Origin: Altererythrobacter sp. Root672
Lineage (GTDB): Bacteria > Pseudomonadota > Alphaproteobacteria > Sphingomonadales > Sphingomonadaceae
Direction: 5' to 3'
DNA length: 64,000 nt
NCBI RefSeq assembly: GCF_001427865.1
Contig: NZ_LMHH01000003.1
Coordinates: 478,359-542,358, forward strand
Under the pieces are notes generated by a model, which was not told the DNA's origin, did no database searches, and worked only from the letters and a program-made list of their open reading frames with translations. Position numbers and translations under genes: made by a program. This document shows positions 1 to 64,000 of this stretch, in pieces (position 1 is the first letter of the stretch; every line of letters begins with the position of its first letter).

Positions 1-142
1 TCGGGGTGGATTGAGGCATAGGACATCGATTCAGCTCCTCTCGTGTGCGCGGCGGCGCCATAAGCGTTTCCCGCGCGATGACAAAGCCCCTAGCGCGACT
101 GATTGTTTTCGGATAGACGAAATTTTCACACCTGCGAACAAC

Positions 143-847
143 ATGACGAGAGCGATGCTGCTGTTCCTCCCCGGGCTGATTTGCGATGCGCGCACCTTTG
201 CGCCTCAAATCGCTGCGTTTCCTGGGTCGAAGGCTATCAACAGCTATGGCCTCGCCAACTCGCTTCCGGAGATGGCGCAGATCGCGCTCGACGAGGCGCC
301 CGAGCGATTCGACCTGTTCGGCCATTCGATGGGCGGGCGAGTCGCGCTCGAGGTGTTCCGTCTCGCGCCGCACCGGGTCCGTCGCCTCGCCATTTCGAGC
401 ACTGGCGTTCACTCGCTGCGCCCGACCGAACCGGCCAACCGCCACGCCCTTCAGGCGCTCGGTCACGAACAGGGCTTCGAAAAGCTGGTCGACACCTGGC
501 TTCCGCCAATGGTTGCCGACGTGAACCGCGACAAGCCCGGGCTCTACGCCCCGATGCGGCAGATGTGCCTCAGCATGGGCCAGGACGTTTTCGACGCCCA
601 GATCAACGCGCTGCTGACCCGGCCGGAGCAGGAAAGCCTGCTCGCCGAGGTCGCTTGTCCGACGCTGGTCATGACCGGCGAACTCGACGGCTGGAGCCCG
701 CCGCCGCAGCACGAAGCAATCGCCGACCGAATCGCCGATTCAACACTGGTAATCGTAGAAGGTGCGGGGCACATGCTGCCCCTCGAGGCGCCCGACGCGG
801 TCAACCAAGCCATCGCCGCCTGGCTCAATGAGCCGGCGAACGACTGA
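143..847 (+). CDS. alpha/beta hydrolase
   Basis: A 234-residue alpha/beta hydrolase, probably a cytosolic esterase or C-C hydrolase. It has the nucleophile elbow FGHSMGG, a late acid in GELDGW and a catalytic His in GAGHMLPLE, in the normal order. I start it at the ATG in MTRAMLLFLPG because the fold's first strand begins there; the frame stays open upstream to base 11 but reads as low-complexity Arg-rich sequence. No clear Shine-Dalgarno is visible. It lies 38 bases before the LigM/DesA-type demethylase on the same strand and is likely co-transcribed, which would fit removal of an ester before O-demethylation. The substrate cannot be read from the sequence. Confidence 0.82.
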   Translation: MTRAMLLFLPGLICDARTFAPQIAAFPGSKAINSYGLANSLPEMAQIALDEAPERFDLFGHSMGGRVALEVFRLAPHRVRRLAISSTGVHSLRPTEPANRHALQALGHEQGFEKLVDTWLPPMVADVNRDKPGLYAPMRQMCLSMGQDVFDAQINALLTRPEQESLLAEVACPTLVMTGELDGWSPPPQHEAIADRIADSTLVIVEGAGHMLPLEAPDAVNQAIAAWLNEPAND

Positions 848-885
848 ACCCCTACCCGTCAACCCGCCTTTAGGAGAGGCATAGA

Positions 886-2322
886 ATGACTGAACAAACG
901 CTGCAGCAGAAGCTGGACCAGGCAGGCGACGTCGTCGACTTCCTGCGCAACCAGCAAGTCGGCCCGAACGTCTATCCGGGCGTGCCGGCAGAATACTCCA
1001 ACTGGCGCAACGAACAGCGCGCCTGGGCGAAGAGCGCCGTGCTCTTCAACCAGTCCTACCACATGGTCGAGCTCTACGTCCGTGGTCCGGACGCCTATGC
1101 GCTGCTCGAATACACCGCGATCAACAGCTTCAAGAACTTCGCCGTCAACAAAGCGAAGCAGTACGTTCCGGTGACCCCGGACGGCTACGTGATCGGCGAC
1201 GTGATCCTGTTCTACCTGGCCGAGAACGAGTTCTCGCTGGTTGGCCGCGCTCCGGCGATCGAGTGGGTCGAATTCCACGCTCAGTATCCGAAGGCGGATG
1301 GCAGCAAGTGGAACGTGACCATCGAGCGTGACGAGCGTACCGCTCTGCGCACCGACGGCAAGCGCAAGAACTATCGCTTCCAGCTCCAGGGCCCGAACGC
1401 GATGAAGATCCTCAGCCAGGCGATGGGCCAGACCGCGCCGGACCTGAAGTTCTTCAACATGGCTCACGTCGACATCAACGGTAAGGACGTCATCGCCCTC
1501 CGTCACGGCATGGCCGGTCAGCCGGGCTACGAGTTGTTCGGTCCGTGGGAAGACTACGCCGCGGTTCACGCTGCGCTGGTCGAAGCCGGCAAGAACGACG
1601 GCCTGACCCTGGTCGGCGGCCGTGCCTACTCGTCGAACACGCTGGAATCCGGCTGGCTGCCTTCGCCGCTGCCCGCGTTCTACACCGGCGACAGCCAGAT
1701 GATGAAGGACTACCGCGCCTGGGCTTCGGGCAAGTCCTACGCTGGCGTTTGCTCGATCGGCGGTTCGTACGTTCCCGACAGCATCGAGGGCTACTACCTC
1801 ACGCCGTGGGACATCGGTTACGGCCACATCGTCAAGTTCGACCATGACTTCGTCGGCCGCGAGGCTCTCGAGCGCATGGCCAACGAGACCCACAAGACCA
1901 AGGTTACCCTGGCTCTCAACACCGAAGACGTGATGGCCGCCATCTCGTCGAACTTCACCACGGGCGACCGTGCGAAGTACTTCGAGTTCCCGAGCGCCGT
2001 CTACGCGATGCACCCGTTCGACGCCGTCAAGGTCGACGGCAAGCTGATCGGCGTTTCGACCTGGATCGGCTACAGCTCGAACGAGGGCGCCATGCTCTCG
2101 CTCGCGATGATCGACCCGGCTCACGTCGAGTTCGGCAAGGAAGTGACGCTGGTTTGGGGCGAACCCAACGGCGGCACCACCAAGCCGACCGTCGAATCGC
2201 ACGTCCAGTTCGAAATCCGCGCGACCGTGTCGCCGGTTCCGTACTCGGCCGTGGCGCGTGACTCTTACGCTGACTCCTGGCGCCAGAAGGGCGTTGGGGC
2301 GAGCACGCTCGTCAACGCGTAA
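886..2322 (+). CDS. LigM/DesA-family tetrahydrofolate-dependent O-demethylase
   Basis: A 478-residue GcvT-like aminomethyltransferase of the LigM/DesA group, cytosolic enzymes that move an aryl O-methyl group to tetrahydrofolate. It is collinear with the second copy at 41559-42971: shared blocks include [24 protein letters not shown] and SNTLESGW. It is clearly diverged from that copy (INSFKNFAVNK here, [11 protein letters not shown] there), so it probably takes another methoxy-aromatic or methyl donor. Start ATG 886 has TAGGAG nine bases upstream. A strong terminator follows. Family assignment is firm. The substrate (vanillate, syringate, 3-O-methylgallate or another) is unknown. Confidence 0.88.
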   Translation: MTEQTLQQKLDQAGDVVDFLRNQQVGPNVYPGVPAEYSNWRNEQRAWAKSAVLFNQSYHMVELYVRGPDAYALLEYTAINSFKNFAVNKAKQYVPVTPDGYVIGDVILFYLAENEFSLVGRAPAIEWVEFHAQYPKADGSKWNVTIERDERTALRTDGKRKNYRFQLQGPNAMKILSQAMGQTAPDLKFFNMAHVDINGKDVIALRHGMAGQPGYELFGPWEDYAAVHAALVEAGKNDGLTLVGGRAYSSNTLESGWLPSPLPAFYTGDSQMMKDYRAWASGKSYAGVCSIGGSYVPDSIEGYYLTPWDIGYGHIVKFDHDFVGREALERMANETHKTKVTLALNTEDVMAAISSNFTTGDRAKYFEFPSAVYAMHPFDAVKVDGKLIGVSTWIGYSSNEGAMLSLAMIDPAHVEFGKEVTLVWGEPNGGTTKPTVESHVQFEIRATVSPVPYSAVARDSYADSWRQKGVGASTLVNA

Positions 2323-2341
2323 GCGAACTGACCCATAAGGA

Positions 2342-2377
2342 AGGGGCGGCCACCGCGAGGTGACCGCCCCTTTTTTT
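2342..2377 (+). terminator. rho-independent terminator after the O-demethylase gene
   Basis: Stem of 13 bases (AGGGGCGGCCACC against GGTGACCGCCCCT, one imperfect pair), loop GCGA, then a run of seven T. It starts 20 bases after the stop codon. Confidence 0.92.
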
Positions 2378-2438
2378 GTGGGCGGTGGAGGGCCTCAGGG
2401 CTTTCCTGCGTCCGCTAGCCATGTTCCCCGAGGGGAAC

Positions 2439-2573
2439 GATCCTCCCCGAGCTTGTCTCGGTGAGGTGGCGCACGCCGCAAGCGCGTGACGGAGGGGTAA
2501 GCGGAAAAAGGCGAGCCCCTCCACCATCCGCTGCGCGGACGGTCCCCCTCCCCGAGCTTGCTCGGGGAGGATC
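2439..2573. repeat. palindromic intergenic repeat, family A
   Basis: A 135-base element with ends GATCCTCCCCGAGCTTG and CTCGGGGAGGATC in inverted orientation. Inside are the motifs GACGGAGGGGTA and CCCCTCCACCATCCGC. Close copies lie at 38895-39030 and, in reverse orientation, 55987-56123; variants lie at 26965-27112, 32979-33040 and 43799-43827. It fills most of the gap between convergent genes and could fold as a long RNA hairpin. Confidence 0.85.
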
Positions 2574-2601
2574 TAGGAAACTCTCCGCTTGGCGATCGCC
2601 C

Positions 2602-3366
2602 TCAGCAGGCTTCGAGCAGTCCTGCAGTACGCTCGAGCAGATCCATCGCCCGGCGCTTCATGCTCTCGTCGAAGCGGGCCTTGGGAATGCCGAAGGACAG
2701 CGAACCGACAACCTCGCCGCCCATGGTCACCACTCGGCCAATGCCGCGGATGCCGAGCGAATATTCCTCGTTGGTTACCGCGAACCCGGTCCGGCGCACC
2801 TCGGCGAGGTCCTTTCGCAGGGCCTTCTCGCTGGTGACGGTCGTAGGTGTGAACCTCGACCGCTCGACTTCGGCGAAATAGCGTTCCAGATCCTCAGCGG
2901 GCAACGCGGCGAGAAGCGCTTTGCCAGAGGCGAGCGCGTGCATCGGCAGGCGCCGCCCGATGTCGATCGAATAGCGCAGGGCCTGCTCGCTGGTCTCGGT
3001 CACGATCGCCTCGACGTCCCAGTCGATGCGGACGAAGAAGCTGGTCGTCTCGTTGAGCTGGACGCGCAGGGTGCGCACCAGCGGCGCCGCGCGGTCGGCC
3101 AGGGTGAACCCGCCGGGACGAGCCTGCAGGCGTTCGAGCCCCGGACCGGCCGAGTAGCGGCGCCCATCGCGCGCGAGATAGTCCCGCTCCACCAATGTGC
3201 CGAGCAGGTAGGACAGGCTCGAAACCGGAATGCCGAGCGCTACCGCGATCTCCTGGGCGACCAGCGGCCGGTCATGAGCGACGACATATTCGATGATGTC
3301 GAGCGTACGGGTCGCCGACTTGACCTGGCTGGATTGCGCCGCGGCAACTGACCCGTTCTCGACCAT
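2602..3366 (-). CDS. IclR-family transcriptional regulator
   Basis: A 254-residue IclR regulator. The N-terminal winged helix-turn-helix runs from about 10 to 70 (ATRTLDIIEYVV, then PVSSLSYLLGTLVERDYL), followed by the IclR effector-binding domain. Start ATG 3366 (MVENGSV) lies two bases after the stop of the MetE-like gene, so the two form one operon. The longer open frame overlaps that gene and is rejected. By context it probably controls the MetE-like enzyme and perhaps the neighbouring O-demethylase. IclR proteins usually bind small aromatic or organic acids; the ligand here is unknown. Confidence 0.9.
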   Translation of the reverse strand: MVENGSVAAAQSSQVKSATRTLDIIEYVVAHDRPLVAQEIAVALGIPVSSLSYLLGTLVERDYLARDGRRYSAGPGLERLQARPGGFTLADRAAPLVRTLRVQLNETTSFFVRIDWDVEAIVTETSEQALRYSIDIGRRLPMHALASGKALLAALPAEDLERYFAEVERSRFTPTTVTSEKALRKDLAEVRRTGFAVTNEEYSLGIRGIGRVVTMGGEVVGSLSFGIPKARFDESMKRRAMDLLERTAGLLEAC

Positions 3367-3368
3367 CG

Positions 3369-4493
3369 CTATCCTATCCGTTTGTCGGCGATATCCGCGC
3401 CTTCGCGCAGCGCCTTGAGCTTCTTCCAAGCAACCGCGGGATCGATCTTGCCGTAGCCGGCGAAGGTACCGAACCCGCAGTCGGAACTGGCGACGACCCT
3501 GTCCTTGCCGACGAAATCGGCGAACCGTTCGATCCGCTGAGCGATCAGCTCGCTGGTCTCGATGTAGTTGGAGCAGGAATCGATGAATCCGGGGGCGAGG
3601 ATCTTGCCGGTGGTGTCGGCGGCCTTCCACACGACCCACTCATGCTCGTGGCGCGGGTTGGCGGCTTCGAACAGGATGGTGGCGGGACGGGCCGAGAGCA
3701 CCACGTCGATGATCTTCTCGAGCGGGATGTCGAAGTCGTGCGGGCCTTCGTAGTTACCCCAGCACACGTGCATGCGCAGCTTTTCCGGCGCGATGTTGGC
3801 CGTGGCGGCGTTGAGCGCTTCGACGTTGGCCGTAATGGTCTTGAGGAACTCCGCCTCAGTCATGTCCTGGTAGCCGGTGTGGCGGCTCATCGCGAGATCG
3901 GGGCAGTCGAGCTGAAGCTGGAAGCCGGCATCGACGATCGCCTCGTATTCCGGGCGCATCGCGTCAGCGAGGTCGGCCAGGTAGGCTTCGTGGCTCGGGT
4001 AGAACTGGTTCGGCTGGAAAGCGGTGATGAGGCCCGGGCTGGCCGAGTTGAGGAAGCCTTCGACGCCCTGGCCGTGCTTCTCCATCGCCGACTTGAAACG
4101 GCGGATGTCGTCATGCAGCGGCTGCAGGTTGACCAGCTCGACTTTGCCGATGGCCGAGGCGCGGGTGAATTCCTGCGCGCCCATGATGTGGGCAAGCTTT
4201 TTGGTCAGTTCCGGCACGGCTGCCAAGTCGAGCGCGGGCTTGCGCGGAGAATGGCCACCGAAGCCCGACAGGCGCTCGATGATGTAGGTCGAATAGCCGA
4301 CTTTGCCGAGTTCGCCGTCGCTGACGACGCTGACGCCAGCTTCGACCTGGTCCTTTACCGCCTGGTCGACAGCATCCTGCACCAGCCGGTCAAACTCGGC
4401 TTCATCGTAAGCCTCCCCCTTGTCGCGAGCGAGGAGCAATGGAACGAGTTCTGGGCCACGGGGTAGGCTGCCGACATGCGTAGTCTTGATCAT
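3369..4493 (-). CDS. MetE-core (cobalamin-independent methionine synthase-like) methyltransferase
   Basis: A 374-residue single-domain member of the UROD/MetE superfamily, matching the C-terminal catalytic half of MetE. All four expected zinc ligands are present: His242 and Cys244 in MHVCWGNYEG, Glu276 in LFEAANP and Cys339 in SSDCGFGTF. Such proteins move methyl groups between folates and thiols or, in the coenzyme M transferase branch, open epoxides with a thiol. Co-transcribed with the IclR regulator and convergent with a LigM-type demethylase that makes 5-methyl-tetrahydrofolate, so methyl recycling is plausible but inferred. A homologue with the same ligands is at 54850-55980. Confidence 0.85.
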   Translation of the reverse strand: MIKTTHVGSLPRGPELVPLLLARDKGEAYDEAEFDRLVQDAVDQAVKDQVEAGVSVVSDGELGKVGYSTYIIERLSGFGGHSPRKPALDLAAVPELTKKLAHIMGAQEFTRASAIGKVELVNLQPLHDDIRRFKSAMEKHGQGVEGFLNSASPGLITAFQPNQFYPSHEAYLADLADAMRPEYEAIVDAGFQLQLDCPDLAMSRHTGYQDMTEAEFLKTITANVEALNAATANIAPEKLRMHVCWGNYEGPHDFDIPLEKIIDVVLSARPATILFEAANPRHEHEWVVWKAADTTGKILAPGFIDSCSNYIETSELIAQRIERFADFVGKDRVVASSDCGFGTFAGYGKIDPAVAWKKLKALREGADIADKRIG

Positions 4494-4503
4494 GCCGGCA
4501 GCT

Positions 4504-4521
4504 ATTTCAGATATGCGAAAT
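4504..4521. promoter_or_regulatory. imperfect palindrome upstream of MetE-like/IclR operon
   Basis: ATTTCAGATATGCGAAAT matches its own reverse complement at 14 of 18 positions, with arms ATTTC/GAAAT and core ATAT. It lies 11-28 bases upstream of the MetE-like start. A candidate operator for the IclR protein of the same operon; function inferred from position only. Confidence 0.4.
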
Positions 4522-4580
4522 TACCGCAAGGACGAAGAAGTTAGGTGTCCCCCGCGACATCGGTCTGTTGCATGTTAGCG

Positions 4581-5573
4581 CTACTTCGCCGCGGTCGTTT
4601 CCCAACCGGTTGGCGAGTTGAGCGGAGCGAGGAAGCCCATCGCCTCGATCTCGTGCACCCTGCCGTCGGCACCCACCTTGAAGATATGCGCGGCCGGCAG
4701 GTCGAACGGGTCGAACGGCAGGCGGCTCTTGTCATACATGATCTTGGTGCCGTCGAGCGCGGTCACTTCGTAGGGCTGGAAATCCATCGGGTGGCGGAAG
4801 TGCGACAGGCCCATCACCAGCCCGGTCTGCGGGTCGGCGGCGAAGACGCGGCGATTGTCGATCGTGGTGATGTAGCTCATCACCTTGCTCGACAGTTGTC
4901 CGGCACAATCGCGGGCGATCGGTGCGGTGTTGGCGTTCGGCCCCGGACCGGCATTGGCGCCGGCGGTGATCATGCCGTTCTCGTGCCGCTCGCAGTCCGC
5001 GGCGAAGGGCATCAGGGTGCCGTCGTTGTCATCGAGCGCGGGATAGTAGCTGGCGCCGATCTTGATCAGTTCGTCGTGATCCTTGCGATTGGCTTCCGGC
5101 ACATCCGCGAGCAGGCCCGGACGCACGGTCTGAAGCTGCGCGAGTTGGGACTCGTTGGTCACGTCGGAATAAAGATGCTCGGCCTCGACGATGCTGCCCC
5201 TGGGATCGAGCTTGAGCCGGATTGCGACGATGGCCGGCTTGCCATCGCGCTCGACCATGCCGATCCAGCCGGCGGTCTGGCGCACCTCGTCGGGCACGAT
5301 CACGCCGAAGTCCGTCCCCGGACCGGTAGTGTCGGCCCACAGGCCCTCGCCCTGGCGGATGCGCTTGAGGTTTTCGACGATCACGGCTTCGTCCGAAAAA
5401 GGCACGCCTTCGGCCGAGTGCTTCTCGATCCCGGACACATAAGCCTGGGTCAACTTGACCAGGCAATCCCGGTCGCAAGCCGGTTTAGCGGCGTCCGCCT
5501 GCGCGTTGTTGCACCCCGCCAACGCAGTCGTGAGCATGAGCCCGGCAAGGGCCTGCGGCATCCACTTGGTCAT
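4581..5573 (-). CDS. lipoprotein with CDRDCL motif (function unknown)
   Basis: A 330-residue exported lipoprotein: hydrophobic signal then lipobox ALAGC with Cys21. The mature start carries CDRDCLVKLTQAYVSGIEKH, also found in the neighbour at 5600-6544 as CDRDCLIGLMDQYYAALVAHD, so the two are paralogues. The region after the motif resembles the NTF2/SnoaL helix-plus-sheet layout (a protein that holds a small hydrophobic molecule), but this is a weak reading. Third gene of a leftward operon that begins beside the 6985 palindrome. No catalytic motif is recognised. Confidence 0.8.
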   Translation of the reverse strand: MTKWMPQALAGLMLTTALAGCNNAQADAAKPACDRDCLVKLTQAYVSGIEKHSAEGVPFSDEAVIVENLKRIRQGEGLWADTTGPGTDFGVIVPDEVRQTAGWIGMVERDGKPAIVAIRLKLDPRGSIVEAEHLYSDVTNESQLAQLQTVRPGLLADVPEANRKDHDELIKIGASYYPALDDNDGTLMPFAADCERHENGMITAGANAGPGPNANTAPIARDCAGQLSSKVMSYITTIDNRRVFAADPQTGLVMGLSHFRHPMDFQPYEVTALDGTKIMYDKSRLPFDPFDLPAAHIFKVGADGRVHEIEAMGFLAPLNSPTGWETTAAK

Positions 5574-5599
5574 TCGTTCCTCCCCTTTTTGTCTTGATC

Positions 5600-6544
5600 T
5601 TACCAGCCGCTCGGCATGCCGTAGGGTACCGTGGTCAGCACCGCCTCGATCTGGCGGAGCTTGCCGTCCTGCACCTTGAACACCTCGGCGATCATGAAGC
5701 TGAAGGGCTGGGTAAAGGTGCCGGTCACCGGTTGCACCGTGCCGTCGGGCCGACCGTATTCGCTGATCGCGCCGCTGTGGTCGAAGAAGGCTAGGGCGTA
5801 GACGAGGCCCCGTTCGGCATCGATTACCGGATAGCGCCTGGCTCGAATGTTAGTGACAATGACCTGGAACCCGGTGTCGAACTGCTCCTTGCAGCCGAGC
5901 TTCTGCATCGCGCCGGCCTTGGGATCGGGGGAGTTGGCCATCCAGCTGCCGTTCTCCATCCGCTGGCACTGCGGATCGAACGGCGCGTTGGCGCCGGTGA
6001 GTTCGGAATCGATGCCAGTGAAGTAGGCATTGGCCGCCGCTTGCAATTCGCTGCGGGAGGAGCGGGTGGCGGCAGGTTCGATCTCATTGAAGATCGGTAG
6101 CACGGCGGTCTGCGGGATGCGGGTGAAGCCTGCAGGAGCGGCGCTGGTGCTGCGAACGACCAGGTTCTCGATCTCGGTGATCTGGCGGTTCTCTACCCGC
6201 AGCCGGGTGCTGATGTAGTTGTCGTTGGTGCCTTCCTTGACGATCCCGAGCATGGCGACTTCGCCGTTCTCCGGATCGGTCACGTCGAAGCGGTAGGAGG
6301 GCAGCGCCTTGACCGTCTGCCACAGCCCGTCGCGCAGGGTGAGGGCTTGGCCGTTCTCGGTGTACTTCACGTCGTTGCTCAGCGGCAGGCGGCTGGAATC
6401 GTGAGCGACCAGAGCCGCATAGTACTGGTCCATCAGCCCGATCAGGCAGTCCCGGTCGCAGGGCTGCGGTGCCTGCGCGGACGCCACTTGCGGCGCCAGA
6501 ACAGCCGCTCCGAAGGCCGCGAGTGCAAGGCCCAGTCTCTTCAT
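5600..6544 (-). CDS. secreted CDRDCL-motif protein, paralogue of the next gene
   Basis: A 314-residue protein with a cleavable signal peptide (VLAPQVASAQA) and the motif CDRDCLIGLMDQYYAALVAHD just after the cleavage site. Start ATG 6544 (MKRLGLA) is preceded by GGGGAGGA; an in-frame TTG five codons upstream overlaps this ribosome site and is less likely. The last third (IAEVFKVQDGKLRQIEAV) aligns with AAHIFKVGADGRVHEIEAM in the 4581-5573 protein. Periplasmic, whereas its paralogue is a lipoprotein. Function unknown; probably an NTF2-like ligand-binding fold. Confidence 0.8.
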   Translation of the reverse strand: MKRLGLALAAFGAAVLAPQVASAQAPQPCDRDCLIGLMDQYYAALVAHDSSRLPLSNDVKYTENGQALTLRDGLWQTVKALPSYRFDVTDPENGEVAMLGIVKEGTNDNYISTRLRVENRQITEIENLVVRSTSAAPAGFTRIPQTAVLPIFNEIEPAATRSSRSELQAAANAYFTGIDSELTGANAPFDPQCQRMENGSWMANSPDPKAGAMQKLGCKEQFDTGFQVIVTNIRARRYPVIDAERGLVYALAFFDHSGAISEYGRPDGTVQPVTGTFTQPFSFMIAEVFKVQDGKLRQIEAVLTTVPYGMPSGW

Positions 6545-6570
6545 GTTTTCCTCCCCCAAGTGCCGCTGGC

Positions 6571-6963
6571 TTAGACCAGCGCGCAGCCCACGCTTTGTAT
6601 CTTATCGTCTTTCAGATGGTAGTGAATGTATTGCCGCATTTCCTGCACGTCGCCCTTCGCGATGGGGAAGAAGGCCTGCATCCCGTTGGCGTCGAGCGTC
6701 TCGCGGGTCAGGTCCTCGATTCCCTCGATCCGGATCACGCCCTCGACCGCCGCCAGCTCCTCTGAGGAGGCGAACTTCTCGATCGTGATCGTCTCGCGCA
6801 CGAAGCGGTGGAGAAAGGTGTAGAAGGCGCGCAACTGTTCGCGGGTGGTGATCTCTATGCCGAAGAACGCCATGCGCGGGTTCTCGGCGTAGAAGTCGAA
6901 CACCGCGTCATAGTCGCGGGCGTTGAAGGCGGCGGCGTAGCGCTCGTAGTCGTCTCTTGTCAT
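6571..6963 (-). CDS. NTF2-like (SnoaL-type) protein
   Basis: A 130-residue cytosolic protein with the NTF2-like pattern: N-terminal helix DDYERYAAAFNARDYDAVFDFY, then strands ending QYIHYHLKDDKIQSVGC. NTF2-like proteins are cone-shaped small-molecule binders or isomerases/hydratases. First gene of the leftward operon, with its start 22 bases from the 6985 palindrome and divergent from the GMC oxidoreductase. One of at least seven NTF2-like proteins in the window. Substrate unknown. Confidence 0.8.
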   Translation of the reverse strand: MTRDDYERYAAAFNARDYDAVFDFYAENPRMAFFGIEITTREQLRAFYTFLHRFVRETITIEKFASSEELAAVEGVIRIEGIEDLTRETLDANGMQAFFPIAKGDVQEMRQYIHYHLKDDKIQSVGCALV

Positions 6964-6984
6964 GGCCTCTCCTTGCCAGTGATC

Positions 6985-6998
6985 CTAACGATCGTTAG
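6985..6998. promoter_or_regulatory. perfect palindromic operator CTAACGATCGTTAG
   Basis: A perfect 14-base palindrome in the 80-base gap between two divergent catabolic operons (starts 6963 and 7044). Near-copies (12 of 14 positions) are at 52449-52462, upstream of the aldehyde dehydrogenase, and at 62370-62383, between another divergent pair. Size and symmetry suit a TetR-family dimer. The regulator is not in the window. Confidence 0.7.
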
Positions 6999-7043
6999 CA
7001 ATGCGGCAAGGGCTCCTGCGACGGGGCTCAAGGAGAGCGGTGC

Positions 7044-8690
7044 GTGACTGAAGAGGCATTCGATTACATTGTCGTGGGTGCGGGAAGCACGGGCTGCGTC
7101 GTCGCGGCGCGGCTGAGCGAGGATCCGGGCACCAACGTGCTGCTGCTTGAGGCAGGCGGACGCGACGAGCACCTCTACCTCAAGATGCCGCTCGCGTTCC
7201 TCAAGGCGATGCCCGATCCGCGCTTCAACTGGACCTATTGGACCGAAGCCGAACCGCATCTCGACGGACGGCGCATGCCGCTGCCGCGCGGGAAGGTCAT
7301 GGGCGGCTCGGGTTCGATCAACGGCATGTTCGCCATGCGCGGGCATCCGGCCGACTACGACCAGTGGGCGCAGATGGGCGCGAACGGCTGGTCGTTTGCC
7401 GACGTGCTGCCGTACTTCAAGAAGTCGGAAGACTCCTGGCGCGGCGAGGGCACCTATCACGGTTCCGGCGGCCCGGTGCAGGTGCGGCCGATCGATTCCC
7501 CCTACCTGCTGCACGAAGAGATGATGGCGACTGCCGAGGCTGCCGGGTTCTCGACCAGCGAAGACCTCGCCGGCGATCACCCCGAAGGCTTCGCTCGCGG
7601 CGAGCAGACCGTCGACCGCAACGGCCGCCGCGTCAGCGCCGCCACAGCCTACCTCAAGCCCGCAATGGGCCGCCAGAACCTCGATGTCCGTTCGGGCGTG
7701 CTGGTCCGCAAGCTGGTGTTCGAGGGCAAGCGCTGCGTTGGCGTCGAGATCGACAACGGCGGAGAACCCAAGATCGTGCGCGCCCGGCGCGAAGTGATCG
7801 TCTCAGGCGGCGCCTACAACTCGCCGCACCTGCTGCTTCTAAGCGGGATCGGACCCTCAGCGCATCTCAAGGAGCATGGCATCGCGGTGCTGCACGACAG
7901 CCCCGGCGTCGGGCGCAACTTGCAGGAGCATCCGACCGCCAGCCTCGAATTCAACGCCAAGTACCCAGTCACTTTCCTCAACCAGCTCAGGTGGGACAAA
8001 ATCGCGCTCAACGCCGCGCGCTGGATGGTCACTGGCAAGGGGCCGATGGCGACGCAGGTCAATTCCTGCAACGTGGTCATCCGCACAGCGCCGCACCTCG
8101 AGCGGCCCGACCTGCAGATCATGGTCAACCCGATCCGCTTCGACGCCATGCCCTGGTTCCCCGGCATCCGCGCGGTGCAGGAGCATGTGTTCTGGGCCGG
8201 GCTGGTCCAGCTCCACCCCGACAGCCGCGGCTGGGTCGAGCTCAAGAGCGCCGACCCGCGCGAGGTCGCGGCGGTCACGCTCAACATCATGGCCGAAGAG
8301 TCCGACCGCGAGCAGATGCGCCGCGCGATCCGCACAGCCCGCAAGATCTACAACACCGCGCCGATGGGTGACCTGCTCTCCGGCGAACGTACTCCGGGCG
8401 TGCAGGTGGACAGCGACGACGAGCTCGACGCCTACATCCGCGCGAGCTGCTACTGCGCCCAGCACCCCACCAGCACTTGCGCGATGGGCACCGGGTCGAA
8501 CGCGGTAGTGGACTCCGAGTTGCGGGTGATCGGCGTCGAAGGCCTGCGGGTGGCGGATGCCTCGGTCATGCCGACCGTCCCTGGCGGCAATACCAACCTG
8601 CCGTGCATCATGATCGGCGAGAAGGCAGCCGACCTGATCCGCGGACGTAGTCTCCCACGGGCCGAGCTTCCCCAGCAGGTGGCTGCATGA
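7044..8690 (+). CDS. GMC-family FAD-dependent oxidoreductase (choline dehydrogenase-like)
   Basis: A 548-residue GMC oxidoreductase that oxidises an alcohol using FAD. The N-terminal dinucleotide motif is VGAGSTGCVVAARL; GGSGSINGMFAMRGHPADYD matches GMC signature 1; the C-terminal block HPTSTCAMG with VPGGNTNLPCIMIGEKAADLI carries the catalytic His and Asn. Start GTG 7044 is eight bases after AAGGAG. The stop overlaps the next ATG by four bases, so it heads a four-gene operon with NTF2-like, SDR and DUF3237 genes. Length is normal. The alcohol substrate is unknown; choline is unlikely given these neighbours. Confidence 0.92.
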   Translation: MTEEAFDYIVVGAGSTGCVVAARLSEDPGTNVLLLEAGGRDEHLYLKMPLAFLKAMPDPRFNWTYWTEAEPHLDGRRMPLPRGKVMGGSGSINGMFAMRGHPADYDQWAQMGANGWSFADVLPYFKKSEDSWRGEGTYHGSGGPVQVRPIDSPYLLHEEMMATAEAAGFSTSEDLAGDHPEGFARGEQTVDRNGRRVSAATAYLKPAMGRQNLDVRSGVLVRKLVFEGKRCVGVEIDNGGEPKIVRARREVIVSGGAYNSPHLLLLSGIGPSAHLKEHGIAVLHDSPGVGRNLQEHPTASLEFNAKYPVTFLNQLRWDKIALNAARWMVTGKGPMATQVNSCNVVIRTAPHLERPDLQIMVNPIRFDAMPWFPGIRAVQEHVFWAGLVQLHPDSRGWVELKSADPREVAAVTLNIMAEESDREQMRRAIRTARKIYNTAPMGDLLSGERTPGVQVDSDDELDAYIRASCYCAQHPTSTCAMGTGSNAVVDSELRVIGVEGLRVADASVMPTVPGGNTNLPCIMIGEKAADLIRGRSLPRAELPQQVAA

Positions 8691-9076
8691 GCCGCACCCC
8701 GCAGGAAGAGGCCAACCTCAAGCTCGTGCTCGACATGTTCGCGCACGTGCTGAACCCGATGGATTCGGGCGCCGTCGACCGGTTCATTTCGCCGGACTAC
8801 ATCCAGCACAACCAGTCGGTCGAACCGGGTGTCGCGAGCCTCAAGGCGTTTCTCGACATGATCCGCGAGCAGACGCCGAAGGCGGTGCACGACGTGAAGC
8901 GCGCCTTCGTCGATGGCGACCACGTGACCGTGCATTATCACGTGCGGCGCTGGCCCGATGACCTGGGCTGGGCGGTGATCGACATCTTCCGCGTCGAGGA
9001 CGGCCTGATCGTCGAACATTGGGACGTGATGCAGGATGTGATCGAGGGCGGGCCTAACCCGAACTCGGCGTTTTGA
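8687..9076 (+). CDS. NTF2-like (SnoaL-type) protein
   Basis: A 129-residue NTF2-like protein starting inside the GMC stop codon (ATGA overlap), so translation is probably coupled. Motifs FISPDYIQHNQ, HDVKRAFVDGDHVTVHYHVRR and VDGLIVEHWDVMQDV nearly match the protein at 61127-61561 (VHPDYIQHNPN, HDVKRVIHG, VVEHWDVLQEV), so the two are paralogues in different operons. The buried His and Asp pattern fits a small hydrolase, hydratase or isomerase of the SnoaL group. Probably acts on a product of the GMC enzyme. Confidence 0.85.
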   Translation: MSRTPQEEANLKLVLDMFAHVLNPMDSGAVDRFISPDYIQHNQSVEPGVASLKAFLDMIREQTPKAVHDVKRAFVDGDHVTVHYHVRRWPDDLGWAVIDIFRVEDGLIVEHWDVMQDVIEGGPNPNSAF

Positions 9077-9087
9077 GGGTTTAGGCA

Positions 9088-9837
9088 ATGCGTTTCGAGA
9101 ACAAGATCGTCCTCGTGCTGGGCGGCAATAGCGGGATGGGATTGGCGACCGCGAAGGCCTTCGCCGCCGAAGGAGCCAAGGTCCATCTGACCGGCCGCGA
9201 TCAGGCGACGATCGACGCCGCCGTGGCTAGCATTCCCGGCAGCAAGGGCTACCGTTCCGACATCTCGGACATCGCCTCCACCGAAGCGGTCGTGGCGCAA
9301 GTCGAGGCCGAGGATGGCCACATCGACGTGCTCTACATCAACGCCGGCGTCGGTGGGTTCGCCCCGCTGCGCGGGATCACCGAAGAGGCTTGGGACCACG
9401 TCCACTCGATCAACCTCAAGGGCTGCGTCTTCGCGCTGCAGAAGGCGCTGCGGATCATGGGCAAGGGTGGTTCCATCGTCGTCACCGGCTCGATCGGCGC
9501 TCACGGCGCGCTCGAAGGTAACGGCGCCTATGCCGCGGCCAAGGGCGGGCTTTACATGGCGATGAAGGTCTTCGCCAAGGAACTGGTCAAGGAGGGCATC
9601 CGCCTCAACATGGTCAGCCCTGGCCCGATCGACACCCCGTTGCTCTACCGCAATCCGGGCATGAGCGACGAGCAGGTAGACGGCCTCAAGGAAATGATGA
9701 TCGCCAATATCCCGATGCATCGCATGGGCGAGAGCGACGAGGTGGCAAAAGCCGTGCTGTTCCTCGCCAGTGACGACGCCTCGTTCATTACCGCCGCGAA
9801 CCTGTTCGTCGACGGTGGCCTGCTGGAGCTGCGCTAA
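9088..9837 (+). CDS. short-chain dehydrogenase/reductase
   Basis: A 249-residue classical SDR. Cofactor motif GGNSGMG (variant of TGxxxGxG) at about residues 12-18, NAGVGG, and catalytic YAAAKGG with a Ser in VVTGSIG. The C-terminus VDGGLLELR is typical. Third gene of the 7044-10367 operon; its stop overlaps the next ATG by one base. It likely oxidises or reduces a hydroxyl/keto group of the same compound as the GMC enzyme. Confidence 0.92.
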   Translation: MRFENKIVLVLGGNSGMGLATAKAFAAEGAKVHLTGRDQATIDAAVASIPGSKGYRSDISDIASTEAVVAQVEAEDGHIDVLYINAGVGGFAPLRGITEEAWDHVHSINLKGCVFALQKALRIMGKGGSIVVTGSIGAHGALEGNGAYAAAKGGLYMAMKVFAKELVKEGIRLNMVSPGPIDTPLLYRNPGMSDEQVDGLKEMMIANIPMHRMGESDEVAKAVLFLASDDASFITAANLFVDGGLLELR

Positions 9838-10367
9838 TGCCCGAGTTCAACGACACCACCCCGTTCACCGCGCCGTTCTCCACCGTCGACAATCCGCGCA
9901 TGGAGTTCGTGATGGAGGTCCGCCTGACCTTTCCCGAAGTCTACACCATGGCGCCGGTCCCGGCCGGCGGGATGCGCAGTGCGGTGTTGGTCCAGGGCGG
10001 CACATTCGAAGGCCCGCTGCTCAAGGGGCGCGCCATTCCCGGCTCGGGCGGCGACTACGCCTACTTCCGTCCTGACGACGTCGCGGCGTTCGACGCGCGC
10101 TATCTGCTGGAGGAGGACGACGGCACGATCATCCTGCTCAACAACAAGGGCTTCCTGTGGGGCCGCAAGCCCGACACCATGCAGCGCCTGCGCGACTGGG
10201 CCTTCAACGGCGGCGATCCGGTGCCGCACGAGGACTATTACTTGCGCGGCAACCCGACGTTCGAATGCCCGGTCGGCAAGCACGACTGGCTGACCAAGCA
10301 CGTCTTCATCGGCGTTGGTGAGCGGCGCAGCGACGGGAATCTGCTGCGGTATTACGCGTTGGTTTGA
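9837..10367 (+). CDS. DUF3237-family protein
   Basis: A 176-residue protein of the DUF3237 family, recognised by the pattern GGMRSAVLVQGGTFEGP, GSGGDYAYFRPD, RYLLEEDDGTIILLNNKG and a late KHVFIGVGER. This family often sits beside SDR and aromatic genes in sphingomonads, but I know of no settled activity. No signal peptide. Last gene of the four-gene operon; the opposing lipoprotein gene ends 29 bases downstream. Confidence 0.85.
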   Translation: MPEFNDTTPFTAPFSTVDNPRMEFVMEVRLTFPEVYTMAPVPAGGMRSAVLVQGGTFEGPLLKGRAIPGSGGDYAYFRPDDVAAFDARYLLEEDDGTIILLNNKGFLWGRKPDTMQRLRDWAFNGGDPVPHEDYYLRGNPTFECPVGKHDWLTKHVFIGVGERRSDGNLLRYYALV

Positions 10368-10395
10368 GAGCTCCGGGAAGCCGCTGCGCTAAGCG

Positions 10396-12342
10396 TCAGC
10401 GCTTCCCACCTGCGGCTCCAACAACGACTTGCTGTGCCCCATCTACAATTCCAGTCAGCTCGAACGCGAAACCAGCCTCCTCTGCCGTTGGGCCGAAGAA
10501 AGCCCCGACAAAACTGCCGGTCAGCGGATTGCCGTTGCCGGTCAGTGAGCCGGAGAAGAAGGGGGTTCCCGAAGAGATCGTCCCGCTGCCAGTTGCCCGG
10601 TAAGTAGGCGGCATCGAGGCGCCATCGTAGTTGAAGATCGTGATGGCGTTATTGATCGCTCCGGAGGCGAAATCGACCGATAAATTGCCGGACACGTACG
10701 CTTGGGTGCCGTAGCCACGCAGCACAGACGCAAGGCCCTGGATGTCATAGGTCGCGGTGCCCAAACGCGGCACGTCCGCTGCGGGCGTCGGTACGCCGAA
10801 CAATAGAACCGTTGTCTTGTGCTCGGCCGTGACCACATCGTTTTCGTGGAGAAAACCGAAGCTAAGGTAATGCAGCTGCAGCAGGGAGTTGTTGGTACCC
10901 GTGCCTGTCTGCAGGTTGTTGAACAACAGCAACCGATCGTCGCCTCCATCGCTGAGCGAAACGAGCCGCACACCTGGATTGGGCGGCGGGGACTGGGCCG
11001 GCAGGCTGAAAGTCGAATTCGTGCTTCCACGACGCACCGTGTAGACGCCATTCGCGTAATCGGGCGTCACGGTGATCGTGCCTTGATCGGACGCCGGCTC
11101 GGTCTTGGTCGTCCCTACTGTGACTCCGCCAGTAAGGATCGAGCCCGTATAACTCGTTGTAGCCGATAGGGTCTCGAAGGTCTGCGCGGATGCCAGCGGG
11201 AATGTACTCCCAGCCGGTGCGGGTGGGGGCGGCGGCGGAGGAGGCGGCGGTGGCGGCGGCGGTGGGGGCACCGGCGTCGGGGAGGTATCCTGCCCTCCTA
11301 CCACAACGCCCCCGCCAATGGCGGAAAAGTCGGGTTTGTTGATCCCGAACGTGTATCCGAATTCAGCAGCGCCGGGGCCGAAGAAGCTCCCCAGTATCGA
11401 ACCTTCGTATCCCGCCGAGGAAGTGGCCCAGGTGCCGCGGAAAGCGTTTTCGCCGCTCGTCAACGTCGCGCTACCTACGAGGGAACCGAGATCGATCGGG
11501 CTACCGTTTGAATTGTCGACACCGTTGAGGAGCAGCGTCGTCGCGATGTTGCCAGCGCTGAAATCGGCAAGCAGCGTGGCCGTCCCTTTCAGGTCGTAGT
11601 CTGTCGAGATATCGTACAGTTTTCCTTCGGCAATCCCGCCATAGCTCGCTGTTCCGCTGCGGGGAATGTCGGACGGGGCGGTGGGGATGCCAAAATAGAA
11701 GAAGCTCGCGAACTCATGCTGATCATGTTCGAGAGTGGCGTTATCGTACCGATCGACCGAATCGACGCCCCAAATTCCGTAACTGACATAGGTCAGCTCG
11801 AAATTTGGAAAGCGGTCATTGGTCTCTCCGGGCAGCAAGTATCTCAGCCAGCGCCCGGCCTCAATTGAGTTGAGGCTCCAGCCCTTGTACCCGCCGTATA
11901 CGTTTCGGGAGTTATCCGAAAACGAGAAGCCCCCAGCGAGGGTGTTGTAAGTGGTGTTTGTACCCTTGGTTGGGTCGGCATAGAGCTTGAGCCCCTCGGT
12001 CGTACCATAGGTGCGATTGGCCGAGCTAAGCCAACCAGTTGAATAGTTGGCGTCCAGGCTGAGGGAGCCGGTCAGAAACCCCTGAGGGGACTTGAGGGCT
12101 TCCGTCAGTGTTCCGCTTGACGCCTGGGGGACCACCGTCGGCGGTGGCGGACTCTGCAGGATGAACGGCGAGGGTGTTGGCGTCGCAGTTGGTGTCGGCG
12201 TCGGTGTGGGCACTGGCGTTGGTGCAGGCGTTGGCGCCGGCACTGGAGGTGGCGTGCTGGCAACACCTCCGCTTCCGCCTCCTCCACACGCGCCAAGCAT
12301 GGCGCAGCTCGCCAGCAGAATCGAAATTCGCGAAATTTCCAT
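10396..12342 (-). CDS. TbpB-like surface lipoprotein with two beta-barrel lobes
   Basis: A 648-residue lipoprotein: lipobox LGAC with Cys19, a Gly and Pro/Thr-rich linker at about 20-75, a first lobe ending GSFFGPGAAEFGYTFG, a second poly-Pro linker, and a second lobe ending GAFFGPTAEEAGFAFEL. The FFGPxAxE-G signature marks the small barrel of transferrin-binding-protein-B-like and related Slam-exported lipoproteins. The lobes repeat the same pattern, suggesting internal duplication. The start has GGGGGG six bases upstream. No Slam or TonB partner is adjacent. The ligand is unknown; transferrin is not implied. Confidence 0.8.
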   Translation of the reverse strand: MEISRISILLASCAMLGACGGGGSGGVASTPPPVPAPTPAPTPVPTPTPTPTATPTPSPFILQSPPPPTVVPQASSGTLTEALKSPQGFLTGSLSLDANYSTGWLSSANRTYGTTEGLKLYADPTKGTNTTYNTLAGGFSFSDNSRNVYGGYKGWSLNSIEAGRWLRYLLPGETNDRFPNFELTYVSYGIWGVDSVDRYDNATLEHDQHEFASFFYFGIPTAPSDIPRSGTASYGGIAEGKLYDISTDYDLKGTATLLADFSAGNIATTLLLNGVDNSNGSPIDLGSLVGSATLTSGENAFRGTWATSSAGYEGSILGSFFGPGAAEFGYTFGINKPDFSAIGGGVVVGGQDTSPTPVPPPPPPPPPPPPPPPPAPAGSTFPLASAQTFETLSATTSYTGSILTGGVTVGTTKTEPASDQGTITVTPDYANGVYTVRRGSTNSTFSLPAQSPPPNPGVRLVSLSDGGDDRLLLFNNLQTGTGTNNSLLQLHYLSFGFLHENDVVTAEHKTTVLLFGVPTPAADVPRLGTATYDIQGLASVLRGYGTQAYVSGNLSVDFASGAINNAITIFNYDGASMPPTYRATGSGTISSGTPFFSGSLTGNGNPLTGSFVGAFFGPTAEEAGFAFELTGIVDGAQQVVVGAAGGKR

Positions 12343-12446
12343 GAGATACCCCCCAAAGAGGGCTTTTGCGCGGAAACCTCAAAGTCGGTCAACGCTGAAT
12401 ATTCGGCCCGAACGAGTGAGCTCGGTTTACCCTTTGCCAGCGAGGC

Positions 12447-13028
12447 TCACTCCTTCCCGATATCGTAGTCCAACCGCGGCTGGTACGTCGCCGCATAGCG
12501 CTCCGGCAGAGCGCTGTCGGCGATCACCACGCGCTTGGCGATGAGCCACTTGCCGTCCTGCTTGACGAGCTTGTCGTACTCGCGGCCGTGCTCGGCGATT
12601 TGCGGCGGGGCCTTGGGGTCGGGGTTGGAGATGCCGGTCCACAGGAACGTGGCGGTGGCCTTGTCGCCCTCGACCTCGATCACCGGGTTCGACAGGACCA
12701 TGTGGAACACGCCCTCGTTGGTGACGTTGTCGGGCTCGTCCTCCGAACTGGCGTAGAGAGCTTCGATCTCCTTCTTGCCGGTCGAGATGATACCATTGAC
12801 GTCGAACACGGCGTCCTCGGTGTAATAGTCCCCGAACGCGCCGGCATTCTTGGTGCCGAAGTGAGCGTAGTAGCGGGTGACCATGTCCTCGATGGCGATG
12901 CGATCGGCGAGGGTGCTGTCGGCGCTCGCTCCGCTGGTGGCCGCGAAGCCCGGTACGTGCGGCACGACCAGCGCGCCCAATGCGATGCCGCCAATCGCCG
13001 CTGCGGCCACTACCCAGTTCTTCGCCAT
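12447..13028 (-). CDS. membrane-anchored or secreted SnoaL-like protein
   Basis: A 193-residue protein with an N-terminal hydrophobic segment (VVAAAAIGGIALGALVV) and then an NTF2/SnoaL domain from about residue 40 (ADRIAIEDMVTRYYAHF, YYTEDAVFDVNG, ATFLWTG). The hydrophobic segment may be a signal peptide or an uncleaved anchor, so it acts outside the cytoplasm. Stands alone on the minus strand; a GGAGGG ribosome site precedes the ATG. Role unknown. Confidence 0.82.
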   Translation of the reverse strand: MAKNWVVAAAAIGGIALGALVVPHVPGFAATSGASADSTLADRIAIEDMVTRYYAHFGTKNAGAFGDYYTEDAVFDVNGIISTGKKEIEALYASSEDEPDNVTNEGVFHMVLSNPVIEVEGDKATATFLWTGISNPDPKAPPQIAEHGREYDKLVKQDGKWLIAKRVVIADSALPERYAATYQPRLDYDIGKE

Positions 13029-13184
13029 GATCCCCTCCGTCTTTTTCTGTTGGGGCGGAGAGTGCCCTTCACTCAGGCGGTTCGCAAGTCCGCTGCAAAT
13101 GAATGGAGGGCGACGGCGGAACCGTCGCCCTCCGGTGCGGGCCTGGGTCAGGGGGATGGGTAGAGATGGCCCGCTGGGGACTAG

Positions 13185-13592
13185 TTAGTCGTGCTTCTCC
13201 GTGTGGCCGCTGGTCTGGGCGCCAGCTTCGGCGCTCGGAGCCCCCGTATCGGTGCTGACGTGCGCGCCAGCGTCCGCTTCGGCATGCGTATTGTTGGTCG
13301 CATCCTCAGCGGTCTGGCGAGCCTGGCCCGTTGTCGACTCTGCACGGTCGCGGGTGCTGTCCACGGTCCGTTCGGTGGTCGAGCGGGCTCCGTCGACGGT
13401 CCTATCGACTGTTCGGTCAACGGTGTTGCCAACGCCAGTGGTGGACGCTTCGGCGGAACCGCGAGCTGCGCCGGTAACCGGTCCAGCCTCACCCCGAACG
13501 GCGCCGGCCGCGTCGCCCGCGACCTGAGCTTGTGCCGTACCGGCAGTGACGAGCAGGCCCATGGCCATGGCGGAAATCAAAGTCTTACGCAT
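13185..13592 (-). CDS. small secreted Ala/Thr/Asp-rich repeat protein
   Basis: A 135-residue exported protein. Start ATG 13592 (MRKTLISAM) is preceded by GGAGGG; signal peptide cleaves near GTAQA-QVA. The mature protein is low complexity with repeated RTVD units (TVDRTVDRTVDGARSTTERT) and a His-containing hydrophilic tail. It is probably disordered or a hydrophilic helix, like stress-protective LEA-type proteins. No known domain. Confidence 0.72.
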   Translation of the reverse strand: MRKTLISAMAMGLLVTAGTAQAQVAGDAAGAVRGEAGPVTGAARGSAEASTTGVGNTVDRTVDRTVDGARSTTERTVDSTRDRAESTTGQARQTAEDATNNTHAEADAGAHVSTDTGAPSAEAGAQTSGHTEKHD

Positions 13593-13779
13593 CGCAACCC
13601 TCCTTATATTTGGTATTCGACTTGATGCCGGGTGGATATGCGCGAGCGGCAAAGCGGTGCCCGGGAAAACGACCGCACGAGACGGCAACGGGGCGGAACG
13701 ACCCTGCGGGGCAGGTGTTTATCTGAGGTTCAGGCTGGCGGCGGCCTCGCAGCACAGCCCGGGCTCACAGGAGGACACC

Positions 13780-14073
13780 ATGGCCACTCTGTCCAGCGTT
13801 CAGAAAGTTCTGTTTCCGCTCGCCGCGGCATGCGCGCTTGCCGCTTGCGGACAGGACAAGACAGAACAGACCTTCACCACCGACACTACCGACAAGAGCG
13901 GTGGCGAACTGATCGTCACCGAGCAGGATCCGAACGCGGTTCAGGTCACCACGCCGGATACGGCGATGACCAACGTCCCGCCCGGTGAGACGCCATCGCC
14001 CACGGGCACGGCGTCTCCTACGGGGACCCCGACGGCGACAGTGTCACCGAGCCCTAGCCCGACCGCGCAATAG
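13780..14073 (+). CDS. small lipoprotein, Pro/Thr-rich tail
   Basis: A 97-residue predicted lipoprotein with lipobox LAAC (Cys23) and a low-complexity tail of TPSPTG-type repeats that may span the periplasm or peptidoglycan. Start ATG 13780 is chosen for AGGAGG six bases upstream; the longer frame has no ribosome site. The following gene is convergent. Function unknown. Confidence 0.72.
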   Translation: MATLSSVQKVLFPLAAACALAACGQDKTEQTFTTDTTDKSGGELIVTEQDPNAVQVTTPDTAMTNVPPGETPSPTGTASPTGTPTATVSPSPSPTAQ

Positions 14074-14079
14074 TCGCCC

Positions 14080-14427
14080 TCACTTTCCCACGAACAGGAA
14101 AGCGACCCCGGCCATGATGCAGGCGAACGCCGCGGCGTGACGCCAGGTCACCGCTTCGCCGAGCACGAAGACCATGAACACCCCGAACACCGTCAAGGCG
14201 ATGGCTTCCTGCGCGATCTTGAGCTGGCCGGCGCTCCAGCCGCTCGCGTAGCCGATGCGGTTGGCTGGGACGGCGAAGCAGTACTCGATCCCCGCCAGCA
14301 GCCAGGAGATCAGGATCACCCATCCGAGCGGCCGGGCATTGGCGACTTCTGGTCCACCCTTGAGGTGCCAGTACCAGGCGGCGGTCATGAACAGGTTCGA
14401 GAGCGTGAGCAGGATCAGCGTAGGCAT
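14080..14427 (-). CDS. DUF486/DMT-family small membrane protein
   Basis: A 115-residue inner-membrane protein with four hydrophobic segments, matching the DUF486 group of the drug/metabolite transporter superfamily (MTAAWYWHLKG near the start, GVFMVFVLGEAVTWRHAAA near the end). Usual length for the family. Substrate unknown. It ends six bases from the convergent lipoprotein gene. Confidence 0.85.
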   Translation of the reverse strand: MPTLILLTLSNLFMTAAWYWHLKGGPEVANARPLGWVILISWLLAGIEYCFAVPANRIGYASGWSAGQLKIAQEAIALTVFGVFMVFVLGEAVTWRHAAAFACIMAGVAFLFVGK

Positions 14428-14624
14428 GGCCGTTTCTGCGCGAGCCTGCCGGTTCCGGGCAAGCGGAATCGAGCGTCAGGATAGGGCCGATGCGTAGAAC
14501 TCCTAATTGGAATCGACCTGTTTGTTCGTTCGTCCATCAAGACCCACCCTGCCTTTGCCCCTGCCCGACCGCAGGTCTTCACGAAGTAGGTTGAACGTGG
14601 GCGTACAGCGCCTAGCTTGTCTGC

Positions 14625-15371
14625 ATGAAGCTGTTTCGTTTCACGGCAGCGATGCTGGGATTGGCCGTCTCTGCAGCCGCGGTCCCGGCGGCAGCTTGTT
14701 CGCTGGGGCCCGCGTACCAGGTGCCCACCAATCTCGAGCTTGCTCGCGATGCCGAGGTAATCGTGCTGGCACAAGTCGTGGGCGGAAGCATGAACACGGC
14801 CGACCCGGAAGCGAGCACCATCACCATTCGTCCGGCCGCGACGCTCAAGGGCAATGTCCCCGCCGGCGACATCACTTTGCGCGGCATGCTGTTGGCGGGC
14901 GACGTAGGGCGGGAATCGAACGTTCTCAGCAACCCCTACGAGTTCAAGGCGGCGCACCCGGTCAGCTATTGGGGCGCCTGCATCCGCTACGTCTTCCCGC
15001 AAGGGACGAACGCGCTGTTCTTCCTCAAGCAGGGCGCGGACGGGGCCTGGGTGCCCTCGGGCGGCCCCTTCAGCCGCTGGGCCGAGGACGTACCTGGCAT
15101 GGACGCCCCGTGGGTCGAACTGTCGCGCCTCTATGTGCGTGCCGCGGGCCTGCCGGACGCCGAACGGATCGCCTTGCTCGAGAGCGCGCGTGACAGCCAG
15201 CGAGCCCGGCAGGGTGATCCGTTGGCGCAACTCGTGGCGGCCGATATCGACCGGGTGCTCAAGGGACAGGGCGGGACCGCCGGCTTGTTCGAAGACTCTG
15301 CGCAGACCGAGAGCACCGTTGCGTCCACGCTGGAGAAGATGCGCAAGGCCGCCATCGAAGCGGGAAATTGA
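14625..15371 (+). CDS. secreted protein of unknown function
   Basis: A 248-residue protein with a signal peptide (cleavage near VPAAA-CSLGP; the Cys after Ala could also be a lipobox-like site). The N-terminal half reads as a beta-rich domain (DAEVIVLAQVVGG, TITIRPAATLKGN) and the C-terminal part is helical and Arg-rich. I do not recognise a family. About 200 bases upstream are non-coding with no clear motif beyond possible promoter sequence. Confidence 0.7.
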   Translation: MKLFRFTAAMLGLAVSAAAVPAAACSLGPAYQVPTNLELARDAEVIVLAQVVGGSMNTADPEASTITIRPAATLKGNVPAGDITLRGMLLAGDVGRESNVLSNPYEFKAAHPVSYWGACIRYVFPQGTNALFFLKQGADGAWVPSGGPFSRWAEDVPGMDAPWVELSRLYVRAAGLPDAERIALLESARDSQRARQGDPLAQLVAADIDRVLKGQGGTAGLFEDSAQTESTVASTLEKMRKAAIEAGN

Positions 15372-15440
15372 CGGCAGTTGGAGACCTTGGCCGCTTCGTG
15401 CGTTAGCCAAGGGAATTACAGAGAAAGAAAAGGGAGCCTA

Positions 15441-15797
15441 ATGCGTACTGAATCCGAAGTTGCCGCGATGTCTTGCCCGGTCTGCCGGGTCCCGCTGGCC
15501 ATGAGCGACCGCCAGGGGATCGAGATCGACTATTGCCCGCAATGCCGGGGGGTATGGCTCGACCGTGGTGAGCTCGACAAGATTATCGAGCGCAGCGCGC
15601 CGCAAGCGCAGCCTGCTGCTACTTCGGCTCCGCAACCTTCGGCTCCGCTTCATTCCGGCAGCCGGGAAAGCCCGTGGGCGGCGGATAGCCTGAGCCATGG
15701 CGGCTATGGCCACGGCGGGCACGGTCACAGTTCGCAGAGCTATGGGGGCAAGCCACACAAGCGCCGCAAGAGCTGGCTGGAAGACATTTTCGACTGA
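15441..15797 (+). CDS. zinc-ribbon (TFIIB-type) protein
   Basis: A 118-residue protein with one treble-clef zinc ribbon, CPVCRVPL then CPQCRGVWLDRGELDKI, which defines the zf-TFIIB bacterial family. A Ser/Pro/Ala linker, a His/Gly-rich stretch (GGYGHGGHGHSSQSYGG) and a basic tail ending KSWLEDIFD follow. The His-rich stretch may bind extra metal. Start ATG 15441 follows AAAGGGA. Co-transcribed with the next 52-residue gene (10-base gap). Function unknown. Confidence 0.85.
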   Translation: MRTESEVAAMSCPVCRVPLAMSDRQGIEIDYCPQCRGVWLDRGELDKIIERSAPQAQPAATSAPQPSAPLHSGSRESPWAADSLSHGGYGHGGHGHSSQSYGGKPHKRRKSWLEDIFD

Positions 15798-15807
15798 GGA
15801 GAGCGCC

Positions 15808-15966
15808 ATGATCGAGACCACGATCGAAGACCGGCAACGCGAACTGCGCAGCCTGCTCGACAACATCGCCGCCCATCCCGAGAGGGCATGGGCGGAAGAG
15901 CGGCAACGGATCGCAGTACTGCAGCGTTTGTTGGCGGCCGAGGAGGCGTCGGCTCAGGCCAGCTGA
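15808..15966 (+). CDS. 52-residue helical protein
   Basis: ATG 15808, preceded by GAGGAGAG, opens a 52-residue frame (MIETTIEDRQRELRSLLDNI to the end) rich in charged and Leu residues, likely one or two amphipathic helices. It follows the zinc-ribbon gene at 10 bases and is probably translated with it. Small; similarity not recognised. Confidence 0.6.
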   Translation: MIETTIEDRQRELRSLLDNIAAHPERAWAEERQRIAVLQRLLAAEEASAQAS

Positions 15967-15973
15967 CGTTGGG

Positions 15974-16408
15974 CTAGGCGTCGACGGGCGGGTCGACCAG
16001 ACCCAATGCGCGGGCCGTGCCGTAGCTGTCGAACAGCTCGAAGAAGTTGGTCGCAAACCCATCTTGCACGGTCCAGATGTCGACTTTCGGGCCTTCGACC
16101 ACACGCAAGGTCTTGAGGTTCCGCCACGCGGCGTGACCGATCCATACATATGTGTCGCCGCGGACCACGAAGCGATGGGTGCTGGCGGAGAGCATTTCCC
16201 ACTGCTCGGCTATCGCGGCGAAATAGGCGATCGCCGCGGCCTTGCCGACGAAGGGGCCGCGCATCTCGGCGTCGAGTACCGACGCCTCCAGAATCGAATG
16301 AAGTTCGATGTTGTCGGCATAGAGGGCATAGAACCGGTCCGGGCGGCGGCCCAGGCTTTCGTGCCACGCGGCGTAGGCGGCAGCCAGGCGCGCCTCGAAA
16401 TCGTCCAT
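15974..16408 (-). CDS. NTF2-like (SnoaL-type) protein
   Basis: A 144-residue cytosolic NTF2-like protein: helix FEARLAAAYAAWHESLG, then YALYADNIELHSI, GPFVGKAAAIAYF and DTYVWIGHAAWRNLKT. Convergent with the 52-residue gene, seven bases apart. No catalytic residues can be named. Its gene has no partner and lies divergent from argB. Confidence 0.75.
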   Translation of the reverse strand: MDDFEARLAAAYAAWHESLGRRPDRFYALYADNIELHSILEASVLDAEMRGPFVGKAAAIAYFAAIAEQWEMLSASTHRFVVRGDTYVWIGHAAWRNLKTLRVVEGPKVDIWTVQDGFATNFFELFDSYGTARALGLVDPPVDA

Positions 16409-16483
16409 CTGCGGCGTTCCGCTTAATTGCTCTTCTGAGCGACCCTATCGTGTTGGGATTAACACGATTTAGGTGCACTAGCT

Positions 16484-17419
16484 ATGCAGCCCATGAACAA
16501 CTCGCTAATGCGCCGCACCATGACCGCGTCTCAGGACAAGCAAATGCTCGCCAAGGCGGAGACGCTTATCGAAGCGCTCCCCTATTTTCAGCGCTATGCC
16601 GGCCGTAGCTTCGTGGTGAAGTACGGTGGCCATGCGATGGGCGATCCCGAGGCCGCGCGCGACTTTGCCGAAGACATCGTGCTGCTCAAGGCCGTGGGCA
16701 TCAACCCTGTCGTGGTCCACGGCGGCGGGCCCCAGATCGGTGCGATGCTCAAGAAGCTTGGCGTCGAATCCAAGTTCGTCGACGGACTGCGGGTGACCGA
16801 CAAGGTGACCGCCGAAGTGGCCGAGATGGTCCTGTCCGGCGCGATCAACAAGGAACTGGTCGGCTGGATCTCCCAGGCCGGGGGCAAGGCGCTCGGCATC
16901 TCGGGCAAGGACGGCGGCCTCGTTACCGCCACCAAGGTCAAGCGCACGACCAAGGACCCGGACAGCAATATCGAACAGGCGATCGACCTCGGCTTCGTGG
17001 GCGAACCGGAGATCGTCGACATCACGATCCTGGACACCGCCAGCAAGGCCGGCATGATCCCGATCGTCGCGCCGATCGCCGCGGGCGCCGACGGCCACAC
17101 TTACAACATCAACGCCGACACCATGGCCGGCGCGATTGCCGCAGCCCTGGGTGCCGCGCGCCTGTTCCTACTGACCGATGTGCCGGGCGTGCTCGACAAG
17201 CAGGGGGAGCTGATGACCGACCTGACCCCGGCAGATATCGGCCGCCTGCGTGAAGACGGCACGATCACCGGCGGGATGATCCCCAAGTTGGAAACCTGCA
17301 TCCAGGCCGTGGAAGCAGGGTGCGAAGCTGCGGTGATCCTCGATGGCCGTGTTGGGCATGCCATGCTGCTCGAATTCTTCACCAGCCGCGGTGCCGGCAC
17401 GCTGGTACGCGCGGGATGA
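16484..17419 (+). CDS. argB: acetylglutamate kinase
   Basis: A 311-residue N-acetyl-L-glutamate kinase, second step of arginine synthesis. Amino acid kinase motifs: [26 protein letters not shown] and [20 protein letters not shown], all in order. The first ATG gives a short extra N-terminus ([11 protein letters not shown]); an alternative start is ATG 16520 (MTASQDK). Neither has a strong ribosome site; AGGTG lies nine bases before 16484. Overlaps the following lipoprotein gene by four bases. Confidence 0.95.
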
Positions 17420-17955
17420 CAGTGCGCGGCCTCTCGCTCGCGCTGGCAGGGACGATCCTGCTCGCGGGTTGCGGAGGTCCCGGTGAGCCTGCACCGGAGG
17501 CTAGTGTCACCGGTAAGGCTCCGACGCCGGCTGAAACCCCGGCCCAGCCGCAGAGACCGCCCGCTGTGGCCGACTATCCGGTCCTGTCGAGCAAGGACTG
17601 CGAAGAAGTCGCCGAACTCTACTTCGACGCGATCACCGACCGCAAATTCGCGTTGGCTGCGCTCGTCTGGAACGATCCGGTAGTGAATGCCGCGCGCCTC
17701 GAAACGGCCTATTATCGGTACAAGATGCCGCAGTTCGACTGGCAGGAACCCGAAGTCGAAGGCGCGGCGGGCTCGCTCTTCTGCACGGTCAAGGCGACGC
17801 TGACCGACGGCGACGATCGTTCGCGCGCTGCAGTGGAAGGCAGCGTGGTGCTCAAGCGCGTCAACGACGTGCCCGGTGCAACGCCCGATCAACTCCGCTG
17901 GACCATCCGCTCGAGCACTTTCGTCGAAAATCCGGAGGATGCCCCACAGGGCTAG
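17416..17955 (+). CDS. lipoprotein of unknown function
   Basis: A 179-residue lipoprotein (LLAGC, Cys19) whose ATG overlaps the argB stop as ATGA. After a Pro-rich linker (about 20-55) comes a compact domain with one Cys pair ([32 protein letters not shown]). Translationally coupled to argB and followed by YggT, so probably a conserved sphingomonad neighbour rather than an arginine enzyme. Function unknown. Confidence 0.8.
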
Positions 17956-18017
17956 CCTTGATACAGTGCCTCACGGTCGGCTAGGCAGTGCCAACCTAAC
18001 TGGAGGCCTGCCCGCCC

Positions 18018-18311
18018 GTGTTCTTTCTCACCCTTTCGCAGATCGTCGGCTACCTGATCTCGATCATCATCATTCTGGTGATCGTCCAGTTCGTCATCAG
18101 CCTGCTGGTCGCGTTCAATGTCGTCAGCATGCACAACCATTGGGTCGCGGCGATCTATCGCGCGGTCAACGCGCTGCTTGAGCCGATCCTGCGCCCGATC
18201 CGGCGGCTGATGCCCGATACCGGCGCGATCGACTTCTCGCCGCTAGTGCTCATCGTGCTGTTGAACATCGTCAACATCATCCTGCGGAACCTGGCGCTAA
18301 GCACATTCTGA
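18018..18311 (+). CDS. YggT-family membrane protein
   Basis: A 97-residue YggT protein: two hydrophobic segments (IISIIIILVIVQFVISLLVA region and SPLVLIVLLNIVNIIL) flank the family signature LEPILRPIRRLMPDTGAIDFSPL. YggT proteins are linked to cell division and osmotic or membrane integrity. GTG start at 18018 after TGGAGG. Stop overlaps the next ATG by one base. Confidence 0.92.
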   Translation: MFFLTLSQIVGYLISIIIILVIVQFVISLLVAFNVVSMHNHWVAAIYRAVNALLEPILRPIRRLMPDTGAIDFSPLVLIVLLNIVNIILRNLALSTF

Positions 18312-19033
18312 TGGGCAAGTTCTCGCGCCCGGCTCTGTACACGGCGCTGGCGGGCTCGCTGCTGGCGGTATTTGCCGCCGGCGCTGGCCCCGCGTCCGCG
18401 CAGCAGGGAGAGAACTTCAGGCTCGAAGACCAAGGCGGCCGCCGCGACCGCGACCGCTACCTCCGCGCCAACCCGAGCAAGGTGATCGCCACCGAGCTGG
18501 CCTTCGCCCGAACCGCGCAGGAAAAGGGTCAGTGGACGGCCTTCAGCCAGTTCGCCACCGACGATGCGGTCATGTTCGTGCCGCAGCTGGTCAACGCGAA
18601 AGAGTGGCTGAAGAAGCGCGAGAACCCCGCGCAGGCCGTGCGCTGGCAGCCGCACCAGGTCTGGTCGAGCTGCGACGGTTCGCTCGCGGTGACCAAGGGC
18701 GCCTGGCAGCGACCGGACGGCTCGGTCGGCTATTTCACCACTGTGTGGCAGCGGCAGAAGAACCACGAATACAAGTGGGTCATGGATCAGGGCGACGCCT
18801 TGCAGCAGCCGTTGCCGCCGCCCGAACTGATTGGTGCTTCCTCCGCCGATTGTAGCAGGCCAAGCCCGGCCGCTTCTTCACCTGGCGGGGTCACGCGGGA
18901 GGGGCGGTCGAAGGATGAAACGCTCACATGGTCGGTAACGGTCGATACCGCAGGGGGCCGCACGGTCAGCGTCCGGATGTGGCAGGGCGGCGAGATGAAG
19001 GAAGTCTTCGCGGCCAAGGTCGCCGCCGCCTGA
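18311..19033 (+). CDS. periplasmic NTF2-like protein
   Basis: A 240-residue exported protein with a signal peptide cleaving near GPASA-QQGE. A domain at about 50-160 (ATELAFARTAQEKGQWTAF, DDAVMFVPQLVNAKEWLKK, VTKGAWQRPDGSVGYFTTVW) follows the NTF2/SnoaL-like layout seen in DUF4440-type proteins. The tail (TLTWSVTVDTAGGRTVSVRM) adds beta strands. Translationally coupled to YggT. Role unknown. Confidence 0.8.
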   Translation: MGKFSRPALYTALAGSLLAVFAAGAGPASAQQGENFRLEDQGGRRDRDRYLRANPSKVIATELAFARTAQEKGQWTAFSQFATDDAVMFVPQLVNAKEWLKKRENPAQAVRWQPHQVWSSCDGSLAVTKGAWQRPDGSVGYFTTVWQRQKNHEYKWVMDQGDALQQPLPPPELIGASSADCSRPSPAASSPGGVTREGRSKDETLTWSVTVDTAGGRTVSVRMWQGGEMKEVFAAKVAAA

Positions 19034-19034
19034 C

Positions 19035-19658
19035 ATGATTGAACTGTTCCTCTCCACCTTCGTCACGCTGTTCGTGGTGCTCGACCCGCCGGGTTGCGCG
19101 CCGATCTATGCCGCGCTGACCACCGGGGCGAGCCCGCAGCAGAAGCGCTCGATGGCGATGCGCGCCTGCCTGATCGCAGGCGTGATCCTCGTGATCTTCG
19201 CGCTGTTCGGGCAGGATCTGCTCGGCGCGCTGCATATCGAGCTCGACGCCTTCCGCGCGGCGGGCGGGGTCATGCTGTTCCTGATCGCGCTCGACATGGT
19301 GTTCGAGAAGCGCACCCAGCGGCGCGAGGCGAGGGCCGAGAAGATCCGCGAGACGCCCGAGATCGAGGACGTCGCGGTGTTCCCGATGGCCATGCCGATG
19401 CTCGCCGGACCCGGCGCCATCGCCTCGATCATGCTCCTCACCAGCACCGCGCAAGGCGTGCAGGGCACGCTGGTCGTGCTGGCGGCGCTGATTTCGGTGC
19501 TGGTCCTCGTGCTGCTCGCGCTGCTGGCGGCGAGCCCGCTGATGCGGCTCGTCGGCGCGCAAGTCGAGGCGGTGATTACGCGCTTGCTTGGCGTGCTGCT
19601 GGCGGCACTGGCCGCGCAGTACGTGATCGACGGCGTGCGGGGCAGCTTCGGGCTCTAA
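19035..19658 (+). CDS. MarC-family inner-membrane protein
   Basis: A 207-residue MarC (UPF0056) protein with six hydrophobic segments and the signature FVVLDPPGCAP, FRAAGGVMLFLIALDMVF and PMAMPMLAGPGAIASIMLL. No transport or resistance activity is established for the family. One base after the preceding stop, so part of the YggT operon. Confidence 0.93.
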   Translation: MIELFLSTFVTLFVVLDPPGCAPIYAALTTGASPQQKRSMAMRACLIAGVILVIFALFGQDLLGALHIELDAFRAAGGVMLFLIALDMVFEKRTQRREARAEKIRETPEIEDVAVFPMAMPMLAGPGAIASIMLLTSTAQGVQGTLVVLAALISVLVLVLLALLAASPLMRLVGAQVEAVITRLLGVLLAALAAQYVIDGVRGSFGL

Positions 19659-19679
19659 TCCTCCCCATTCTGGGTAGGA

Positions 19680-20288
19680 TTACTGCAGGGTCACCTGGCT
19701 CTCGTCGGGATCGCTGCGGCCGAAGAACTGCATCAGCTGGACCAGCAACTCGCACCGTTCACGCAAGCCACCCGCTTCTAGCAGGAGCTGCTTGGCCGCA
19801 AGGTCGAACGGGGCGATCTGGCTGACGCCGTTGATCAGGAGCACGTCATCGAGCCGCTCGACCGAATCCCAATCTACGCTGTAGCCCTGCCGGTCGGCGA
19901 AATCGCGCGCCTCACGCTCGAAGCTGGCACGTTCGACGCTGCTCAGGACTTCGTCGTCGGTGTCGTGGATGAGCTCGGCCTCGACCTGGCGGAATGGGGT
20001 CGATGTCTCGACCTCGCGTAGCAAGCGGAAGCGGGCTTCTCCTTCGAGCACGATGTTATAGCGCCCGTCGTCGAGCGCTTCGACCTCGCCGATTTTGCCG
20101 ACGCAGCCGATCCCGAACAACGGCGCGCCCTCTTCGGCGCTTTTCGGCTGGATCATCGCGATCCGCCGGTCCTTGGCCAGCGCCGACCCGACCAGCGCAC
20201 GGTAGCGCGGCTCGAAAATGTGCAACGGCAACTGCAACCCCGGGAACAGGATCGCACCTGGCAGAGGGAAGATGGAAAGGCGGATCAC
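19680..20288 (-). CDS. LON N-terminal (substrate-binding) domain protein
   Basis: A 202-residue free-standing Lon substrate-binding domain: RLSIFPLPGAILFPG, LPLHIFEPRYRAL, GCVGKIGEVEALDDGRYNIVLEG and GEARFRLL. No ATPase or protease domain. Start GTG 20288 (VIRLSIF) with GGGGGAG just upstream; the longer open frame runs into a repeat element and is not coding. Follows cnoX on the same strand, a common alphaproteobacterial pairing suggesting a protein-quality-control role (inferred). Confidence 0.88.
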   Translation of the reverse strand: MIRLSIFPLPGAILFPGLQLPLHIFEPRYRALVGSALAKDRRIAMIQPKSAEEGAPLFGIGCVGKIGEVEALDDGRYNIVLEGEARFRLLREVETSTPFRQVEAELIHDTDDEVLSSVERASFEREARDFADRQGYSVDWDSVERLDDVLLINGVSQIAPFDLAAKQLLLEAGGLRERCELLVQLMQFFGRSDPDESQVTLQ

Positions 20289-20300
20289 AAACTCCCCCTT

Positions 20301-20371
20301 CCGTTCGTCCTGGGCTTGTCGAAGGACGCAAGCACTGCGCCAGCGTGGTTCGACAGGCTCACCACGAACGG
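20301..20371. repeat. palindromic intergenic repeat, family B
   Basis: Inverted repeat with arms CCGTTCGTCCTGGGCTTGTC and GACAGGCTCACCACGAACGG, extended by ACTCCCC/GGGAGT. It separates cnoX from the LON-domain gene within one transcript. Related copies: 25237-25345, 43532-43591 and 49756-49824. Confidence 0.88.
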
Positions 20372-20397
20372 GAGTTGGGGAGAGGGGGGCGTCACGT

Positions 20398-21309
20398 TTA
20401 CCCGAACAGCAGCAGCGACAGGCGCCGCCGCTGCGCCGCAACCCACGCATCTTCCAGCCCGACCGCCTCGAAGATCTGCAGCAGCTTGGCCTTGGCAGCG
20501 CCTTCATTCCACTCGGGCTCGGCGCGAATCATGTGCAGCAGCGTTTCGGCCGCGTCGTCGCGCTGACCGGCGGCGAAGGCAGCCTGGGCGAAGGTAAACT
20601 GCGCTTCCATATCGGCCGGCCTCTCGGCCGCGGCGGCGCGCAGGGTCTGGAGTTCACCGGTGTCGACCCCGCTGCCCGCCAGTTCCAGCGCACTGGCGGC
20701 TTGGGCGATCAGCGGATCATTGCGCAGCGCTTCGGGTACGGCGTCGAGCGCTGCCTGGGCGTCCTCGGTTTGCCCCATGGCCAGGAGCGAGCGGATAAGC
20801 CCCGAGATCACTGCGGTGTTGTCCGGCGCCATATCGAAGATCTGCGCAAAGATGGCCGTGGCGCGCTCGCCATCGCCTTCGGCCAGGACTTGCTCGCCCA
20901 TCGCGATCAGCGGTTCGATCTCGGCGAGCTTCTCGGTCGCGCCATTCGCAACCGGCAGCTTCTCGAGCAATTGGTCGAGCATTTGCTTGAGCTGGGTTTC
21001 GGTCCGAGCCGGGGTCAGGTCGGCAATCGGCTGGCCCTGGAAGATCGCATACACGGTCGGAATCGAACGAACCTGGAACTGCGCCGCGATGAATTGTTCT
21101 TCATCGACATTGAGCTTGGCCAGGATCACGCCCTTGTCGGCGTACTCTGCCGCGACCTTTTCCAGCACCGGCGTGAGCGCCTTGCACGGTCCGCACCACT
21201 CAGCCCAGAAATCGAGAATCACCAGCTTGTCGCGCGAAGGATCGACAACTTGCTGCCGGAACCGCTCGACTGCTTTCTGCTCGTCCAGGTTGAGGCCCAT
21301 GCTTGCCAC
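20398..21309 (-). CDS. cnoX: CnoX/YbbN-type thioredoxin-TPR co-chaperone
   Basis: A 303-residue protein: an N-terminal thioredoxin domain (about 10-115) with intact active site WAEWCGPCKAL, then TPR-like helical repeats (AEIEPLIAMGEQVLAEGDGERATAIFAQIF and on to the C-terminus). This matches CnoX/YbbN, a holdase linking thioredoxin to GroEL. The CxxC pair means it could be redox-active, unlike E. coli CnoX with SxxC. Start may be ATG 21309 or 21300 (MGLNLDE). Confidence 0.88.
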   Translation of the reverse strand: MASMGLNLDEQKAVERFRQQVVDPSRDKLVILDFWAEWCGPCKALTPVLEKVAAEYADKGVILAKLNVDEEQFIAAQFQVRSIPTVYAIFQGQPIADLTPARTETQLKQMLDQLLEKLPVANGATEKLAEIEPLIAMGEQVLAEGDGERATAIFAQIFDMAPDNTAVISGLIRSLLAMGQTEDAQAALDAVPEALRNDPLIAQAASALELAGSGVDTGELQTLRAAAAERPADMEAQFTFAQAAFAAGQRDDAAETLLHMIRAEPEWNEGAAKAKLLQIFEAVGLEDAWVAAQRRRLSLLLFG

Positions 21310-21484
21310 GTTCTTTTACCCTCTCTGTCGCCTAGTGCGTACGCCTGCAGGCGTTCAATGTGGCCCTTGTCGAGGAATTTTGAAGGGCGCAAGCAAAGAG
21401 GCGAGATTGCGCTTGCGGGGTGCGAGACCCTTTGCTAACCGCGCGCCTCCCACCGGGACGCGATGTTGTCCCGGACGCCAGTGA

Positions 21485-21559
21485 GCGGGCGTAGCTCAGG
21501 GGTAGAGCACAACCTTGCCAAGGTTGGGGTCGAGGGTTCGAATCCCTTCGCCCGCTCCA
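21485..21559 (+). tRNA. tRNA-Gly (GCC)
   Basis: A 75-base cloverleaf: acceptor GCGGGCG pairs with CGCCCGC, D arm GCTC..GAGC, anticodon stem CAACC/GGTTG with loop TTGCCAA (anticodon GCC at 21517-21519), T arm GAGGGTTCGAATCCCTT, and encoded CCA 21557-21559. No second copy of its 3' end is seen in the window, so no integration at this site is indicated. Confidence 0.97.
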
Positions 21560-21695
21560 TTAGCGTTCCAGGGGGAACCCTCGAACTCCCAGTTGGCTCT
21601 GCGCGCAACAGCGCTGCGAGCATTTATCTGGCCCAGGCCCGGCTCCGAGGGCAACGCCTTTTCCTTGCGATCTTTTGGACGCCGCGTGGCCGGTG

Positions 21696-22058
21696 TTAGC
21701 TCTCGTGCGGGGCGTGACGCGACCAGGTTTCCAATTGGTCCAGCACGCAAACGAGGTCGGACCCGGCCAAGGTCAAGCCATAAGTCACGCTTCGCGGGAA
21801 CGTGGGTGAAGCCAGGCGCGTGAGAAGGCCGCGGTCTTCAAGGCCGAGCAATCGCTCGCTCAGGACTTTCGACGAGATACCGGGAAGGCAGGCGGCAAGT
21901 TCGCCATACCGCTTCGCGCCAAGCTTCAGATGCCAGAGGATAAGGGCGTTCCAGCGATGTCCGAGAAAGGACAGCCAATCCTCGACCGGACATTCCATGG
22001 GCCGCCGGGGTTCGGGTGAGTCCAAATCGAACTGCTCGTCAGCAACGCGGTGCCTCAT
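21696..22058 (-). CDS. HxlR-family transcriptional regulator
   Basis: A 120-residue winged-helix protein of the HxlR family: CPVEDWLSFLGHRWNALILW with the conserved N-terminal Cys, AKRYGELAACLPGISSKVLSERLLGLEDRGLL, then a wing SVTYGLTLAG. Divergent from the SnoaL-like gene at 22135, which it probably controls along with itself. Some HxlR proteins sense aldehydes or redox through that Cys. The 21560-21695 gap holds no recognised gene. Confidence 0.9.
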   Translation of the reverse strand: MRHRVADEQFDLDSPEPRRPMECPVEDWLSFLGHRWNALILWHLKLGAKRYGELAACLPGISSKVLSERLLGLEDRGLLTRLASPTFPRSVTYGLTLAGSDLVCVLDQLETWSRHAPHES

Positions 22059-22080
22059 CCGGCACTCCTTCCCATTTGGT

Positions 22081-22102
22081 TAGTCCTGATCGGCCGTGAC
22101 TA
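22081..22102. promoter_or_regulatory. inverted repeat between HxlR and SnoaL-like genes
   Basis: TAGTC and GACTA separated by 12 bases in the 76-base divergent gap. HxlR dimers bind inverted repeats in such gaps; this is the only clear one here. Function inferred. Confidence 0.35.
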
Positions 22103-22134
22103 GGCTCCCACACCATTGATAAGGAGCAAGATTC

Positions 22135-22527
22135 GTGTCGAGCAGCGTAACTGAACCTCAGCGCATGAACGAAGCCTTCGCGCGGGCCTTCAATACCGGC
22201 AGGATAGAGACCCTTCTTGGCCTTTACGAGACACAGGCGGTGCTTCTGACTAACGGAAGTGGGGAGAGCAGCGTCGGCCTGCCGGCTATCGCCACGGAGC
22301 TCAAGAAGCTGTTGGCGGTCCCCGGCGTTATGACCTCGCAGAACAACTTCTGCATCGTTCACGGAGATCTCGCCCTGCTTCGCGCCGACTGGAAACTGAC
22401 GACAAAGGACGGCACCGATATCGCGTCGGGTAGTTCAGCGGAGGTCGTCCGAAAGCAGCCGGATGGTCGATGGCTCTACATGATCGACCACGCGGCGGGT
22501 GCCGGGTTGCCGCGCGTCGGCGATTGA
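22135..22527 (+). CDS. SnoaL/DUF4440-like protein
   Basis: A 130-residue NTF2-like protein: MNEAFARAFNTGRIETLLGLYE, QAVLLTNGSGESSVGLPAI, and NFCIVHGDLALLRADWKLT. Start GTG 22135 follows AAGGAG. Divergently paired with the HxlR regulator, so likely induced by the same signal. No enzymatic role can be assigned. Confidence 0.8.
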   Translation: MSSSVTEPQRMNEAFARAFNTGRIETLLGLYETQAVLLTNGSGESSVGLPAIATELKKLLAVPGVMTSQNNFCIVHGDLALLRADWKLTTKDGTDIASGSSAEVVRKQPDGRWLYMIDHAAGAGLPRVGD

Positions 22528-22616
22528 CGCTGAACCGCGGAAACGCGCTACTAATCGAAGATGTCGACACCCGCGCCGCGGGGGGTTAGCCCTTGTGCAA
22601 AAGCAAGGGAGAGCAA

Positions 22617-23423
22617 ATGGGGATTCTCGAAGGTCAGGTGGCCATGGTGACCGGCGCAGGGCGCGGGTTCGGACGGGCCATCGCGGAACGCTTGGCTCAG
22701 GAAGGCGCCTCCGTGGCGTTGCTTTCCCGCTCTTTGGCGGAACTTGATGAGGTGGCCGACGCGATCCGCAAGGCTGGCGGGACCGCGCTGGCGGTGCGCT
22801 GCGACGTCACTGACGCCCATTCGATCGAAAGCGCTGCGGCCAAGGTCAAGGAACTGCTCGGGCCGGTCGACCTGCTGGTGAACAACGCCGGTGTGCCGGG
22901 GCCGTTTGGGCCGATTTGGCATGTCGATCCCGACGATTGGTGGCGGGCGCAGGCGATCCATATCCGGGCGCCGATGCTGTTCATGCACGAGGTGCTGCCG
23001 GGGATGGTCGAACGCAATCGGGGGCGTGTGATCTGCGTTTCTGCGATCGCCAGCCGAATCGTCGCGCCGAATCTATCGGCCTATTGCACCGGGAAGATCG
23101 CGCAGAACCGGCTGGTGGCTGAAGCGGCGGCGGAACTGGCCGATACCGGTGTTGTGGTGTTCGCTATCGATCCGGGCTTTGCCGCGACCCAGCTCGCGCG
23201 CGATACGGCGGCCGACCCGGACGCACGCAAGTATTTCAAGCCGCTGATCGAGCGGATCGAAAGCCACCCGCATGCCTATGGCGAGGATCCCGACCTGGCG
23301 CGTTGCGCGCAGCGGTGCCTGGACCTTGCCTCGGGCCGTTATGACGGGTTGTCGGGCGGCTACTTCGAGCTGCCGGACGATCTTGACGCCAAGCTGGCCG
23401 AAAAGGCTGATCAGCCCGCGTGA
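22617..23423 (+). CDS. short-chain dehydrogenase/reductase
   Basis: A 268-residue SDR with TGAGRGFG cofactor motif, NNAGVPGPFGP, Ser in VICVSAIAS, and YCTGK as the catalytic Tyr/Lys pair. Start ATG 22617 (MGILEGQVAM) follows GGGAGAG; the frame is open eight codons further. The last 13 bases overlap the 3' end of pyk on the other strand. Substrate unknown. Confidence 0.9.
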   Translation: MGILEGQVAMVTGAGRGFGRAIAERLAQEGASVALLSRSLAELDEVADAIRKAGGTALAVRCDVTDAHSIESAAAKVKELLGPVDLLVNNAGVPGPFGPIWHVDPDDWWRAQAIHIRAPMLFMHEVLPGMVERNRGRVICVSAIASRIVAPNLSAYCTGKIAQNRLVAEAAAELADTGVVVFAIDPGFAATQLARDTAADPDARKYFKPLIERIESHPHAYGEDPDLARCAQRCLDLASGRYDGLSGGYFELPDDLDAKLAEKADQPA

Positions 23424-24877
23424 TTGCTCAGTTCGTCACCCGCGAGGGTGACGACATGCAACAGATTCGTCGCCCCGCTGACGCCAAAGGGCACGCCGGC
23501 CATCACCACCAGCTTGCTGCCGGCGCCGCCGAAGCCGTGACGCAGGGCCATGCGCTTGCCCTTGGCGATCATCTCTTCGAAGCTGCCGATCTCGCGGATC
23601 GTCACCGCGTGGGCACCCCAGAGCAGCGCCACCTTGCGGGCGACGGCCGAGTTGGGGGTCAGCACCATCAGCGGCACCGAGGGCCGCTCGCGCGCTACGC
23701 GGCGGGCCGATGAGCCGGTCGAAGTGAACACGGTGATCGCGTTGATCGCCACCGTGTCGGCAATCGTCATGCAGGCATGGGCGAGCGCGTCGGCGGTCGT
23801 CGGATCGGGCTGGGTGTCGAGCAGGCGCACGCGCTGGCGGTAGCCGTCGTCACGTTCGACCTGGCGGGCGATCGAATCCATCATCATTACCGCTTCTTCG
23901 GGCCATTGGCCCGCAGCGGTTTCGGCCGAGAGCATGACCGCGTCGGCGCCGTCGTAGACGGCGTTGGCGACGTCGGACACTTCGGCGCGCGTCGGCGCCG
24001 GGCTCTCGATCATCGATTCGAGCATCTGCGTCGCCACGATCACCGGCTTGCCGGTGAGGCGGGTGGCATTGACGATCTTCTTCTGCAGCGGCGGCACTTC
24101 TTCGGGGTTGAGCTCGACGCCCAAGTCCCCGCGCGCGACCATCACGCCGTCGGCCAGCTCGATGATCTCGTTGAGGCGGCGAATGGCCTGCGGCTTTTCG
24201 ATCTTGGCGCAGAGCGCGGCCCGCGAACCGTTGGGACCCTCCATCAGCTTGCGCGCCTCGGCAATGTCGTCGGGCCGCTGGACGAAGCTGAGTGCGATCC
24301 AGTCCGCACCTTGCTCAAGAGCAAAGGCGAGGTCGCGCCGGTCCTTGTCGGTCAGCGCCGGAATCGGCACCTCGGCATCGGGCACATTGACGCCCTTGCG
24401 GTCTGAAATAACCCCGCCGACTTCGGCGGTGCAGACGATCTTGTCGACGGTCGCCTCGGTCACCCGCAGGCGAATCTTGCCGTCGTTGATTAGCAGGCGC
24501 TGGCCCGGCTCGAGCAAGCCGAACAACTCCTTGTGCGGCAGGCACACGCGCGTGCCGTCGCCCAGCGCGGTATCGCGGTCGAGCGTGAACTTGTGGCCGT
24601 GCGGGATGATCGCCTGGCCGCCGGCGAAGGCGCCGACGCGCAGCTTCGGACCCTGTAGGTCGCACAACACCGCGATCGGGCGGTTGAATTCCTTCTCCAG
24701 CGCGCGGATCGCGGCGATGGTTTCGGCGTGTCCTTCGTGTTCGCCGTGGCTCAGGTTGACGCGGAACGCATCGACCCCGGCCTTGAACAGGCGACGGAGC
24801 ATGTCGGGGTCGCGGCTGGCCGGGCCTACCGTGGCGAGGATCTTGACCTTGCGGCCGCGCGGTTCGAACTTTGTCAT
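23411..24877 (-). CDS. pyk: pyruvate kinase
   Basis: A 488-residue pyruvate kinase (phosphoenolpyruvate + ADP to pyruvate + ATP, last step of glycolysis or the Entner-Doudoroff route). Motifs: KILATVGPAS, FRVNLSHG, KLRVGAFAGG, the catalytic Lys in CAKIEKPQAI, and VMVARGDLGVEL. Usual length, with the C-terminal allosteric domain. Divergent from the DUF1244 gene 46 bases away. Confidence 0.97.
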   Translation of the reverse strand: MTKFEPRGRKVKILATVGPASRDPDMLRRLFKAGVDAFRVNLSHGEHEGHAETIAAIRALEKEFNRPIAVLCDLQGPKLRVGAFAGGQAIIPHGHKFTLDRDTALGDGTRVCLPHKELFGLLEPGQRLLINDGKIRLRVTEATVDKIVCTAEVGGVISDRKGVNVPDAEVPIPALTDKDRRDLAFALEQGADWIALSFVQRPDDIAEARKLMEGPNGSRAALCAKIEKPQAIRRLNEIIELADGVMVARGDLGVELNPEEVPPLQKKIVNATRLTGKPVIVATQMLESMIESPAPTRAEVSDVANAVYDGADAVMLSAETAAGQWPEEAVMMMDSIARQVERDDGYRQRVRLLDTQPDPTTADALAHACMTIADTVAINAITVFTSTGSSARRVARERPSVPLMVLTPNSAVARKVALLWGAHAVTIREIGSFEEMIAKGKRMALRHGFGGAGSKLVVMAGVPFGVSGATNLLHVVTLAGDELSNHAG

Positions 24878-24923
24878 GCCTTCGCGCCTATGGCAGAGCC
24901 GTACGACAACACAAGGACAGGAA

Positions 24924-25235
24924 ATGCCCCAAAGCCCCGATCCGCTCGATCAATTACCCGATGACGTCGCCGCCGCCGCTTTTCGCCGGCTGGTGCGGCA
25001 TCTTCGCCACCGCCACGACGCGCAGAACATCGACCTGATGGGCCTCGCCGGCTTCTGCCGCAACTGCCTGGCCGACTGGATTCGCGACGGGGGGTACGAA
25101 GGCGACAAGGCCGCGGCGCGCGAACTGATCCACGGCTTGCCGATGGACGAGTGGAAAGAGCGCTTCCAGACCGAGGCGACGCCCGAGCAGCTCGCGCGCA
25201 TGGACGCGAGCCTGGCGCGCAACCCGGGAACCTGA
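24924..25235 (+). CDS. DUF1244-family protein
   Basis: A 103-residue protein of the DUF1244 family (RRLVRHLRHRHDAQNIDLMG, FCRNCLADWI, MDEWKERFQTEATPEQ), a small helical protein common in alphaproteobacteria. The CRNC pair is conserved in the family. Start ATG 24924 after AGGACAG. Function not established. Confidence 0.88.
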   Translation: MPQSPDPLDQLPDDVAAAAFRRLVRHLRHRHDAQNIDLMGLAGFCRNCLADWIRDGGYEGDKAAARELIHGLPMDEWKERFQTEATPEQLARMDASLARNPGT

Positions 25236-25236
25236 G

Positions 25237-25345
25237 GTCCTTCGACAAGCTCAGGACGAACGGGGTGTGTGGTGGAGGCTCGGAGTCCGAGCCAAATCTT
25301 GCTTACTCCCCAAAAGCCGTTCGTGCTGAGCTTGTCGAAGCACGC
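25237..25345. repeat. palindromic intergenic repeat, family B
   Basis: GTCCTTCGACAAGCTCAGGA near the left end is answered by GCTGAGCTTGTCGAAGCACG at the right, 55 bases apart, with CGAACGG/CCGTTCG on the inner sides. Family B, but with its arms turned outward relative to other copies. Confidence 0.8.
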
Positions 25346-25397
25346 CCGCCATCGCTATCGGACGGCCAACTGATTCTCACACACCGGAGTTCTTAAA

Positions 25398-25634
25398 ATG
25401 GCCGAAACCGCCGACGACCGCCTGCGCCTCCTGATCGAACGCGTCGAGCGTCTCGAGGAAGAGAAGAAGGGCATCGCCGACGATATCCGCGACGTCTACA
25501 TGGAAGCCAAGGCGGTCGGTTACGACGCCAAGATCATGCGCCAGATCGTCCGCCTGCGGAAAATGAAGCCCGACGATCGCGCCGAGATGGAAGCCATCCT
25601 CGACGTCTACAAGGCTGCGCTCGGCATCAGCTGA
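25398..25634 (+). CDS. gapR: GapR-type nucleoid-associated protein (DUF2312)
   Basis: A 78-residue DUF2312 protein nearly identical in pattern to Caulobacter GapR, which encircles overtwisted DNA ahead of replication and transcription. The coiled coil [20 protein letters not shown] is followed by [20 protein letters not shown] and [24 protein letters not shown] leader precedes; the gene stands alone downstream of a family B repeat. Confidence 0.93.
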
Positions 25635-25672
25635 GGCTCGCTGGCGGGGGCGTTTCGGGCTAAAGCGCTTCG

Positions 25673-26167
25673 GTGCTCACGCTGATCCGCCCCGCCGATC
25701 CCAGCCGCGATGCCGCGGCTTGCGCGGCGATCTATGCGCCGTACGTGACCGACAACTGGGTCAGCTTCGAACTCGATCCGCCCGACGCGCCAGAGATGGC
25801 GCGCCGGATGGGCGAGTACGGCGATAGTCACGCCTGGATCGTGGCGGAGGCGGCTGACGGCATCGCCGGCTATGCCTACGGCTCGCCGCATCGCAGCCGC
25901 GCCGCCTATGCCAGCTCGTGCGACGTCGCGGTCTATGTCGATCCGGCTCACGCCAGGCAGGGCCTTGGCCGCGCGCTCTATGCCGAGCTGTTCCCCTTGC
26001 TCGCTCGCAAAGGCTGCCACGCTGCCTTTGCCGGGATCGCCTTGCCGAACGAGGCGAGCGTCGGCCTGCACGAGGCGATGGGCTTCACGCCTGTCGGTAT
26101 CTATCGCGAGGTCGGCTGGAAGCTCGGCGGCTGGCGCGACGTGGGCTGGTGGCAGCGGTTGCTCTGA
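25673..26167 (+). CDS. GNAT acetyltransferase, phosphinothricin acetyltransferase-like
   Basis: A 164-residue GNAT enzyme. [20 protein letters not shown] and [20 protein letters not shown] (acetyl-CoA loop R/QGxGxA) with [20 protein letters not shown] and [10 protein letters not shown] match the PAT/Bar subgroup, which acetylates amino groups of small amino-acid analogues. Start GTG 25673. True substrate unknown. Confidence 0.87.
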
Positions 26168-26222
26168 ACCTTGCGCCCGGTGTAAGGCGCCGCATCGATT
26201 CAGCCACGAGAAAAAGACACCC

Positions 26223-26966
26223 ATGGCCGGCCATTCCAAATTCAAGAACATCATGCACCGCAAGGGCGCGCAGGATAAGAAGCGCTCCGCGGCCTTTTCC
26301 AAGCTCTCGCGCGAGATCACCGTCGCGGCCAAGTCGGGCATGCCCGATCCCGACATGAACCCGCGCCTGCGCCTGGCCGTCAACAACGCCCGCGCGGCCT
26401 CGATGCCCAAGGACAATATCCAGCGCGCGATCGACAAGGCCAGCGCCAACGAAGGCGATGACTACGAAGAGATCCGCTACGAAGGCTATGGCCCGGCGGG
26501 CGTGGCACTGATCGTCGAGGCGCTGACCGACAACCGCAACCGCACCGCCACCAACGTCCGCACCGCGTTCTCCAAGAACGGCGGCAACATGGCGGCGACC
26601 GGCGCCGTGAGCCACGGGTTCGAGCGCATGGGCATGATCGAATATCCCGCGAGCGCGGGCGGCGAGGAAAAGGTCCTCGAAGCCGCGATCGAGGCCGGTG
26701 CCGACGACGTCGAAAGCGACGAAGAGGGTCACACGATCTGGACCGGCATGGACGGGATGCATGAAGTCGCCAAGGCGCTCGAAGCCAGCCTCGGCCAGGC
26801 CGAAAGCGTCAAGCTGGCGTGGAAGCCCAACCTCACGGTCGATGTCGCCGAAGGCGACGTGCAGACGCTGATGAAGCTGGTCGACGCGCTCGAAGACGAT
26901 GACGACGTGCAGGCCGTATGGGGCAACTACGAAGTCTCCGACGAGGTGATGGAGAAGCTCTCCTGA
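26223..26966 (+). CDS. yebC: YebC/PmpR-family protein (TACO1-like)
   Basis: A 247-residue YebC protein: [59 protein letters not shown] and [16 protein letters not shown]. Family members act in translation of polyproline stretches and/or as regulators. The cytosolic protein is of normal length, and the gene lies upstream of ruvC as in many bacteria, here with a repeat element between them and no ruvA/ruvB in the window. Confidence 0.96.
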
Positions 26967-27112
26967 TCCTACCAGGAACGGGGAGGGGGACCGCCGACGA
27001 AGTCGGGGGTGGAGGGGCACTCCCGGTGCTCCATTTGCTCACAGGTTTCGTTTCCCTGCCCGTGCCCCTCCACCATCCTGCGGATGGTCCCCCTCCCCGT
27101 GCCGGGGAGGAT
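26965..27112. repeat. palindromic intergenic repeat, family A; supplies the ruvC ribosome site
   Basis: Two inward-facing halves: GGGGAGGGGGACCG..GGTGGAGGGGCAC and GTGCCCCTCCACCATC..GGTCCCCCTCCCC, with end GGGGAGGAT. The last GGGGAGG sits four bases before the ruvC ATG, so the element end acts as its Shine-Dalgarno. Confidence 0.85.
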
Positions 27113-27114
27113 TT

Positions 27115-27585
27115 ATGCTGATACTCGGTCTCGATCCCTCGCTGTCATGCACCGGCTGGGGGATCGTGCGCAGCGAGGGAGCGCGACTCAGCCATGTTGC
27201 GCATGGGCAGGTTCCGACCGATCCCAAGGCGCCGATGGCCGCGCGCCTGCATCACCTGCACGACGCCATTGCTGCCGTGATCGGCGCGCATTCGCCCGAT
27301 CGCGCGGCGGTGGAGGAAGTGTTCCTCAACAAAAACCCGCAATCGACGCTCAAGCTGGCGCAGGCGCGCGGGGCGGTGCTCGCGGCTTGCGGGCAGGCCT
27401 CGCTCCCGGTCAGCGAACACGCCGCGCGACTGGTCAAGAAGGCGGTCGTCGGCACTGGCGCGGCGGAAAAGCAGCAGGTCCAGGCGATGCTCAAGATCCT
27501 GTTGCCAGGCGTGAAGATCGAGGGCGCCGATGCTGCCGACGCGCTCGCCGTTGCGATTGCCGACGCGCATTTGGGAGGCCGCTGA
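27115..27585 (+). CDS. ruvC: Holliday junction resolvase RuvC
   Basis: A 156-residue RuvC endonuclease, which cuts Holliday junctions with RuvAB. The acidic catalytic set is visible: Asp7 in [13 protein letters not shown], Glu67/68 in [12 protein letters not shown], and Asp139 and Asp142 in [10 protein letters not shown]. Normal length. Its ribosome site comes from the preceding repeat. Stop overlaps the next start by one base. Confidence 0.96.
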
Positions 27586-27899
27586 TGTTTCTCGTCGTAT
27601 TCCGCAACCGCAAGCGCGCCGACATCGACTACGCCGCCTATCAGGCGGACTCCGAGCGGATGCTGCAACTGGCACAGGCTCAGCCCGGATACCTCTCGTT
27701 CAAGAGCTACGTCGCCGACGATGGCGAGGTGATCGCGATGTCCGAATGGGCCGACGAGGCCGCTGCCCTCAACTGGCGGCGGCAGGTCGAGCATCTCGAA
27801 GTCCAGGGCCGCGGCCGCAACGACTACTACGAGAGCTACACGCTGTTCGCCTGCGACAACCCGCGCATCCACGAATTCCAGCACAAGGCCCGGCAATGA
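27585..27899 (+). CDS. antibiotic biosynthesis monooxygenase (ABM)-fold protein
   Basis: A 104-residue dimeric alpha-beta barrel of the ABM type ([51 protein letters not shown]). Such proteins can oxidise quinones or polyphenols or simply bind haem-like ligands. Overlaps ruvC by one base and the next gene by four, so one transcript. Confidence 0.82.
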   Translation: MFLVVFRNRKRADIDYAAYQADSERMLQLAQAQPGYLSFKSYVADDGEVIAMSEWADEAAALNWRRQVEHLEVQGRGRNDYYESYTLFACDNPRIHEFQHKARQ

Positions 27900-28243
27900 G
27901 CATCGAGTTCTACGGCATTCCCAACTGCGACACCGTCAAGAAGGCGCGCGTCTGGCTCGACGCGCAGGGGATCGCCTACACCTTCCATGACTACAAGAAG
28001 GAAGGTGCCGATCCGGCCAGGCTGGCGAGGTGGGTCGAGCAGGCTGGCTGGGAGAAAGTGCTCAACCGCGCCGGGACCACGTTCAAGAAGCTGCCCGACG
28101 CCGACAAACAGGACCTCGATGCCGCCAAGGCCGTGACGGTGATGGCCGCCAACCCGAGCTGCATCAAGCGGCCGGTGGTCGAGTATCCGGGCGGCCTGCT
28201 GGTCGGCTTCAAGGAAGCCGATTGGGCGGTAGCGCTCGGCTAA
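27896..28243 (+). CDS. ArsC/Spx-family thioredoxin-fold protein (YffB-like)
   Basis: A 115-residue ArsC-family protein: FYGIPNCDTVKKARVWLD, YTFHDYKKEG, LNRAGTTFKKL and a late NPSCIKRPVV. The single N-terminal Cys (PNCDTVKKA) and lack of CxxC point to the YffB/glutathione-dependent branch rather than Spx. The role is not established; arsenate reduction is unlikely without other ars genes. Four-base overlap on both sides. Confidence 0.88.
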   Translation: MSIEFYGIPNCDTVKKARVWLDAQGIAYTFHDYKKEGADPARLARWVEQAGWEKVLNRAGTTFKKLPDADKQDLDAAKAVTVMAANPSCIKRPVVEYPGGLLVGFKEADWAVALG

Positions 28244-28581
28244 TCCAGATAGCGGGCGATTAGCTCCGCTTCGTCGCGCAAGCGCTGGGCGGGTTCATCT
28301 TGCCCGTGGCGTTCGTAGTCCTCGGCGGCGGTCAGGCGCTCGTGCCGTTCCTTCGTCAGGATCGCCTGCGTCGCGGCAGTGTCGAGCTCTAGCCGGGCCA
28401 CCTCGCCGCTCGGGTCGCCGAATGCGCGCGAGCTGGTGTTGTCCTGCATTCCGGGCACGGCCTCGGCGTTGTCGAGCGCGGCGATCAGCACGCGCAGCAG
28501 CCGAGCTTCGTCGGCGGCGCGCGCCTGCACGGCGGCCTTGAGGTCCGCGCGCAGGCGCTGCTTGAGTTCGGTCGCGCTCAT
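28240..28581 (-). CDS. GatB/YqeY-like protein
   Basis: A 113-residue protein with the YqeY-like helical pattern (LKQRLRADLKAAVQARAADE, LLRVLIAALDNAEAV, AAEDYERHGQDEPAQRLRDE), related to the tail domain of the amidotransferase GatB. It is somewhat shorter than the usual 145-150 residues. One base after the bestrophin stop on the same strand; its 3' end overlaps the convergent ArsC-like gene. Confidence 0.82.
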   Translation of the reverse strand: MSATELKQRLRADLKAAVQARAADEARLLRVLIAALDNAEAVPGMQDNTSSRAFGDPSGEVARLELDTAATQAILTKERHERLTAAEDYERHGQDEPAQRLRDEAELIARYLD

Positions 28582-28582
28582 G

Positions 28583-29473
28583 TCAGCTCAGGTAGTAGTC
28601 CTTCGCCGCCAGCGGCTGCGGCGCCTTTTCGCCCAAGTGCGGGGCGAGGCTGATTTCCACCAGGCGGCAGATCGCGTCGAGCGGCAGGGCGTTGGGCGTG
28701 GTGCCGAACGGGTGGCTCAAGTCCTCGGTCACTTCGGCAAGGCCGAGGAAGACATAGGCGACGATGCCGACGAACAGCGGCGTCATCCAGCCGGCCGGAC
28801 CGACCAGTGCCAGGGGGAACAACAGGCAATAGAGGTAGGTCGTGCGGTAGATCAGCAGCGAATAGACGTAAGGCAGCGGCGTGGTCGCGATGCGCTCGCA
28901 GGCGGTCTGCTGCTGAGTGAGGCTGCCGAGGCGCTCCTGCAGCGCCTTGGCGCCGAAGCCGTCGATCTGAGCCGCGCGATAGGCCCAGGCGGCCTCTTCG
29001 GCGATCGCGTCGAGCGCGGCGTTTGGCGGGTGGGGGGCATCGGCCAGCTTTCCACCGAGGGATTTGGCCTGCGGGTCGTTGGGCAACTGGCGCAAGTTGG
29101 CGCGGTGCAGGTGGATGAAGGCCAGCGAGAGGCGGATCATCTTTTCCTGGCTGGCGCGGTCGCTCACGAACATCTGCACTTCGCGGGCGAAGCTGCGCAG
29201 GTCCGCGAGCAGGCCGCCAAGCAGCTTGCGGGCCTCCCACCAGCGGTCATAGGCCGCGTTGTTGCGGAAGCCGAGGAACAGCGAGAGCGCGATGCCGAAT
29301 ACGGTGAAGCCGATCGCGTCGATCTCGGGGAAGGACGGCAGGGTGTCGTGGAGCACGACCATCACAGCGGAGAACAGCATCAGCAAGCCGATGCGTGGGG
29401 CGATCGCGGGCACTATCGAGCCGCGGATGGCGAAGGCGAGTTCGAGCTTGGTGGGTTTGTCGCGGACAATCAT
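28583..29473 (-). CDS. bestrophin-family anion channel (UPF0187)
   Basis: A 296-residue inner-membrane protein of the bestrophin family: FTVFGIALSLFLGFRNNAAY, YDRWWEARKLLGGLLADLRS, and a C-terminal GTTPNALPLDAICRLVEISL. Bacterial bestrophins form pentameric ion channels. In one unit with the YqeY-like gene. Normal length. Confidence 0.93.
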   Translation of the reverse strand: MIVRDKPTKLELAFAIRGSIVPAIAPRIGLLMLFSAVMVVLHDTLPSFPEIDAIGFTVFGIALSLFLGFRNNAAYDRWWEARKLLGGLLADLRSFAREVQMFVSDRASQEKMIRLSLAFIHLHRANLRQLPNDPQAKSLGGKLADAPHPPNAALDAIAEEAAWAYRAAQIDGFGAKALQERLGSLTQQQTACERIATTPLPYVYSLLIYRTTYLYCLLFPLALVGPAGWMTPLFVGIVAYVFLGLAEVTEDLSHPFGTTPNALPLDAICRLVEISLAPHLGEKAPQPLAAKDYYLS

Positions 29474-29550
29474 GGTGCGAGGCCCTTAGGGGCGGATTGG
29501 CCATGAGGGGAAGGGGGTTTGCGCCCCCTCCAGAGTTCGCGCGGGTGGGT

Positions 29551-29635
29551 CATCCTCGCCCTTCAACAGGCTTAGGACGAAGTGGGGTAGAGATGCGGTC
29601 GCTCGTGCCTCACCGAGCGAGCTCGGGGAGGATCT
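29551..29635. repeat. degenerate family A/B repeat remnants
   Basis: CCCTTCAACAGGCTTAGGAC resembles a worn family B arm and CGAGCGAGCTCGGGGAGGAT a family A end. They fill the 164-base gap between bestrophin and the amidohydrolase; no gene is seen there. Confidence 0.6.
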
Positions 29636-29637
29636 GA

Positions 29638-30891
29638 TCAATCGACCAGCTTGCCGCCCTTCACCACGGCGGACACGTTGGTCAGCACCGTGACGTCCGC
29701 CAGCGGATCGCCGTCGACCGCCACTAGGTCAGCCCAGGCTCCCGGCGCCAGCGTGCCGACCTCGCCCTTCTGCCCCAGGGCATCAGCCGCGTTGACTGTC
29801 GCCGCGCGGATCGCCTCGATGGGAGTCATCCCGTAGTCGACCATGATGCGGAACTGCCCCGCCGCAGTTTCGTGCGGCATGATGCCAGCGTCGGTACCGA
29901 ACAGCATCTTGACGCCCGCCGCATGCGCGCGGCGGAAGTTGTCGCGCTGGATCTGGGCGATCTGGCGGTCCTTCTCGAGGTTCTCTTCCAGCACGCCGTT
30001 CTTCTGGCCCTCGGCCTGGGTGTACTCGGTGTTAAAGATATCCATAGTGAGCCAGGTGCCGTGCTGCAGCGCGAGGCGAATGCCCTCGTCGTCGATCAGG
30101 CTGGCGTGCTCGATGGTGTCGATCCCGGCGCGGATCGCGGCCTTGATCCCGGCGGCGCCGTGGGCGTGCGCGGCGACCTTGAGGCCCCAGAAGTGCGCCT
30201 CGTCCGCAATCGCGCGCAGTTCTTCCTCGGTGAGCTGTTGCTGGCCGGGTTCGGTATTGCGCGAGAACACCCCGCCCGTGGCGCAGACCTTGATTACCTC
30301 GGCGCCGTACTTGCGCTGCTCGCGCACATGGGCGCGCAGTTCCTCTGCCCCATCACCGGCGCCGGGGCTCTTGGCGTGGAAGCTCGGCGGCAGGTAGGTC
30401 TCGTCGCAATGCCCGCCGGTGGCGCCCAGCGCATAACCGGCGTTGACGATGCGCGGGCCGGGCACCCAGCCTTCGTCGATCGCCTGGTCGACACCGGCGA
30501 TGTTGTAGTCCTCGTCACCGACGTTGCGCACGGTGGTGAAGCCGGCATGCAGCATGCGGCGCGCGTTCTCGACTGCGAGCACGGTCCAGAACCGGTCGGT
30601 GAATTGCAGCGAGCTGTAGCCGCTATATTCGGGACGCCCGTCGAGGTGGACGTGCATGTCGATCAGGCCGGGCAGGATGGTCTTGCCGGAAAGGTCGATC
30701 ACTGTGGCGCCAGCGGGGGCGGCACCGCTGCTGACCTCGGCGACCCGCCCGTCCTCGATCCGGATCAGCGGCGCTTCCACATAACGGCCGCGCTCGACGT
30801 CGAGCAGGCGCCCGGCGGTGACGTAGACGGTTTCGGCCTGGGCGGTGCTGGCCAGGCCAAGGGCGGTCAGCCCGGCAATCAGGTAACGCAT
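29638..30891 (-). CDS. exported amidohydrolase (prolidase/imidazolonepropionase-like)
   Basis: A 417-residue metal-dependent amidohydrolase with a signal peptide (ASTAQA-ETVYV), so periplasmic. Binuclear-site residues: HVH in LIDMHVHLDG, carboxylated Lys in EVIKVCATGG, His in KVAAHAHG, His in TIEHAS and Asp in LFGTDAGIMP. This pattern marks the Xaa-Pro/Xaa-Arg dipeptidase group (Sgx9260-like). Probable substrate is an N-acyl amino acid or dipeptide; not certain. Nineteen bases upstream of it lies ubiG on the same strand. Confidence 0.88.
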   Translation of the reverse strand: MRYLIAGLTALGLASTAQAETVYVTAGRLLDVERGRYVEAPLIRIEDGRVAEVSSGAAPAGATVIDLSGKTILPGLIDMHVHLDGRPEYSGYSSLQFTDRFWTVLAVENARRMLHAGFTTVRNVGDEDYNIAGVDQAIDEGWVPGPRIVNAGYALGATGGHCDETYLPPSFHAKSPGAGDGAEELRAHVREQRKYGAEVIKVCATGGVFSRNTEPGQQQLTEEELRAIADEAHFWGLKVAAHAHGAAGIKAAIRAGIDTIEHASLIDDEGIRLALQHGTWLTMDIFNTEYTQAEGQKNGVLEENLEKDRQIAQIQRDNFRRAHAAGVKMLFGTDAGIMPHETAAGQFRIMVDYGMTPIEAIRAATVNAADALGQKGEVGTLAPGAWADLVAVDGDPLADVTVLTNVSAVVKGGKLVD

Positions 30892-30910
30892 TCTGGAAAG
30901 CCCCCCGGTT

Positions 30911-31648
30911 CTAGGTCCTCGTGGCGGTCACGATGTAGTTGAGCGACAGGTCGCTCGAGAGATGCAGGCCCTTCATCGGCGAGAACGCGATCCCGCGCGG
31001 CTCGCTCATGGTGAGGCCGGCCTCGGCGAGTAGCTCGCGCAGTTCGTCGGGCGTGGCGAAGTCGTCCCAGTGATGGGTGCCGCGTGGAACCATGCCGACT
31101 GCCTCGGCCGCGCCGATCAGCAGCAGGCGTGATTGCGGGGTGCGGTTTGGGGTTGAAAGCACCATCAGTGCGCCGGGCGCGAGACGGTCCGCCAGTTGCG
31201 AAACGAAGGCCGCCTTGTCGGCCACGTGCTCGATTACTTCCATCGAGGTGACTAGATCGAACTGACCCAGGCCGAGTGAGGAGAGCTCGCCTGCCATGTA
31301 GCGGATGTCGAGCCCGGAGCCTTCGCTGTGGATTGCCGCTGCCTCGACGTTCTCAGCCGCCGCATCTACACCGGTCATGTCCGCGCCGAGCCGGGCAAGC
31401 GGCTCGCACAGCAGACCCGCACCACAACCGACATCGAGTGCGCTCTTGCCCGCGAGCGGCTTCATGCTGGTGGAATTGCCGTCCCAATGGCGGTCGATCG
31501 CTTCGCGCAGAAAGGCCAGGCGCACGGGGTTGAGGCGGTGCAGCATGGCCGAGCTGCCCTTGGGGTTCCACCAGTCTTTCGCCAGCGCAGCGAAGTGCGC
31601 CGCTTCCTCCGGACGGATGGTTGCATTTGCGACAGTTGCATCGGGCAT
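30911..31648 (-). CDS. ubiG: ubiquinone biosynthesis O-methyltransferase UbiG
   Basis: A 245-residue SAM-dependent methyltransferase performing both O-methylations of ubiquinone synthesis. Motif I LDVGCGAGLLCEPLARLG, ITSMEVIEHV-type block (LVTSMEVIEHVADK) and the UbiG signature WWNPKGSSAMLHRLNPVRL near the N-terminus. Divergent from lysC, an arrangement seen in many alphaproteobacteria. Confidence 0.95.
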   Translation of the reverse strand: MPDATVANATIRPEEAAHFAALAKDWWNPKGSSAMLHRLNPVRLAFLREAIDRHWDGNSTSMKPLAGKSALDVGCGAGLLCEPLARLGADMTGVDAAAENVEAAAIHSEGSGLDIRYMAGELSSLGLGQFDLVTSMEVIEHVADKAAFVSQLADRLAPGALMVLSTPNRTPQSRLLLIGAAEAVGMVPRGTHHWDDFATPDELRELLAEAGLTMSEPRGIAFSPMKGLHLSSDLSLNYIVTATRT

Positions 31649-31699
31649 CGCTCACCCCTAACAGCGCGCGGAACTTGAGACCAGCAGGAGCGCTAATTC

Positions 31700-32968
31700 G
31701 TGGCCCGCATTGTGATGAAATTCGGCGGCACCTCTATGGCCGGGACCGAGCGCATCCGCCGCGTGGCCAATATCGTGCGCAAGCAGCAGGCCGCCGGGCA
31801 CCAGGTTGCGGTGGTCGTTTCGGCGATGGCTGGCGAGACCGATCGCCTGGTCAACTTCTGCCGCGAGGCCAATCCGCTTTACGATCCGGCGGAATACGAC
31901 GTCGTCGTCGCCAGCGGTGAGCAGGTCACGAGCGGCCTCCTGGCGCTGACGCTGCAAGCCATGGGCTGCAAGGCGCGTTCGTGGCTCGGCTGGCAGATGC
32001 CGATCCATACGGCTGAGGCGCACGCCAAGGCGCGCATCATGGACATCGATTCCGCGGCTCTTGTTGAGGCGATGGATGGTGGCGAGATCGCCGTCATCCC
32101 CGGCTTCCAGGGTCTTTCCGCAGAGAACCGCGTCACTACGCTCGGCCGTGGCGGTTCGGACACTTCGGCGGTCGCGGTGGCTGCGGCAATCGGCGCCGAC
32201 CGGTGCGACATCTACACCGACGTGGACGGGGTCTACACCACCGATCCGCGGATCGTCGCCCGGGCGCGCAAGCTCAAATACGTTACGTACGAGGAGATGC
32301 TCGAGCTGGCGTCTGTTGGCGCGAAAGTGCTGCAGACGCGGTCGGTCAGTCTGGCGATGAAGGAAGGGGTGCGCGTGCAGGTGCTCTCCAGCTTCATCGA
32401 CGAGGATGCCCCGCCGGCAGACGACCTGCCCGGCACGATGATCGTCTCCGACGAGGAAATGGAAGGTTCGCAGATGGAAAGCCAGCTGGTCACCGGCATC
32501 GCTCACGACAAGAACGAGGCCCGTGTCGTACTCACCCGCGTGCCCGACCGGCCGGGCGCCGTGTCGCACATCTTCGGCCCGCTGGCCGAAGCGGCGATCA
32601 ACGTCGACATGATTATCCAGAATGTCGGCCGCGATAAGGGCGAGACGGACGTGACTTTCACCGTCCCCCAAGCCGACCTCGCCCGCGCCCAGGCGCTGCT
32701 CGAGGACAAGCGCGACACCATCGGCTTCAACCGCATCATCACCGACAGCAAGGTCGCCAAGATCTCGGTCGTGGGCGTCGGCATGCGCAGCCACGCGGGC
32801 GTCGCAGCGACGATGTTCCGTGCGCTGGCCGATCGCGGCATCAACGTGCAGGCGATCTCCACCAGCGAGATCAAGATCAGCGTGCTGATCGACGAGGACG
32901 AGACCGAGCTGGCCGTGCGCGTGTTGCACACGGCTTACGGGCTCGATTCGGACGAACCGGCGGAGTGA
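31700..32968 (+). CDS. lysC: aspartate kinase
   Basis: A 422-residue monofunctional aspartokinase: [49 protein letters not shown] and tandem ACT domains from about 265 ([34 protein letters not shown]). First step of Lys/Thr/Met synthesis; the ACT domains suggest feedback control. GTG start at 31700. Confidence 0.97.
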
Positions 32969-32978
32969 TTTGAAAACC

Positions 32979-33040
32979 AATCCTCCCTGTCGCGAAGCGA
33001 TGGGGAGGGGGACCGTCCGCGAAGCGGATGGTGGAGGGGC
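32979..33040. repeat. half-element of repeat family A at the edge of the AT-rich island
   Basis: Reads AATCCTCCCTGTCGCGAAGC, then GGGGAGGGGGACCGTCCGC and GGATGGTGGAGGGG. It is half of a family A element, next to the abrupt fall in GC content. Bases 33041-33172 that follow are AT-rich leader with a TAATAT hexamer at 33083-33088. Confidence 0.75.
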
Positions 33041-33172
33041 TGGCGTTGTGCAATTGGCTCCGGATACACCAATATTCATCAGTAATATCACGTATTTAAG
33101 TTTCAATCTGGTGAATTAGCCTTCCTGGAGCCGGTCAGCAAAACAGCGCTGCGGCTTTATGGGAGAAAACCG

Positions 33173-33298
33173 ATGAAATGGACTAAAGGAAAGCCCGCCC
33201 TTTCGTTGCCAGAACTTGCCAGTCCCGTGGATAAGGCAGGCGCAACCGAGTCGGTAGCCATCATCGCCGTCATTTGGGCGATCGTTATCGCTTCCTGA
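33173..33298 (+). CDS. 41-residue peptide, candidate precursor or membrane peptide
   Basis: ATG 33173 opens a 41-residue frame ending TGA 33298, with GGGAG seven bases upstream. The first half is hydrophilic and basic (MKWTKGKPALSLPELASPVD, residues 1-20), with Lys21 and an AGATES link (22-27). The second half is strongly hydrophobic (SVAIIAVIWAIVIAS, 27-41). No Cys. A five-codon frame (ATG 33159) ends in TGA overlapping its start. A perfect hairpin and then two HEAT-repeat protein genes follow on the same strand. Leader-plus-core layout suggests a modified (RiPP-like) peptide; a simple small membrane protein is the alternative. No known precursor family is recognised. Confidence 0.6.
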   Translation: MKWTKGKPALSLPELASPVDKAGATESVAIIAVIWAIVIAS

Positions 33299-33320
33299 TT
33301 TCGGCCTCTGATTTCAAGAA

Positions 33321-33343
33321 GAGGGGGACTTCGTGTCCCCCTC
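33321..33343 (+). promoter_or_regulatory. intergenic hairpin between peptide gene and HEAT genes
   Basis: Perfect 9-base stem GAGGGGGAC/GTCCCCCTC with loop TTCGT. No T run follows, so it is more likely an attenuator or RNA-stability hairpin that makes the upstream peptide message more abundant than the downstream genes. Confidence 0.6.
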
Positions 33344-33361
33344 ATTCGAGGGGGCCAGGAG

Positions 33362-34207
33362 ATGGAATTCAACGAAATCGCCCAACATCTCGATGATGAG
33401 ATAATTAGGGCGCGTGATCCGGACGCCTTTTTTGATCTGTCATTGAGCGTCTTTGCGGAAGCTCTGGCTCGCAACCTGCACGTCGAAGTCATGAATGGCA
33501 TTTTGACTCAGATACGCGACAATCACTTACCTATTACCGCTGACCGGACGTCTGGAAGTTTCATAGTATTACATAGAACTCCGTTCAGCGGATGGTCTGT
33601 AATATTTCATAATAGAATAACTAGATATTTGTACCTATCTCCTATTAACGCCATTCAATCAAATATAGGGAAGACCGACTCTGTAAAAGTCGTTCGATAT
33701 CGCTGCAATCGGCCAAATGATTTTTCTGTCCTGGATCGTGATCTTTCAATAACTGAGATTGAAAGCGTGACCCCCGGCAAAAATCAGATCGTAATGCGGC
33801 CCGGATCGACTGATATATTGGATTGGCGGCCTGCCAGTGACACGGGGGCGAGGGGTTTGACCCTTCGCCTGAATGGCTCGCCGTTAGAGTCTTTCGAATG
33901 GACCTTTTCTCGAGAGACCAACAAGGCCATTGCCCTCGCGCCAATCGAATCATTTGAAAGCAATTTGACGACTTTATTGACGTTATTATCGACATGCGGA
34001 AACGGCGAAACAGTCGATCTAGTTCTTCCTCTTCTTCAGCATGAACGTCACTTTGTTCGTTGGGCTGCTGCGCAGACGATTGCTGCCATTGACGAAGAAG
34101 CTGGCCTTAAGGCGATCGCCAAGTTGACGTCCGATCCTCATCCTGAGGTGAGGTCTTTGGCTAGATCGAAGGAAAGCCCACTCCTTGGCGGGGAGATAAT
34201 TCGATGA
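33362..34207 (+). CDS. HEAT-repeat protein of unknown function
   Basis: A 281-residue cytosolic protein. Residues 1-60 are helical, about 65-190 look beta-rich (SGSFIVLHRTPFSGWSVIFH; GKNQIVMRPGSTDILDW; TLRLNGSPLESFEW), and 200-270 are HEAT/Armadillo-like helices (VDLVLPLLQHERHFVRWAAA, DPHPEVRSLA). The layout matches the next protein, whose middle part carries cupin metal ligands; here the matching His residues are absent, so this may be the non-catalytic partner. The gene is clearly lower in GC than its flanks. Overlaps the next gene by four bases. Possible peptide-binding role; inferred. Confidence 0.75.
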   Translation: MEFNEIAQHLDDEIIRARDPDAFFDLSLSVFAEALARNLHVEVMNGILTQIRDNHLPITADRTSGSFIVLHRTPFSGWSVIFHNRITRYLYLSPINAIQSNIGKTDSVKVVRYRCNRPNDFSVLDRDLSITEIESVTPGKNQIVMRPGSTDILDWRPASDTGARGLTLRLNGSPLESFEWTFSRETNKAIALAPIESFESNLTTLLTLLSTCGNGETVDLVLPLLQHERHFVRWAAAQTIAAIDEEAGLKAIAKLTSDPHPEVRSLARSKESPLLGGEIIR

Positions 34208-35106
34208 GTCAAATACTCGACATCGAAACAGATAAATCGTTCGAACTTGATGAATTTTTCGATTTCATCACGTCGAATGTCATCCCTGGAGACAGCGACA
34301 GCCTCTTAGAGCACGCATGGTCACTTCGAGCACTGGCAAACAATCGGGAATTTGTTCTGAATTGTTACCACAATGAATTAATTGATATAATTGATGGCGC
34401 GAGCAAAAATGGAAATCAACCTCAGTCTCTGCACATAAAGAGCAATAGTGATTTCTACCTTAGGGCAAATATCTGGTTGCCTATAAAGCTTGGTAAGCGA
34501 ACGGAGGAGTTTGAGAAGAGATTATATTCATATGATTTGCCACACGATCACAACTTTGATTTCTTAACTATTGGGTATTTCGGTCCTGGCTATGAAACCG
34601 ATATATATACGTATGACTATGCTCTGTATGAGGGGTATGCCGGAGAAGGGGTTGACCTCGAATATCAGGGTCGTTTTCAACTCAGTCCTGGGCGGATGAT
34701 CAATTTTCGATCCGGAAAGGACCTTCATATTCAATATGTGCCGGAGGACGTGTCAGTTTCTCTCAATATTATTTGTCGAAATTCAATGCCGAATTGGCAG
34801 CAGCAGTATATTTTCGATGTAGAAGAGTCGAAAATCGTAGGGGGGGCAGGAGATCTACTTTCAAATCGGCTATTCATCATCGAGTCTGCTGGTTGGCTTG
34901 GGAACGATGAAACTGTTGGAATTCTAAAGGATATTATTCGCGATTTTCCATGCGATAAGACCAAGGCGGTGGCATTGAACGCCATTGGAGGCATTGCACC
35001 CGCCGAATTTGAACGCGCTGCCATAGACGCAACTTCTTCTGTTGTTGAGTTGGCCTCCAAGACACCAGTGACAGGCAATTTCGCGAGATCGCACGCCGGT
35101 GGGTGA
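34204..35106 (+). CDS. cupin-like protein with C-terminal HEAT-type helices
   Basis: A 300-residue protein starting in the previous stop (ATGA). A helical N-terminus (1-70) is followed by a jelly-roll-like region with a cupin metal set: His114 and His116 in PHDHNFDF, Glu131 in GPGYETDIY, and His175 in GKDLHIQYVP after LSPGRM (160-165). Residues 215-285 are HEAT-like helices. This fits a mononuclear Fe(II) or other metal oxygenase/epimerase that could modify the upstream peptide. Very AT-rich: 34381-34440 has 23 G/C of 60. Family not recognised. Confidence 0.75.
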   Translation: MSQILDIETDKSFELDEFFDFITSNVIPGDSDSLLEHAWSLRALANNREFVLNCYHNELIDIIDGASKNGNQPQSLHIKSNSDFYLRANIWLPIKLGKRTEEFEKRLYSYDLPHDHNFDFLTIGYFGPGYETDIYTYDYALYEGYAGEGVDLEYQGRFQLSPGRMINFRSGKDLHIQYVPEDVSVSLNIICRNSMPNWQQQYIFDVEESKIVGGAGDLLSNRLFIIESAGWLGNDETVGILKDIIRDFPCDKTKAVALNAIGGIAPAEFERAAIDATSSVVELASKTPVTGNFARSHAGG

Positions 35107-36088
35107 ACGTCCGGACACTCTTCCAGGTCGAAAAAGAGAAAGTGGTCGTCGGCTCGCTTCAATAATTTTCACGTTCGGCTTCCTGTTCATGGCGAGGTGG
35201 ACAGCCGGAGCATTGCCCCCAGAACCAGTCGCAGGGTTCGTGTCAGTAAGTTCCCCGATCCTGGCGGCAATATGGGTTTGGAGAAGCGGCTCGCGGCCGC
35301 AAGGCATCGCGGACATTGCAAAAGTCTGGGCGGGAGCACAGCTTCTCCTTCTCCTGGTGACCTATCCCGAGTGGTTGTCCAGCGAACTCGATCAACCGCT
35401 CCTCTTAGCGGCACTAGCATTTCCGGTGGGACTTCACCTCATGCTTGGGTTTGTTCGGGTTCTGGTGGCGCGGCCGACGGCCCACGATTTGGATGAGCGC
35501 GTTCTTGAGGCGTTTTTTCCGGTGAAGATGGCCCCCGTGTTGCGTCTCGAACTTGGGATATTGTGGGCGGCTTTCACCAGTTGGCGTCGTCCGGGCCTTT
35601 CGACGGGCGAAAGGTCTTTCACATCATACGGCATGATTGCGCCAATGCTTGTTGCGGTACTGGTGCTCAGCTTCGTCGAGATCGCTTTGCTCCATATCGT
35701 CTTGCGGCAGCTGTCGCATGACCTCGCGTCAGTCGTCACCGCGATCGGAATCTTTAGTGCGATCTATATCTTCGGATTGCTGAAATCACTCCGCAATCGC
35801 CCGTCCATCTTGAGCGCCAATCACGTCACTTTGAGGATTGGGAATATCCAATGGGCAAGCTTCCCAAGAACCGTACTGGAAAAGGTAAGCCGAATTCTTC
35901 CAGGCGTGCCGATTGAAGAAGGCCTGGCCAAGATGGGGGCTGCCTCTTCTCCCAACGTCCTGATGCAATTTCATGGACAGATCACTTTGCACGGGCCGTT
36001 TGGAACTTCGAAGTCCGTCTCGAAACTAGGCATCCACGTGGATCGACCGGATGAATTCGTCGACGCATTGCGGTCGGACGGTCCCTAA
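35099..36088 (+). CDS. multispanning membrane protein of unknown function
   Basis: A 329-residue frame with about six hydrophobic segments (IIFTFGFLFMARW; ILAAIWVW; LLLLLVTYPEW; LLLAALAFPVGLHLMLGFV; MLVAVLVLSFVEIALLHIV; VVTAIGIFSAIYIFGLL) and a cytosolic C-terminal domain of about 85 residues. GTG 35099 overlaps the preceding gene by eight bases; ATG 35189 (MARWTAG) is the alternative and would remove the charged N-terminus. GC is nearer host level than the two genes before it, so it may or may not belong to the same unit. Could be an exporter or immunity partner; inferred only. Confidence 0.7.
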   Translation: MGERPDTLPGRKRESGRRLASIIFTFGFLFMARWTAGALPPEPVAGFVSVSSPILAAIWVWRSGSRPQGIADIAKVWAGAQLLLLLVTYPEWLSSELDQPLLLAALAFPVGLHLMLGFVRVLVARPTAHDLDERVLEAFFPVKMAPVLRLELGILWAAFTSWRRPGLSTGERSFTSYGMIAPMLVAVLVLSFVEIALLHIVLRQLSHDLASVVTAIGIFSAIYIFGLLKSLRNRPSILSANHVTLRIGNIQWASFPRTVLEKVSRILPGVPIEEGLAKMGAASSPNVLMQFHGQITLHGPFGTSKSVSKLGIHVDRPDEFVDALRSDGP

Positions 36089-36096
36089 CAGCCCTC

Positions 36097-36492
36097 CTAC
36101 TCCGTCGTCTTCCCATCAAAATGCTCGTGCGCCTTGTGCGCATCCTCGCAAGTCACGTGCACCGTCCCGTCGATATGCTCGGGCGGGCCGTAGATGGTGT
36201 AGAGCTTGAGCGGCGCTGAGCCGGTCGCCTTGACGTTGTGCTTCGCCCCTTGCGGCACGATCACCGCATCGTCGTCCTTCACCGCGTGGTCGACGCCGTC
36301 GATCGAGATGATCCCCTCGCCGCCTTCCACCCGGAAGAACTGGTCGCGGTCGTCGTGGACTTCGGCGCCGATCTCCTCGCCGGGATTGATCGACATCAGC
36401 ACCAGCTGGATATTGTGCCCGGTGTAGATAACCCGGCGGAAGTCGGTGTTATCCAGTGTCAGCTTCTCGATATCGTCGACGAACCCCTTCAC
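36097..36492 (-). CDS. cupin-domain protein
   Basis: A 131-residue single cupin: IQLVLMSINPGEEIGAEVHD, DQFFRVEGGEGIISIDG and AVIVPQGAKHNVKATG. The HxxxxQ/E..H pattern (EVHDDRDQFF; AKHNV) supports a metal site. Start GTG 36492 has AGGAG eight bases upstream; the longer open frame has an Arg-rich, unlikely N-terminus. Convergent with the membrane protein and GC-rich, so probably not part of the island. Confidence 0.85.
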   Translation of the reverse strand: MKGFVDDIEKLTLDNTDFRRVIYTGHNIQLVLMSINPGEEIGAEVHDDRDQFFRVEGGEGIISIDGVDHAVKDDDAVIVPQGAKHNVKATGSAPLKLYTIYGPPEHIDGTVHVTCEDAHKAHEHFDGKTTE

Positions 36493-36599
36493 GCGCGGTC
36501 TCCTGCTGGTTGTGCAGGGAATATGCGGCAGGCGCGGGAATGGTTCCGGGAGGGGCGGGCGACGGCGCCGTGCCGCCGCCCGCATGAGGTCACTTCAGG

Positions 36600-38879
<2,280 letters not shown>

Positions 38880-38894
38880 TTAATCGCCGGTCCA

Positions 38895-39030
38895 GATCCT
38901 CCCCGAGCTTGTCTCGGGGAGGTGGCGCGCGCTGCAAGCGCGTGACGGAGGGGTAGGCGGCCAAGCGCAACACCCCTCCACCACCGCCTCCGGCGGCGGT
39001 CCCCCTCCCCGAGCAAGCTCGGGGAGGATC
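38895..39030. repeat. palindromic intergenic repeat, family A
   Basis: Same orientation and order as the 2439-2573 copy: GATCCTCCCCGAGCTTGTC at the left, GTGACGGAGGGGTAGGCGG, CCCCTCCACCACC, and GCAAGCTCGGGGAGGATC at the right. Confidence 0.88.
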
Positions 39031-39080
39031 TAGGTTGCGCCACGCTTGCAGCGAAAGCGATCGCCCATTAAGCGGCGCCG

Positions 39081-40091
39081 ATGACAGCCTTTCCCAAGAC
39101 TTCAGCCCTGATGCGCCGTGGATCTGAGTTCCTCGGTAGCGAACATGCCATCCTGTGCGGCGCCATGAGCTGGGTTTCCGAACGCAATCTCGTCTCGGCG
39201 ATCAGCAATGCCGGCGGCTTCGGGGTGATCGCCTGTGGCGCGATGACGCCCGAGCTGCTCGACGCGGAGATCGCCGCGACCAAGACGCTCACGGTGAAGC
39301 CGTTCGGCGTCAACCTGATTACAATGCACCCCGACTTGTTCGAACTGATCGAAATCTGCGGCAAGCACTCGGTCGGTCACGTCGTGCTCGCGGGCGGCAT
39401 TCCGCCCAAGGGCAGTGTCGAGGCGATCAAGGCGTTCGGGGCGAAGGTCATCGTGTTCGCGCCGACCTTGGCGCTGGCGAAGAAGTTGCTCCGTTCGGGC
39501 GGTGACGCGCTGGTGATCGAAGGAATGGAAGCCGGCGGTCACATCGGTCCGGTGGCGACGAGCGTGCTGGCGCAGGAATTTCTGCCCGAACTGGCTGAGA
39601 GCCACGTGGTGTTCGTCGCCGGCGGCATCGGCCGGGGCGAGGCGATGGCCGGCTACCTCGAGATGGGTGCGGTCGGCGTACAGCTTGGCACCCGTTTTGC
39701 CTGCGCGACCGAATCCATCGCGCATCCCGACTTCAAGAAGGCGTTCTTCCGCGCCAACGCGCGTGACGCCGTGGCCAGCGTACAGATCGACCCGCGCCTG
39801 CCGGTGATCCCGGTTCGCGCGCTCAAGAACAAGGGCACCGAGGAGTTCACCGCCAAGCAGCGCGAAGTCGCCAACCTGCTCGACGCGGGCTCGGTCGACA
39901 TGGGTGAAGCGCAACTGCTAATCGAACGCTTCTGGGCCGGCGCGCTGCGCCGTGCGGTAATCGACGGCGATGTCGAGAACGGCAGCCTGATGGCGGGTCA
40001 GTCGGTCGGTATGGTCAGCAAGGAAGAGCCAGTCCCCGAGATCATCGCTGCCCTGATGGCCGAGAGCGAGTCTGCGCTAAACCGGCGGTAG
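39081..40091 (+). CDS. nitronate monooxygenase / FabK-like flavoprotein
   Basis: A 336-residue FMN TIM-barrel of the 2-nitropropane dioxygenase group: LCGAMSWVSERNLVSAISNA, GGFGVIACGAM, EGMEAGGHIGP and VFVAGGIGRGEAMAGYLEMG. The catalytic His of nitronate monooxygenases falls in AGGHIG. The C-terminal part (SLMAGQSVGMV) also fits FabK-like enoyl-ACP reductases, which cannot be excluded. Followed directly by a GNAT gene. Confidence 0.85.
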   Translation: MTAFPKTSALMRRGSEFLGSEHAILCGAMSWVSERNLVSAISNAGGFGVIACGAMTPELLDAEIAATKTLTVKPFGVNLITMHPDLFELIEICGKHSVGHVVLAGGIPPKGSVEAIKAFGAKVIVFAPTLALAKKLLRSGGDALVIEGMEAGGHIGPVATSVLAQEFLPELAESHVVFVAGGIGRGEAMAGYLEMGAVGVQLGTRFACATESIAHPDFKKAFFRANARDAVASVQIDPRLPVIPVRALKNKGTEEFTAKQREVANLLDAGSVDMGEAQLLIERFWAGALRRAVIDGDVENGSLMAGQSVGMVSKEEPVPEIIAALMAESESALNRR

Positions 40092-40093
40092 TG

Positions 40094-40555
40094 ATGGCTG
40101 GGGGCGTACAAATTAGGCGGGCGACACTCGCCGATCTTGATGCGCTGGCGGTGCTGTTCGATGGGTACCGGCAATTCTATCGGCAAGCGCCGGACCTTGA
40201 TGGAGCGCGGACATTCCTGTCTGACCGGCTCACCAAAGCGGAGTCGGTGGTTTTCCTTGCGAGCGATGACGTCGGGGCCGTGGGGTTCACCCAGCTCTAT
40301 CCGTCATTCACTTCCGCCGGCATGGCGCGCACCTTCATCCTGAACGACCTGTTCGTCGCGCCCGAAGCGCGCGGGCAGGGGGCAGGGTCGGCGCTTTTGC
40401 GACATGCGGCAGAGTTCGCCCGCAACGAGGGCTCGGTTCGCTTGACCCTGTCGACGGCGGTCGACAATCGCACCGCTCAAGCCGTCTACGAGCGCGAAGG
40501 CTGGCAGCGCGACGAGGCCTTCCTCACATACCAACTGGCATTGCTCACGAAATAG
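40094..40555 (+). CDS. GNAT-family acetyltransferase
   Basis: A 153-residue GNAT enzyme: IRRATLADLDALAVLFDGY, LNDLFVAPEARGQGAGSALL (acetyl-CoA loop RGQGAG) and LSTAVDNRTAQAVYEREGWQ. Start ATG 40094, two bases after the preceding stop (a GTG at 40091 is in frame). Co-transcribed with the flavoprotein. Acceptor unknown. Confidence 0.87.
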   Translation: MAGGVQIRRATLADLDALAVLFDGYRQFYRQAPDLDGARTFLSDRLTKAESVVFLASDDVGAVGFTQLYPSFTSAGMARTFILNDLFVAPEARGQGAGSALLRHAAEFARNEGSVRLTLSTAVDNRTAQAVYEREGWQRDEAFLTYQLALLTK

Positions 40556-40588
40556 CCATCGGAAAGCGCGCGGTCGTTATCGGCGGGC

Positions 40589-41305
40589 TTATCGCCCAGA
40601 ACTGGCCGGTGCCGCGACCTTGGCAACTGCCAGGTCCAGCATGATCTCGCGCAACTGTGCGGGCTGGTCGACCATCACGAAGTGGCTCGAATGGCTGTCG
40701 TGGTACTCCCAGCCGCCTTCCGCCTGCACTTGGTCGCGGAAGCGGACGAAGGGGGAGGGTTCCCAGTTGCTGGCGAAGATATAGGCCCGGCGGGGGATCT
40801 TCTCTTCCTCTCCGGTGAGGCGCACGGCTTCGGTCAGGGTTAGCAGTGGGTGGCGGCCGATCTGGCCGGGCACGGGCTCGAAATCGACCGAACCGATCGG
40901 GGCGACGAGGCCGGGCGTGTATTTCTGGCTGTCGATGTACCAGTTGTGCTCGAAGTCGCCGGTAATGTCCCACAGCGACTCCCCGTCGGCGGGCAGGAAG
41001 GCGTCGATATAGGCGATCGCGTCGATCTTCGATCCGAGCCGCGCCGCCACACCGGTGATGACCATGCCGCCATAGGAATGGCCGGCCAAAATGAAGCGCT
41101 TGAAGCCCGCATCCTCGATCTGCTCGCAGACGTCGCCGATGTGGTTGGATAGCGTAATGCCCGGATGCAATTGGGCCGATCGCGTTCCGAGGCCCGTGAG
41201 AGCCGCAACCAGGACCCGATGGCCTGCTTCGCGCAGATCGCCCGCCAATTGCTCGTAGCCATGCCCACCGCCCCAGGCGCCGTGGACCAGCACATAGTTC
41301 GCCAT
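40589..41305 (-). CDS. alpha/beta hydrolase (plant-type methylesterase-like)
   Basis: A 238-residue hydrolase of the salicylate/jasmonate methylesterase-like group: MANYVLVHGAWGGGHGYEQL, ILAGHSYGGMVITGVAAR (Ser nucleophile), AYIDAFLPADGESLWD and a late His in SHSSHFVMVDQP. Start ATG 41305 follows GAGGAGC; a much longer frame upstream is not coding. It lies downstream of ligM on the same strand, separated by terminator-like hairpins. An ester of a methoxy-aromatic acid is a plausible substrate (inferred). Confidence 0.87.
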   Translation of the reverse strand: MANYVLVHGAWGGGHGYEQLAGDLREAGHRVLVAALTGLGTRSAQLHPGITLSNHIGDVCEQIEDAGFKRFILAGHSYGGMVITGVAARLGSKIDAIAYIDAFLPADGESLWDITGDFEHNWYIDSQKYTPGLVAPIGSVDFEPVPGQIGRHPLLTLTEAVRLTGEEEKIPRRAYIFASNWEPSPFVRFRDQVQAEGGWEYHDSHSSHFVMVDQPAQLREIMLDLAVAKVAAPASSGR

Positions 41306-41481
41306 CGCACGCTCCTCACTTACCGTCCCCCCTGCGGGGGAGGAGCCGTCCCGAGAACGGTGCAGGAGCCGGATCAGAGCCGGTGCAGCCCTGGCACGGA
41401 ACTTATCCGCCATCCCTTGGATGCCCCGCGGTAACATGCCCTGATGTGAGCCGTTGCCAAGGGGGACTAACCCCCAAAGCA

Positions 41482-41514
41482 ATGGCCCATGAACCCGTAG
41501 GGTCCATGGGCCAT
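41482..41514 (-). terminator. hairpin after ligM (probable terminator)
   Basis: Arms ATGGCCCATGAACCC and GGGTCCATGGGCCAT (14 of 15 pairs) around GTA. On the minus strand the stem is followed by TGCTTT. A second hairpin, AAGGCCTC/GAGGCCTT at 41523-41548, lies between it and the ligM stop. The rest of 41306-41558 holds nothing else recognised. Confidence 0.7.
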
Positions 41515-41558
41515 CTTCGGGTAAGGCCTCGGGGGGGAGTGAGGCCTTGCCTAGCTTA

Positions 41559-43037
<1,479 letters not shown>

Positions 43038-43098
43038 CTAGGCACGCAAGTGGAAAGCGGCCCTCCGATGCAGGAGGGCTGTGAGAGGACAAAGTGGC

Positions 43099-43500
43099 AT
43101 GAATGTGGAAGCGCTCGATCACGTAAACATCATCACCGATAGGCTTGATGAGACGGCAGAATTCTACGGAAAACTGCTCGGCCTGGTGCGCAAGGACGCA
43201 CCCCCGCCGCTCACGCCGCAGACGGCGACGTGGATGTTCGACGCCGAGAATCGGGCGATTATCCACATCAATTCGCTCGACTGTTATCGGACTTATGATC
43301 GTGAAGTTGAGCCCGGTTCGCTGACCGGCGCGCTGCACCATGTGGCGCTCAAGTGTGTCGGATATGACGAGGTGAAGGGTCGGCTCGACGCGATGGGGGC
43401 GGAGTATCAGGAGAACCTGGTGAGCGCGATCAACTTGCGGCAGATTTTTACGCCCGATCCGAACAACGTGCTGCTGGAGCTGAACTTCTTCGCCGATTGA
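43099..43500 (+). CDS. VOC-family (glyoxalase/extradiol-like) protein
   Basis: A 133-residue single VOC module pair: LDHVNIITDRLDETAEFYGK (metal His near the start), LHHVALKCVGYDEV (second His) and NNVLLELNFF (Glu). Candidate metal ligands are present. Start ATG 43099 (MNVEALDH); a GTG six codons earlier is less likely. Divergent from ligM across a palindrome. Could be a lyase, isomerase or small dioxygenase in the same pathway; not determined. Confidence 0.85.
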   Translation: MNVEALDHVNIITDRLDETAEFYGKLLGLVRKDAPPPLTPQTATWMFDAENRAIIHINSLDCYRTYDREVEPGSLTGALHHVALKCVGYDEVKGRLDAMGAEYQENLVSAINLRQIFTPDPNNVLLELNFFAD

Positions 43501-43531
43501 GGCGCGGAGGGACAGAGATCACACCTGCCTC

Positions 43532-43591
43532 CCGTTCGTGGTGAGCTTGTCGAACCACGCTGGCGTCCTTCGACAGGCTCAGGACGAACGG
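43532..43591. repeat. palindromic intergenic repeat, family B
   Basis: Arms CCGTTCGTGGTGAGCTTGTC and GACAGGCTCAGGACGAACGG. It opens the 336-base gene-free stretch 43501-43836, which is almost wholly repeats. Confidence 0.9.
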
Positions 43592-43609
43592 AAAAAGAGA
43601 AAGGGCATG

Positions 43610-43791
<182 letters not shown>

Positions 43792-43798
43792 TCAAAAA

Positions 43799-43827
43799 TC
43801 CTCCCCGAGCTTGCTCGAGGAGGATCT
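43799..43827. repeat. short end-only copy of repeat family A
   Basis: ATCCTCCCCGAGC, TTG, then GCTCGAGGAGGAT: only the outer inverted ends of the family A element. With the two repeats before it, this makes three families side by side. Confidence 0.8.
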
Positions 43828-43836
43828 TTAGAACTG

Positions 43837-44277
43837 CTAGGTCGCAGCCGCCGTCGGCGTAGCGGCCGCCGCTGGAGTCGGCGCCGGCCGAACCGTAACC
43901 GGATCGCCTGTTGCCGGCGTGGCTGTGAACGAACCGTCAGCCGCAGGCGTGGTTTCGGTGTAGCAGGCCGCCTCTACGCCAGCGGTGGTCGGGGTGAAGC
44001 AGGTCTTGCCATCGACAACGGCCCAGGTGCCCTGCGCGGTCACGACGCCCTTTGCGTCGGTGTCGGTGTAAGTTCCGTCTGCGGCCAGCACGGTGTTGGA
44101 CACTGTGCCGTCCTTCGTCGTGACCTGGTAAGCGCCTGCCGGAGAGCCGTTGGCCGAGACCAGGGCCACAGGCTCCGGTGTCGCAGTGGGCGTTTCGGTG
44201 GCTTCGGGTTCTTGTGCCGGCTGGTTGTTACAGGCGGCGAGGACCAGCGGTAACATCACCATCATCAACTTGCGCAT
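43837..44277 (-). CDS. small lipoprotein of unknown function
   Basis: A 146-residue lipoprotein (lipobox LAAC, Cys16). A Pro/Thr/Glu linker, a beta-type domain (GAYQVTTKDGTVSNTVLAAD, GTWAVVDGKTCFTPT, EAACYTETTP) with a likely disulfide, and an Ala/Pro/Thr tail of TPAAAATPTAAAT type follow. Resembles small sphingomonad periplasmic lipoproteins. Not obviously part of the catabolic operon upstream. Confidence 0.75.
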   Translation of the reverse strand: MRKLMMVMLPLVLAACNNQPAQEPEATETPTATPEPVALVSANGSPAGAYQVTTKDGTVSNTVLAADGTYTDTDAKGVVTAQGTWAVVDGKTCFTPTTAGVEAACYTETTPAADGSFTATPATGDPVTVRPAPTPAAAATPTAAAT

Positions 44278-44356
44278 GGAGGCTCTCCCTATTCAGGAAG
44301 CGACCGCGGCGCAGCAGGTACCACGTTGCTGATCCAAGAAGAACCAACTTCGAAGA

Positions 44357-45256
44357 TCAGACCGGCTTGGTCCCCGCGGTCGTCGTCCGGTACATCTCGC
44401 GCCGGTAGCCGTCGTAGTCGTTGGGTCCGAGGTGCATCGCGGTGCGGTTGTCCCACATCGCCACCATGCCCGCCTCCCAGCGCAAGCGGCAGCAGAACGC
44501 GGCCTGGGTGCAGTGCACGACCAGGAAGTCGACGATCGGCTTGGCTTCGAAGGTGGTCATGCCCTCGAACCCGGCGGTGTAAGTGTCGCAGATGTAGAGC
44601 GATTCCTCGCCAGTCTCCGGGTGGGTGCGCACGAGCGGGTGGTAAGTCCCGCGCTGGCCCTGTTCGAACTGCTCCTTGTCGGCGAACGGGATCGCCTTGC
44701 CCATCAGCTTGGTCTGCGTGGCGTAGTTGTTTGCTGCGCTCATGTGCACCCGCAGGGGGCGGAGCATGTCCTGGTAGGTCTTGCTCAAGTGGCGGAAGGC
44801 GAGCGCGCAATTGGCCCAGCTGGTGTCGCCGCCGAACGGCGGAACCTCGACCGCGCGCAAGGTGGTGATCGCGGGCGGCTCTTCGAGGAACGGCGAGTCG
44901 GTGTGCCAGCCGCCGCCGAACAGGCTGGCGGACTTGGTCTCTGCTTCCTTGATGATCGGGTGGACCTCGCGATGGCCGGGCACCCCTTGCGTATAGGCAT
45001 CGACCGCGAAGGGCCCGAGCCGCGCGCCGAATTCCTCATGCTCGGCATGAGTGAGGAACTGGTCGCGCAGGTAGATCATCTTGTGGCGATAGAGCGCCTG
45101 CTTGAGTTCCTCGAACGCGGCGTCGGATAAGTCCGGCAGGCGCACACCGACGATCTCGGCTCCCATGGCGCCCGAGAGCGGCTCGACCTTGATGTGCTCG
45201 TATTCGAGAGCATGGTTGTCGAAGTCACCGGCCGGGGTGACGCGGATTTCCCACAT
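44357..45256 (-). CDS. TauD/TfdA-family 2-oxoglutarate-dependent dioxygenase
   Basis: A 299-residue Fe(II)/2-oxoglutarate dioxygenase: facial triad His118 and Asp120 in GGGWHTDSPF and the distal His in AMHLGPNDY (about 275), with the oxoglutarate-binding Arg in RREMYRTT. Length and pattern match TauD, TfdA and phenoxypropionate dioxygenases, which cleave C-S or ether bonds by hydroxylating the adjacent carbon. Its start is three bases after the MFS stop, so one operon. An ether of a lignin-type compound is one possible substrate (inferred). Confidence 0.9.
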   Translation of the reverse strand: MWEIRVTPAGDFDNHALEYEHIKVEPLSGAMGAEIVGVRLPDLSDAAFEELKQALYRHKMIYLRDQFLTHAEHEEFGARLGPFAVDAYTQGVPGHREVHPIIKEAETKSASLFGGGWHTDSPFLEEPPAITTLRAVEVPPFGGDTSWANCALAFRHLSKTYQDMLRPLRVHMSAANNYATQTKLMGKAIPFADKEQFEQGQRGTYHPLVRTHPETGEESLYICDTYTAGFEGMTTFEAKPIVDFLVVHCTQAAFCCRLRWEAGMVAMWDNRTAMHLGPNDYDGYRREMYRTTTAGTKPV

Positions 45257-45259
45257 GGT

Positions 45260-46504
45260 TCAGGCTTCCTTTGGCGCTCCGGCGATCCGGGGGGCGGTCT
45301 CCGTCAGGAACAATGCCGCGAACCCGGCCAGCAAGGCAAGCGCGATGCAGATGATGAAGACTGCGGAGAGGCCGTAGCTATCGGCCACCTGGCCCGCGAC
45401 CGGGGGCAGGATTACTCCGCCGACGAACTCGGCCGTGCCCATCGACAGGCCGACCGCCGTCGTGACCAGCGCGGGGCTGACGCTCTCGGCGGGAACGGTG
45501 GCGCAATAGAGCGGGGCGATGCCCAGCGGCAGCCAACCGATCAGGATGGCGCCTGCCAGCAGAGTCGGGTCGCCGGGCAGCAAGAGGAGCGCGAGAGGCG
45601 AGCCGACGCAGGCGAGCGAACCCCAGATCAGAACCGGCTTGCGGCCGATGCGGTCGGACAGGAACGGCAGGCCGATACCGCCGACGATGCCGGCAATGCC
45701 GCCCATCGAAATGACCCAGCCCGCAGTGGTGGGCGAAAGGCCTTTGTCCTCAGTCAGAAACAGCGAGAGGAAGGTGTTCTGCAGCACCAGCCAGGCGGTT
45801 ACGCAGGCCGCGACCGCGAGGGCCACGCGCATGTTGCGCAGGGCTAGCAGGGTGCGGAGGGCCTGGACGAAGTTGGCAGCAGCTTCGTTCTGAGCGGGTG
45901 GCGTTTTCGGGTCGGGGCACATGAACACCGCGAGGAGCACGGCGAGCAGCAGTCCCGGCAGGATCGAGAGGAACATCGCGGTGCGCCAGCCGTGGTCGTC
46001 GGCCAGCTGGGTCGCCACGATTGGGCCGAGGAAGCCAGCCAGGCCGAAAGCGCCGACCATCTGCATGAAGCCCATGTTGACCCCGCGCCGCTCGGGTTGG
46101 CTGGTTTCGGCGATGACGGTCTGGCCGATCGGCACCATCGGTCCCTCGGCAATGCCGAGCGCGAAGCGGGCCGCGAGCAGGGTGGTGAAGGTCAGCGCCA
46201 GCCCGCCTGCGCCCGAGCCGAGCGAGAACACCAGGGTGCAGATGATCAGGATCGTCTTGCGCCGTCCGGTGCGATCGGCGAGGCGCCCGCCGAAGAAGGC
46301 GCTCAATGCCACCGCGCCCGATAGGGCTCCCGCGAGCCAGCCCACTTCGGCGTTCGAGAGGCCGAGGTCGGCGACGATGTACGGCGCAAGAAACGCCACC
46401 GTCAGCCGATCGAAGGCGACCACACCGTTCGCCAGCGTGAGCAGCAGCAGCAGCGTCAGTTCGTAGCGCCGGCCGGTAGGCGCAGCTTGAGCGATTGTGG
46501 CCAT
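45260..46504 (-). CDS. MFS transporter
   Basis: A 414-residue major facilitator with 12 hydrophobic segments. The loop 2-3 motif is GGRLADRTGRRKT and its second-half echo GLPFLSDRIGRKPV. Start ATG 46504 (MATIAQAAP) after GGGAGAG. Between an MDR oxidoreductase and the TauD enzyme on the same strand, so probably imports their substrate. The precise MFS subfamily is unclear; an organic or aromatic acid is likely. Confidence 0.88.
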   Translation of the reverse strand: MATIAQAAPTGRRYELTLLLLLTLANGVVAFDRLTVAFLAPYIVADLGLSNAEVGWLAGALSGAVALSAFFGGRLADRTGRRKTILIICTLVFSLGSGAGGLALTFTTLLAARFALGIAEGPMVPIGQTVIAETSQPERRGVNMGFMQMVGAFGLAGFLGPIVATQLADDHGWRTAMFLSILPGLLLAVLLAVFMCPDPKTPPAQNEAAANFVQALRTLLALRNMRVALAVAACVTAWLVLQNTFLSLFLTEDKGLSPTTAGWVISMGGIAGIVGGIGLPFLSDRIGRKPVLIWGSLACVGSPLALLLLPGDPTLLAGAILIGWLPLGIAPLYCATVPAESVSPALVTTAVGLSMGTAEFVGGVILPPVAGQVADSYGLSAVFIICIALALLAGFAALFLTETAPRIAGAPKEA

Positions 46505-46616
46505 GTCTCTCCCTCTCCCCGTCGCCCGTCGTTGCGAGCGAAGCAATCCGGGGCGGTTCTACGCCGCCCCTGGATTGCGCAGGACGATGAGGGAGGGCTG
46601 GGCCCCCGTCAATCGG

Positions 46617-47624
46617 TCAGGCCAGTTCGATCACCGTCTTGGCGAAGCTCTCTGGACCCCAGGCGTGGGCATAGGCATCCTTGGCCTGGTCGAAGCCGAA
46701 GCGCCGGCCGATCAGCGGCTTGATGCCGTTGGCATCGACCGCCGCGTTGAGACGCCGGGCCATCGCGGCCGGGCCAACGAAGATCCCGCGCATCGAGCCC
46801 GCGGTCATCATCAACCCGCGCGGGTTGGGTCCACCTTCGGGAGACAGAACGCCGATCAGCGCCACTTCACCCTGGCTGCGCAGGGCAGCCATCGATTGCT
46901 CCGCCGTGCCCGCGCCGCCGACTTCGACGACCTTGTCCACGCCGCCCAGATCCTGGCCGACGAAGCGGCCCCAGTCGGGGATCGTCTTGTAGTTGACCGT
47001 GTGCGCGGCACCGAGCTCGCGGATGCGCTCCAGCTTCTGGTGGGAGGAGGAGGTTGCGATCACCTCGCACCCGCCAGCGCGGGCGAGTTGCAAGGCCAGC
47101 ATCGACACGCCGCCGCTGCCGAGCACCAGCACCCGGTTGCCGGGGACGAGGGCGCGCGGTCCTTCGAACAGAGCGTTCCATGCCGTCACGCCGGCGCACG
47201 GGAGGCAGGAGGCCTCGGCATAGTCGAGGCTCTCGGCCATCGGCACGACTCCGCTCTCCGGCAGCACGACCAGTTCGGCGAGCATGCCCGGCGAGAAGCC
47301 ATCGCCCAGGGCGGCGCTCATGCGCGGCGGGCCGTCGACCCAGTTCATGAAGAACGAGCCCTGAACCCGGTCGCCTTCCTTGAACTTGGTCACGCCTTCG
47401 CCGACGGCAACAACTTGGCCCGCACCATCGCTGAGCGGCACGGCCGGAGCCTTCAGCGCTCCGCCAAAGTACTTGCCCGCCGCCACGGCGAAGTCGCGGT
47501 AATTGATTGAACAAGCATGGACTTGAATCAGAACTTCACCTGGCCCCGGTGTCGGGTCAGGCAGGGTCTCGACGTAAAGCTTGTCGAACCCGTCCGAGCT
47601 CGCCGGCAACATCCATGCACGCAT
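46617..47624 (-). CDS. zinc-independent MDR oxidoreductase (quinone oxidoreductase-like)
   Basis: A 335-residue medium-chain dehydrogenase/reductase. PGEVLIQVHACSINYRDFAV, VPLSDGAGQVVAVG, the cofactor motif VLVLGSGGVSMLALQLA and no clear structural zinc Cys cluster place it with quinone-oxidoreductase-like enzymes rather than zinc alcohol dehydrogenases. Start ATG 47624 (MRAWMLP) after AAGGGGA. In the leftward catabolic run. It could reduce an enone or similar intermediate. Confidence 0.88.
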   Translation of the reverse strand: MRAWMLPASSDGFDKLYVETLPDPTPGPGEVLIQVHACSINYRDFAVAAGKYFGGALKAPAVPLSDGAGQVVAVGEGVTKFKEGDRVQGSFFMNWVDGPPRMSAALGDGFSPGMLAELVVLPESGVVPMAESLDYAEASCLPCAGVTAWNALFEGPRALVPGNRVLVLGSGGVSMLALQLARAGGCEVIATSSSHQKLERIRELGAAHTVNYKTIPDWGRFVGQDLGGVDKVVEVGGAGTAEQSMAALRSQGEVALIGVLSPEGGPNPRGLMMTAGSMRGIFVGPAAMARRLNAAVDANGIKPLIGRRFGFDQAKDAYAHAWGPESFAKTVIELA

Positions 47625-47772
47625 ATATTGGTTTCCCCTTAGTCTTGCCCTGTGCTCTCCCACCGGAAAGGGAGAGGCGTTGCGGTTGGCAGTGTTCCGC
47701 CTAACCTACCTGGAGACGGTTAGCAGCGATGGCCGCCCGCCTCCAGTCATCTCCCCAGCCGGGACGATTTGG

Positions 47773-48534
47773 TCAGCGGTCGCCGCTCCAGGTGCGCAAG
47801 CCGGGGGCCGTGCGATCCTCGCCCTTCAAGGCTTCGGCAACGGCGGGACGAGCGGTAACCCGCTCGCGCCACTCGACCAGGCGCGGGTACTTGGCGGCGA
47901 CGTCCTTCTCCGGGAACATCCGCTCCACCATCATCCCGCAGTGCGAGTAGAAGTTGATGTCCGCCAGGGTGTAGGCATCCCCCGCCAGCCACGCGGTTTC
48001 GCCCAGCTGCTTTTCGACCTTAGCGAGCGCGTAGTCGATCTTGTCGCTGGCGTTCTGCAAGTCGGCTTCGGAGAAGCCCGAACGCGCCGTCGCCCACTTC
48101 TTGCGCTGGTCGGGCAGCGGGATGTGGCTCAGCAGTTCCTCGAACGACCCATCGTCGATGTTGCGTGCGATCACGCCAACCAGGCGGTGCCAGCCGTGCA
48201 TCGAGACGTGGTTCATCACGTGCTCGTCGACGAACTTGTTCCAGTACCGCATCCGCGCCGCACCGACCGGATCGCGCGGGCGAAGCGGCGGCGCGTCAGG
48301 GAAGGCGTCCTCGAGGTATTCGTTGATGACCGTGGTGTGGGTGATGATCGTCCCGTCATGGTCGAGCACCGGCACCTGGCCTTCAGGGTTGATCGCCACG
48401 AACCAGTCGGAGTGCTGCTCGAACTTGTGCAGGTCGACGTAGATGCTCTCGTAAGCGAGCCCCTTCTCCTTGAGCGGGAGCATGGACTTGAGCGAATTCG
48501 CCAGCGGTTCGGCGTGGTAGTACTTCAATGCCAT
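47773..48534 (-). CDS. glutathione S-transferase, LigF-like beta-etherase class
   Basis: A 253-residue GST with a thioredoxin-like N-terminus (1-80) and an all-helical C-terminus. Its pattern follows Sphingobium LigF closely: ANSLKSMLPLKEKGL, KFEQHSDWFVAINPEGQVPV, INEYLEDAFPD and LPDQRKKWATARSGF. LigF uses glutathione to cut beta-aryl ether bonds of lignin dimers. ANSLK at 12-16 is where the family's glutathione-activating residues lie. Upstream of it, three bases away, is an SDR on the same strand. Stereospecificity and true substrate cannot be read. Confidence 0.8.
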   Translation of the reverse strand: MALKYYHAEPLANSLKSMLPLKEKGLAYESIYVDLHKFEQHSDWFVAINPEGQVPVLDHDGTIITHTTVINEYLEDAFPDAPPLRPRDPVGAARMRYWNKFVDEHVMNHVSMHGWHRLVGVIARNIDDGSFEELLSHIPLPDQRKKWATARSGFSEADLQNASDKIDYALAKVEKQLGETAWLAGDAYTLADINFYSHCGMMVERMFPEKDVAAKYPRLVEWRERVTARPAVAEALKGEDRTAPGLRTWSGDR

Positions 48535-48537
48535 TTG

Positions 48538-49284
48538 TTAGACCTCGATGCTTTCCAAAACGCCCCCGTCGACTGCCCAATCCTGCCCCGTGACATGGCT
48601 CGCCGCGTCGCTGAGCAGGAACGCCGCGACCTCGGCCAGTTCTTCCGGAGCGCCCATGTGACGCATGGGGATGCGGGCTTCGATCTTGCCTTGCTGCTCG
48701 GGCGGAATGCGGTCGAGCGCTTCGGTGCGGATGAAGCCGGGGATGATGCAGTTGGCGCGGACGTTGTGCGGCGCCATCTCCACCGCGATCGCGCGGGTCA
48801 GGCCGAGCACGCCGTGCTTCGAGGCGACGTAAGCCGGGTTCATCGCCATGCCGCGCTTGGAGCCCATCGAGCCGGTGACCAGGATCACGCCCTTCTTGGC
48901 CTCGATCATCGAGGGCAGGACTTTCTGGATCGCCCAGAACACGCTGGTGAGGTTCACGCGGATGGTCTGTTCGAACACCTCGGGGTCGAAGTGGACCGCG
49001 GGGGTGAAGCCGCCGGTGAGACCGGCGTTGGCGAACAGGCCGTGGATCGGGCCGAAGTGCGTGGCTGCCGCGTCGAGCGCGGCTTCGAGCTGGGCCTTGT
49101 CGCCGACGTCAGCAGCAAAGCCCGCGGCGTTGGCGCCGATCTCGGCCACGGCTTCGTCGAGCATCTCCTGACGGCGGGCGAGCAGCGAGACCCTAGCGCC
49201 CCGACTGGCGAGCAGCTTGGCCGCGACTAGGCCGATCCCGCTCGACGCGCCGGTGATGACGATATGCTGGCCGCCAAAATCCAT
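48538..49284 (-). CDS. short-chain dehydrogenase/reductase
   Basis: A 248-residue SDR: VITGASSGIG, FANAGLTGGF (in place of NNAG), Ser in LVTGSMGS and YVASK. Start ATG 49284 (MDFGGQH); its first base is the last base of the preceding gene's stop. Operon with the LigF-like GST downstream. It may oxidise the alpha-hydroxyl of an aryl ether before etherase action, but it is not the closest LigD match in the window. Confidence 0.9.
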   Translation of the reverse strand: MDFGGQHIVITGASSGIGLVAAKLLASRGARVSLLARRQEMLDEAVAEIGANAAGFAADVGDKAQLEAALDAAATHFGPIHGLFANAGLTGGFTPAVHFDPEVFEQTIRVNLTSVFWAIQKVLPSMIEAKKGVILVTGSMGSKRGMAMNPAYVASKHGVLGLTRAIAVEMAPHNVRANCIIPGFIRTEALDRIPPEQQGKIEARIPMRHMGAPEELAEVAAFLLSDAASHVTGQDWAVDGGVLESIEV

Positions 49285-49745
49285 CAGGTATCCCTCTCCC
49301 GTATGAAGGCCGCCCATTGCGGGGCGGCCGGATGGTCGCTTCGTTCCGGCGACCACTGTTGTTCCATGAGCGCCCGTGCCACAGGCTCGGGCATTCCGGC
49401 AACGTCGCGATTGTAGCGGTAGCAGAATGCCGAAGCACGCCAGTTAAGGATGCAATGGACGTGGACCGGCCCGTCGGTCGCTTCCAACGCCTTTGCGAAT
49501 GCCTCGTAATGCGCTTCCTCGGGCGCGTCGAATGGCACGGGAATGTGGGTGTAGCCGATACCCTGTGCGGCGAATGCGTTGTCCGCATCCGGCAAGGCTT
49601 CGGGATTGTCGGCCATGGCGAGAAAGATGACGTGCTTGACGCCGATCTCGGCCAGTCGCTCCGGGTCGGCCTGCTCCAACTTCCCGGAGGTCGACAGGCG
49701 CTCCGACAGGCGCTGCCATGCGAGGATGTCGTCGGGGTCACGCAT
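49284..49745 (-). CDS. DUF442/BLH-type phosphatase-like protein
   Basis: A 153-residue protein with the cysteine-phosphatase loop pattern VHVHCILNWRASAF (Cys-x4-Arg, as in DUF442-type proteins) and an N-terminal LSTSGKLEQADPERLAEIGV matching the family. Role unknown; some relatives act in sulfur or persulfide chemistry. Stop overlaps the SDR start by one base. Confidence 0.8.
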   Translation of the reverse strand: MRDPDDILAWQRLSERLSTSGKLEQADPERLAEIGVKHVIFLAMADNPEALPDADNAFAAQGIGYTHIPVPFDAPEEAHYEAFAKALEATDGPVHVHCILNWRASAFCYRYNRDVAGMPEPVARALMEQQWSPERSDHPAAPQWAAFIRERDT

Positions 49746-49755
49746 CGCAGCTTCT

Positions 49756-49824
49756 CCGTTCGTGGTGAGCTTGTCGAACCACGCTTAGCGCCTGCCTGTC
49801 CTTCGACAAGCTCAGGACGAACGG
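49756..49824. repeat. palindromic intergenic repeat, family B
   Basis: Arms CCGTTCGTGGTGAGCTTGTC and GACAAGCTCAGGACGAACGG fill the gap between the amidohydrolase and the phosphatase-like gene. Confidence 0.9.
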
Positions 49825-49846
49825 AGGGGGGAGTTTGAGCGGCGGA

Positions 49847-50719
49847 TCAAGCCAGCCCCAGCACCTTCGCCGCGTTGTCCTTCATGATCAGCGGCATGAC
49901 TTCCTCGCGGAAGCCCACTTCGGCCGCGGCGGCCATCCACTTGTCCGGGTGGATCAGCGGAAAGTCGGTGCCGAACAGCATCTTATGCTTGAGCTGGGTG
50001 TTGGCGTACTGGATCACCTGCTTGGGGAAGTACTTCGGGCTCCAGCCGGACAAGTCGATGAACACGTTGTTCTTGTGCAGCGCCATCGACAGGCTCTCGT
50101 CGACCCAAGGCCAGCTGGGGTGGGCGAGGATGATCTTCATGTCAGGGAAGTCGACCGCGACATCATCGATCAGGATCGGCTGGCCGTACTTGAGCCGCAT
50201 GCCGCCACCGCCGCGCATGCCGGTGCCCATGCCCGAGTGGCCGGTGTGGAAGATCGCGGGCAGACCGTATTCGGCGATCACTTCGTAGATCGGGTAGGCC
50301 ATGCGGTCGGCGGGATGGGCGTTCTGGGCGATGCCGTGGAACTTGAAGCCCTTGACCCCATAGTTCTCGATCAGGTCGCGCGCCTCACGGGCACCGTACT
50401 TGCCCTTGTGCGGATCGATGCTGGCGAAAGCCATGCAGATGTCGTCGTTCTTGGCGGCCTGTTCGGCGACTTCGTAGTTGCTCACGCGCTTGGCGCCCAT
50501 CGCGCTTTCGCAGTCGACCGTGAACAGGACGAGCGCAATGTTGGATTCGCGGTAAAGCTCGATGATCTCGGGCATTTTCGGCCGTTCGCGCGGCGCCTTG
50601 AAGTAGGCGCTGGCGGCATCGAAATACTTGCCCATGACCGGATCTTCCGGATCGTGGCAGGAGACCTCCGCATGGACGTGGACGTCGATGGCGCGGATCT
50701 TGGCGAGGTCGATGGGCAC
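49847..50719 (-). CDS. amidohydrolase-2 (TIM-barrel) family protein
   Basis: A 290-residue amidohydrolase of the ACMSD/amidohydro_2 group: AIDVHVHAEV (metal HxH), GVKGFKFHGIAQN, LPAIFHTGHSGMG, IILAHPSWPWVDES and LFGTDFPLIHPDKW (metal Asp). Decarboxylases and lactonases of aromatic breakdown belong here. I prefer GTG 50719 (VPIDLAKIRA) with AGGAA upstream; ATG 50761 (MHGGND) in the same frame is the alternative. In the leftward run below the aldehyde dehydrogenase. Confidence 0.85.
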   Translation of the reverse strand: MPIDLAKIRAIDVHVHAEVSCHDPEDPVMGKYFDAASAYFKAPRERPKMPEIIELYRESNIALVLFTVDCESAMGAKRVSNYEVAEQAAKNDDICMAFASIDPHKGKYGAREARDLIENYGVKGFKFHGIAQNAHPADRMAYPIYEVIAEYGLPAIFHTGHSGMGTGMRGGGGMRLKYGQPILIDDVAVDFPDMKIILAHPSWPWVDESLSMALHKNNVFIDLSGWSPKYFPKQVIQYANTQLKHKMLFGTDFPLIHPDKWMAAAAEVGFREEVMPLIMKDNAAKVLGLA

Positions 50720-50851
50720 GTCTGCGGTTCCTGAATCGGTTCGGTCGTTGCCCCCATGCATTCGGGGGGCAGGTATGACAAGGCCGGCCTGTCACGCTCC
50801 GCGACAGGCCGGCCTCGCTATCCCGCTCACGCGGGAACCATGGCTCCAGCG

Positions 50852-52366
50852 TTAGAGCTGGATGATGACCGTCTTGGTTTCCTGGTAGCATTCGAACCCG
50901 GCCTGGCCCTGTTCACGACCCAGACCCGACTCCTTGTAGCCGCCGAACGGCAGCGCGGTGTCGATCGTGGCGTGGCAGTTGCCCCACACGGTGCCCGATT
51001 TGATCTTCGAGGCGAGGCGATGCATCGCGCTGACATCCTTGGTCCAGACGCCGGCGCCGAGGCCGAAGTTGGTGTCGTTGGCCATCTTGGCGACCTCGTC
51101 GAGGTCTTCGAAGCGCTGTGCGACGACAACCGGTCCGAAGATCTCTTCGCGAACCACGCTCATTTGCGGGTTCACGTTGGCGAGGATCGTCGGGTTGACG
51201 TAGTAGCCGCCGTCGCTGGCCGGGGCGTCGCCGCCCATGACCACGCTGGCGCCGTCACGCTTGCCGGCTTCGATGTAGCCGAGCACCTTCTCGTGCTGCT
51301 CCTTCGACACCAACGGGCCCATGTGGCCGGCGGGGTCGAGCGAAGCGCGCGGGCTCCAGAAGTCGGCGGTCTTGGTCATGCCTTCGAGCACGTCGTCGAA
51401 GATCGACTTGTGCGCGAACAGGCGCGAACCGGCGACGCAGACCTGGCCGGAGTTGAAGAAGATCGCGCCGGCAACGCCCGGAGCGGTCGTGGCGACGTCG
51501 ACGTCCGGCATGACGACGACCGGGCTCTTGCCGCCCAGCTCGAGCGTCACGCGCTTCATCGTGTCGGTGGCGTTCTTGTTGATCACCTTGCCGATCTCGG
51601 TCGAGCCGGTGAAGGCGATCTTGTTGACGTCGGGGTGCTTGACCATGCGGTCGCCCGCGGTGTGCCCGTTGCCGGTGATGATGTTGATCACGCCTGCCGG
51701 GAAGCCGGCTTCCTGCACCAGGTCGGCCAGCTTCAGCGCGGTGAGGCTGGTCTGTTCGGCTGGCTTGAGCACGGTGCAGCAACCCGCGGCGACCGCCGGA
51801 GCGATCTTGAGGCAGGCCATCAGCAGCGGGAAGTTCCACGGCACGATCTGGGCGCAGACGCCGATCGGCTCCTTGACGGTGTAGCTGAACACGGTGCCGG
51901 TCGGCATGGTGTAGGGGTTGATTACCTGGCCGCCGGTCTTGCTGGCCCAGCCGGCCATGAATCGGATCTGGCTGATCGCGCCCGGGATATCGACCGCGCC
52001 AGCCATGCCCTTGGGCTTGCCGTTGTCGATCGCTTCGAGCTCGGCAAACAGGTCTGCGTCGCGTTCCAGCAAGTCGGCGAAGCGGTGCATGACACGTTCG
52101 CGCTGCATCGGCGGCAGGCCGTACCAGCGGTTGTCGTCGAATGCGGTGCGTGCGGCGGCGACGGCCCGATCAACATCCTTGTCCGAAGCGTCGACGATCT
52201 TGCCGACGATTTTGCCGTTCGACGGGTCTTCGACGTCGAGCGTCTTGTCGTGCGAAGAATCGACCCACTCGCCGTTGATGAACAGCTGCGGCTTGCGTGC
52301 CAGGAAATCCTTGGCGGCCTGAGAATACTCCCGCTGAGTGCGGTCGATGGTGGTGACTTCGTTCAT
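50852..52366 (-). CDS. NAD(P)-dependent aldehyde dehydrogenase
   Basis: A 504-residue ALDH: WNFPLLMACLKIAPAVAAGC, FTGSTEIGKVI, catalytic Glu in LELGGKSPVVV and catalytic Cys in FFNSGQVCVAGSRLF. Phenylacetaldehyde/betaine-aldehyde dehydrogenase type. Lies downstream of the PQQ alcohol dehydrogenase on the same strand, a natural alcohol-to-acid pair. It has its own palindrome at 52449, 83-96 bases upstream. Confidence 0.95.
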   Translation of the reverse strand: MNEVTTIDRTQREYSQAAKDFLARKPQLFINGEWVDSSHDKTLDVEDPSNGKIVGKIVDASDKDVDRAVAAARTAFDDNRWYGLPPMQRERVMHRFADLLERDADLFAELEAIDNGKPKGMAGAVDIPGAISQIRFMAGWASKTGGQVINPYTMPTGTVFSYTVKEPIGVCAQIVPWNFPLLMACLKIAPAVAAGCCTVLKPAEQTSLTALKLADLVQEAGFPAGVINIITGNGHTAGDRMVKHPDVNKIAFTGSTEIGKVINKNATDTMKRVTLELGGKSPVVVMPDVDVATTAPGVAGAIFFNSGQVCVAGSRLFAHKSIFDDVLEGMTKTADFWSPRASLDPAGHMGPLVSKEQHEKVLGYIEAGKRDGASVVMGGDAPASDGGYYVNPTILANVNPQMSVVREEIFGPVVVAQRFEDLDEVAKMANDTNFGLGAGVWTKDVSAMHRLASKIKSGTVWGNCHATIDTALPFGGYKESGLGREQGQAGFECYQETKTVIIQL

Positions 52367-52448
52367 TTACAGGTCCTTTCCCGAAACGAATCCCTGTTTG
52401 CGGTCAGACTAGCAAACGGGGGACGGGCACGCCACGGCGCGCCTCTTG

Positions 52449-52462
52449 CTAACGGTCGTTAC
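52449..52462. promoter_or_regulatory. second copy of the CTAACG-CGTTAG palindrome
   Basis: CTAACGGTCGTTAC, 12 of 14 bases as at 6985. It lies between the PQQ dehydrogenase stop and the aldehyde dehydrogenase start, so it probably controls a separate promoter for the latter. Confidence 0.6.
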
Positions 52463-52494
52463 AATCGCGTGGCGGCTGTGTCGATTCCTATCCG

Positions 52495-54630
52495 TCAGGT
52501 GGTGGAGGGGCGGGCCGCCGCCTTCCCCTCCAGCACCTTGTCCTCGTTCGCGCGCTTGATGATGTACTGGCGGACGGCCTCGATCTGGTCGCGGCTGAGC
52601 GACGGGGCGAAGCTGACCATGCCGTTGTCTTTCAGGGCGCCGTCATGGACGATCGCCATGAAGGTGTCCTGACTCTCGATCGCCGCGCTACGCCGCAAGT
52701 CGGGCAGCACGGTCGAGCCGATCGCCGCGTCGTTGTGGCACTGGCTGCAATAACGGCCGAAGCTGTACTTGCCCGAAGCGACTTGCGCGGCCGTTCCGGT
52801 GAACGGCGGCGGATCGAGCGGGCGGCGGTCGAACGGCTTGGCCGGCGGAAGCTTGGCGGTGCCGCCGAGCTTGAATACCAGCAAGCGCGAGATGTTCGGC
52901 AACGGACCCGACTGCTCGGTCAGGATGCCGCCGGGCGAAAGCGGGAAGACCCCGCCCCAGCCGGCCAGCACCGCCACGTATTGCTCGCCGTTGATGCTGT
53001 AGGTGATCGGCGGAGCGATGATGCCGGTCTGGGCCGGGAACGACCACAGCTTGCGGCCGTCATGCGCGCCATAGGCGGTGAAGTTACCCGCCGCGGTACC
53101 CTGGAACACCAGGCCGCCGCCGGTCGAGAGCAGGCCGCCGTTCCACGGACCCGGATAGGGCACGCGCCAGCGCTCCTTCTGCGCCACCGGATCCCAGGCG
53201 ATCAGCGCGCCCTTGGTGGCGGCTGCTGCGGCTTCGCGCACAGCGGCATCGGCCGGCATGGCGCCTGCCGAAAGGTCGATGCCGGTGTTCATGCCGCGGT
53301 TGAGGTCGGGCTTCCAACCGGCTTCAGGAAAGTAGGGGAAGGCGGCCTCGATCGCAGGGATGTAAACGAGCCCCTCGTTCGGGTTGAAGGCCATCGGGTG
53401 CCAGCTATGCCCGCCGCCCGCGCCCGGCGTGCTGACGAACGGCTTGCCGGTGAGGTCGAAGCGGGCCTCAGGGTTCACGATCGGGCGGCCGGTCTTCATG
53501 TCGATGCCGCTGGTCCAGTTCTGCGGCACGTAGTTGTTGGCCGAGATCAGCTCGCCCGTCGCGCGGTCGAGCACGTAGAAGAAGCCGTTCTTGGGCGCCT
53601 GCATCAGGACCTGGCGCATCTTCCCGCCGATCTCGATGTCGGCCAGCATGATGTGCTGGGTGGCAGTGAAGTCCCAGGTCTCGCCCGGCGTTTCTTGGTA
53701 GTGCCAGACGTACTCGCCGGTCTTGGGCCGGATGGCGACGATCGAGGACAGGTACAGGTTGTCCCCGCCGCCGGGCGAGCGGATGGCCTGGTTCCACGGA
53801 GAGCCGTTGCCGACGCCGATGTAGAGCAAGTCGAGCTTGGGATCGTAGGCCATCGCGTCCCACACGGTCCCGCCGCCGCCGAGCTTCCAGAAGTCGCCCT
53901 TCCAGGTCTCGCGCGCCTTGGCGAGGTAGTCGGGTTCCTTGCCGTCCTCACCCGGTGCGCCGGGCACGGTGTAGAAGCGCCACGCCTGCTCGCCGGTCTC
54001 GGCGTCATAGGCCGTCACATAGCCGCGCACGCCGAACTCGGCGCCGCTGTTGCCGATGATGACCTTGCCGTCGATCACGCGCGGAGCGCCGGTGATGGTG
54101 TAGGACTTGGTCTGATCGACCGTGACCTTGGACCAGGCTTCCTTGCCGGTGTTGCGGTCGAGCGCGACCAGGCGGCCGTCGAGGGTGCCGAGGTAGAGCT
54201 TGTCGCCCCACGCGGCCATGCCGCGGTTGACGACGTCGCAGCAGGCCTTGGGCCCGGTTTCGCCCGGCACCTTCGGATCATAGTCCCACAGCGGCTTGCC
54301 GGTGGCGCCGTCGTAGGCCTTCACCTTGCTCCAGGCCGTGGTGACGTAGATCTTGCCGTCGATGACCAGCGGCGTGCCTTCCTGGCCGCGCGCGGTGTCG
54401 AGATCGGCGAACCAGGTGAGACCGAGCTTGCCGACCGTATCGCCATTGATCTGATCGAGCGGGCTGTAGCGCTGCTCAGAATAATCGCGGCCGTAAGTCA
54501 TCCAGTTGGCGGTGTCGGCGGCGGCGTTGACCAGCTGCTCTGCCCCGATGCCGTCGCTGACGGCGTCCTTCTTGCACCCTGCGAGCGCCAAGGCCGCGCA
54601 GGCTGCTGCGATCAAGATTCTGTGCTTCAT
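52495..54630 (-). CDS. PQQ-dependent quinohaemoprotein alcohol dehydrogenase
   Basis: A 711-residue exported lipoprotein (ALAGC, Cys19) with an eight-bladed PQQ propeller (about 35-600) and a C-terminal cytochrome c domain (YCSQCHNDA, CxxCH). The vicinal Cys pair in PKACCDVVNRG over the PQQ is present. In GETWDFTATQ the residue two after the catalytic Asp is Thr, not Asp, which points to a calcium- rather than lanthanide-dependent enzyme. Oxidises a primary alcohol in the periplasm and passes electrons to haem. No pqq synthesis genes are in the window. Confidence 0.95.
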   Translation of the reverse strand: MKHRILIAAACAALALAGCKKDAVSDGIGAEQLVNAAADTANWMTYGRDYSEQRYSPLDQINGDTVGKLGLTWFADLDTARGQEGTPLVIDGKIYVTTAWSKVKAYDGATGKPLWDYDPKVPGETGPKACCDVVNRGMAAWGDKLYLGTLDGRLVALDRNTGKEAWSKVTVDQTKSYTITGAPRVIDGKVIIGNSGAEFGVRGYVTAYDAETGEQAWRFYTVPGAPGEDGKEPDYLAKARETWKGDFWKLGGGGTVWDAMAYDPKLDLLYIGVGNGSPWNQAIRSPGGGDNLYLSSIVAIRPKTGEYVWHYQETPGETWDFTATQHIMLADIEIGGKMRQVLMQAPKNGFFYVLDRATGELISANNYVPQNWTSGIDMKTGRPIVNPEARFDLTGKPFVSTPGAGGGHSWHPMAFNPNEGLVYIPAIEAAFPYFPEAGWKPDLNRGMNTGIDLSAGAMPADAAVREAAAAATKGALIAWDPVAQKERWRVPYPGPWNGGLLSTGGGLVFQGTAAGNFTAYGAHDGRKLWSFPAQTGIIAPPITYSINGEQYVAVLAGWGGVFPLSPGGILTEQSGPLPNISRLLVFKLGGTAKLPPAKPFDRRPLDPPPFTGTAAQVASGKYSFGRYCSQCHNDAAIGSTVLPDLRRSAAIESQDTFMAIVHDGALKDNGMVSFAPSLSRDQIEAVRQYIIKRANEDKVLEGKAAARPSTT

Positions 54631-54653
54631 GTCCGGCAGTGCTCTCCCTGGGG

Positions 54654-54668
54654 CACGTCGGCGACGTG
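54654..54668. promoter_or_regulatory. palindrome upstream of the PQQ dehydrogenase
   Basis: CACGTCG-G-CGACGTG, seven-base arms around one G, 24-38 bases before the ATG. Possible operator; unlike the other motifs of the window. Confidence 0.35.
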
Positions 54669-54849
54669 ACCCTTATCTTTGGGTCCTGCCTAATGTCGCC
54701 GCGCCCGTCCGGTCAAGCGGCGCGACAATACGGGATTTTCCCCGTTGCGGTGCAGCATGACTTAGGCTTATCAAGTGCACGTCAGTCGAGCGCGAGCCCG
54801 CGTTATGACCCTGGCCTAGCTTTGAACACTAGCCAGACAGGACACTTCC

Positions 54850-55980
54850 ATGCCTACAAAGCTGCCGTCTCGCGCCGACCACGTCGGCTCGTTCCTCCGT
54901 CCCCGCAGCGTGATCGAAGCGCGCGAGCATCGCTCGGCGGGCAATATCGATTACTCCGAGCTTCGCGCGATCGAGGATCGGGCCATTGCGGACCTGATCA
55001 AATGGCAAGAGAGCCTCGGCCTCAAAGCCATTACCGACGGCGAGTTCCGCCGGTACTTCTTTCACACTGACTTCCTGCTCCAGCTTGATGGCGTCGAAGA
55101 GCATGGCGGCATTGCCAAGGCGTTCAAGAACGACACCGGCAAGGACGTCCACTTCGCTCCGCCGAAGATGGTCGTTTCGGGCAAAGTGCAGCACAAGAAG
55201 CCGATCCAGCTGGCAGACTTCGAGTACCTCGCCAGCCTGACCAGCGCGACGCCCAAGGTCTCGATCCCGAGCCCGACGATGTTGCACTTCCGCGCCGGGC
55301 GGGAAGGCATCCCGATCGATGTCTACCCGACGATGGACGAGTTCTATTCGGACGTCGCCGCTGCCTATCGCGCCGAAGTCGACAGCCTCGCCGCGGCGGG
55401 TTGCCGTTACATCCAGATGGACGATACCAACCTCGCCTATCTGTGCGACGACAGCCACCGGGCCGATGCAGCGGCTCGCGGAGTCGATCCGAACGACACC
55501 CCGCGCCAGTACGCCAAGCTCATCAACGAGAGCTTCAAGAGCGCCCCGGCCGACATGATCAAGGCCGTGCACCTGTGCCGCGGCAACTTCCGCTCAAGCT
55601 GGGCGGCAGAAGGCGGCTACGAGCCGGTGGCCGAGATCATGTTCAACGAGCTCGATATCGACGCGTTCTTCCTCGAATACGACGATCCGCGCTCGGGCGA
55701 CTTCGCGCCGCTGCGGTTCCTGCCCAAGGGCAAGACCGTGGTGCTCGGTCTGGTCACCACCAAGCTCGGCGAGCTCGAAAGCAAGGACGACATCAAGCGC
55801 CGGATCGACGAGGCGACCAAGTACGCCGATATCGACCAGCTGGCGCTGAGCCCGCAATGCGGGTTCGCCTCGACCGTCCACGGCAACGACATCACCACCG
55901 AGCAGCAGGCCGACAAGATTCGCCTGGTGATCGAAGTGGCGGATGAAGTGTGGGGCTCGGTCCCGGCGATGGCGGGCTGA
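54850..55980 (+). CDS. MetE-core methyltransferase-like protein (second copy)
   Basis: A 376-residue UROD/MetE-superfamily enzyme of the YxjG type (RADHVGSFLRPRSVIEAREH). Zinc ligands are complete: His241 and Cys243 in AVHLCRGNF, Glu276 in FFLEYDDP and Cys337 in SPQCGFAS. It is well diverged from the 3369-4493 protein, so the two probably differ in acceptor. Start ATG 54850 after AGGACACTTCC. Divergent from the PQQ dehydrogenase. May accept methyl groups from the LigM-derived folate pool; inferred. Confidence 0.85.
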   Translation: MPTKLPSRADHVGSFLRPRSVIEAREHRSAGNIDYSELRAIEDRAIADLIKWQESLGLKAITDGEFRRYFFHTDFLLQLDGVEEHGGIAKAFKNDTGKDVHFAPPKMVVSGKVQHKKPIQLADFEYLASLTSATPKVSIPSPTMLHFRAGREGIPIDVYPTMDEFYSDVAAAYRAEVDSLAAAGCRYIQMDDTNLAYLCDDSHRADAAARGVDPNDTPRQYAKLINESFKSAPADMIKAVHLCRGNFRSSWAAEGGYEPVAEIMFNELDIDAFFLEYDDPRSGDFAPLRFLPKGKTVVLGLVTTKLGELESKDDIKRRIDEATKYADIDQLALSPQCGFASTVHGNDITTEQQADKIRLVIEVADEVWGSVPAMAG

Positions 55981-55986
55981 GGACCC

Positions 55987-56123
55987 AATCCTCCCCGACC
56001 TTGTCTCGGGGAGGGGGACCGTCCGCGAAGCGGATGGTGGAGGGGTGTTGCGTTTTGCCGCCTACCCCTCCGTCACGTGCCTGCGGCACGCGCCACCTCC
56101 CCGAGACAAGCTCGGGGAGGATT
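55987..56123. repeat. palindromic intergenic repeat, family A (reverse orientation)
   Basis: AATCCTCCCCGACCTTGTC at the left, GGGGGACCGTCCGCGAAGCG, CCTACCCCTCCGTCACGTGC, and GAGACAAGCTCGGGGAGGAT at the right. The mirror arrangement of the 2439 and 38895 copies. Confidence 0.88.
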
Positions 56124-56187
56124 TGCGCACCCTCTCCCGCAAACGGGAGGGGGATGATACACCTCTCCAAAACCTGGGGAGGGAAGG

Positions 56188-57345
56188 ATGCCGAACAACC
56201 GCATCGACATGGTCGATGCCCTGCGCGGCTATGCGCTGCTGGGGCTGTTCCTGGTTCACTGCGTCGAACGGTTCGAGCTCTACTGGCTCGATCCCATGCC
56301 AGACCCGTGGTTCGACGGGGTCATGGCAGTGTTCGCGGGCAAATCGTTCGCGATCTTCGCCCTGCTGTTCGGCTTCAGCTTCGCCACGATCATGGCCAAC
56401 GAGCGGGCGCGGAAGAAGGACTTCACCCTGCGGTTCGTCTGGCGGCTGGTGCTGCTGTTCGGGATCGGCACCCTCCATGCGCTCGTCTATCGCGGAGACA
56501 TCCTGCAGGTCCTGGCTGCGGTCGGGCTGCTGATGATCCCGTTCGATCGGGTGCGGTCGGACAAGGTCCTGCTGGCGATCGCCTTCCTGCTGTTCCTGCA
56601 GATTCCACTGCTTGCCCGAGCGTGGTTCGCGGGAAGTGCGGACTGGACGGCGGCGCAGCCATACTTCTTTGGGGACACTGGCCTCGCTACGCTGGCCACA
56701 GGGTCGTTTGCGGACGTGGTGCACGTGAACGCCGGACCGGGACTAACCGGCAAGTGGTCGTTCTATCTCGAAACCGGCCGCGTGCTCGAAGTCGCTGGCC
56801 TGTTCCTCATCGGGATGGTGCTGCAGCGGCGCAAGCTGTTCGCGCAAGCGGCGCAGCAGCGCGAGGCGTGGCTGGCGATCGCCGCCGCAGGAGCGGGCGT
56901 TTGGATCCTTGTCAGCCTGCTTGAGCCGCGGATCCTGCCTCCGGGACCGGACGCGGGCGGCTTGCCGATGCAGCGCCAGGCGATGGAATGGTTCACCGGT
57001 CAATGGCGGGCGCTCTCGGCGATGGCGCTCCACGTATCGTTGTTCGTGTTGGCCTGGCACTCGCCGCTCGGTCGCGGGCTGGCCACGCTAGCTCCCGCGG
57101 GGAAGATGACGCTGACGCTCTATGTCGGTCAGTCGTTGGTGGCTGCGCCGCTGCTTTACGGCTTTGGGTTGGGGTTGTTCGACGACCTCTCGTCGGCCCA
57201 GCTCGTCGGCCTAGGCGTCGTTACGTTCGCTGCCCAGATGGCCCTAGCGGCGCTGTGGTTTCGTTACTTCCGTTATGGCCCGCTCGAATGGCTCTGGCGG
57301 GCTGCGACCCGCACCGACTTCAGCCTTCCCATTCGCGCAAAGTAA
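56188..57345 (+). CDS. DUF418-family membrane protein
   Basis: A 385-residue multispanning protein of the DUF418/YeiB type: RIDMVDALRGYALLGLFLVH, KSFAIFALLFGFSFATIM, and a C-terminal GKMTLTLYVGQSLVAAPLLY. About 8-10 membrane segments. No established function; some members are thought to be acyltransferase- or transporter-like. The start follows a GGGAGGGAAGG site. Confidence 0.9.
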   Translation: MPNNRIDMVDALRGYALLGLFLVHCVERFELYWLDPMPDPWFDGVMAVFAGKSFAIFALLFGFSFATIMANERARKKDFTLRFVWRLVLLFGIGTLHALVYRGDILQVLAAVGLLMIPFDRVRSDKVLLAIAFLLFLQIPLLARAWFAGSADWTAAQPYFFGDTGLATLATGSFADVVHVNAGPGLTGKWSFYLETGRVLEVAGLFLIGMVLQRRKLFAQAAQQREAWLAIAAAGAGVWILVSLLEPRILPPGPDAGGLPMQRQAMEWFTGQWRALSAMALHVSLFVLAWHSPLGRGLATLAPAGKMTLTLYVGQSLVAAPLLYGFGLGLFDDLSSAQLVGLGVVTFAAQMALAALWFRYFRYGPLEWLWRAATRTDFSLPIRAK

Positions 57346-57380
57346 AAGGGCGGCCCCGAGAGGCCGCCCTTCCACTTTTT
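57346..57380. terminator. bidirectional terminator between DUF418 and TonB receptor genes
   Basis: Stem AAGGGCGGCC/GGCCGCCCTT, loop CCGAGA, followed rightward by CCACTTTTT and leftward (minus strand) by a T run from AAAA at 57344-57347. Serves both convergent genes. Confidence 0.9.
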
Positions 57381-57395
57381 CTCGCCGAAGCTCGA

Positions 57396-59816
57396 TCAGA
57401 ACGTCTTCTTGACGCTGACCGCCCATTCGCGCGGCCGTCCCGGCAGGCCGGTCACGAAACCGGCGCCAGCGCGGGTAAGATCGAACAGGGTCTGGAAGTA
57501 GTACTTGTCGAACAGGTTGGTAACTTCCAGTCCGAGTTCCAGATCGCCATCCTCGTTCTTCCACGTCAGCCTGGCGTTGGCGACGGTGTAGCCTTCGATC
57601 AGGTTCGTCGGTGCGTTCACGGCATTCGTGTAGACCGAGCTCTGATAAGCGGCGTCGACACGCGGCGTGAGCGACCCGGACGTACCCAGCGGCACTTCGT
57701 ACTGGGCGCCGATCGACCACTTCCACTCCGGCGTGTAGGAGGAAACCATGCCCGCCGTGATCCCGCTCGCCGGATCCAGAGAGTCGCCGATGTAGTCGAA
57801 GTCGGTGTAGCTAGCCGAGCCGTCGATCAGTAGGCCATCGATCGGCTTGATCGTGGTTTCCAGCTCGATACCCTTCACGTGGGCGTCGCCCGCATTTGCC
57901 GGCAGCGCGCAGGGCACGGCAAAGCCGGCGCCTGCCTGCGGGCAGTTGCTGAGAGCGAGCTGGACGTCGTTGTAGTTGCTGTAGAAGGCAGCGACGTTGA
58001 AGCGCACAGCGCGATCGAACATCTGCGTCTTCACGCCAACTTCATACGATTCCAGCGTTTCCGGGTCGAACGGCAGAACCTGCTGGGCGAAGAACGGACG
58101 GGGGTTGATGCCGCCACCCTTGAAGCCCGTCGACCACTGAGCGTAGGCCGAAACGTCCGGAGTGATCTCGTACATCGCGTTGAGGCGATAATCGACCCGG
58201 CTGTTGTCGTAGTTGCCGGTCACGCCGTTCAGAGCGCCGAGCTGCGGGTGGACCTGCCCGTCGGGGGTGAGCCGGACGTAGGTGTAGTCCTTGTGCTCGT
58301 CGGTATAGCGAAGGCCGCCGGTCAGGGTCAGCGGATCGATCGGCCTCCACGCAACGTGCAGGAACGCGGCCTTGGTGTCGGCATTGACCGGATCGTCACC
58401 CACGAACGGAGCCAGCCCGGCATACCGCAGGTCCTGCTGAGTGGCGTAAACCGAACGCTGGTCCATGTAGAAACCGCCGAGGGTGTACTCGAGGGTATCG
58501 TCGAGCGCCGTACCGTTGAGGCGCAGTTCCTGGCTGAACGACCAGAACGACAGGTCGCCCGAACCGAGGCTGTGGGCCAGCGGCGAGAGATCGTCGTCGT
58601 TGCTGAACTGCGAGCGATAGTCGCGGTAAGCGGTGATCGAGGTAAGGTTCAGGTTGTCGGTCAGATCCCAGTCGACCTGGCCCGAAACACCCCAGCCCTT
58701 GAAGTTGACACGGCCGTCGACGATCGAGGTCGGCTGTCCGTTGTCTGCCAGCGACATGTAGGTCGCGTAGTTGCAGAACTGACCGCAGACGAAGCGCGAA
58801 TCGTACGGGATGTCCGCGCCGAACGGATTGATGTCGAACACGCGAGCCGCCGGGTTCGGCGGGGACGGATAGTTCGGGCTGACAATCGCGCCGGCAGCGT
58901 TCCGGCGTTCCAGCAGGACCGAGCCGCCAGTGGTGCGGTCATCGTTCGTGAAGTCGGCGGAGATGTTGACGTCGATGCGGTCGTTGGGCTGCCAGCGGAG
59001 CTGTCCGCGCACGGCTTGGTAGCCGACTTCGCCTTCCTTCGCGAGGACGCAGTCCGAATTGGCCGGAAGGATGCGCGGCACGCCGTTCGTGGGGTTGAGC
59101 GCGTCGCTGCCGGCGGGGTGGACGCAGCCGAAGTCCATGCGGCTGATGTATCCATCCTGCGACTTCGAAACGCCGGAAATCCGCGCCGAGAGGCTGTCGG
59201 TCAGGCCAAGGTCGGCACTGGCGCGCAGGTCGATGCGGTCACGGCTGCCGTAGGTGGCGGACACGGTGCCCGTGTTCGAGCCGGTCGGACGCTTGGAGTA
59301 GAGCTTCACCGCGCCGCCGATCGAGTTACGGCCGGCGAGGGTGCCTTGCGGACCGCGCAGGATTTCGACACGGTCGAGATCGAGCAGGTCGAACAGCGAG
59401 CCCGTCAGGGTCGCGTAGTAAACGTCGTCGATGTAGAGGCCGACGCCCGGCTCGAGTGCGGGGTTGAAGTCGTACTGGCCGATGCCGCGAATGCTGGCGG
59501 TCATGGACGGGCCGTAGGCAGTGCCCTGCGGCTTCAGCGTGACGGACGGCGCCTGACCCGCAACTTGGGCGATGTTGGTCTGGCTGCGCGCTTCCAGCAT
59601 CTGCGAGTTGACCGCGGTGATCGCCAGCGGCGTATCCTGCAGGTTCTGTTCGCGGAACTGGGCGGTGACAACGATTTCGTCGCCATCGGCGGCAGGCGCC
59701 GCAGCGGCTGCTTCATCCTGCGCGAAAGCCGGAGTTGCGGCCGTGGCGACTGCCAGGGCTACGAGGCTTGCGACCGGGAAATTGGCAATACGGGAATATT
59801 GGCGGAATCTCGCCAT
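57396..59816 (-). CDS. TonB-dependent outer-membrane receptor
   Basis: An 806-residue receptor: signal peptide ending AFA-QDEA, TonB box at about 46-52 (DEIVVTA), plug domain with DTPLAITAVN, TASIRGIGQYDFN and DRVEILRGPQGTLAGRNSIG, then a 22-strand barrel ending REWAVSVKKTF with terminal Phe. Sphingomonads use many such receptors for aromatic, sugar and siderophore uptake. The location between a PQQ/ALDH block and a LigW-like decarboxylase suggests an aromatic substrate. A GCATACAA half-site lies about 60 bases upstream of its start. Confidence 0.95.
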   Translation of the reverse strand: MARFRQYSRIANFPVASLVALAVATAATPAFAQDEAAAAAPAADGDEIVVTAQFREQNLQDTPLAITAVNSQMLEARSQTNIAQVAGQAPSVTLKPQGTAYGPSMTASIRGIGQYDFNPALEPGVGLYIDDVYYATLTGSLFDLLDLDRVEILRGPQGTLAGRNSIGGAVKLYSKRPTGSNTGTVSATYGSRDRIDLRASADLGLTDSLSARISGVSKSQDGYISRMDFGCVHPAGSDALNPTNGVPRILPANSDCVLAKEGEVGYQAVRGQLRWQPNDRIDVNISADFTNDDRTTGGSVLLERRNAAGAIVSPNYPSPPNPAARVFDINPFGADIPYDSRFVCGQFCNYATYMSLADNGQPTSIVDGRVNFKGWGVSGQVDWDLTDNLNLTSITAYRDYRSQFSNDDDLSPLAHSLGSGDLSFWSFSQELRLNGTALDDTLEYTLGGFYMDQRSVYATQQDLRYAGLAPFVGDDPVNADTKAAFLHVAWRPIDPLTLTGGLRYTDEHKDYTYVRLTPDGQVHPQLGALNGVTGNYDNSRVDYRLNAMYEITPDVSAYAQWSTGFKGGGINPRPFFAQQVLPFDPETLESYEVGVKTQMFDRAVRFNVAAFYSNYNDVQLALSNCPQAGAGFAVPCALPANAGDAHVKGIELETTIKPIDGLLIDGSASYTDFDYIGDSLDPASGITAGMVSSYTPEWKWSIGAQYEVPLGTSGSLTPRVDAAYQSSVYTNAVNAPTNLIEGYTVANARLTWKNEDGDLELGLEVTNLFDKYYFQTLFDLTRAGAGFVTGLPGRPREWAVSVKKTF

Positions 59817-59875
59817 TCCTCTCTCTCCTGCATGTAAATCGACGGCGGGGGGGTGCCGTCAAATTGATCAGTAGT

Positions 59876-59883
59876 GCATACAA
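59876..59883. promoter_or_regulatory. GCATACAA half-site upstream of TonB receptor
   Basis: GTGCATACAAATT in the 145-base gap before the receptor matches one arm of the ligM palindrome at 43011-43031. Only one arm is evident. The rest of the gap 59817-59961 has no gene. Confidence 0.4.
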
Positions 59884-59961
59884 ATTAGGCGCGGCAAGCG
59901 CCCCGCTGACCAACCGTCGAACATGGCCGGGGAGTGATGCAATTGTGTTACATCATGACAA

Positions 59962-61095
59962 TCAGACCGGCAGCCGGAAAACCTTTTCCGCGTTCGTCTG
60001 CATGAGCATCTTCTTGAGTTCAGGGGAGATTTTCATCCGGTCGTAGGCGGCGACCTCGTCAGAGCTCTGCTGGTAGGGGTAGTCCATCGCGTAAAGCACG
60101 CGTTCAGGTCCGAGAACTTCCATGCAGAACTTGATCGCCGGCTCCCAGCCGACGCCGCTGGTGGTGATCCAGATGTTGTTGCGGAAGTAGTAGCTGACCG
60201 GATGCTGCAGCTTTACCGGCTCCTGGCCGCCTCGCAGCCCTTGCCGGTTGTCGGCGTTCCCCTGCATCCAGTCGAAGCGGTAGAGCTGCAGTGGCATGCA
60301 TTCGCCCATGTGGCCGATGACGAGCCTGAGCTTGGGGAATCGGTCGAACGCGCCGGAAAAAATCAGGCCCATCGTGTGCAGCCAGACATCGTGCGGGAAC
60401 CCGCCGAGCGCCCCGAAGAAGCCGCGCGATTCGTAGTGCGGCGCGTTGAACGGCGCGGTCGGGTGGATGTAGAGCGCCGCGTCCATCGCCTCGAGCGCTT
60501 CGAGAATCGGGAAGTACTCGCGCTCGTCGATGTAGTGGCCCTGGAAGTGCGAGTTGAGCACCGCGCCGTTGAGGCCGAGCGTGCCCATCGCTCGCTCGAT
60601 CTCTCTCACCGAACCTTTCACGTCGCGCGGGTCGAAGGCAGCGCAGGCCGAGAAGCGATCCGGATGGCGGCGGCAGGCGTCGGCGGCAATGTCGTTGGCC
60701 TCGCGGGCGAGGGCGGTGCCTTCGGAGGGGCGCACGACCTGGACGCCGGGGGCGGTCAGCAGGAGCAGCTGCCGGTCGATCCCATATTCGTCCATGTGCG
60801 ACAGGCGTAGGTCGCCCAGGTTCTGCATCATCTCCTGCAGCGAGGGCATCTTGGAGAACATGGCGGCCATCTTGAGGCTGTCATCGTTGGGCGCCTGGCC
60901 GCTCTCGAAGTATTCGACTTGCGCCTTTACCAGTGCCGGGAAGGTCCACGCCTCCTCGGTGGCGATGCGCTTGTACGGCGCGTTACGATCGACGTGTCCG
61001 GAGCGCGGGGCCATGCCGACGCGCGTGCGGTGGCTGAAGTCTTCCTTGAAGTGACCCTTGAGGCCCTTCTCGCTCCCATCTTCGAGCAATGGCAT
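59962..61095 (-). CDS. LigW-like aromatic decarboxylase (amidohydrolase superfamily)
   Basis: A 377-residue TIM-barrel enzyme of the 5-carboxyvanillate/gamma-resorcylate decarboxylase group. Metal residues in order: Glu in RIATEEAW (47/48), His in LYIHPTAPF, His in VIGHMGECMP and Asp in LYAMDYPYQQ; NSHFQGHYIDE and TSGVGWEPAIKFCMEVLG match LigW strongly. About 40 extra N-terminal residues precede the fold. Performs non-oxidative decarboxylation of a hydroxylated benzoate. In one leftward operon with two NTF2-like genes. Exact substrate unproven. Confidence 0.85.
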   Translation of the reverse strand: MPLLEDGSEKGLKGHFKEDFSHRTRVGMAPRSGHVDRNAPYKRIATEEAWTFPALVKAQVEYFESGQAPNDDSLKMAAMFSKMPSLQEMMQNLGDLRLSHMDEYGIDRQLLLLTAPGVQVVRPSEGTALAREANDIAADACRRHPDRFSACAAFDPRDVKGSVREIERAMGTLGLNGAVLNSHFQGHYIDEREYFPILEALEAMDAALYIHPTAPFNAPHYESRGFFGALGGFPHDVWLHTMGLIFSGAFDRFPKLRLVIGHMGECMPLQLYRFDWMQGNADNRQGLRGGQEPVKLQHPVSYYFRNNIWITTSGVGWEPAIKFCMEVLGPERVLYAMDYPYQQSSDEVAAYDRMKISPELKKMLMQTNAEKVFRLPV

Positions 61096-61126
61096 CCGTT
61101 ATTCCCCCATGCCGGCCTTTGGCCGG

Positions 61127-61561
61127 TCAAAACATGCTGTTGTCGTTCTTGGTCGTCGAAGGGTCGGGCACTTCCTGGAGCACGTCCCAATGTTCGACGA
61201 CATAGCCGTCCTTGATCCGCAAGATGTCGACCACGGCGTAACCGCGTTCGTCCTTGGTGCGGCGGAAGTGATGGTGGACCGCGACCATTCCTTCGCCGTC
61301 TTTCTCCTCGCCATGGATCACCCGCTTCACGTCATGGGTGAGGTCGGGGTTCGCGGCGATCGTGGCGCGCATCATGCCCAGCGTCGCATCGCGTCCGGTC
61401 GGCGCGTTGGGGTTGTGCTGGATGTAGTCCGGATGGACCCACGTCATGAACGCGTCCTCCGGATTGTCCTGGTGGTGGAACAGCTCGATGAAGCGTTCCG
61501 CGATCTCGCGCACCGAGAGGTTGTGGCGGTCGGAGTTATCCCGCGGGTCGAAGCCAGCCAT
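61127..61561 (-). CDS. NTF2-like (SnoaL-type) protein
   Basis: A 144-residue NTF2-like protein, paralogue of 8687-9076: VHPDYIQHNPN, HDVKRVIHGEEK, VHHHFRRTKDERGYAVVDIL and YVVEHWDVLQEV. It sits between the LigW-like and SnoaL_4-like genes on the same strand. The paired His/Asp residues could form an active site. Confidence 0.85.
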   Translation of the reverse strand: MAGFDPRDNSDRHNLSVREIAERFIELFHHQDNPEDAFMTWVHPDYIQHNPNAPTGRDATLGMMRATIAANPDLTHDVKRVIHGEEKDGEGMVAVHHHFRRTKDERGYAVVDILRIKDGYVVEHWDVLQEVPDPSTTKNDNSMF

Positions 61562-61636
61562 GACTTCAGTACCTCTCGTTCAATGGGGCCGTGGAGGCTG
61601 GCGCCCCCACTATTGCGATAGTGAGGGCGCCGCGCA

Positions 61637-62335
61637 TCAAGCCTTCTCCTGTCCGGCGAGCAGCGCACCGAACTTGGGGTGCGCGAAGTGCATCGGTACG
61701 TCCTGGCGGTGCGGCCAGGTCTTGCGGTATTCTTCCTTGGGCAGCAGCCGGTCCGGACCGAGCGGGTCTTCCGGGAACAGCTTTTCGGCGGGCTGCAAGT
61801 GCGCGGTGGTGTGCGCCCAACCGGCTTCGTAATCGCCCTGCCACTGCATCTTGTAGTCGAGCCGCTTGATCTTCCACACGCCGTTTTCGCGCACGTAATC
61901 GTTCTCGTAGATGCCGGCTTCCATGAACTGCTGCGGCATCATCTCTTCGCGGGTTTCCTGGAAATCGTCATGCCAACCGCCGAACAACACGCCGCGGAAA
62001 CGGCCCTTGGCGGTCTGCCGGTCGGCTGAGACGGTGATGATGTCCTGCATCTGGAAGTGGTCGAGCAGCAGACCATCGACGGGGCCCGGCTTGCCGCCGG
62101 TGAAGCGCCCGGCGATCCAATCGCCATAGAGGCGAACCACGCCCGCGCGACCGACGTACTCGCCCGACAGGAACACGACCACGCCGTCTTCGGCGAACAG
62201 GTCCGCGACGTCTTCGGGGCGGTTGAAATCGATGTAGTAGCCATAGGCCCAGTGCAGGCGACGGATGGCGTTAATGTCCTCCATCTCACCGACACGATGC
62301 TCCAGCGCGGCGAGGCGCTGTTCGACGTCACTCAT
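61637..62335 (-). CDS. SnoaL_4-like protein
   Basis: A 232-residue protein with an N-terminal heptad helix (DVEQRLAALEHRVGEMED) then a SnoaL_4-type domain (INAIRRLHWAYGYYIDFNRP, DVADLFAEDGVVVFLSGEYV). Similar proteins accompany aromatic and steroid genes. Start ATG 62335 (MSDVEQR) follows GGGAG; the frame upstream of it crosses the operator and is rejected. First gene of the leftward unit opposite the LigD-like SDR. Confidence 0.85.
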   Translation of the reverse strand: MSDVEQRLAALEHRVGEMEDINAIRRLHWAYGYYIDFNRPEDVADLFAEDGVVVFLSGEYVGRAGVVRLYGDWIAGRFTGGKPGPVDGLLLDHFQMQDIITVSADRQTAKGRFRGVLFGGWHDDFQETREEMMPQQFMEAGIYENDYVRENGVWKIKRLDYKMQWQGDYEAGWAHTTAHLQPAEKLFPEDPLGPDRLLPKEEYRKTWPHRQDVPMHFAHPKFGALLAGQEKA

Positions 62336-62357
62336 TGATCGACTCTCCCAAAAAGGT

Positions 62358-62383
62358 TTGTATGCAACACTAACGATCGTGAC
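62358..62383. promoter_or_regulatory. overlapping candidate operators in divergent promoter
   Basis: TTGTATGCAA at 62358-62367 (8 of 10 palindromic, matches the ligM arm) is followed at once by CTAACGATCGTGAC at 62370-62383 (12 of 14 as at 6985). Both candidate motifs lie in the 74-base gap between starts 62335 and 62410. Confidence 0.6.
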
Positions 62384-62409
62384 TGTTTTGGCGAGAGGTT
62401 TTGGCAATA

Positions 62410-63339
62410 ATGAGTGAGACGGAACGGCCCTGGGAAGGGCGTGTAGCCTTCGTTACCGGAGCAGTGACCGGGATCGGCCTGGGCGTGGCGCAAGCCTTCG
62501 CCGACGCCGGAATGCGGCTGGCGCTCAGCTATCGCAACGAGGACGACAAGGCGCGCGTGGCCGAATGGTTCGCTGCCAAGGGCTACGAGCAGCCGCTGTT
62601 CCTCAAGCTCGACGTGACCGACCGCAAGCGCTTCGCCGAAGTGGCAGAGGAAGTGGTCGCGCATTTCGGCGAAGTCCACGTGCTGGTGAACAATGCCGGC
62701 GTCTCGGTGTTCGGCCCGACCGACGAGGCGAGCTATGACGACTACGACTGGATCATGGGCGTCAACTTCGGCGGCGTGGCCAATGGTCTCGTCAGCTTCC
62801 TGCCCAGGATCAAGCAGGCCAGCGGCCGCCGCCATGTGGTCAATGTCGCCTCGATGGCGGCGTTCCTGCCGGGCCCGCAGGCGGGCATCTACACCGCCAG
62901 CAAGTTCGCCGTGCGCGGGCTGACCGAGAGCCTGCGTTACAACCTTGCCCCGCACGGTATCGGGTGCTCGCTATGCTGCCCGGCGCTGACCCGCACCAAC
63001 GCCTGGACCAGCGCGCTCAAGCGGCCAGATGGCTTTGGCGAGAGCGGTTTCCCGGATGTCCCGAAGGAAGCGCTCGAGCAGTTCGGCACCGCCTTCGAAG
63101 AAGGCATGGATCCCTACGAGGTCGGCACCAAGATCCTAAACGGCATGACCGAGCAGCGCGGCCTGATCCTGACCCATCCGGAACATGGCCCCGACTTCGA
63201 GGAAGTCCACGCCGCCGTCATGGCCGCCTTGCCGATCGAGGAAGCCCCGGCGGGCCGCCTCAAGATCGAGCAGCTGCGGCGCGATGCGATGAAGGCGGCC
63301 GAAGAGGGGCTGGTCATCAAGCTCGACGACCTGACCTGA
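62410..63339 (+). CDS. SDR resembling LigD-type C-alpha-dehydrogenases
   Basis: A 309-residue SDR: TGAVTGIG cofactor site, NNAGVSVFG, Ser in VNVASMAAF, and YTASK. The block ASYDDYDWIMGVNFGGVANG and the following SFLPRI, plus a long C-terminal tail, resemble LigD/LigL/LigN, which oxidise the alpha-hydroxyl of beta-aryl ether lignin dimers. ATG 62410 is preferred; a TTG at 62401 is in frame. Divergent from the LigW-like operon. Assignment within SDRs is by pattern only. Confidence 0.85.
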   Translation: MSETERPWEGRVAFVTGAVTGIGLGVAQAFADAGMRLALSYRNEDDKARVAEWFAAKGYEQPLFLKLDVTDRKRFAEVAEEVVAHFGEVHVLVNNAGVSVFGPTDEASYDDYDWIMGVNFGGVANGLVSFLPRIKQASGRRHVVNVASMAAFLPGPQAGIYTASKFAVRGLTESLRYNLAPHGIGCSLCCPALTRTNAWTSALKRPDGFGESGFPDVPKEALEQFGTAFEEGMDPYEVGTKILNGMTEQRGLILTHPEHGPDFEEVHAAVMAALPIEEAPAGRLKIEQLRRDAMKAAEEGLVIKLDDLT

Positions 63340-63386
63340 CGGGTTTCCGGACAGGCACCTCAACCCGTACTTCGTCGGACTATCCT

Positions 63387-63467
63387 TCGTCATCCCCGCG
63401 AACGCGGGGACCCAGAGCGTGCTCACGCAAGAGCCGACTAGGTTCCCGCGTTCGCGGGAATGACGAA
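63387..63467. repeat. palindromic intergenic repeat, family C
   Basis: TTCGTCATCCCCGCGAACGC at the left and GCGTTCGCGGGAATGACGAA at the right, about 40 bases apart, matching the inner palindrome at 43671-43748. It lies between the SDR and the DLH-like gene. Confidence 0.9.
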
Positions 63468-63553
63468 AGGGGTGCTCGAGATCGCAGGCGCTGGACCTCT
63501 CGCTCCAACCCGCTATCCTCCTGGCTCGAAGGGGAAACTCGAGGAGCCTTGAG

Positions 63554-64000
63554 ATGTGTGAGCTGGACCAGTTAAGCGATATGAGCCGCGTAAGCCGGCG
63601 GACATTCGGAACTCTCGGCGCCGTGGCCGGCCTTGGCGCGACATTCGCCCCCTGGGCCGTGGCCAATGCGCAAGGCGCCGGTGGCCTCACCGAGAACATG
63701 GTCAGCTTCGCCGCACCGGGCGGGACCATGGACGCGTTCTTCGTCCATCCGTCGTCGGGCAAGCATCCCGCGGTCATCCTCTGGCCGGACATCGCTGGCT
63801 TGCGTGATGCCAAGAAGGCCATGGGCCGTCGTCTCGCCAGCTCGGGCTATTCGGTGCTGGTGGTCAATCCGTTCTATCGCACCTTGCCGGCGCCGCAGTT
63901 CAAGGACTTTGCCGACTTCCGAGACAACGGCGGCTTCCAGAAGGTCGGTCCGTGGATGGCGCAGAATACGCACGAGAACGTGACCGAAACCGCCAAGGCC
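63554..64000 (+). CDS. dienelactone hydrolase-family protein, Tat-exported (cut by window end)
   Basis: At least 149 residues with no stop before the window edge. The start ATG 63554 follows GAGGAG. A Tat-type signal (SRRTFGTLGAVAG, residues 14-26) precedes VNAQGAGG, then the DLH opening FAAPGGTMDAFFVHP, HPAVILWPDIAGLRD, and SSGYSVLVVNPFYRTLP. The Cys/Asp/His triad would lie beyond the edge. Probably a periplasmic DLH-like hydrolase; substrate unknown. Confidence 0.8.
   Translation, partial: MCELDQLSDMSRVSRRTFGTLGAVAGLGATFAPWAVANAQGAGGLTENMVSFAAPGGTMDAFFVHPSSGKHPAVILWPDIAGLRDAKKAMGRRLASSGYSVLVVNPFYRTLPAPQFKDFADFRDNGGFQKVGPWMAQNTHENVTETAKA

Follow-up and report, generated by a model that had tools for sequence, protein, structure and literature searches.

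The 64,000-nucleotide stretch of Altererythrobacter sp. Root672 DNA analysed here (hereafter, the window) harbours a compact group of genes on its plus strand. The first of these (33173..33298) codes for a peptide of 41 amino acids (MKWTKGKPALSLPELASPVDKAGATESVAIIAVIWAIVIAS), starts with ATG and is preceded by GGGAG, in agreement with the good ribosome site ascribed to it in the first-pass annotation. Next comes a hairpin (33321..33343) with a perfect 9-bp stem (GAGGGGGAC/GTCCCCCTC) and a TTCGT loop, followed by a gene for a HEAT protein of 281 amino acids (33362..34207, the first protein below) and a gene for a putative oxygenase of 300 amino acids (34204..35106, the second protein), the open reading frames of the two being joined by an ATGA overlap. 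The start of a GTG-initiated gene for a membrane protein of 329 amino acids (35099..36088) overlaps the second gene. The same layout had been proposed by the first-pass annotation, and each of its elements, the hairpin included, was found in its place.

According to Pfam, the module is flanked by lysC and a cupin_2 gene (36097-36585). The GC content of the genes of the first and second proteins is 0.44-0.46, as compared with ∼0.65 in the flanks. The module looks inserted, since in a relative from the same genus (G005, locus L184) the lysC and cupin_2 matches are separated by 55 nt only and the site is empty. This apparent insertion is visible against that one genome, because the short flanks of L183, L185 and L186 (G004, G001 and G002, respectively) contain no lysC match. 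The search of five genus relatives, one of them 86% complete, gave no match to the second protein at E 0.001.

The predicted structure of the second protein (mean pLDDT 90.7) consists of helices, a beta-sandwich and HEAT-like helices. Residues 9-218 match the fold of the thiol dioxygenase 4tlf_B (Z 13.1, rmsd 3.5, 162 residues, 18% identity), and further matches were obtained with 4qma (Z 13.1), 8vni (13.0), cysteine dioxygenases (12.0-12.7), PCO (11.1-11.5) and ADO (10.2-10.7). By sequence, the protein has no match above the cut-off in Pfam and nothing useful in the PDB, and no known thiol dioxygenase was matched in Pfam, NCBIfam or the PDB. In the 86 homologues from which profile A1 was built, P113, H114, D115, H116 and N117 (PHDHN), Q177, S186, N188 and Q201 are invariant, H175 is present in 85 (L039 differs) and E136 in 78, the window protein having Thr at the latter position. 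The invariant PHDHN suggests catalysis, and the order of the histidines (HxH...H) fits the site of thiol dioxygenases. The first-pass annotation had read His114, His116, Glu131 and His175 as a cupin metal set. The three histidines were retained (86/86, 86/86 and 85/86), and Glu131 was rejected as a ligand, as Glu is not one of the five most frequent residues at this position among the 86 homologues. The site hence reads as a three-His set, and a 3-His-1-Glu cupin was dismissed, the fold being thiol-dioxygenase-like in the predicted model and Glu131 not being conserved. The second protein is a putative oxygenase with a predicted thiol-dioxygenase fold and HEAT-like helices.

The model of the first protein (pLDDT 84.2) has the same succession of helices, beta-sandwich and HEAT-like helices, and its residues 1-197 match 4qma (Z 12.8, rmsd 3.5, 165 residues). 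Pfam finds HEAT in this protein, and the PDB sequence search returned artificial HEAT-like repeat proteins; apart from HEAT, no Pfam or NCBIfam family was found above the cut-off for the proteins of the module. Profile-profile comparison of the two proteins gave an E value of 2.4e-6 over 138 columns (2.6e-8 in the global alignment) and, along with both models, bears out the earlier observation that the two share a beta-rich middle and a HEAT-like C-terminus. The conserved HxH is absent from the first protein: any HxH at residues 60-230 occurs in 6 of 84 sequences only. Judging by the alignment and the model, the first protein is a paralogue of the second one with the same predicted fold and no metal site, i.e. 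a putative pseudo-oxygenase.

The scan with the second protein detected 105 relatives in species genomes, 80 of which were kept; these belong mostly to Sphingomonadales, with additional ones in Legionella, Dyella, Maricaulis and Acetobacter. Two plasmid records, of Alteromonas and Vibrio, carry a relative as well. A1 matched 98 of the 296 genomes sampled from the order (G1066 by the HEAT end only), 15 of 398 genomes of the phylum, 2 of 369 genomes of the class of G184 and 6 of 200 genomes of the order of G358 (G807 by the HEAT end only), these counts including the genome of the window or the centre genome. Across much of one family the gene is usually present in a single copy per genome. A frame of at least 100 amino acids ends at the start of the second gene in 91 of the 92 first entries (counting the window and its copy L001), and the first-protein profile matches there in 178 of 182 entries (duplicates included). 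In a quick tree with long branches and the root drawn at midpoint, the window protein has a long branch, which meets those of L110, L153, a Sphingomonas group and Legionella at a fork that the tree does not resolve; this position agrees with transfer and does not prove it.

The loci, first collected with the second protein of the window as the query, comprised 182 entries, 148 of them distinct, and 142 of the latter had a HEAT match together with an upstream sequence longer than 400 nt. The first-pass annotation had made its peptide depend on homologues of the pair being preceded by a small frame too, and the expectation held: a frame lies upstream in most of the loci (131 of 142, one more being doubtful). 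The automatic search, i.e. the union of a strict test and an iterated profile, found a short same-strand frame in 124 of the 142. The strict test (ATG, a Shine-Dalgarno-like 4-mer, 34-62 amino acids, a stop near the next gene and an oily 10-mer in the second half), the terms of which were fixed after examples had been seen, was passed by the window peptide and gave a positive result in 92 of 142 loci, as compared with 6 of 1052 other genes of the same loci (the starts of which were first ATGs, not curated ones) and 20 of 2840 dinucleotide shuffles. The iterated profile recovered the peptide in 113 loci. Reading of the 18 remaining loci by eye revealed seven more peptides, either outside the automatic slices (L035, L095, L007, L141) or started with ATG and outside the strict criteria (L115, L043, L054), as well as a doubtful frame with TTG or GTG in place of ATG (L159). 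No same-strand upstream peptide was recognised in ten loci (L015, L044, L022, L056, L083, L055, L154, L153, L174, L155). Four of these belong to Legionella, where L015, L055 and L056 have a frame of 48-55 amino acids with an AG site close by on the opposite strand, in L015 and L055 near a gene assigned to Cupin_8 by Pfam.

The window peptide has a hydrophobic tail (residues 28-41) preceded by a leader-like stretch, LPELASPVDKAG (residues 12-23, plus-strand codons 33206..33241). Its kinship shows only in the whole-peptide alignment, where its SLPELASPVDKAG aligns with SLPDLATPVGVAG of L011; BLAST of the 41 residues detected no clear relative among the frames of the loci, and the peptide is too divergent for the family profiles. 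The alignment contains 101 peptides, namely 88 of the 113 found by the profile (the 25 longer than 62 amino acids, owing to the choice of start, were excluded) and 13 divergent ones added by hand. The leader-like half, IDLxxLPDLxTxTGxFGS (P, L and G occupy the columns that match the window motif in 85/100, 92/100 and 88/98, respectively), is better conserved than the Val/Ile-rich tail that follows it, in which the commonest letters reach ∼72% at most and which diverges widely across lineages with its oily character kept. In the Sphingomonadales peptides, conservation extends into the tail (DD..IVV..VYLYE). Cys is present in 13 and absent from 88 of the 101 peptides, hence oxidation of a peptide Cys thiol is unlikely.

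Purifying selection on the peptide was evident among the 113 profile-found sequences, a set that leaves out the divergent window peptide. When pairs were chosen by enzyme identity of at least 0.55, pN was lower than pS in 45 of 46 pairs (pooled pN/pS 0.39), the single exception being L163/L171 (0.53 vs 0.52). This was a repeat of a test on pairs with at least 60% peptide identity, a choice that favours low dN, in which dN/dS was below 1 in 38 of 38 pairs (median 0.22). Among 199 genomes of the family, the peptide (E 0.01) was found in 72, the enzyme in 74 and both in 71. The enzyme-only genomes are that of the window, G279 and G1069; the first two do contain peptides, which are too divergent for the peptide profile A3, and in G1069 (locus L174) no peptide was recognised. 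The peptide-only genome, G023, is 85% complete, and in G1306 the peptide and enzyme matches lie 40 kb apart. These data support the view that the small frame is one of a conserved family of protein-coding frames and that this family is linked to the two larger genes.

The perfection of the stem in the window was reached in 1 of 500 shuffles of the gap, and the scan for terminator-like sites lists none at this stem on the plus strand. In 106 of the 124 loci with the peptide, the gap between it and the next gene is shorter than 40 nt. In the 18 loci with a gap of at least 40 nt, a perfect stem of at least 8 bp was detected in 10, whereas 0.55 would be expected from shuffles; the stems of these 10 loci are unrelated in sequence. 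The count includes L081 and L075, the long gaps of which probably reflect a wrongly set gene start (8/16 without them), and it is an automatic repeat of an earlier count of 8/17 that was based on a hand-picked list.

The window membrane protein, with four hydrophobic stretches and no Pfam match, was rejected as a conserved partner of the pair: BLAST found no match in 90 other loci (its own copy L001 aside), and its weak relatives in 26 genomes of the family lie elsewhere, as in the 14 of these, besides that of the window, which also have the enzyme, the listed places are never within 80 kb of each other. After the pair comes a small membrane protein in L012, L115, L022, L110 and L113 (DUF2721), whereas that of the window is larger; BLAST revealed no kinship among these proteins. 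In L087 (Acetobacter) and L108 (Alteromonas), the pair is directly followed by genes for an ATPase of the ABC type (ABC_tran in Pfam) and for a membrane protein. L153 has a membrane protein and an ATPase 0.6-1.4 kb downstream of the pair, and L054 an ATPase with a permease-like protein upstream, beyond opposite-strand frames. The Pfam match to the permease exceeds the cut-off in L108 alone and stays under it in L054. An ABC transporter was identified next to the pair or in its vicinity in just a few of the 47 divergent loci with listed neighbours. YidC (L114 by Pfam, with similar proteins in L112 and L039) was treated as a mark of genome position and not as a partner. Among 20 neighbour proteins, Pfam revealed neither a protease nor a maturation enzyme of any known RiPP class; no C39-peptidase exporter was recognised among the scanned neighbours, and no MNIO, arginase or TldD-type protease at the module.

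The gene order, the selection, the leader-like half, the metal-site protein with its inactive twin and the recurrent hairpins are easier to reconcile with a peptide-handling module than with a chance frame or an attenuator. The hairpin 3' of the frame in the window is what one would look for if the frame were a mere attenuation leader of the enzyme genes or a product of chance; yet pN is well under pS in the relatives, the protein motifs are conserved and the gap is of the short kind in 106/124 loci, so that this explanation is most improbable and, for the Sphingomonadales family, largely refuted. An improbable alternative is that the peptide is a membrane-active toxin or signal which the HEAT/oxygenase-fold pair keeps harmless, with no chemistry performed on the peptide. 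The oily tail, the GC-poor module missing at the same site in one relative and the carriage on Alteromonas and Vibrio plasmids would suit such a role, whereas the invariant PHDHN (86/86), suggestive of catalysis, and the fact that much of one family usually has a single copy per genome would not. PADLOC gave a weak HEAT match only, a result that speaks against this alternative and on account of which anti-phage defence was rejected.

The same evidence leaves a live rival to modification of the peptide. The peptide may be a small subunit, structural or regulatory, in a thiol-dioxygenase-like enzyme that has three parts and acts on a small molecule, the oily tail of the peptide being packed between the paralogous folds. 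The near-perfect co-occurrence of peptide and enzyme in one family, the conservation in that family (Sphingomonadales) of the tail as well as of the leader, the many loci with no recognised transporter or protease alongside and the presence of small-thiol enzymes among the fold relatives all argue for this possibility. It is nevertheless rather unlikely, as the tail diverges widely between lineages and remains oily, the hairpin in 10 of 18 roomy loci would be odd with a subunit of fixed ratio, and Legionella and some other loci have the pair and no such frame. The reading preferred here, with a probability of roughly 0.5, is that of a RiPP-like peptide maturation module consisting of a precursor-like peptide and an oxygenase/pseudo-oxygenase pair. 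This reading is weakened by the rarity of ABC transporters at the divergent loci and the lack of a recognised protease among the 20 neighbour proteins, by the ten loci with no recognised same-strand peptide, by the divergence of the window peptide, by the action of known thiol dioxygenases on thiols and by the conserved tail in Sphingomonadales, which would be equally expected of a structural subunit. From the RiPP-like system suggested by the first-pass annotation, the conserved coding peptide tied to the pair is thus kept, and the cupin type and the membrane gene as a conserved partner are not.

We infer the RiPP label itself, together with the modification, cutting and export of the peptide. 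In the maturation scheme, the N-terminal half (IDLxxLPDLxxxxGxFG or ...AG) would serve as a leader held by the inactive twin, the HEAT tails or both, and the Val/Ile-rich tail after the FG/AG site would be brought to the Fe(II) of the active twin. The latter would oxidise the tail with O2, presumably at a target other than cysteine, since most of the peptides have no Cys. The hairpin would allow an excess of peptide over the enzymes, and the product would then be cleaved and, in certain lineages, handed to an ABC transporter for export. It is only tentatively suggested that this is a new class of modified peptides, in which a thiol-dioxygenase-fold enzyme and an inactive leader-binding paralogue oxidise aliphatic or aromatic residues of a Cys-free tail; to our knowledge, such oxidation of peptide residues is not known for this fold.

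About one third of the sampled genomes of the order contain the three-gene module, which has scattered occurrences, some of them on plasmids, in Gammaproteobacteria and in Alphaproteobacteria outside the order; neither Pfam nor NCBIfam has a family dedicated to its proteins. No description of it was found in searches of an open-access library. If the enzyme acts on the peptide, the known scope of the thiol-dioxygenase fold would widen and a new kind of peptide cluster would be gained, one missed by rules based on the known RiPP enzymes. Under either reading, the function of two conserved unannotated proteins becomes directly testable.

Known thiol dioxygenases act on thiols, and plant cysteine oxidase and ADO act on the N-terminal Cys of proteins. 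With the members acting on cysteine, 3-mercaptopropionate and mercaptosuccinate, as well as with PCO and ADO, the second protein shares the fold of residues 9-218, as judged by the predicted model only, and the HxH...H order. It differs from them in its HEAT-like tail, in being paired with a site-less paralogue and in that the peptides of the module are mostly Cys-free. Moreover, going by the order of residues as read by eye, S-x-S-x-N stands where cysteine dioxygenase has S-x-H-x-Y. In its [DE]L-x3-[VT]-x-x-[AF]G pattern and the variable tail behind it, the peptide resembles the double-glycine-type leaders of exported peptides, the usual pattern of which has a slightly different spacing. As is typical of RiPPs, a short precursor-like peptide is encoded beside the enzymes. 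In line with the first-pass annotation, which recognised no known RiPP class, the proteins of the module match no enzyme of such a class in Pfam or NCBIfam. PbsQ is described as a cupin-like ornithine hydroxylase related to the JmjC protein BpmG (PMC12257519). The clusters of MNIO with a partner protein and of PbsQ/BpmG likewise combine a short precursor with an enzyme of the non-heme-iron type and a partner protein, whereas the second protein is thiol-dioxygenase-like by its predicted fold and not cupin-like/JmjC as PbsQ and BpmG are (PMC12257519).

The 329-residue membrane protein encoded at window positions 35099-36088 (+), the gene for which overlaps the second gene of the HEAT/oxygenase-fold pair at its start, was assigned no Pfam family. 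Proteins weakly related to it, at 19-32% identity, are encoded in further genomes of the family (L189-L199), at sites apart from the module of short peptide gene and gene pair. At locus L114 the module adjoins yidC, as assigned by Pfam, with a GTPase gene beside it too, and at L112 and L039 it likewise lies next to yidC, the Pfam assignment being that of L114. This proximity may reflect either genome position or a functional link to membrane insertion.

In the genome search, the match to the second gene, a putative oxygenase, carries an in-frame stop in each of G011, G1265 and G1306 (all genus g7), while the peptide match is still present; in G1306, 40 kb separate the peptide and enzyme matches. 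Decay is possible in these genomes.

An Alteromonas plasmid (L108, 6588-6961) harbours two differing candidate peptides in tandem, 5' of the pair. In Legionella (L015, L055, L056), a 48-55-residue frame containing an IAGAD/LAGAE site lies near the pair on the other strand; in L055 and L056 it precedes the second gene by ∼1.0-1.2 kb, and in L015 it is downstream. A Cupin_8-type gene is nearby. This is perhaps a related peptide arrangement.
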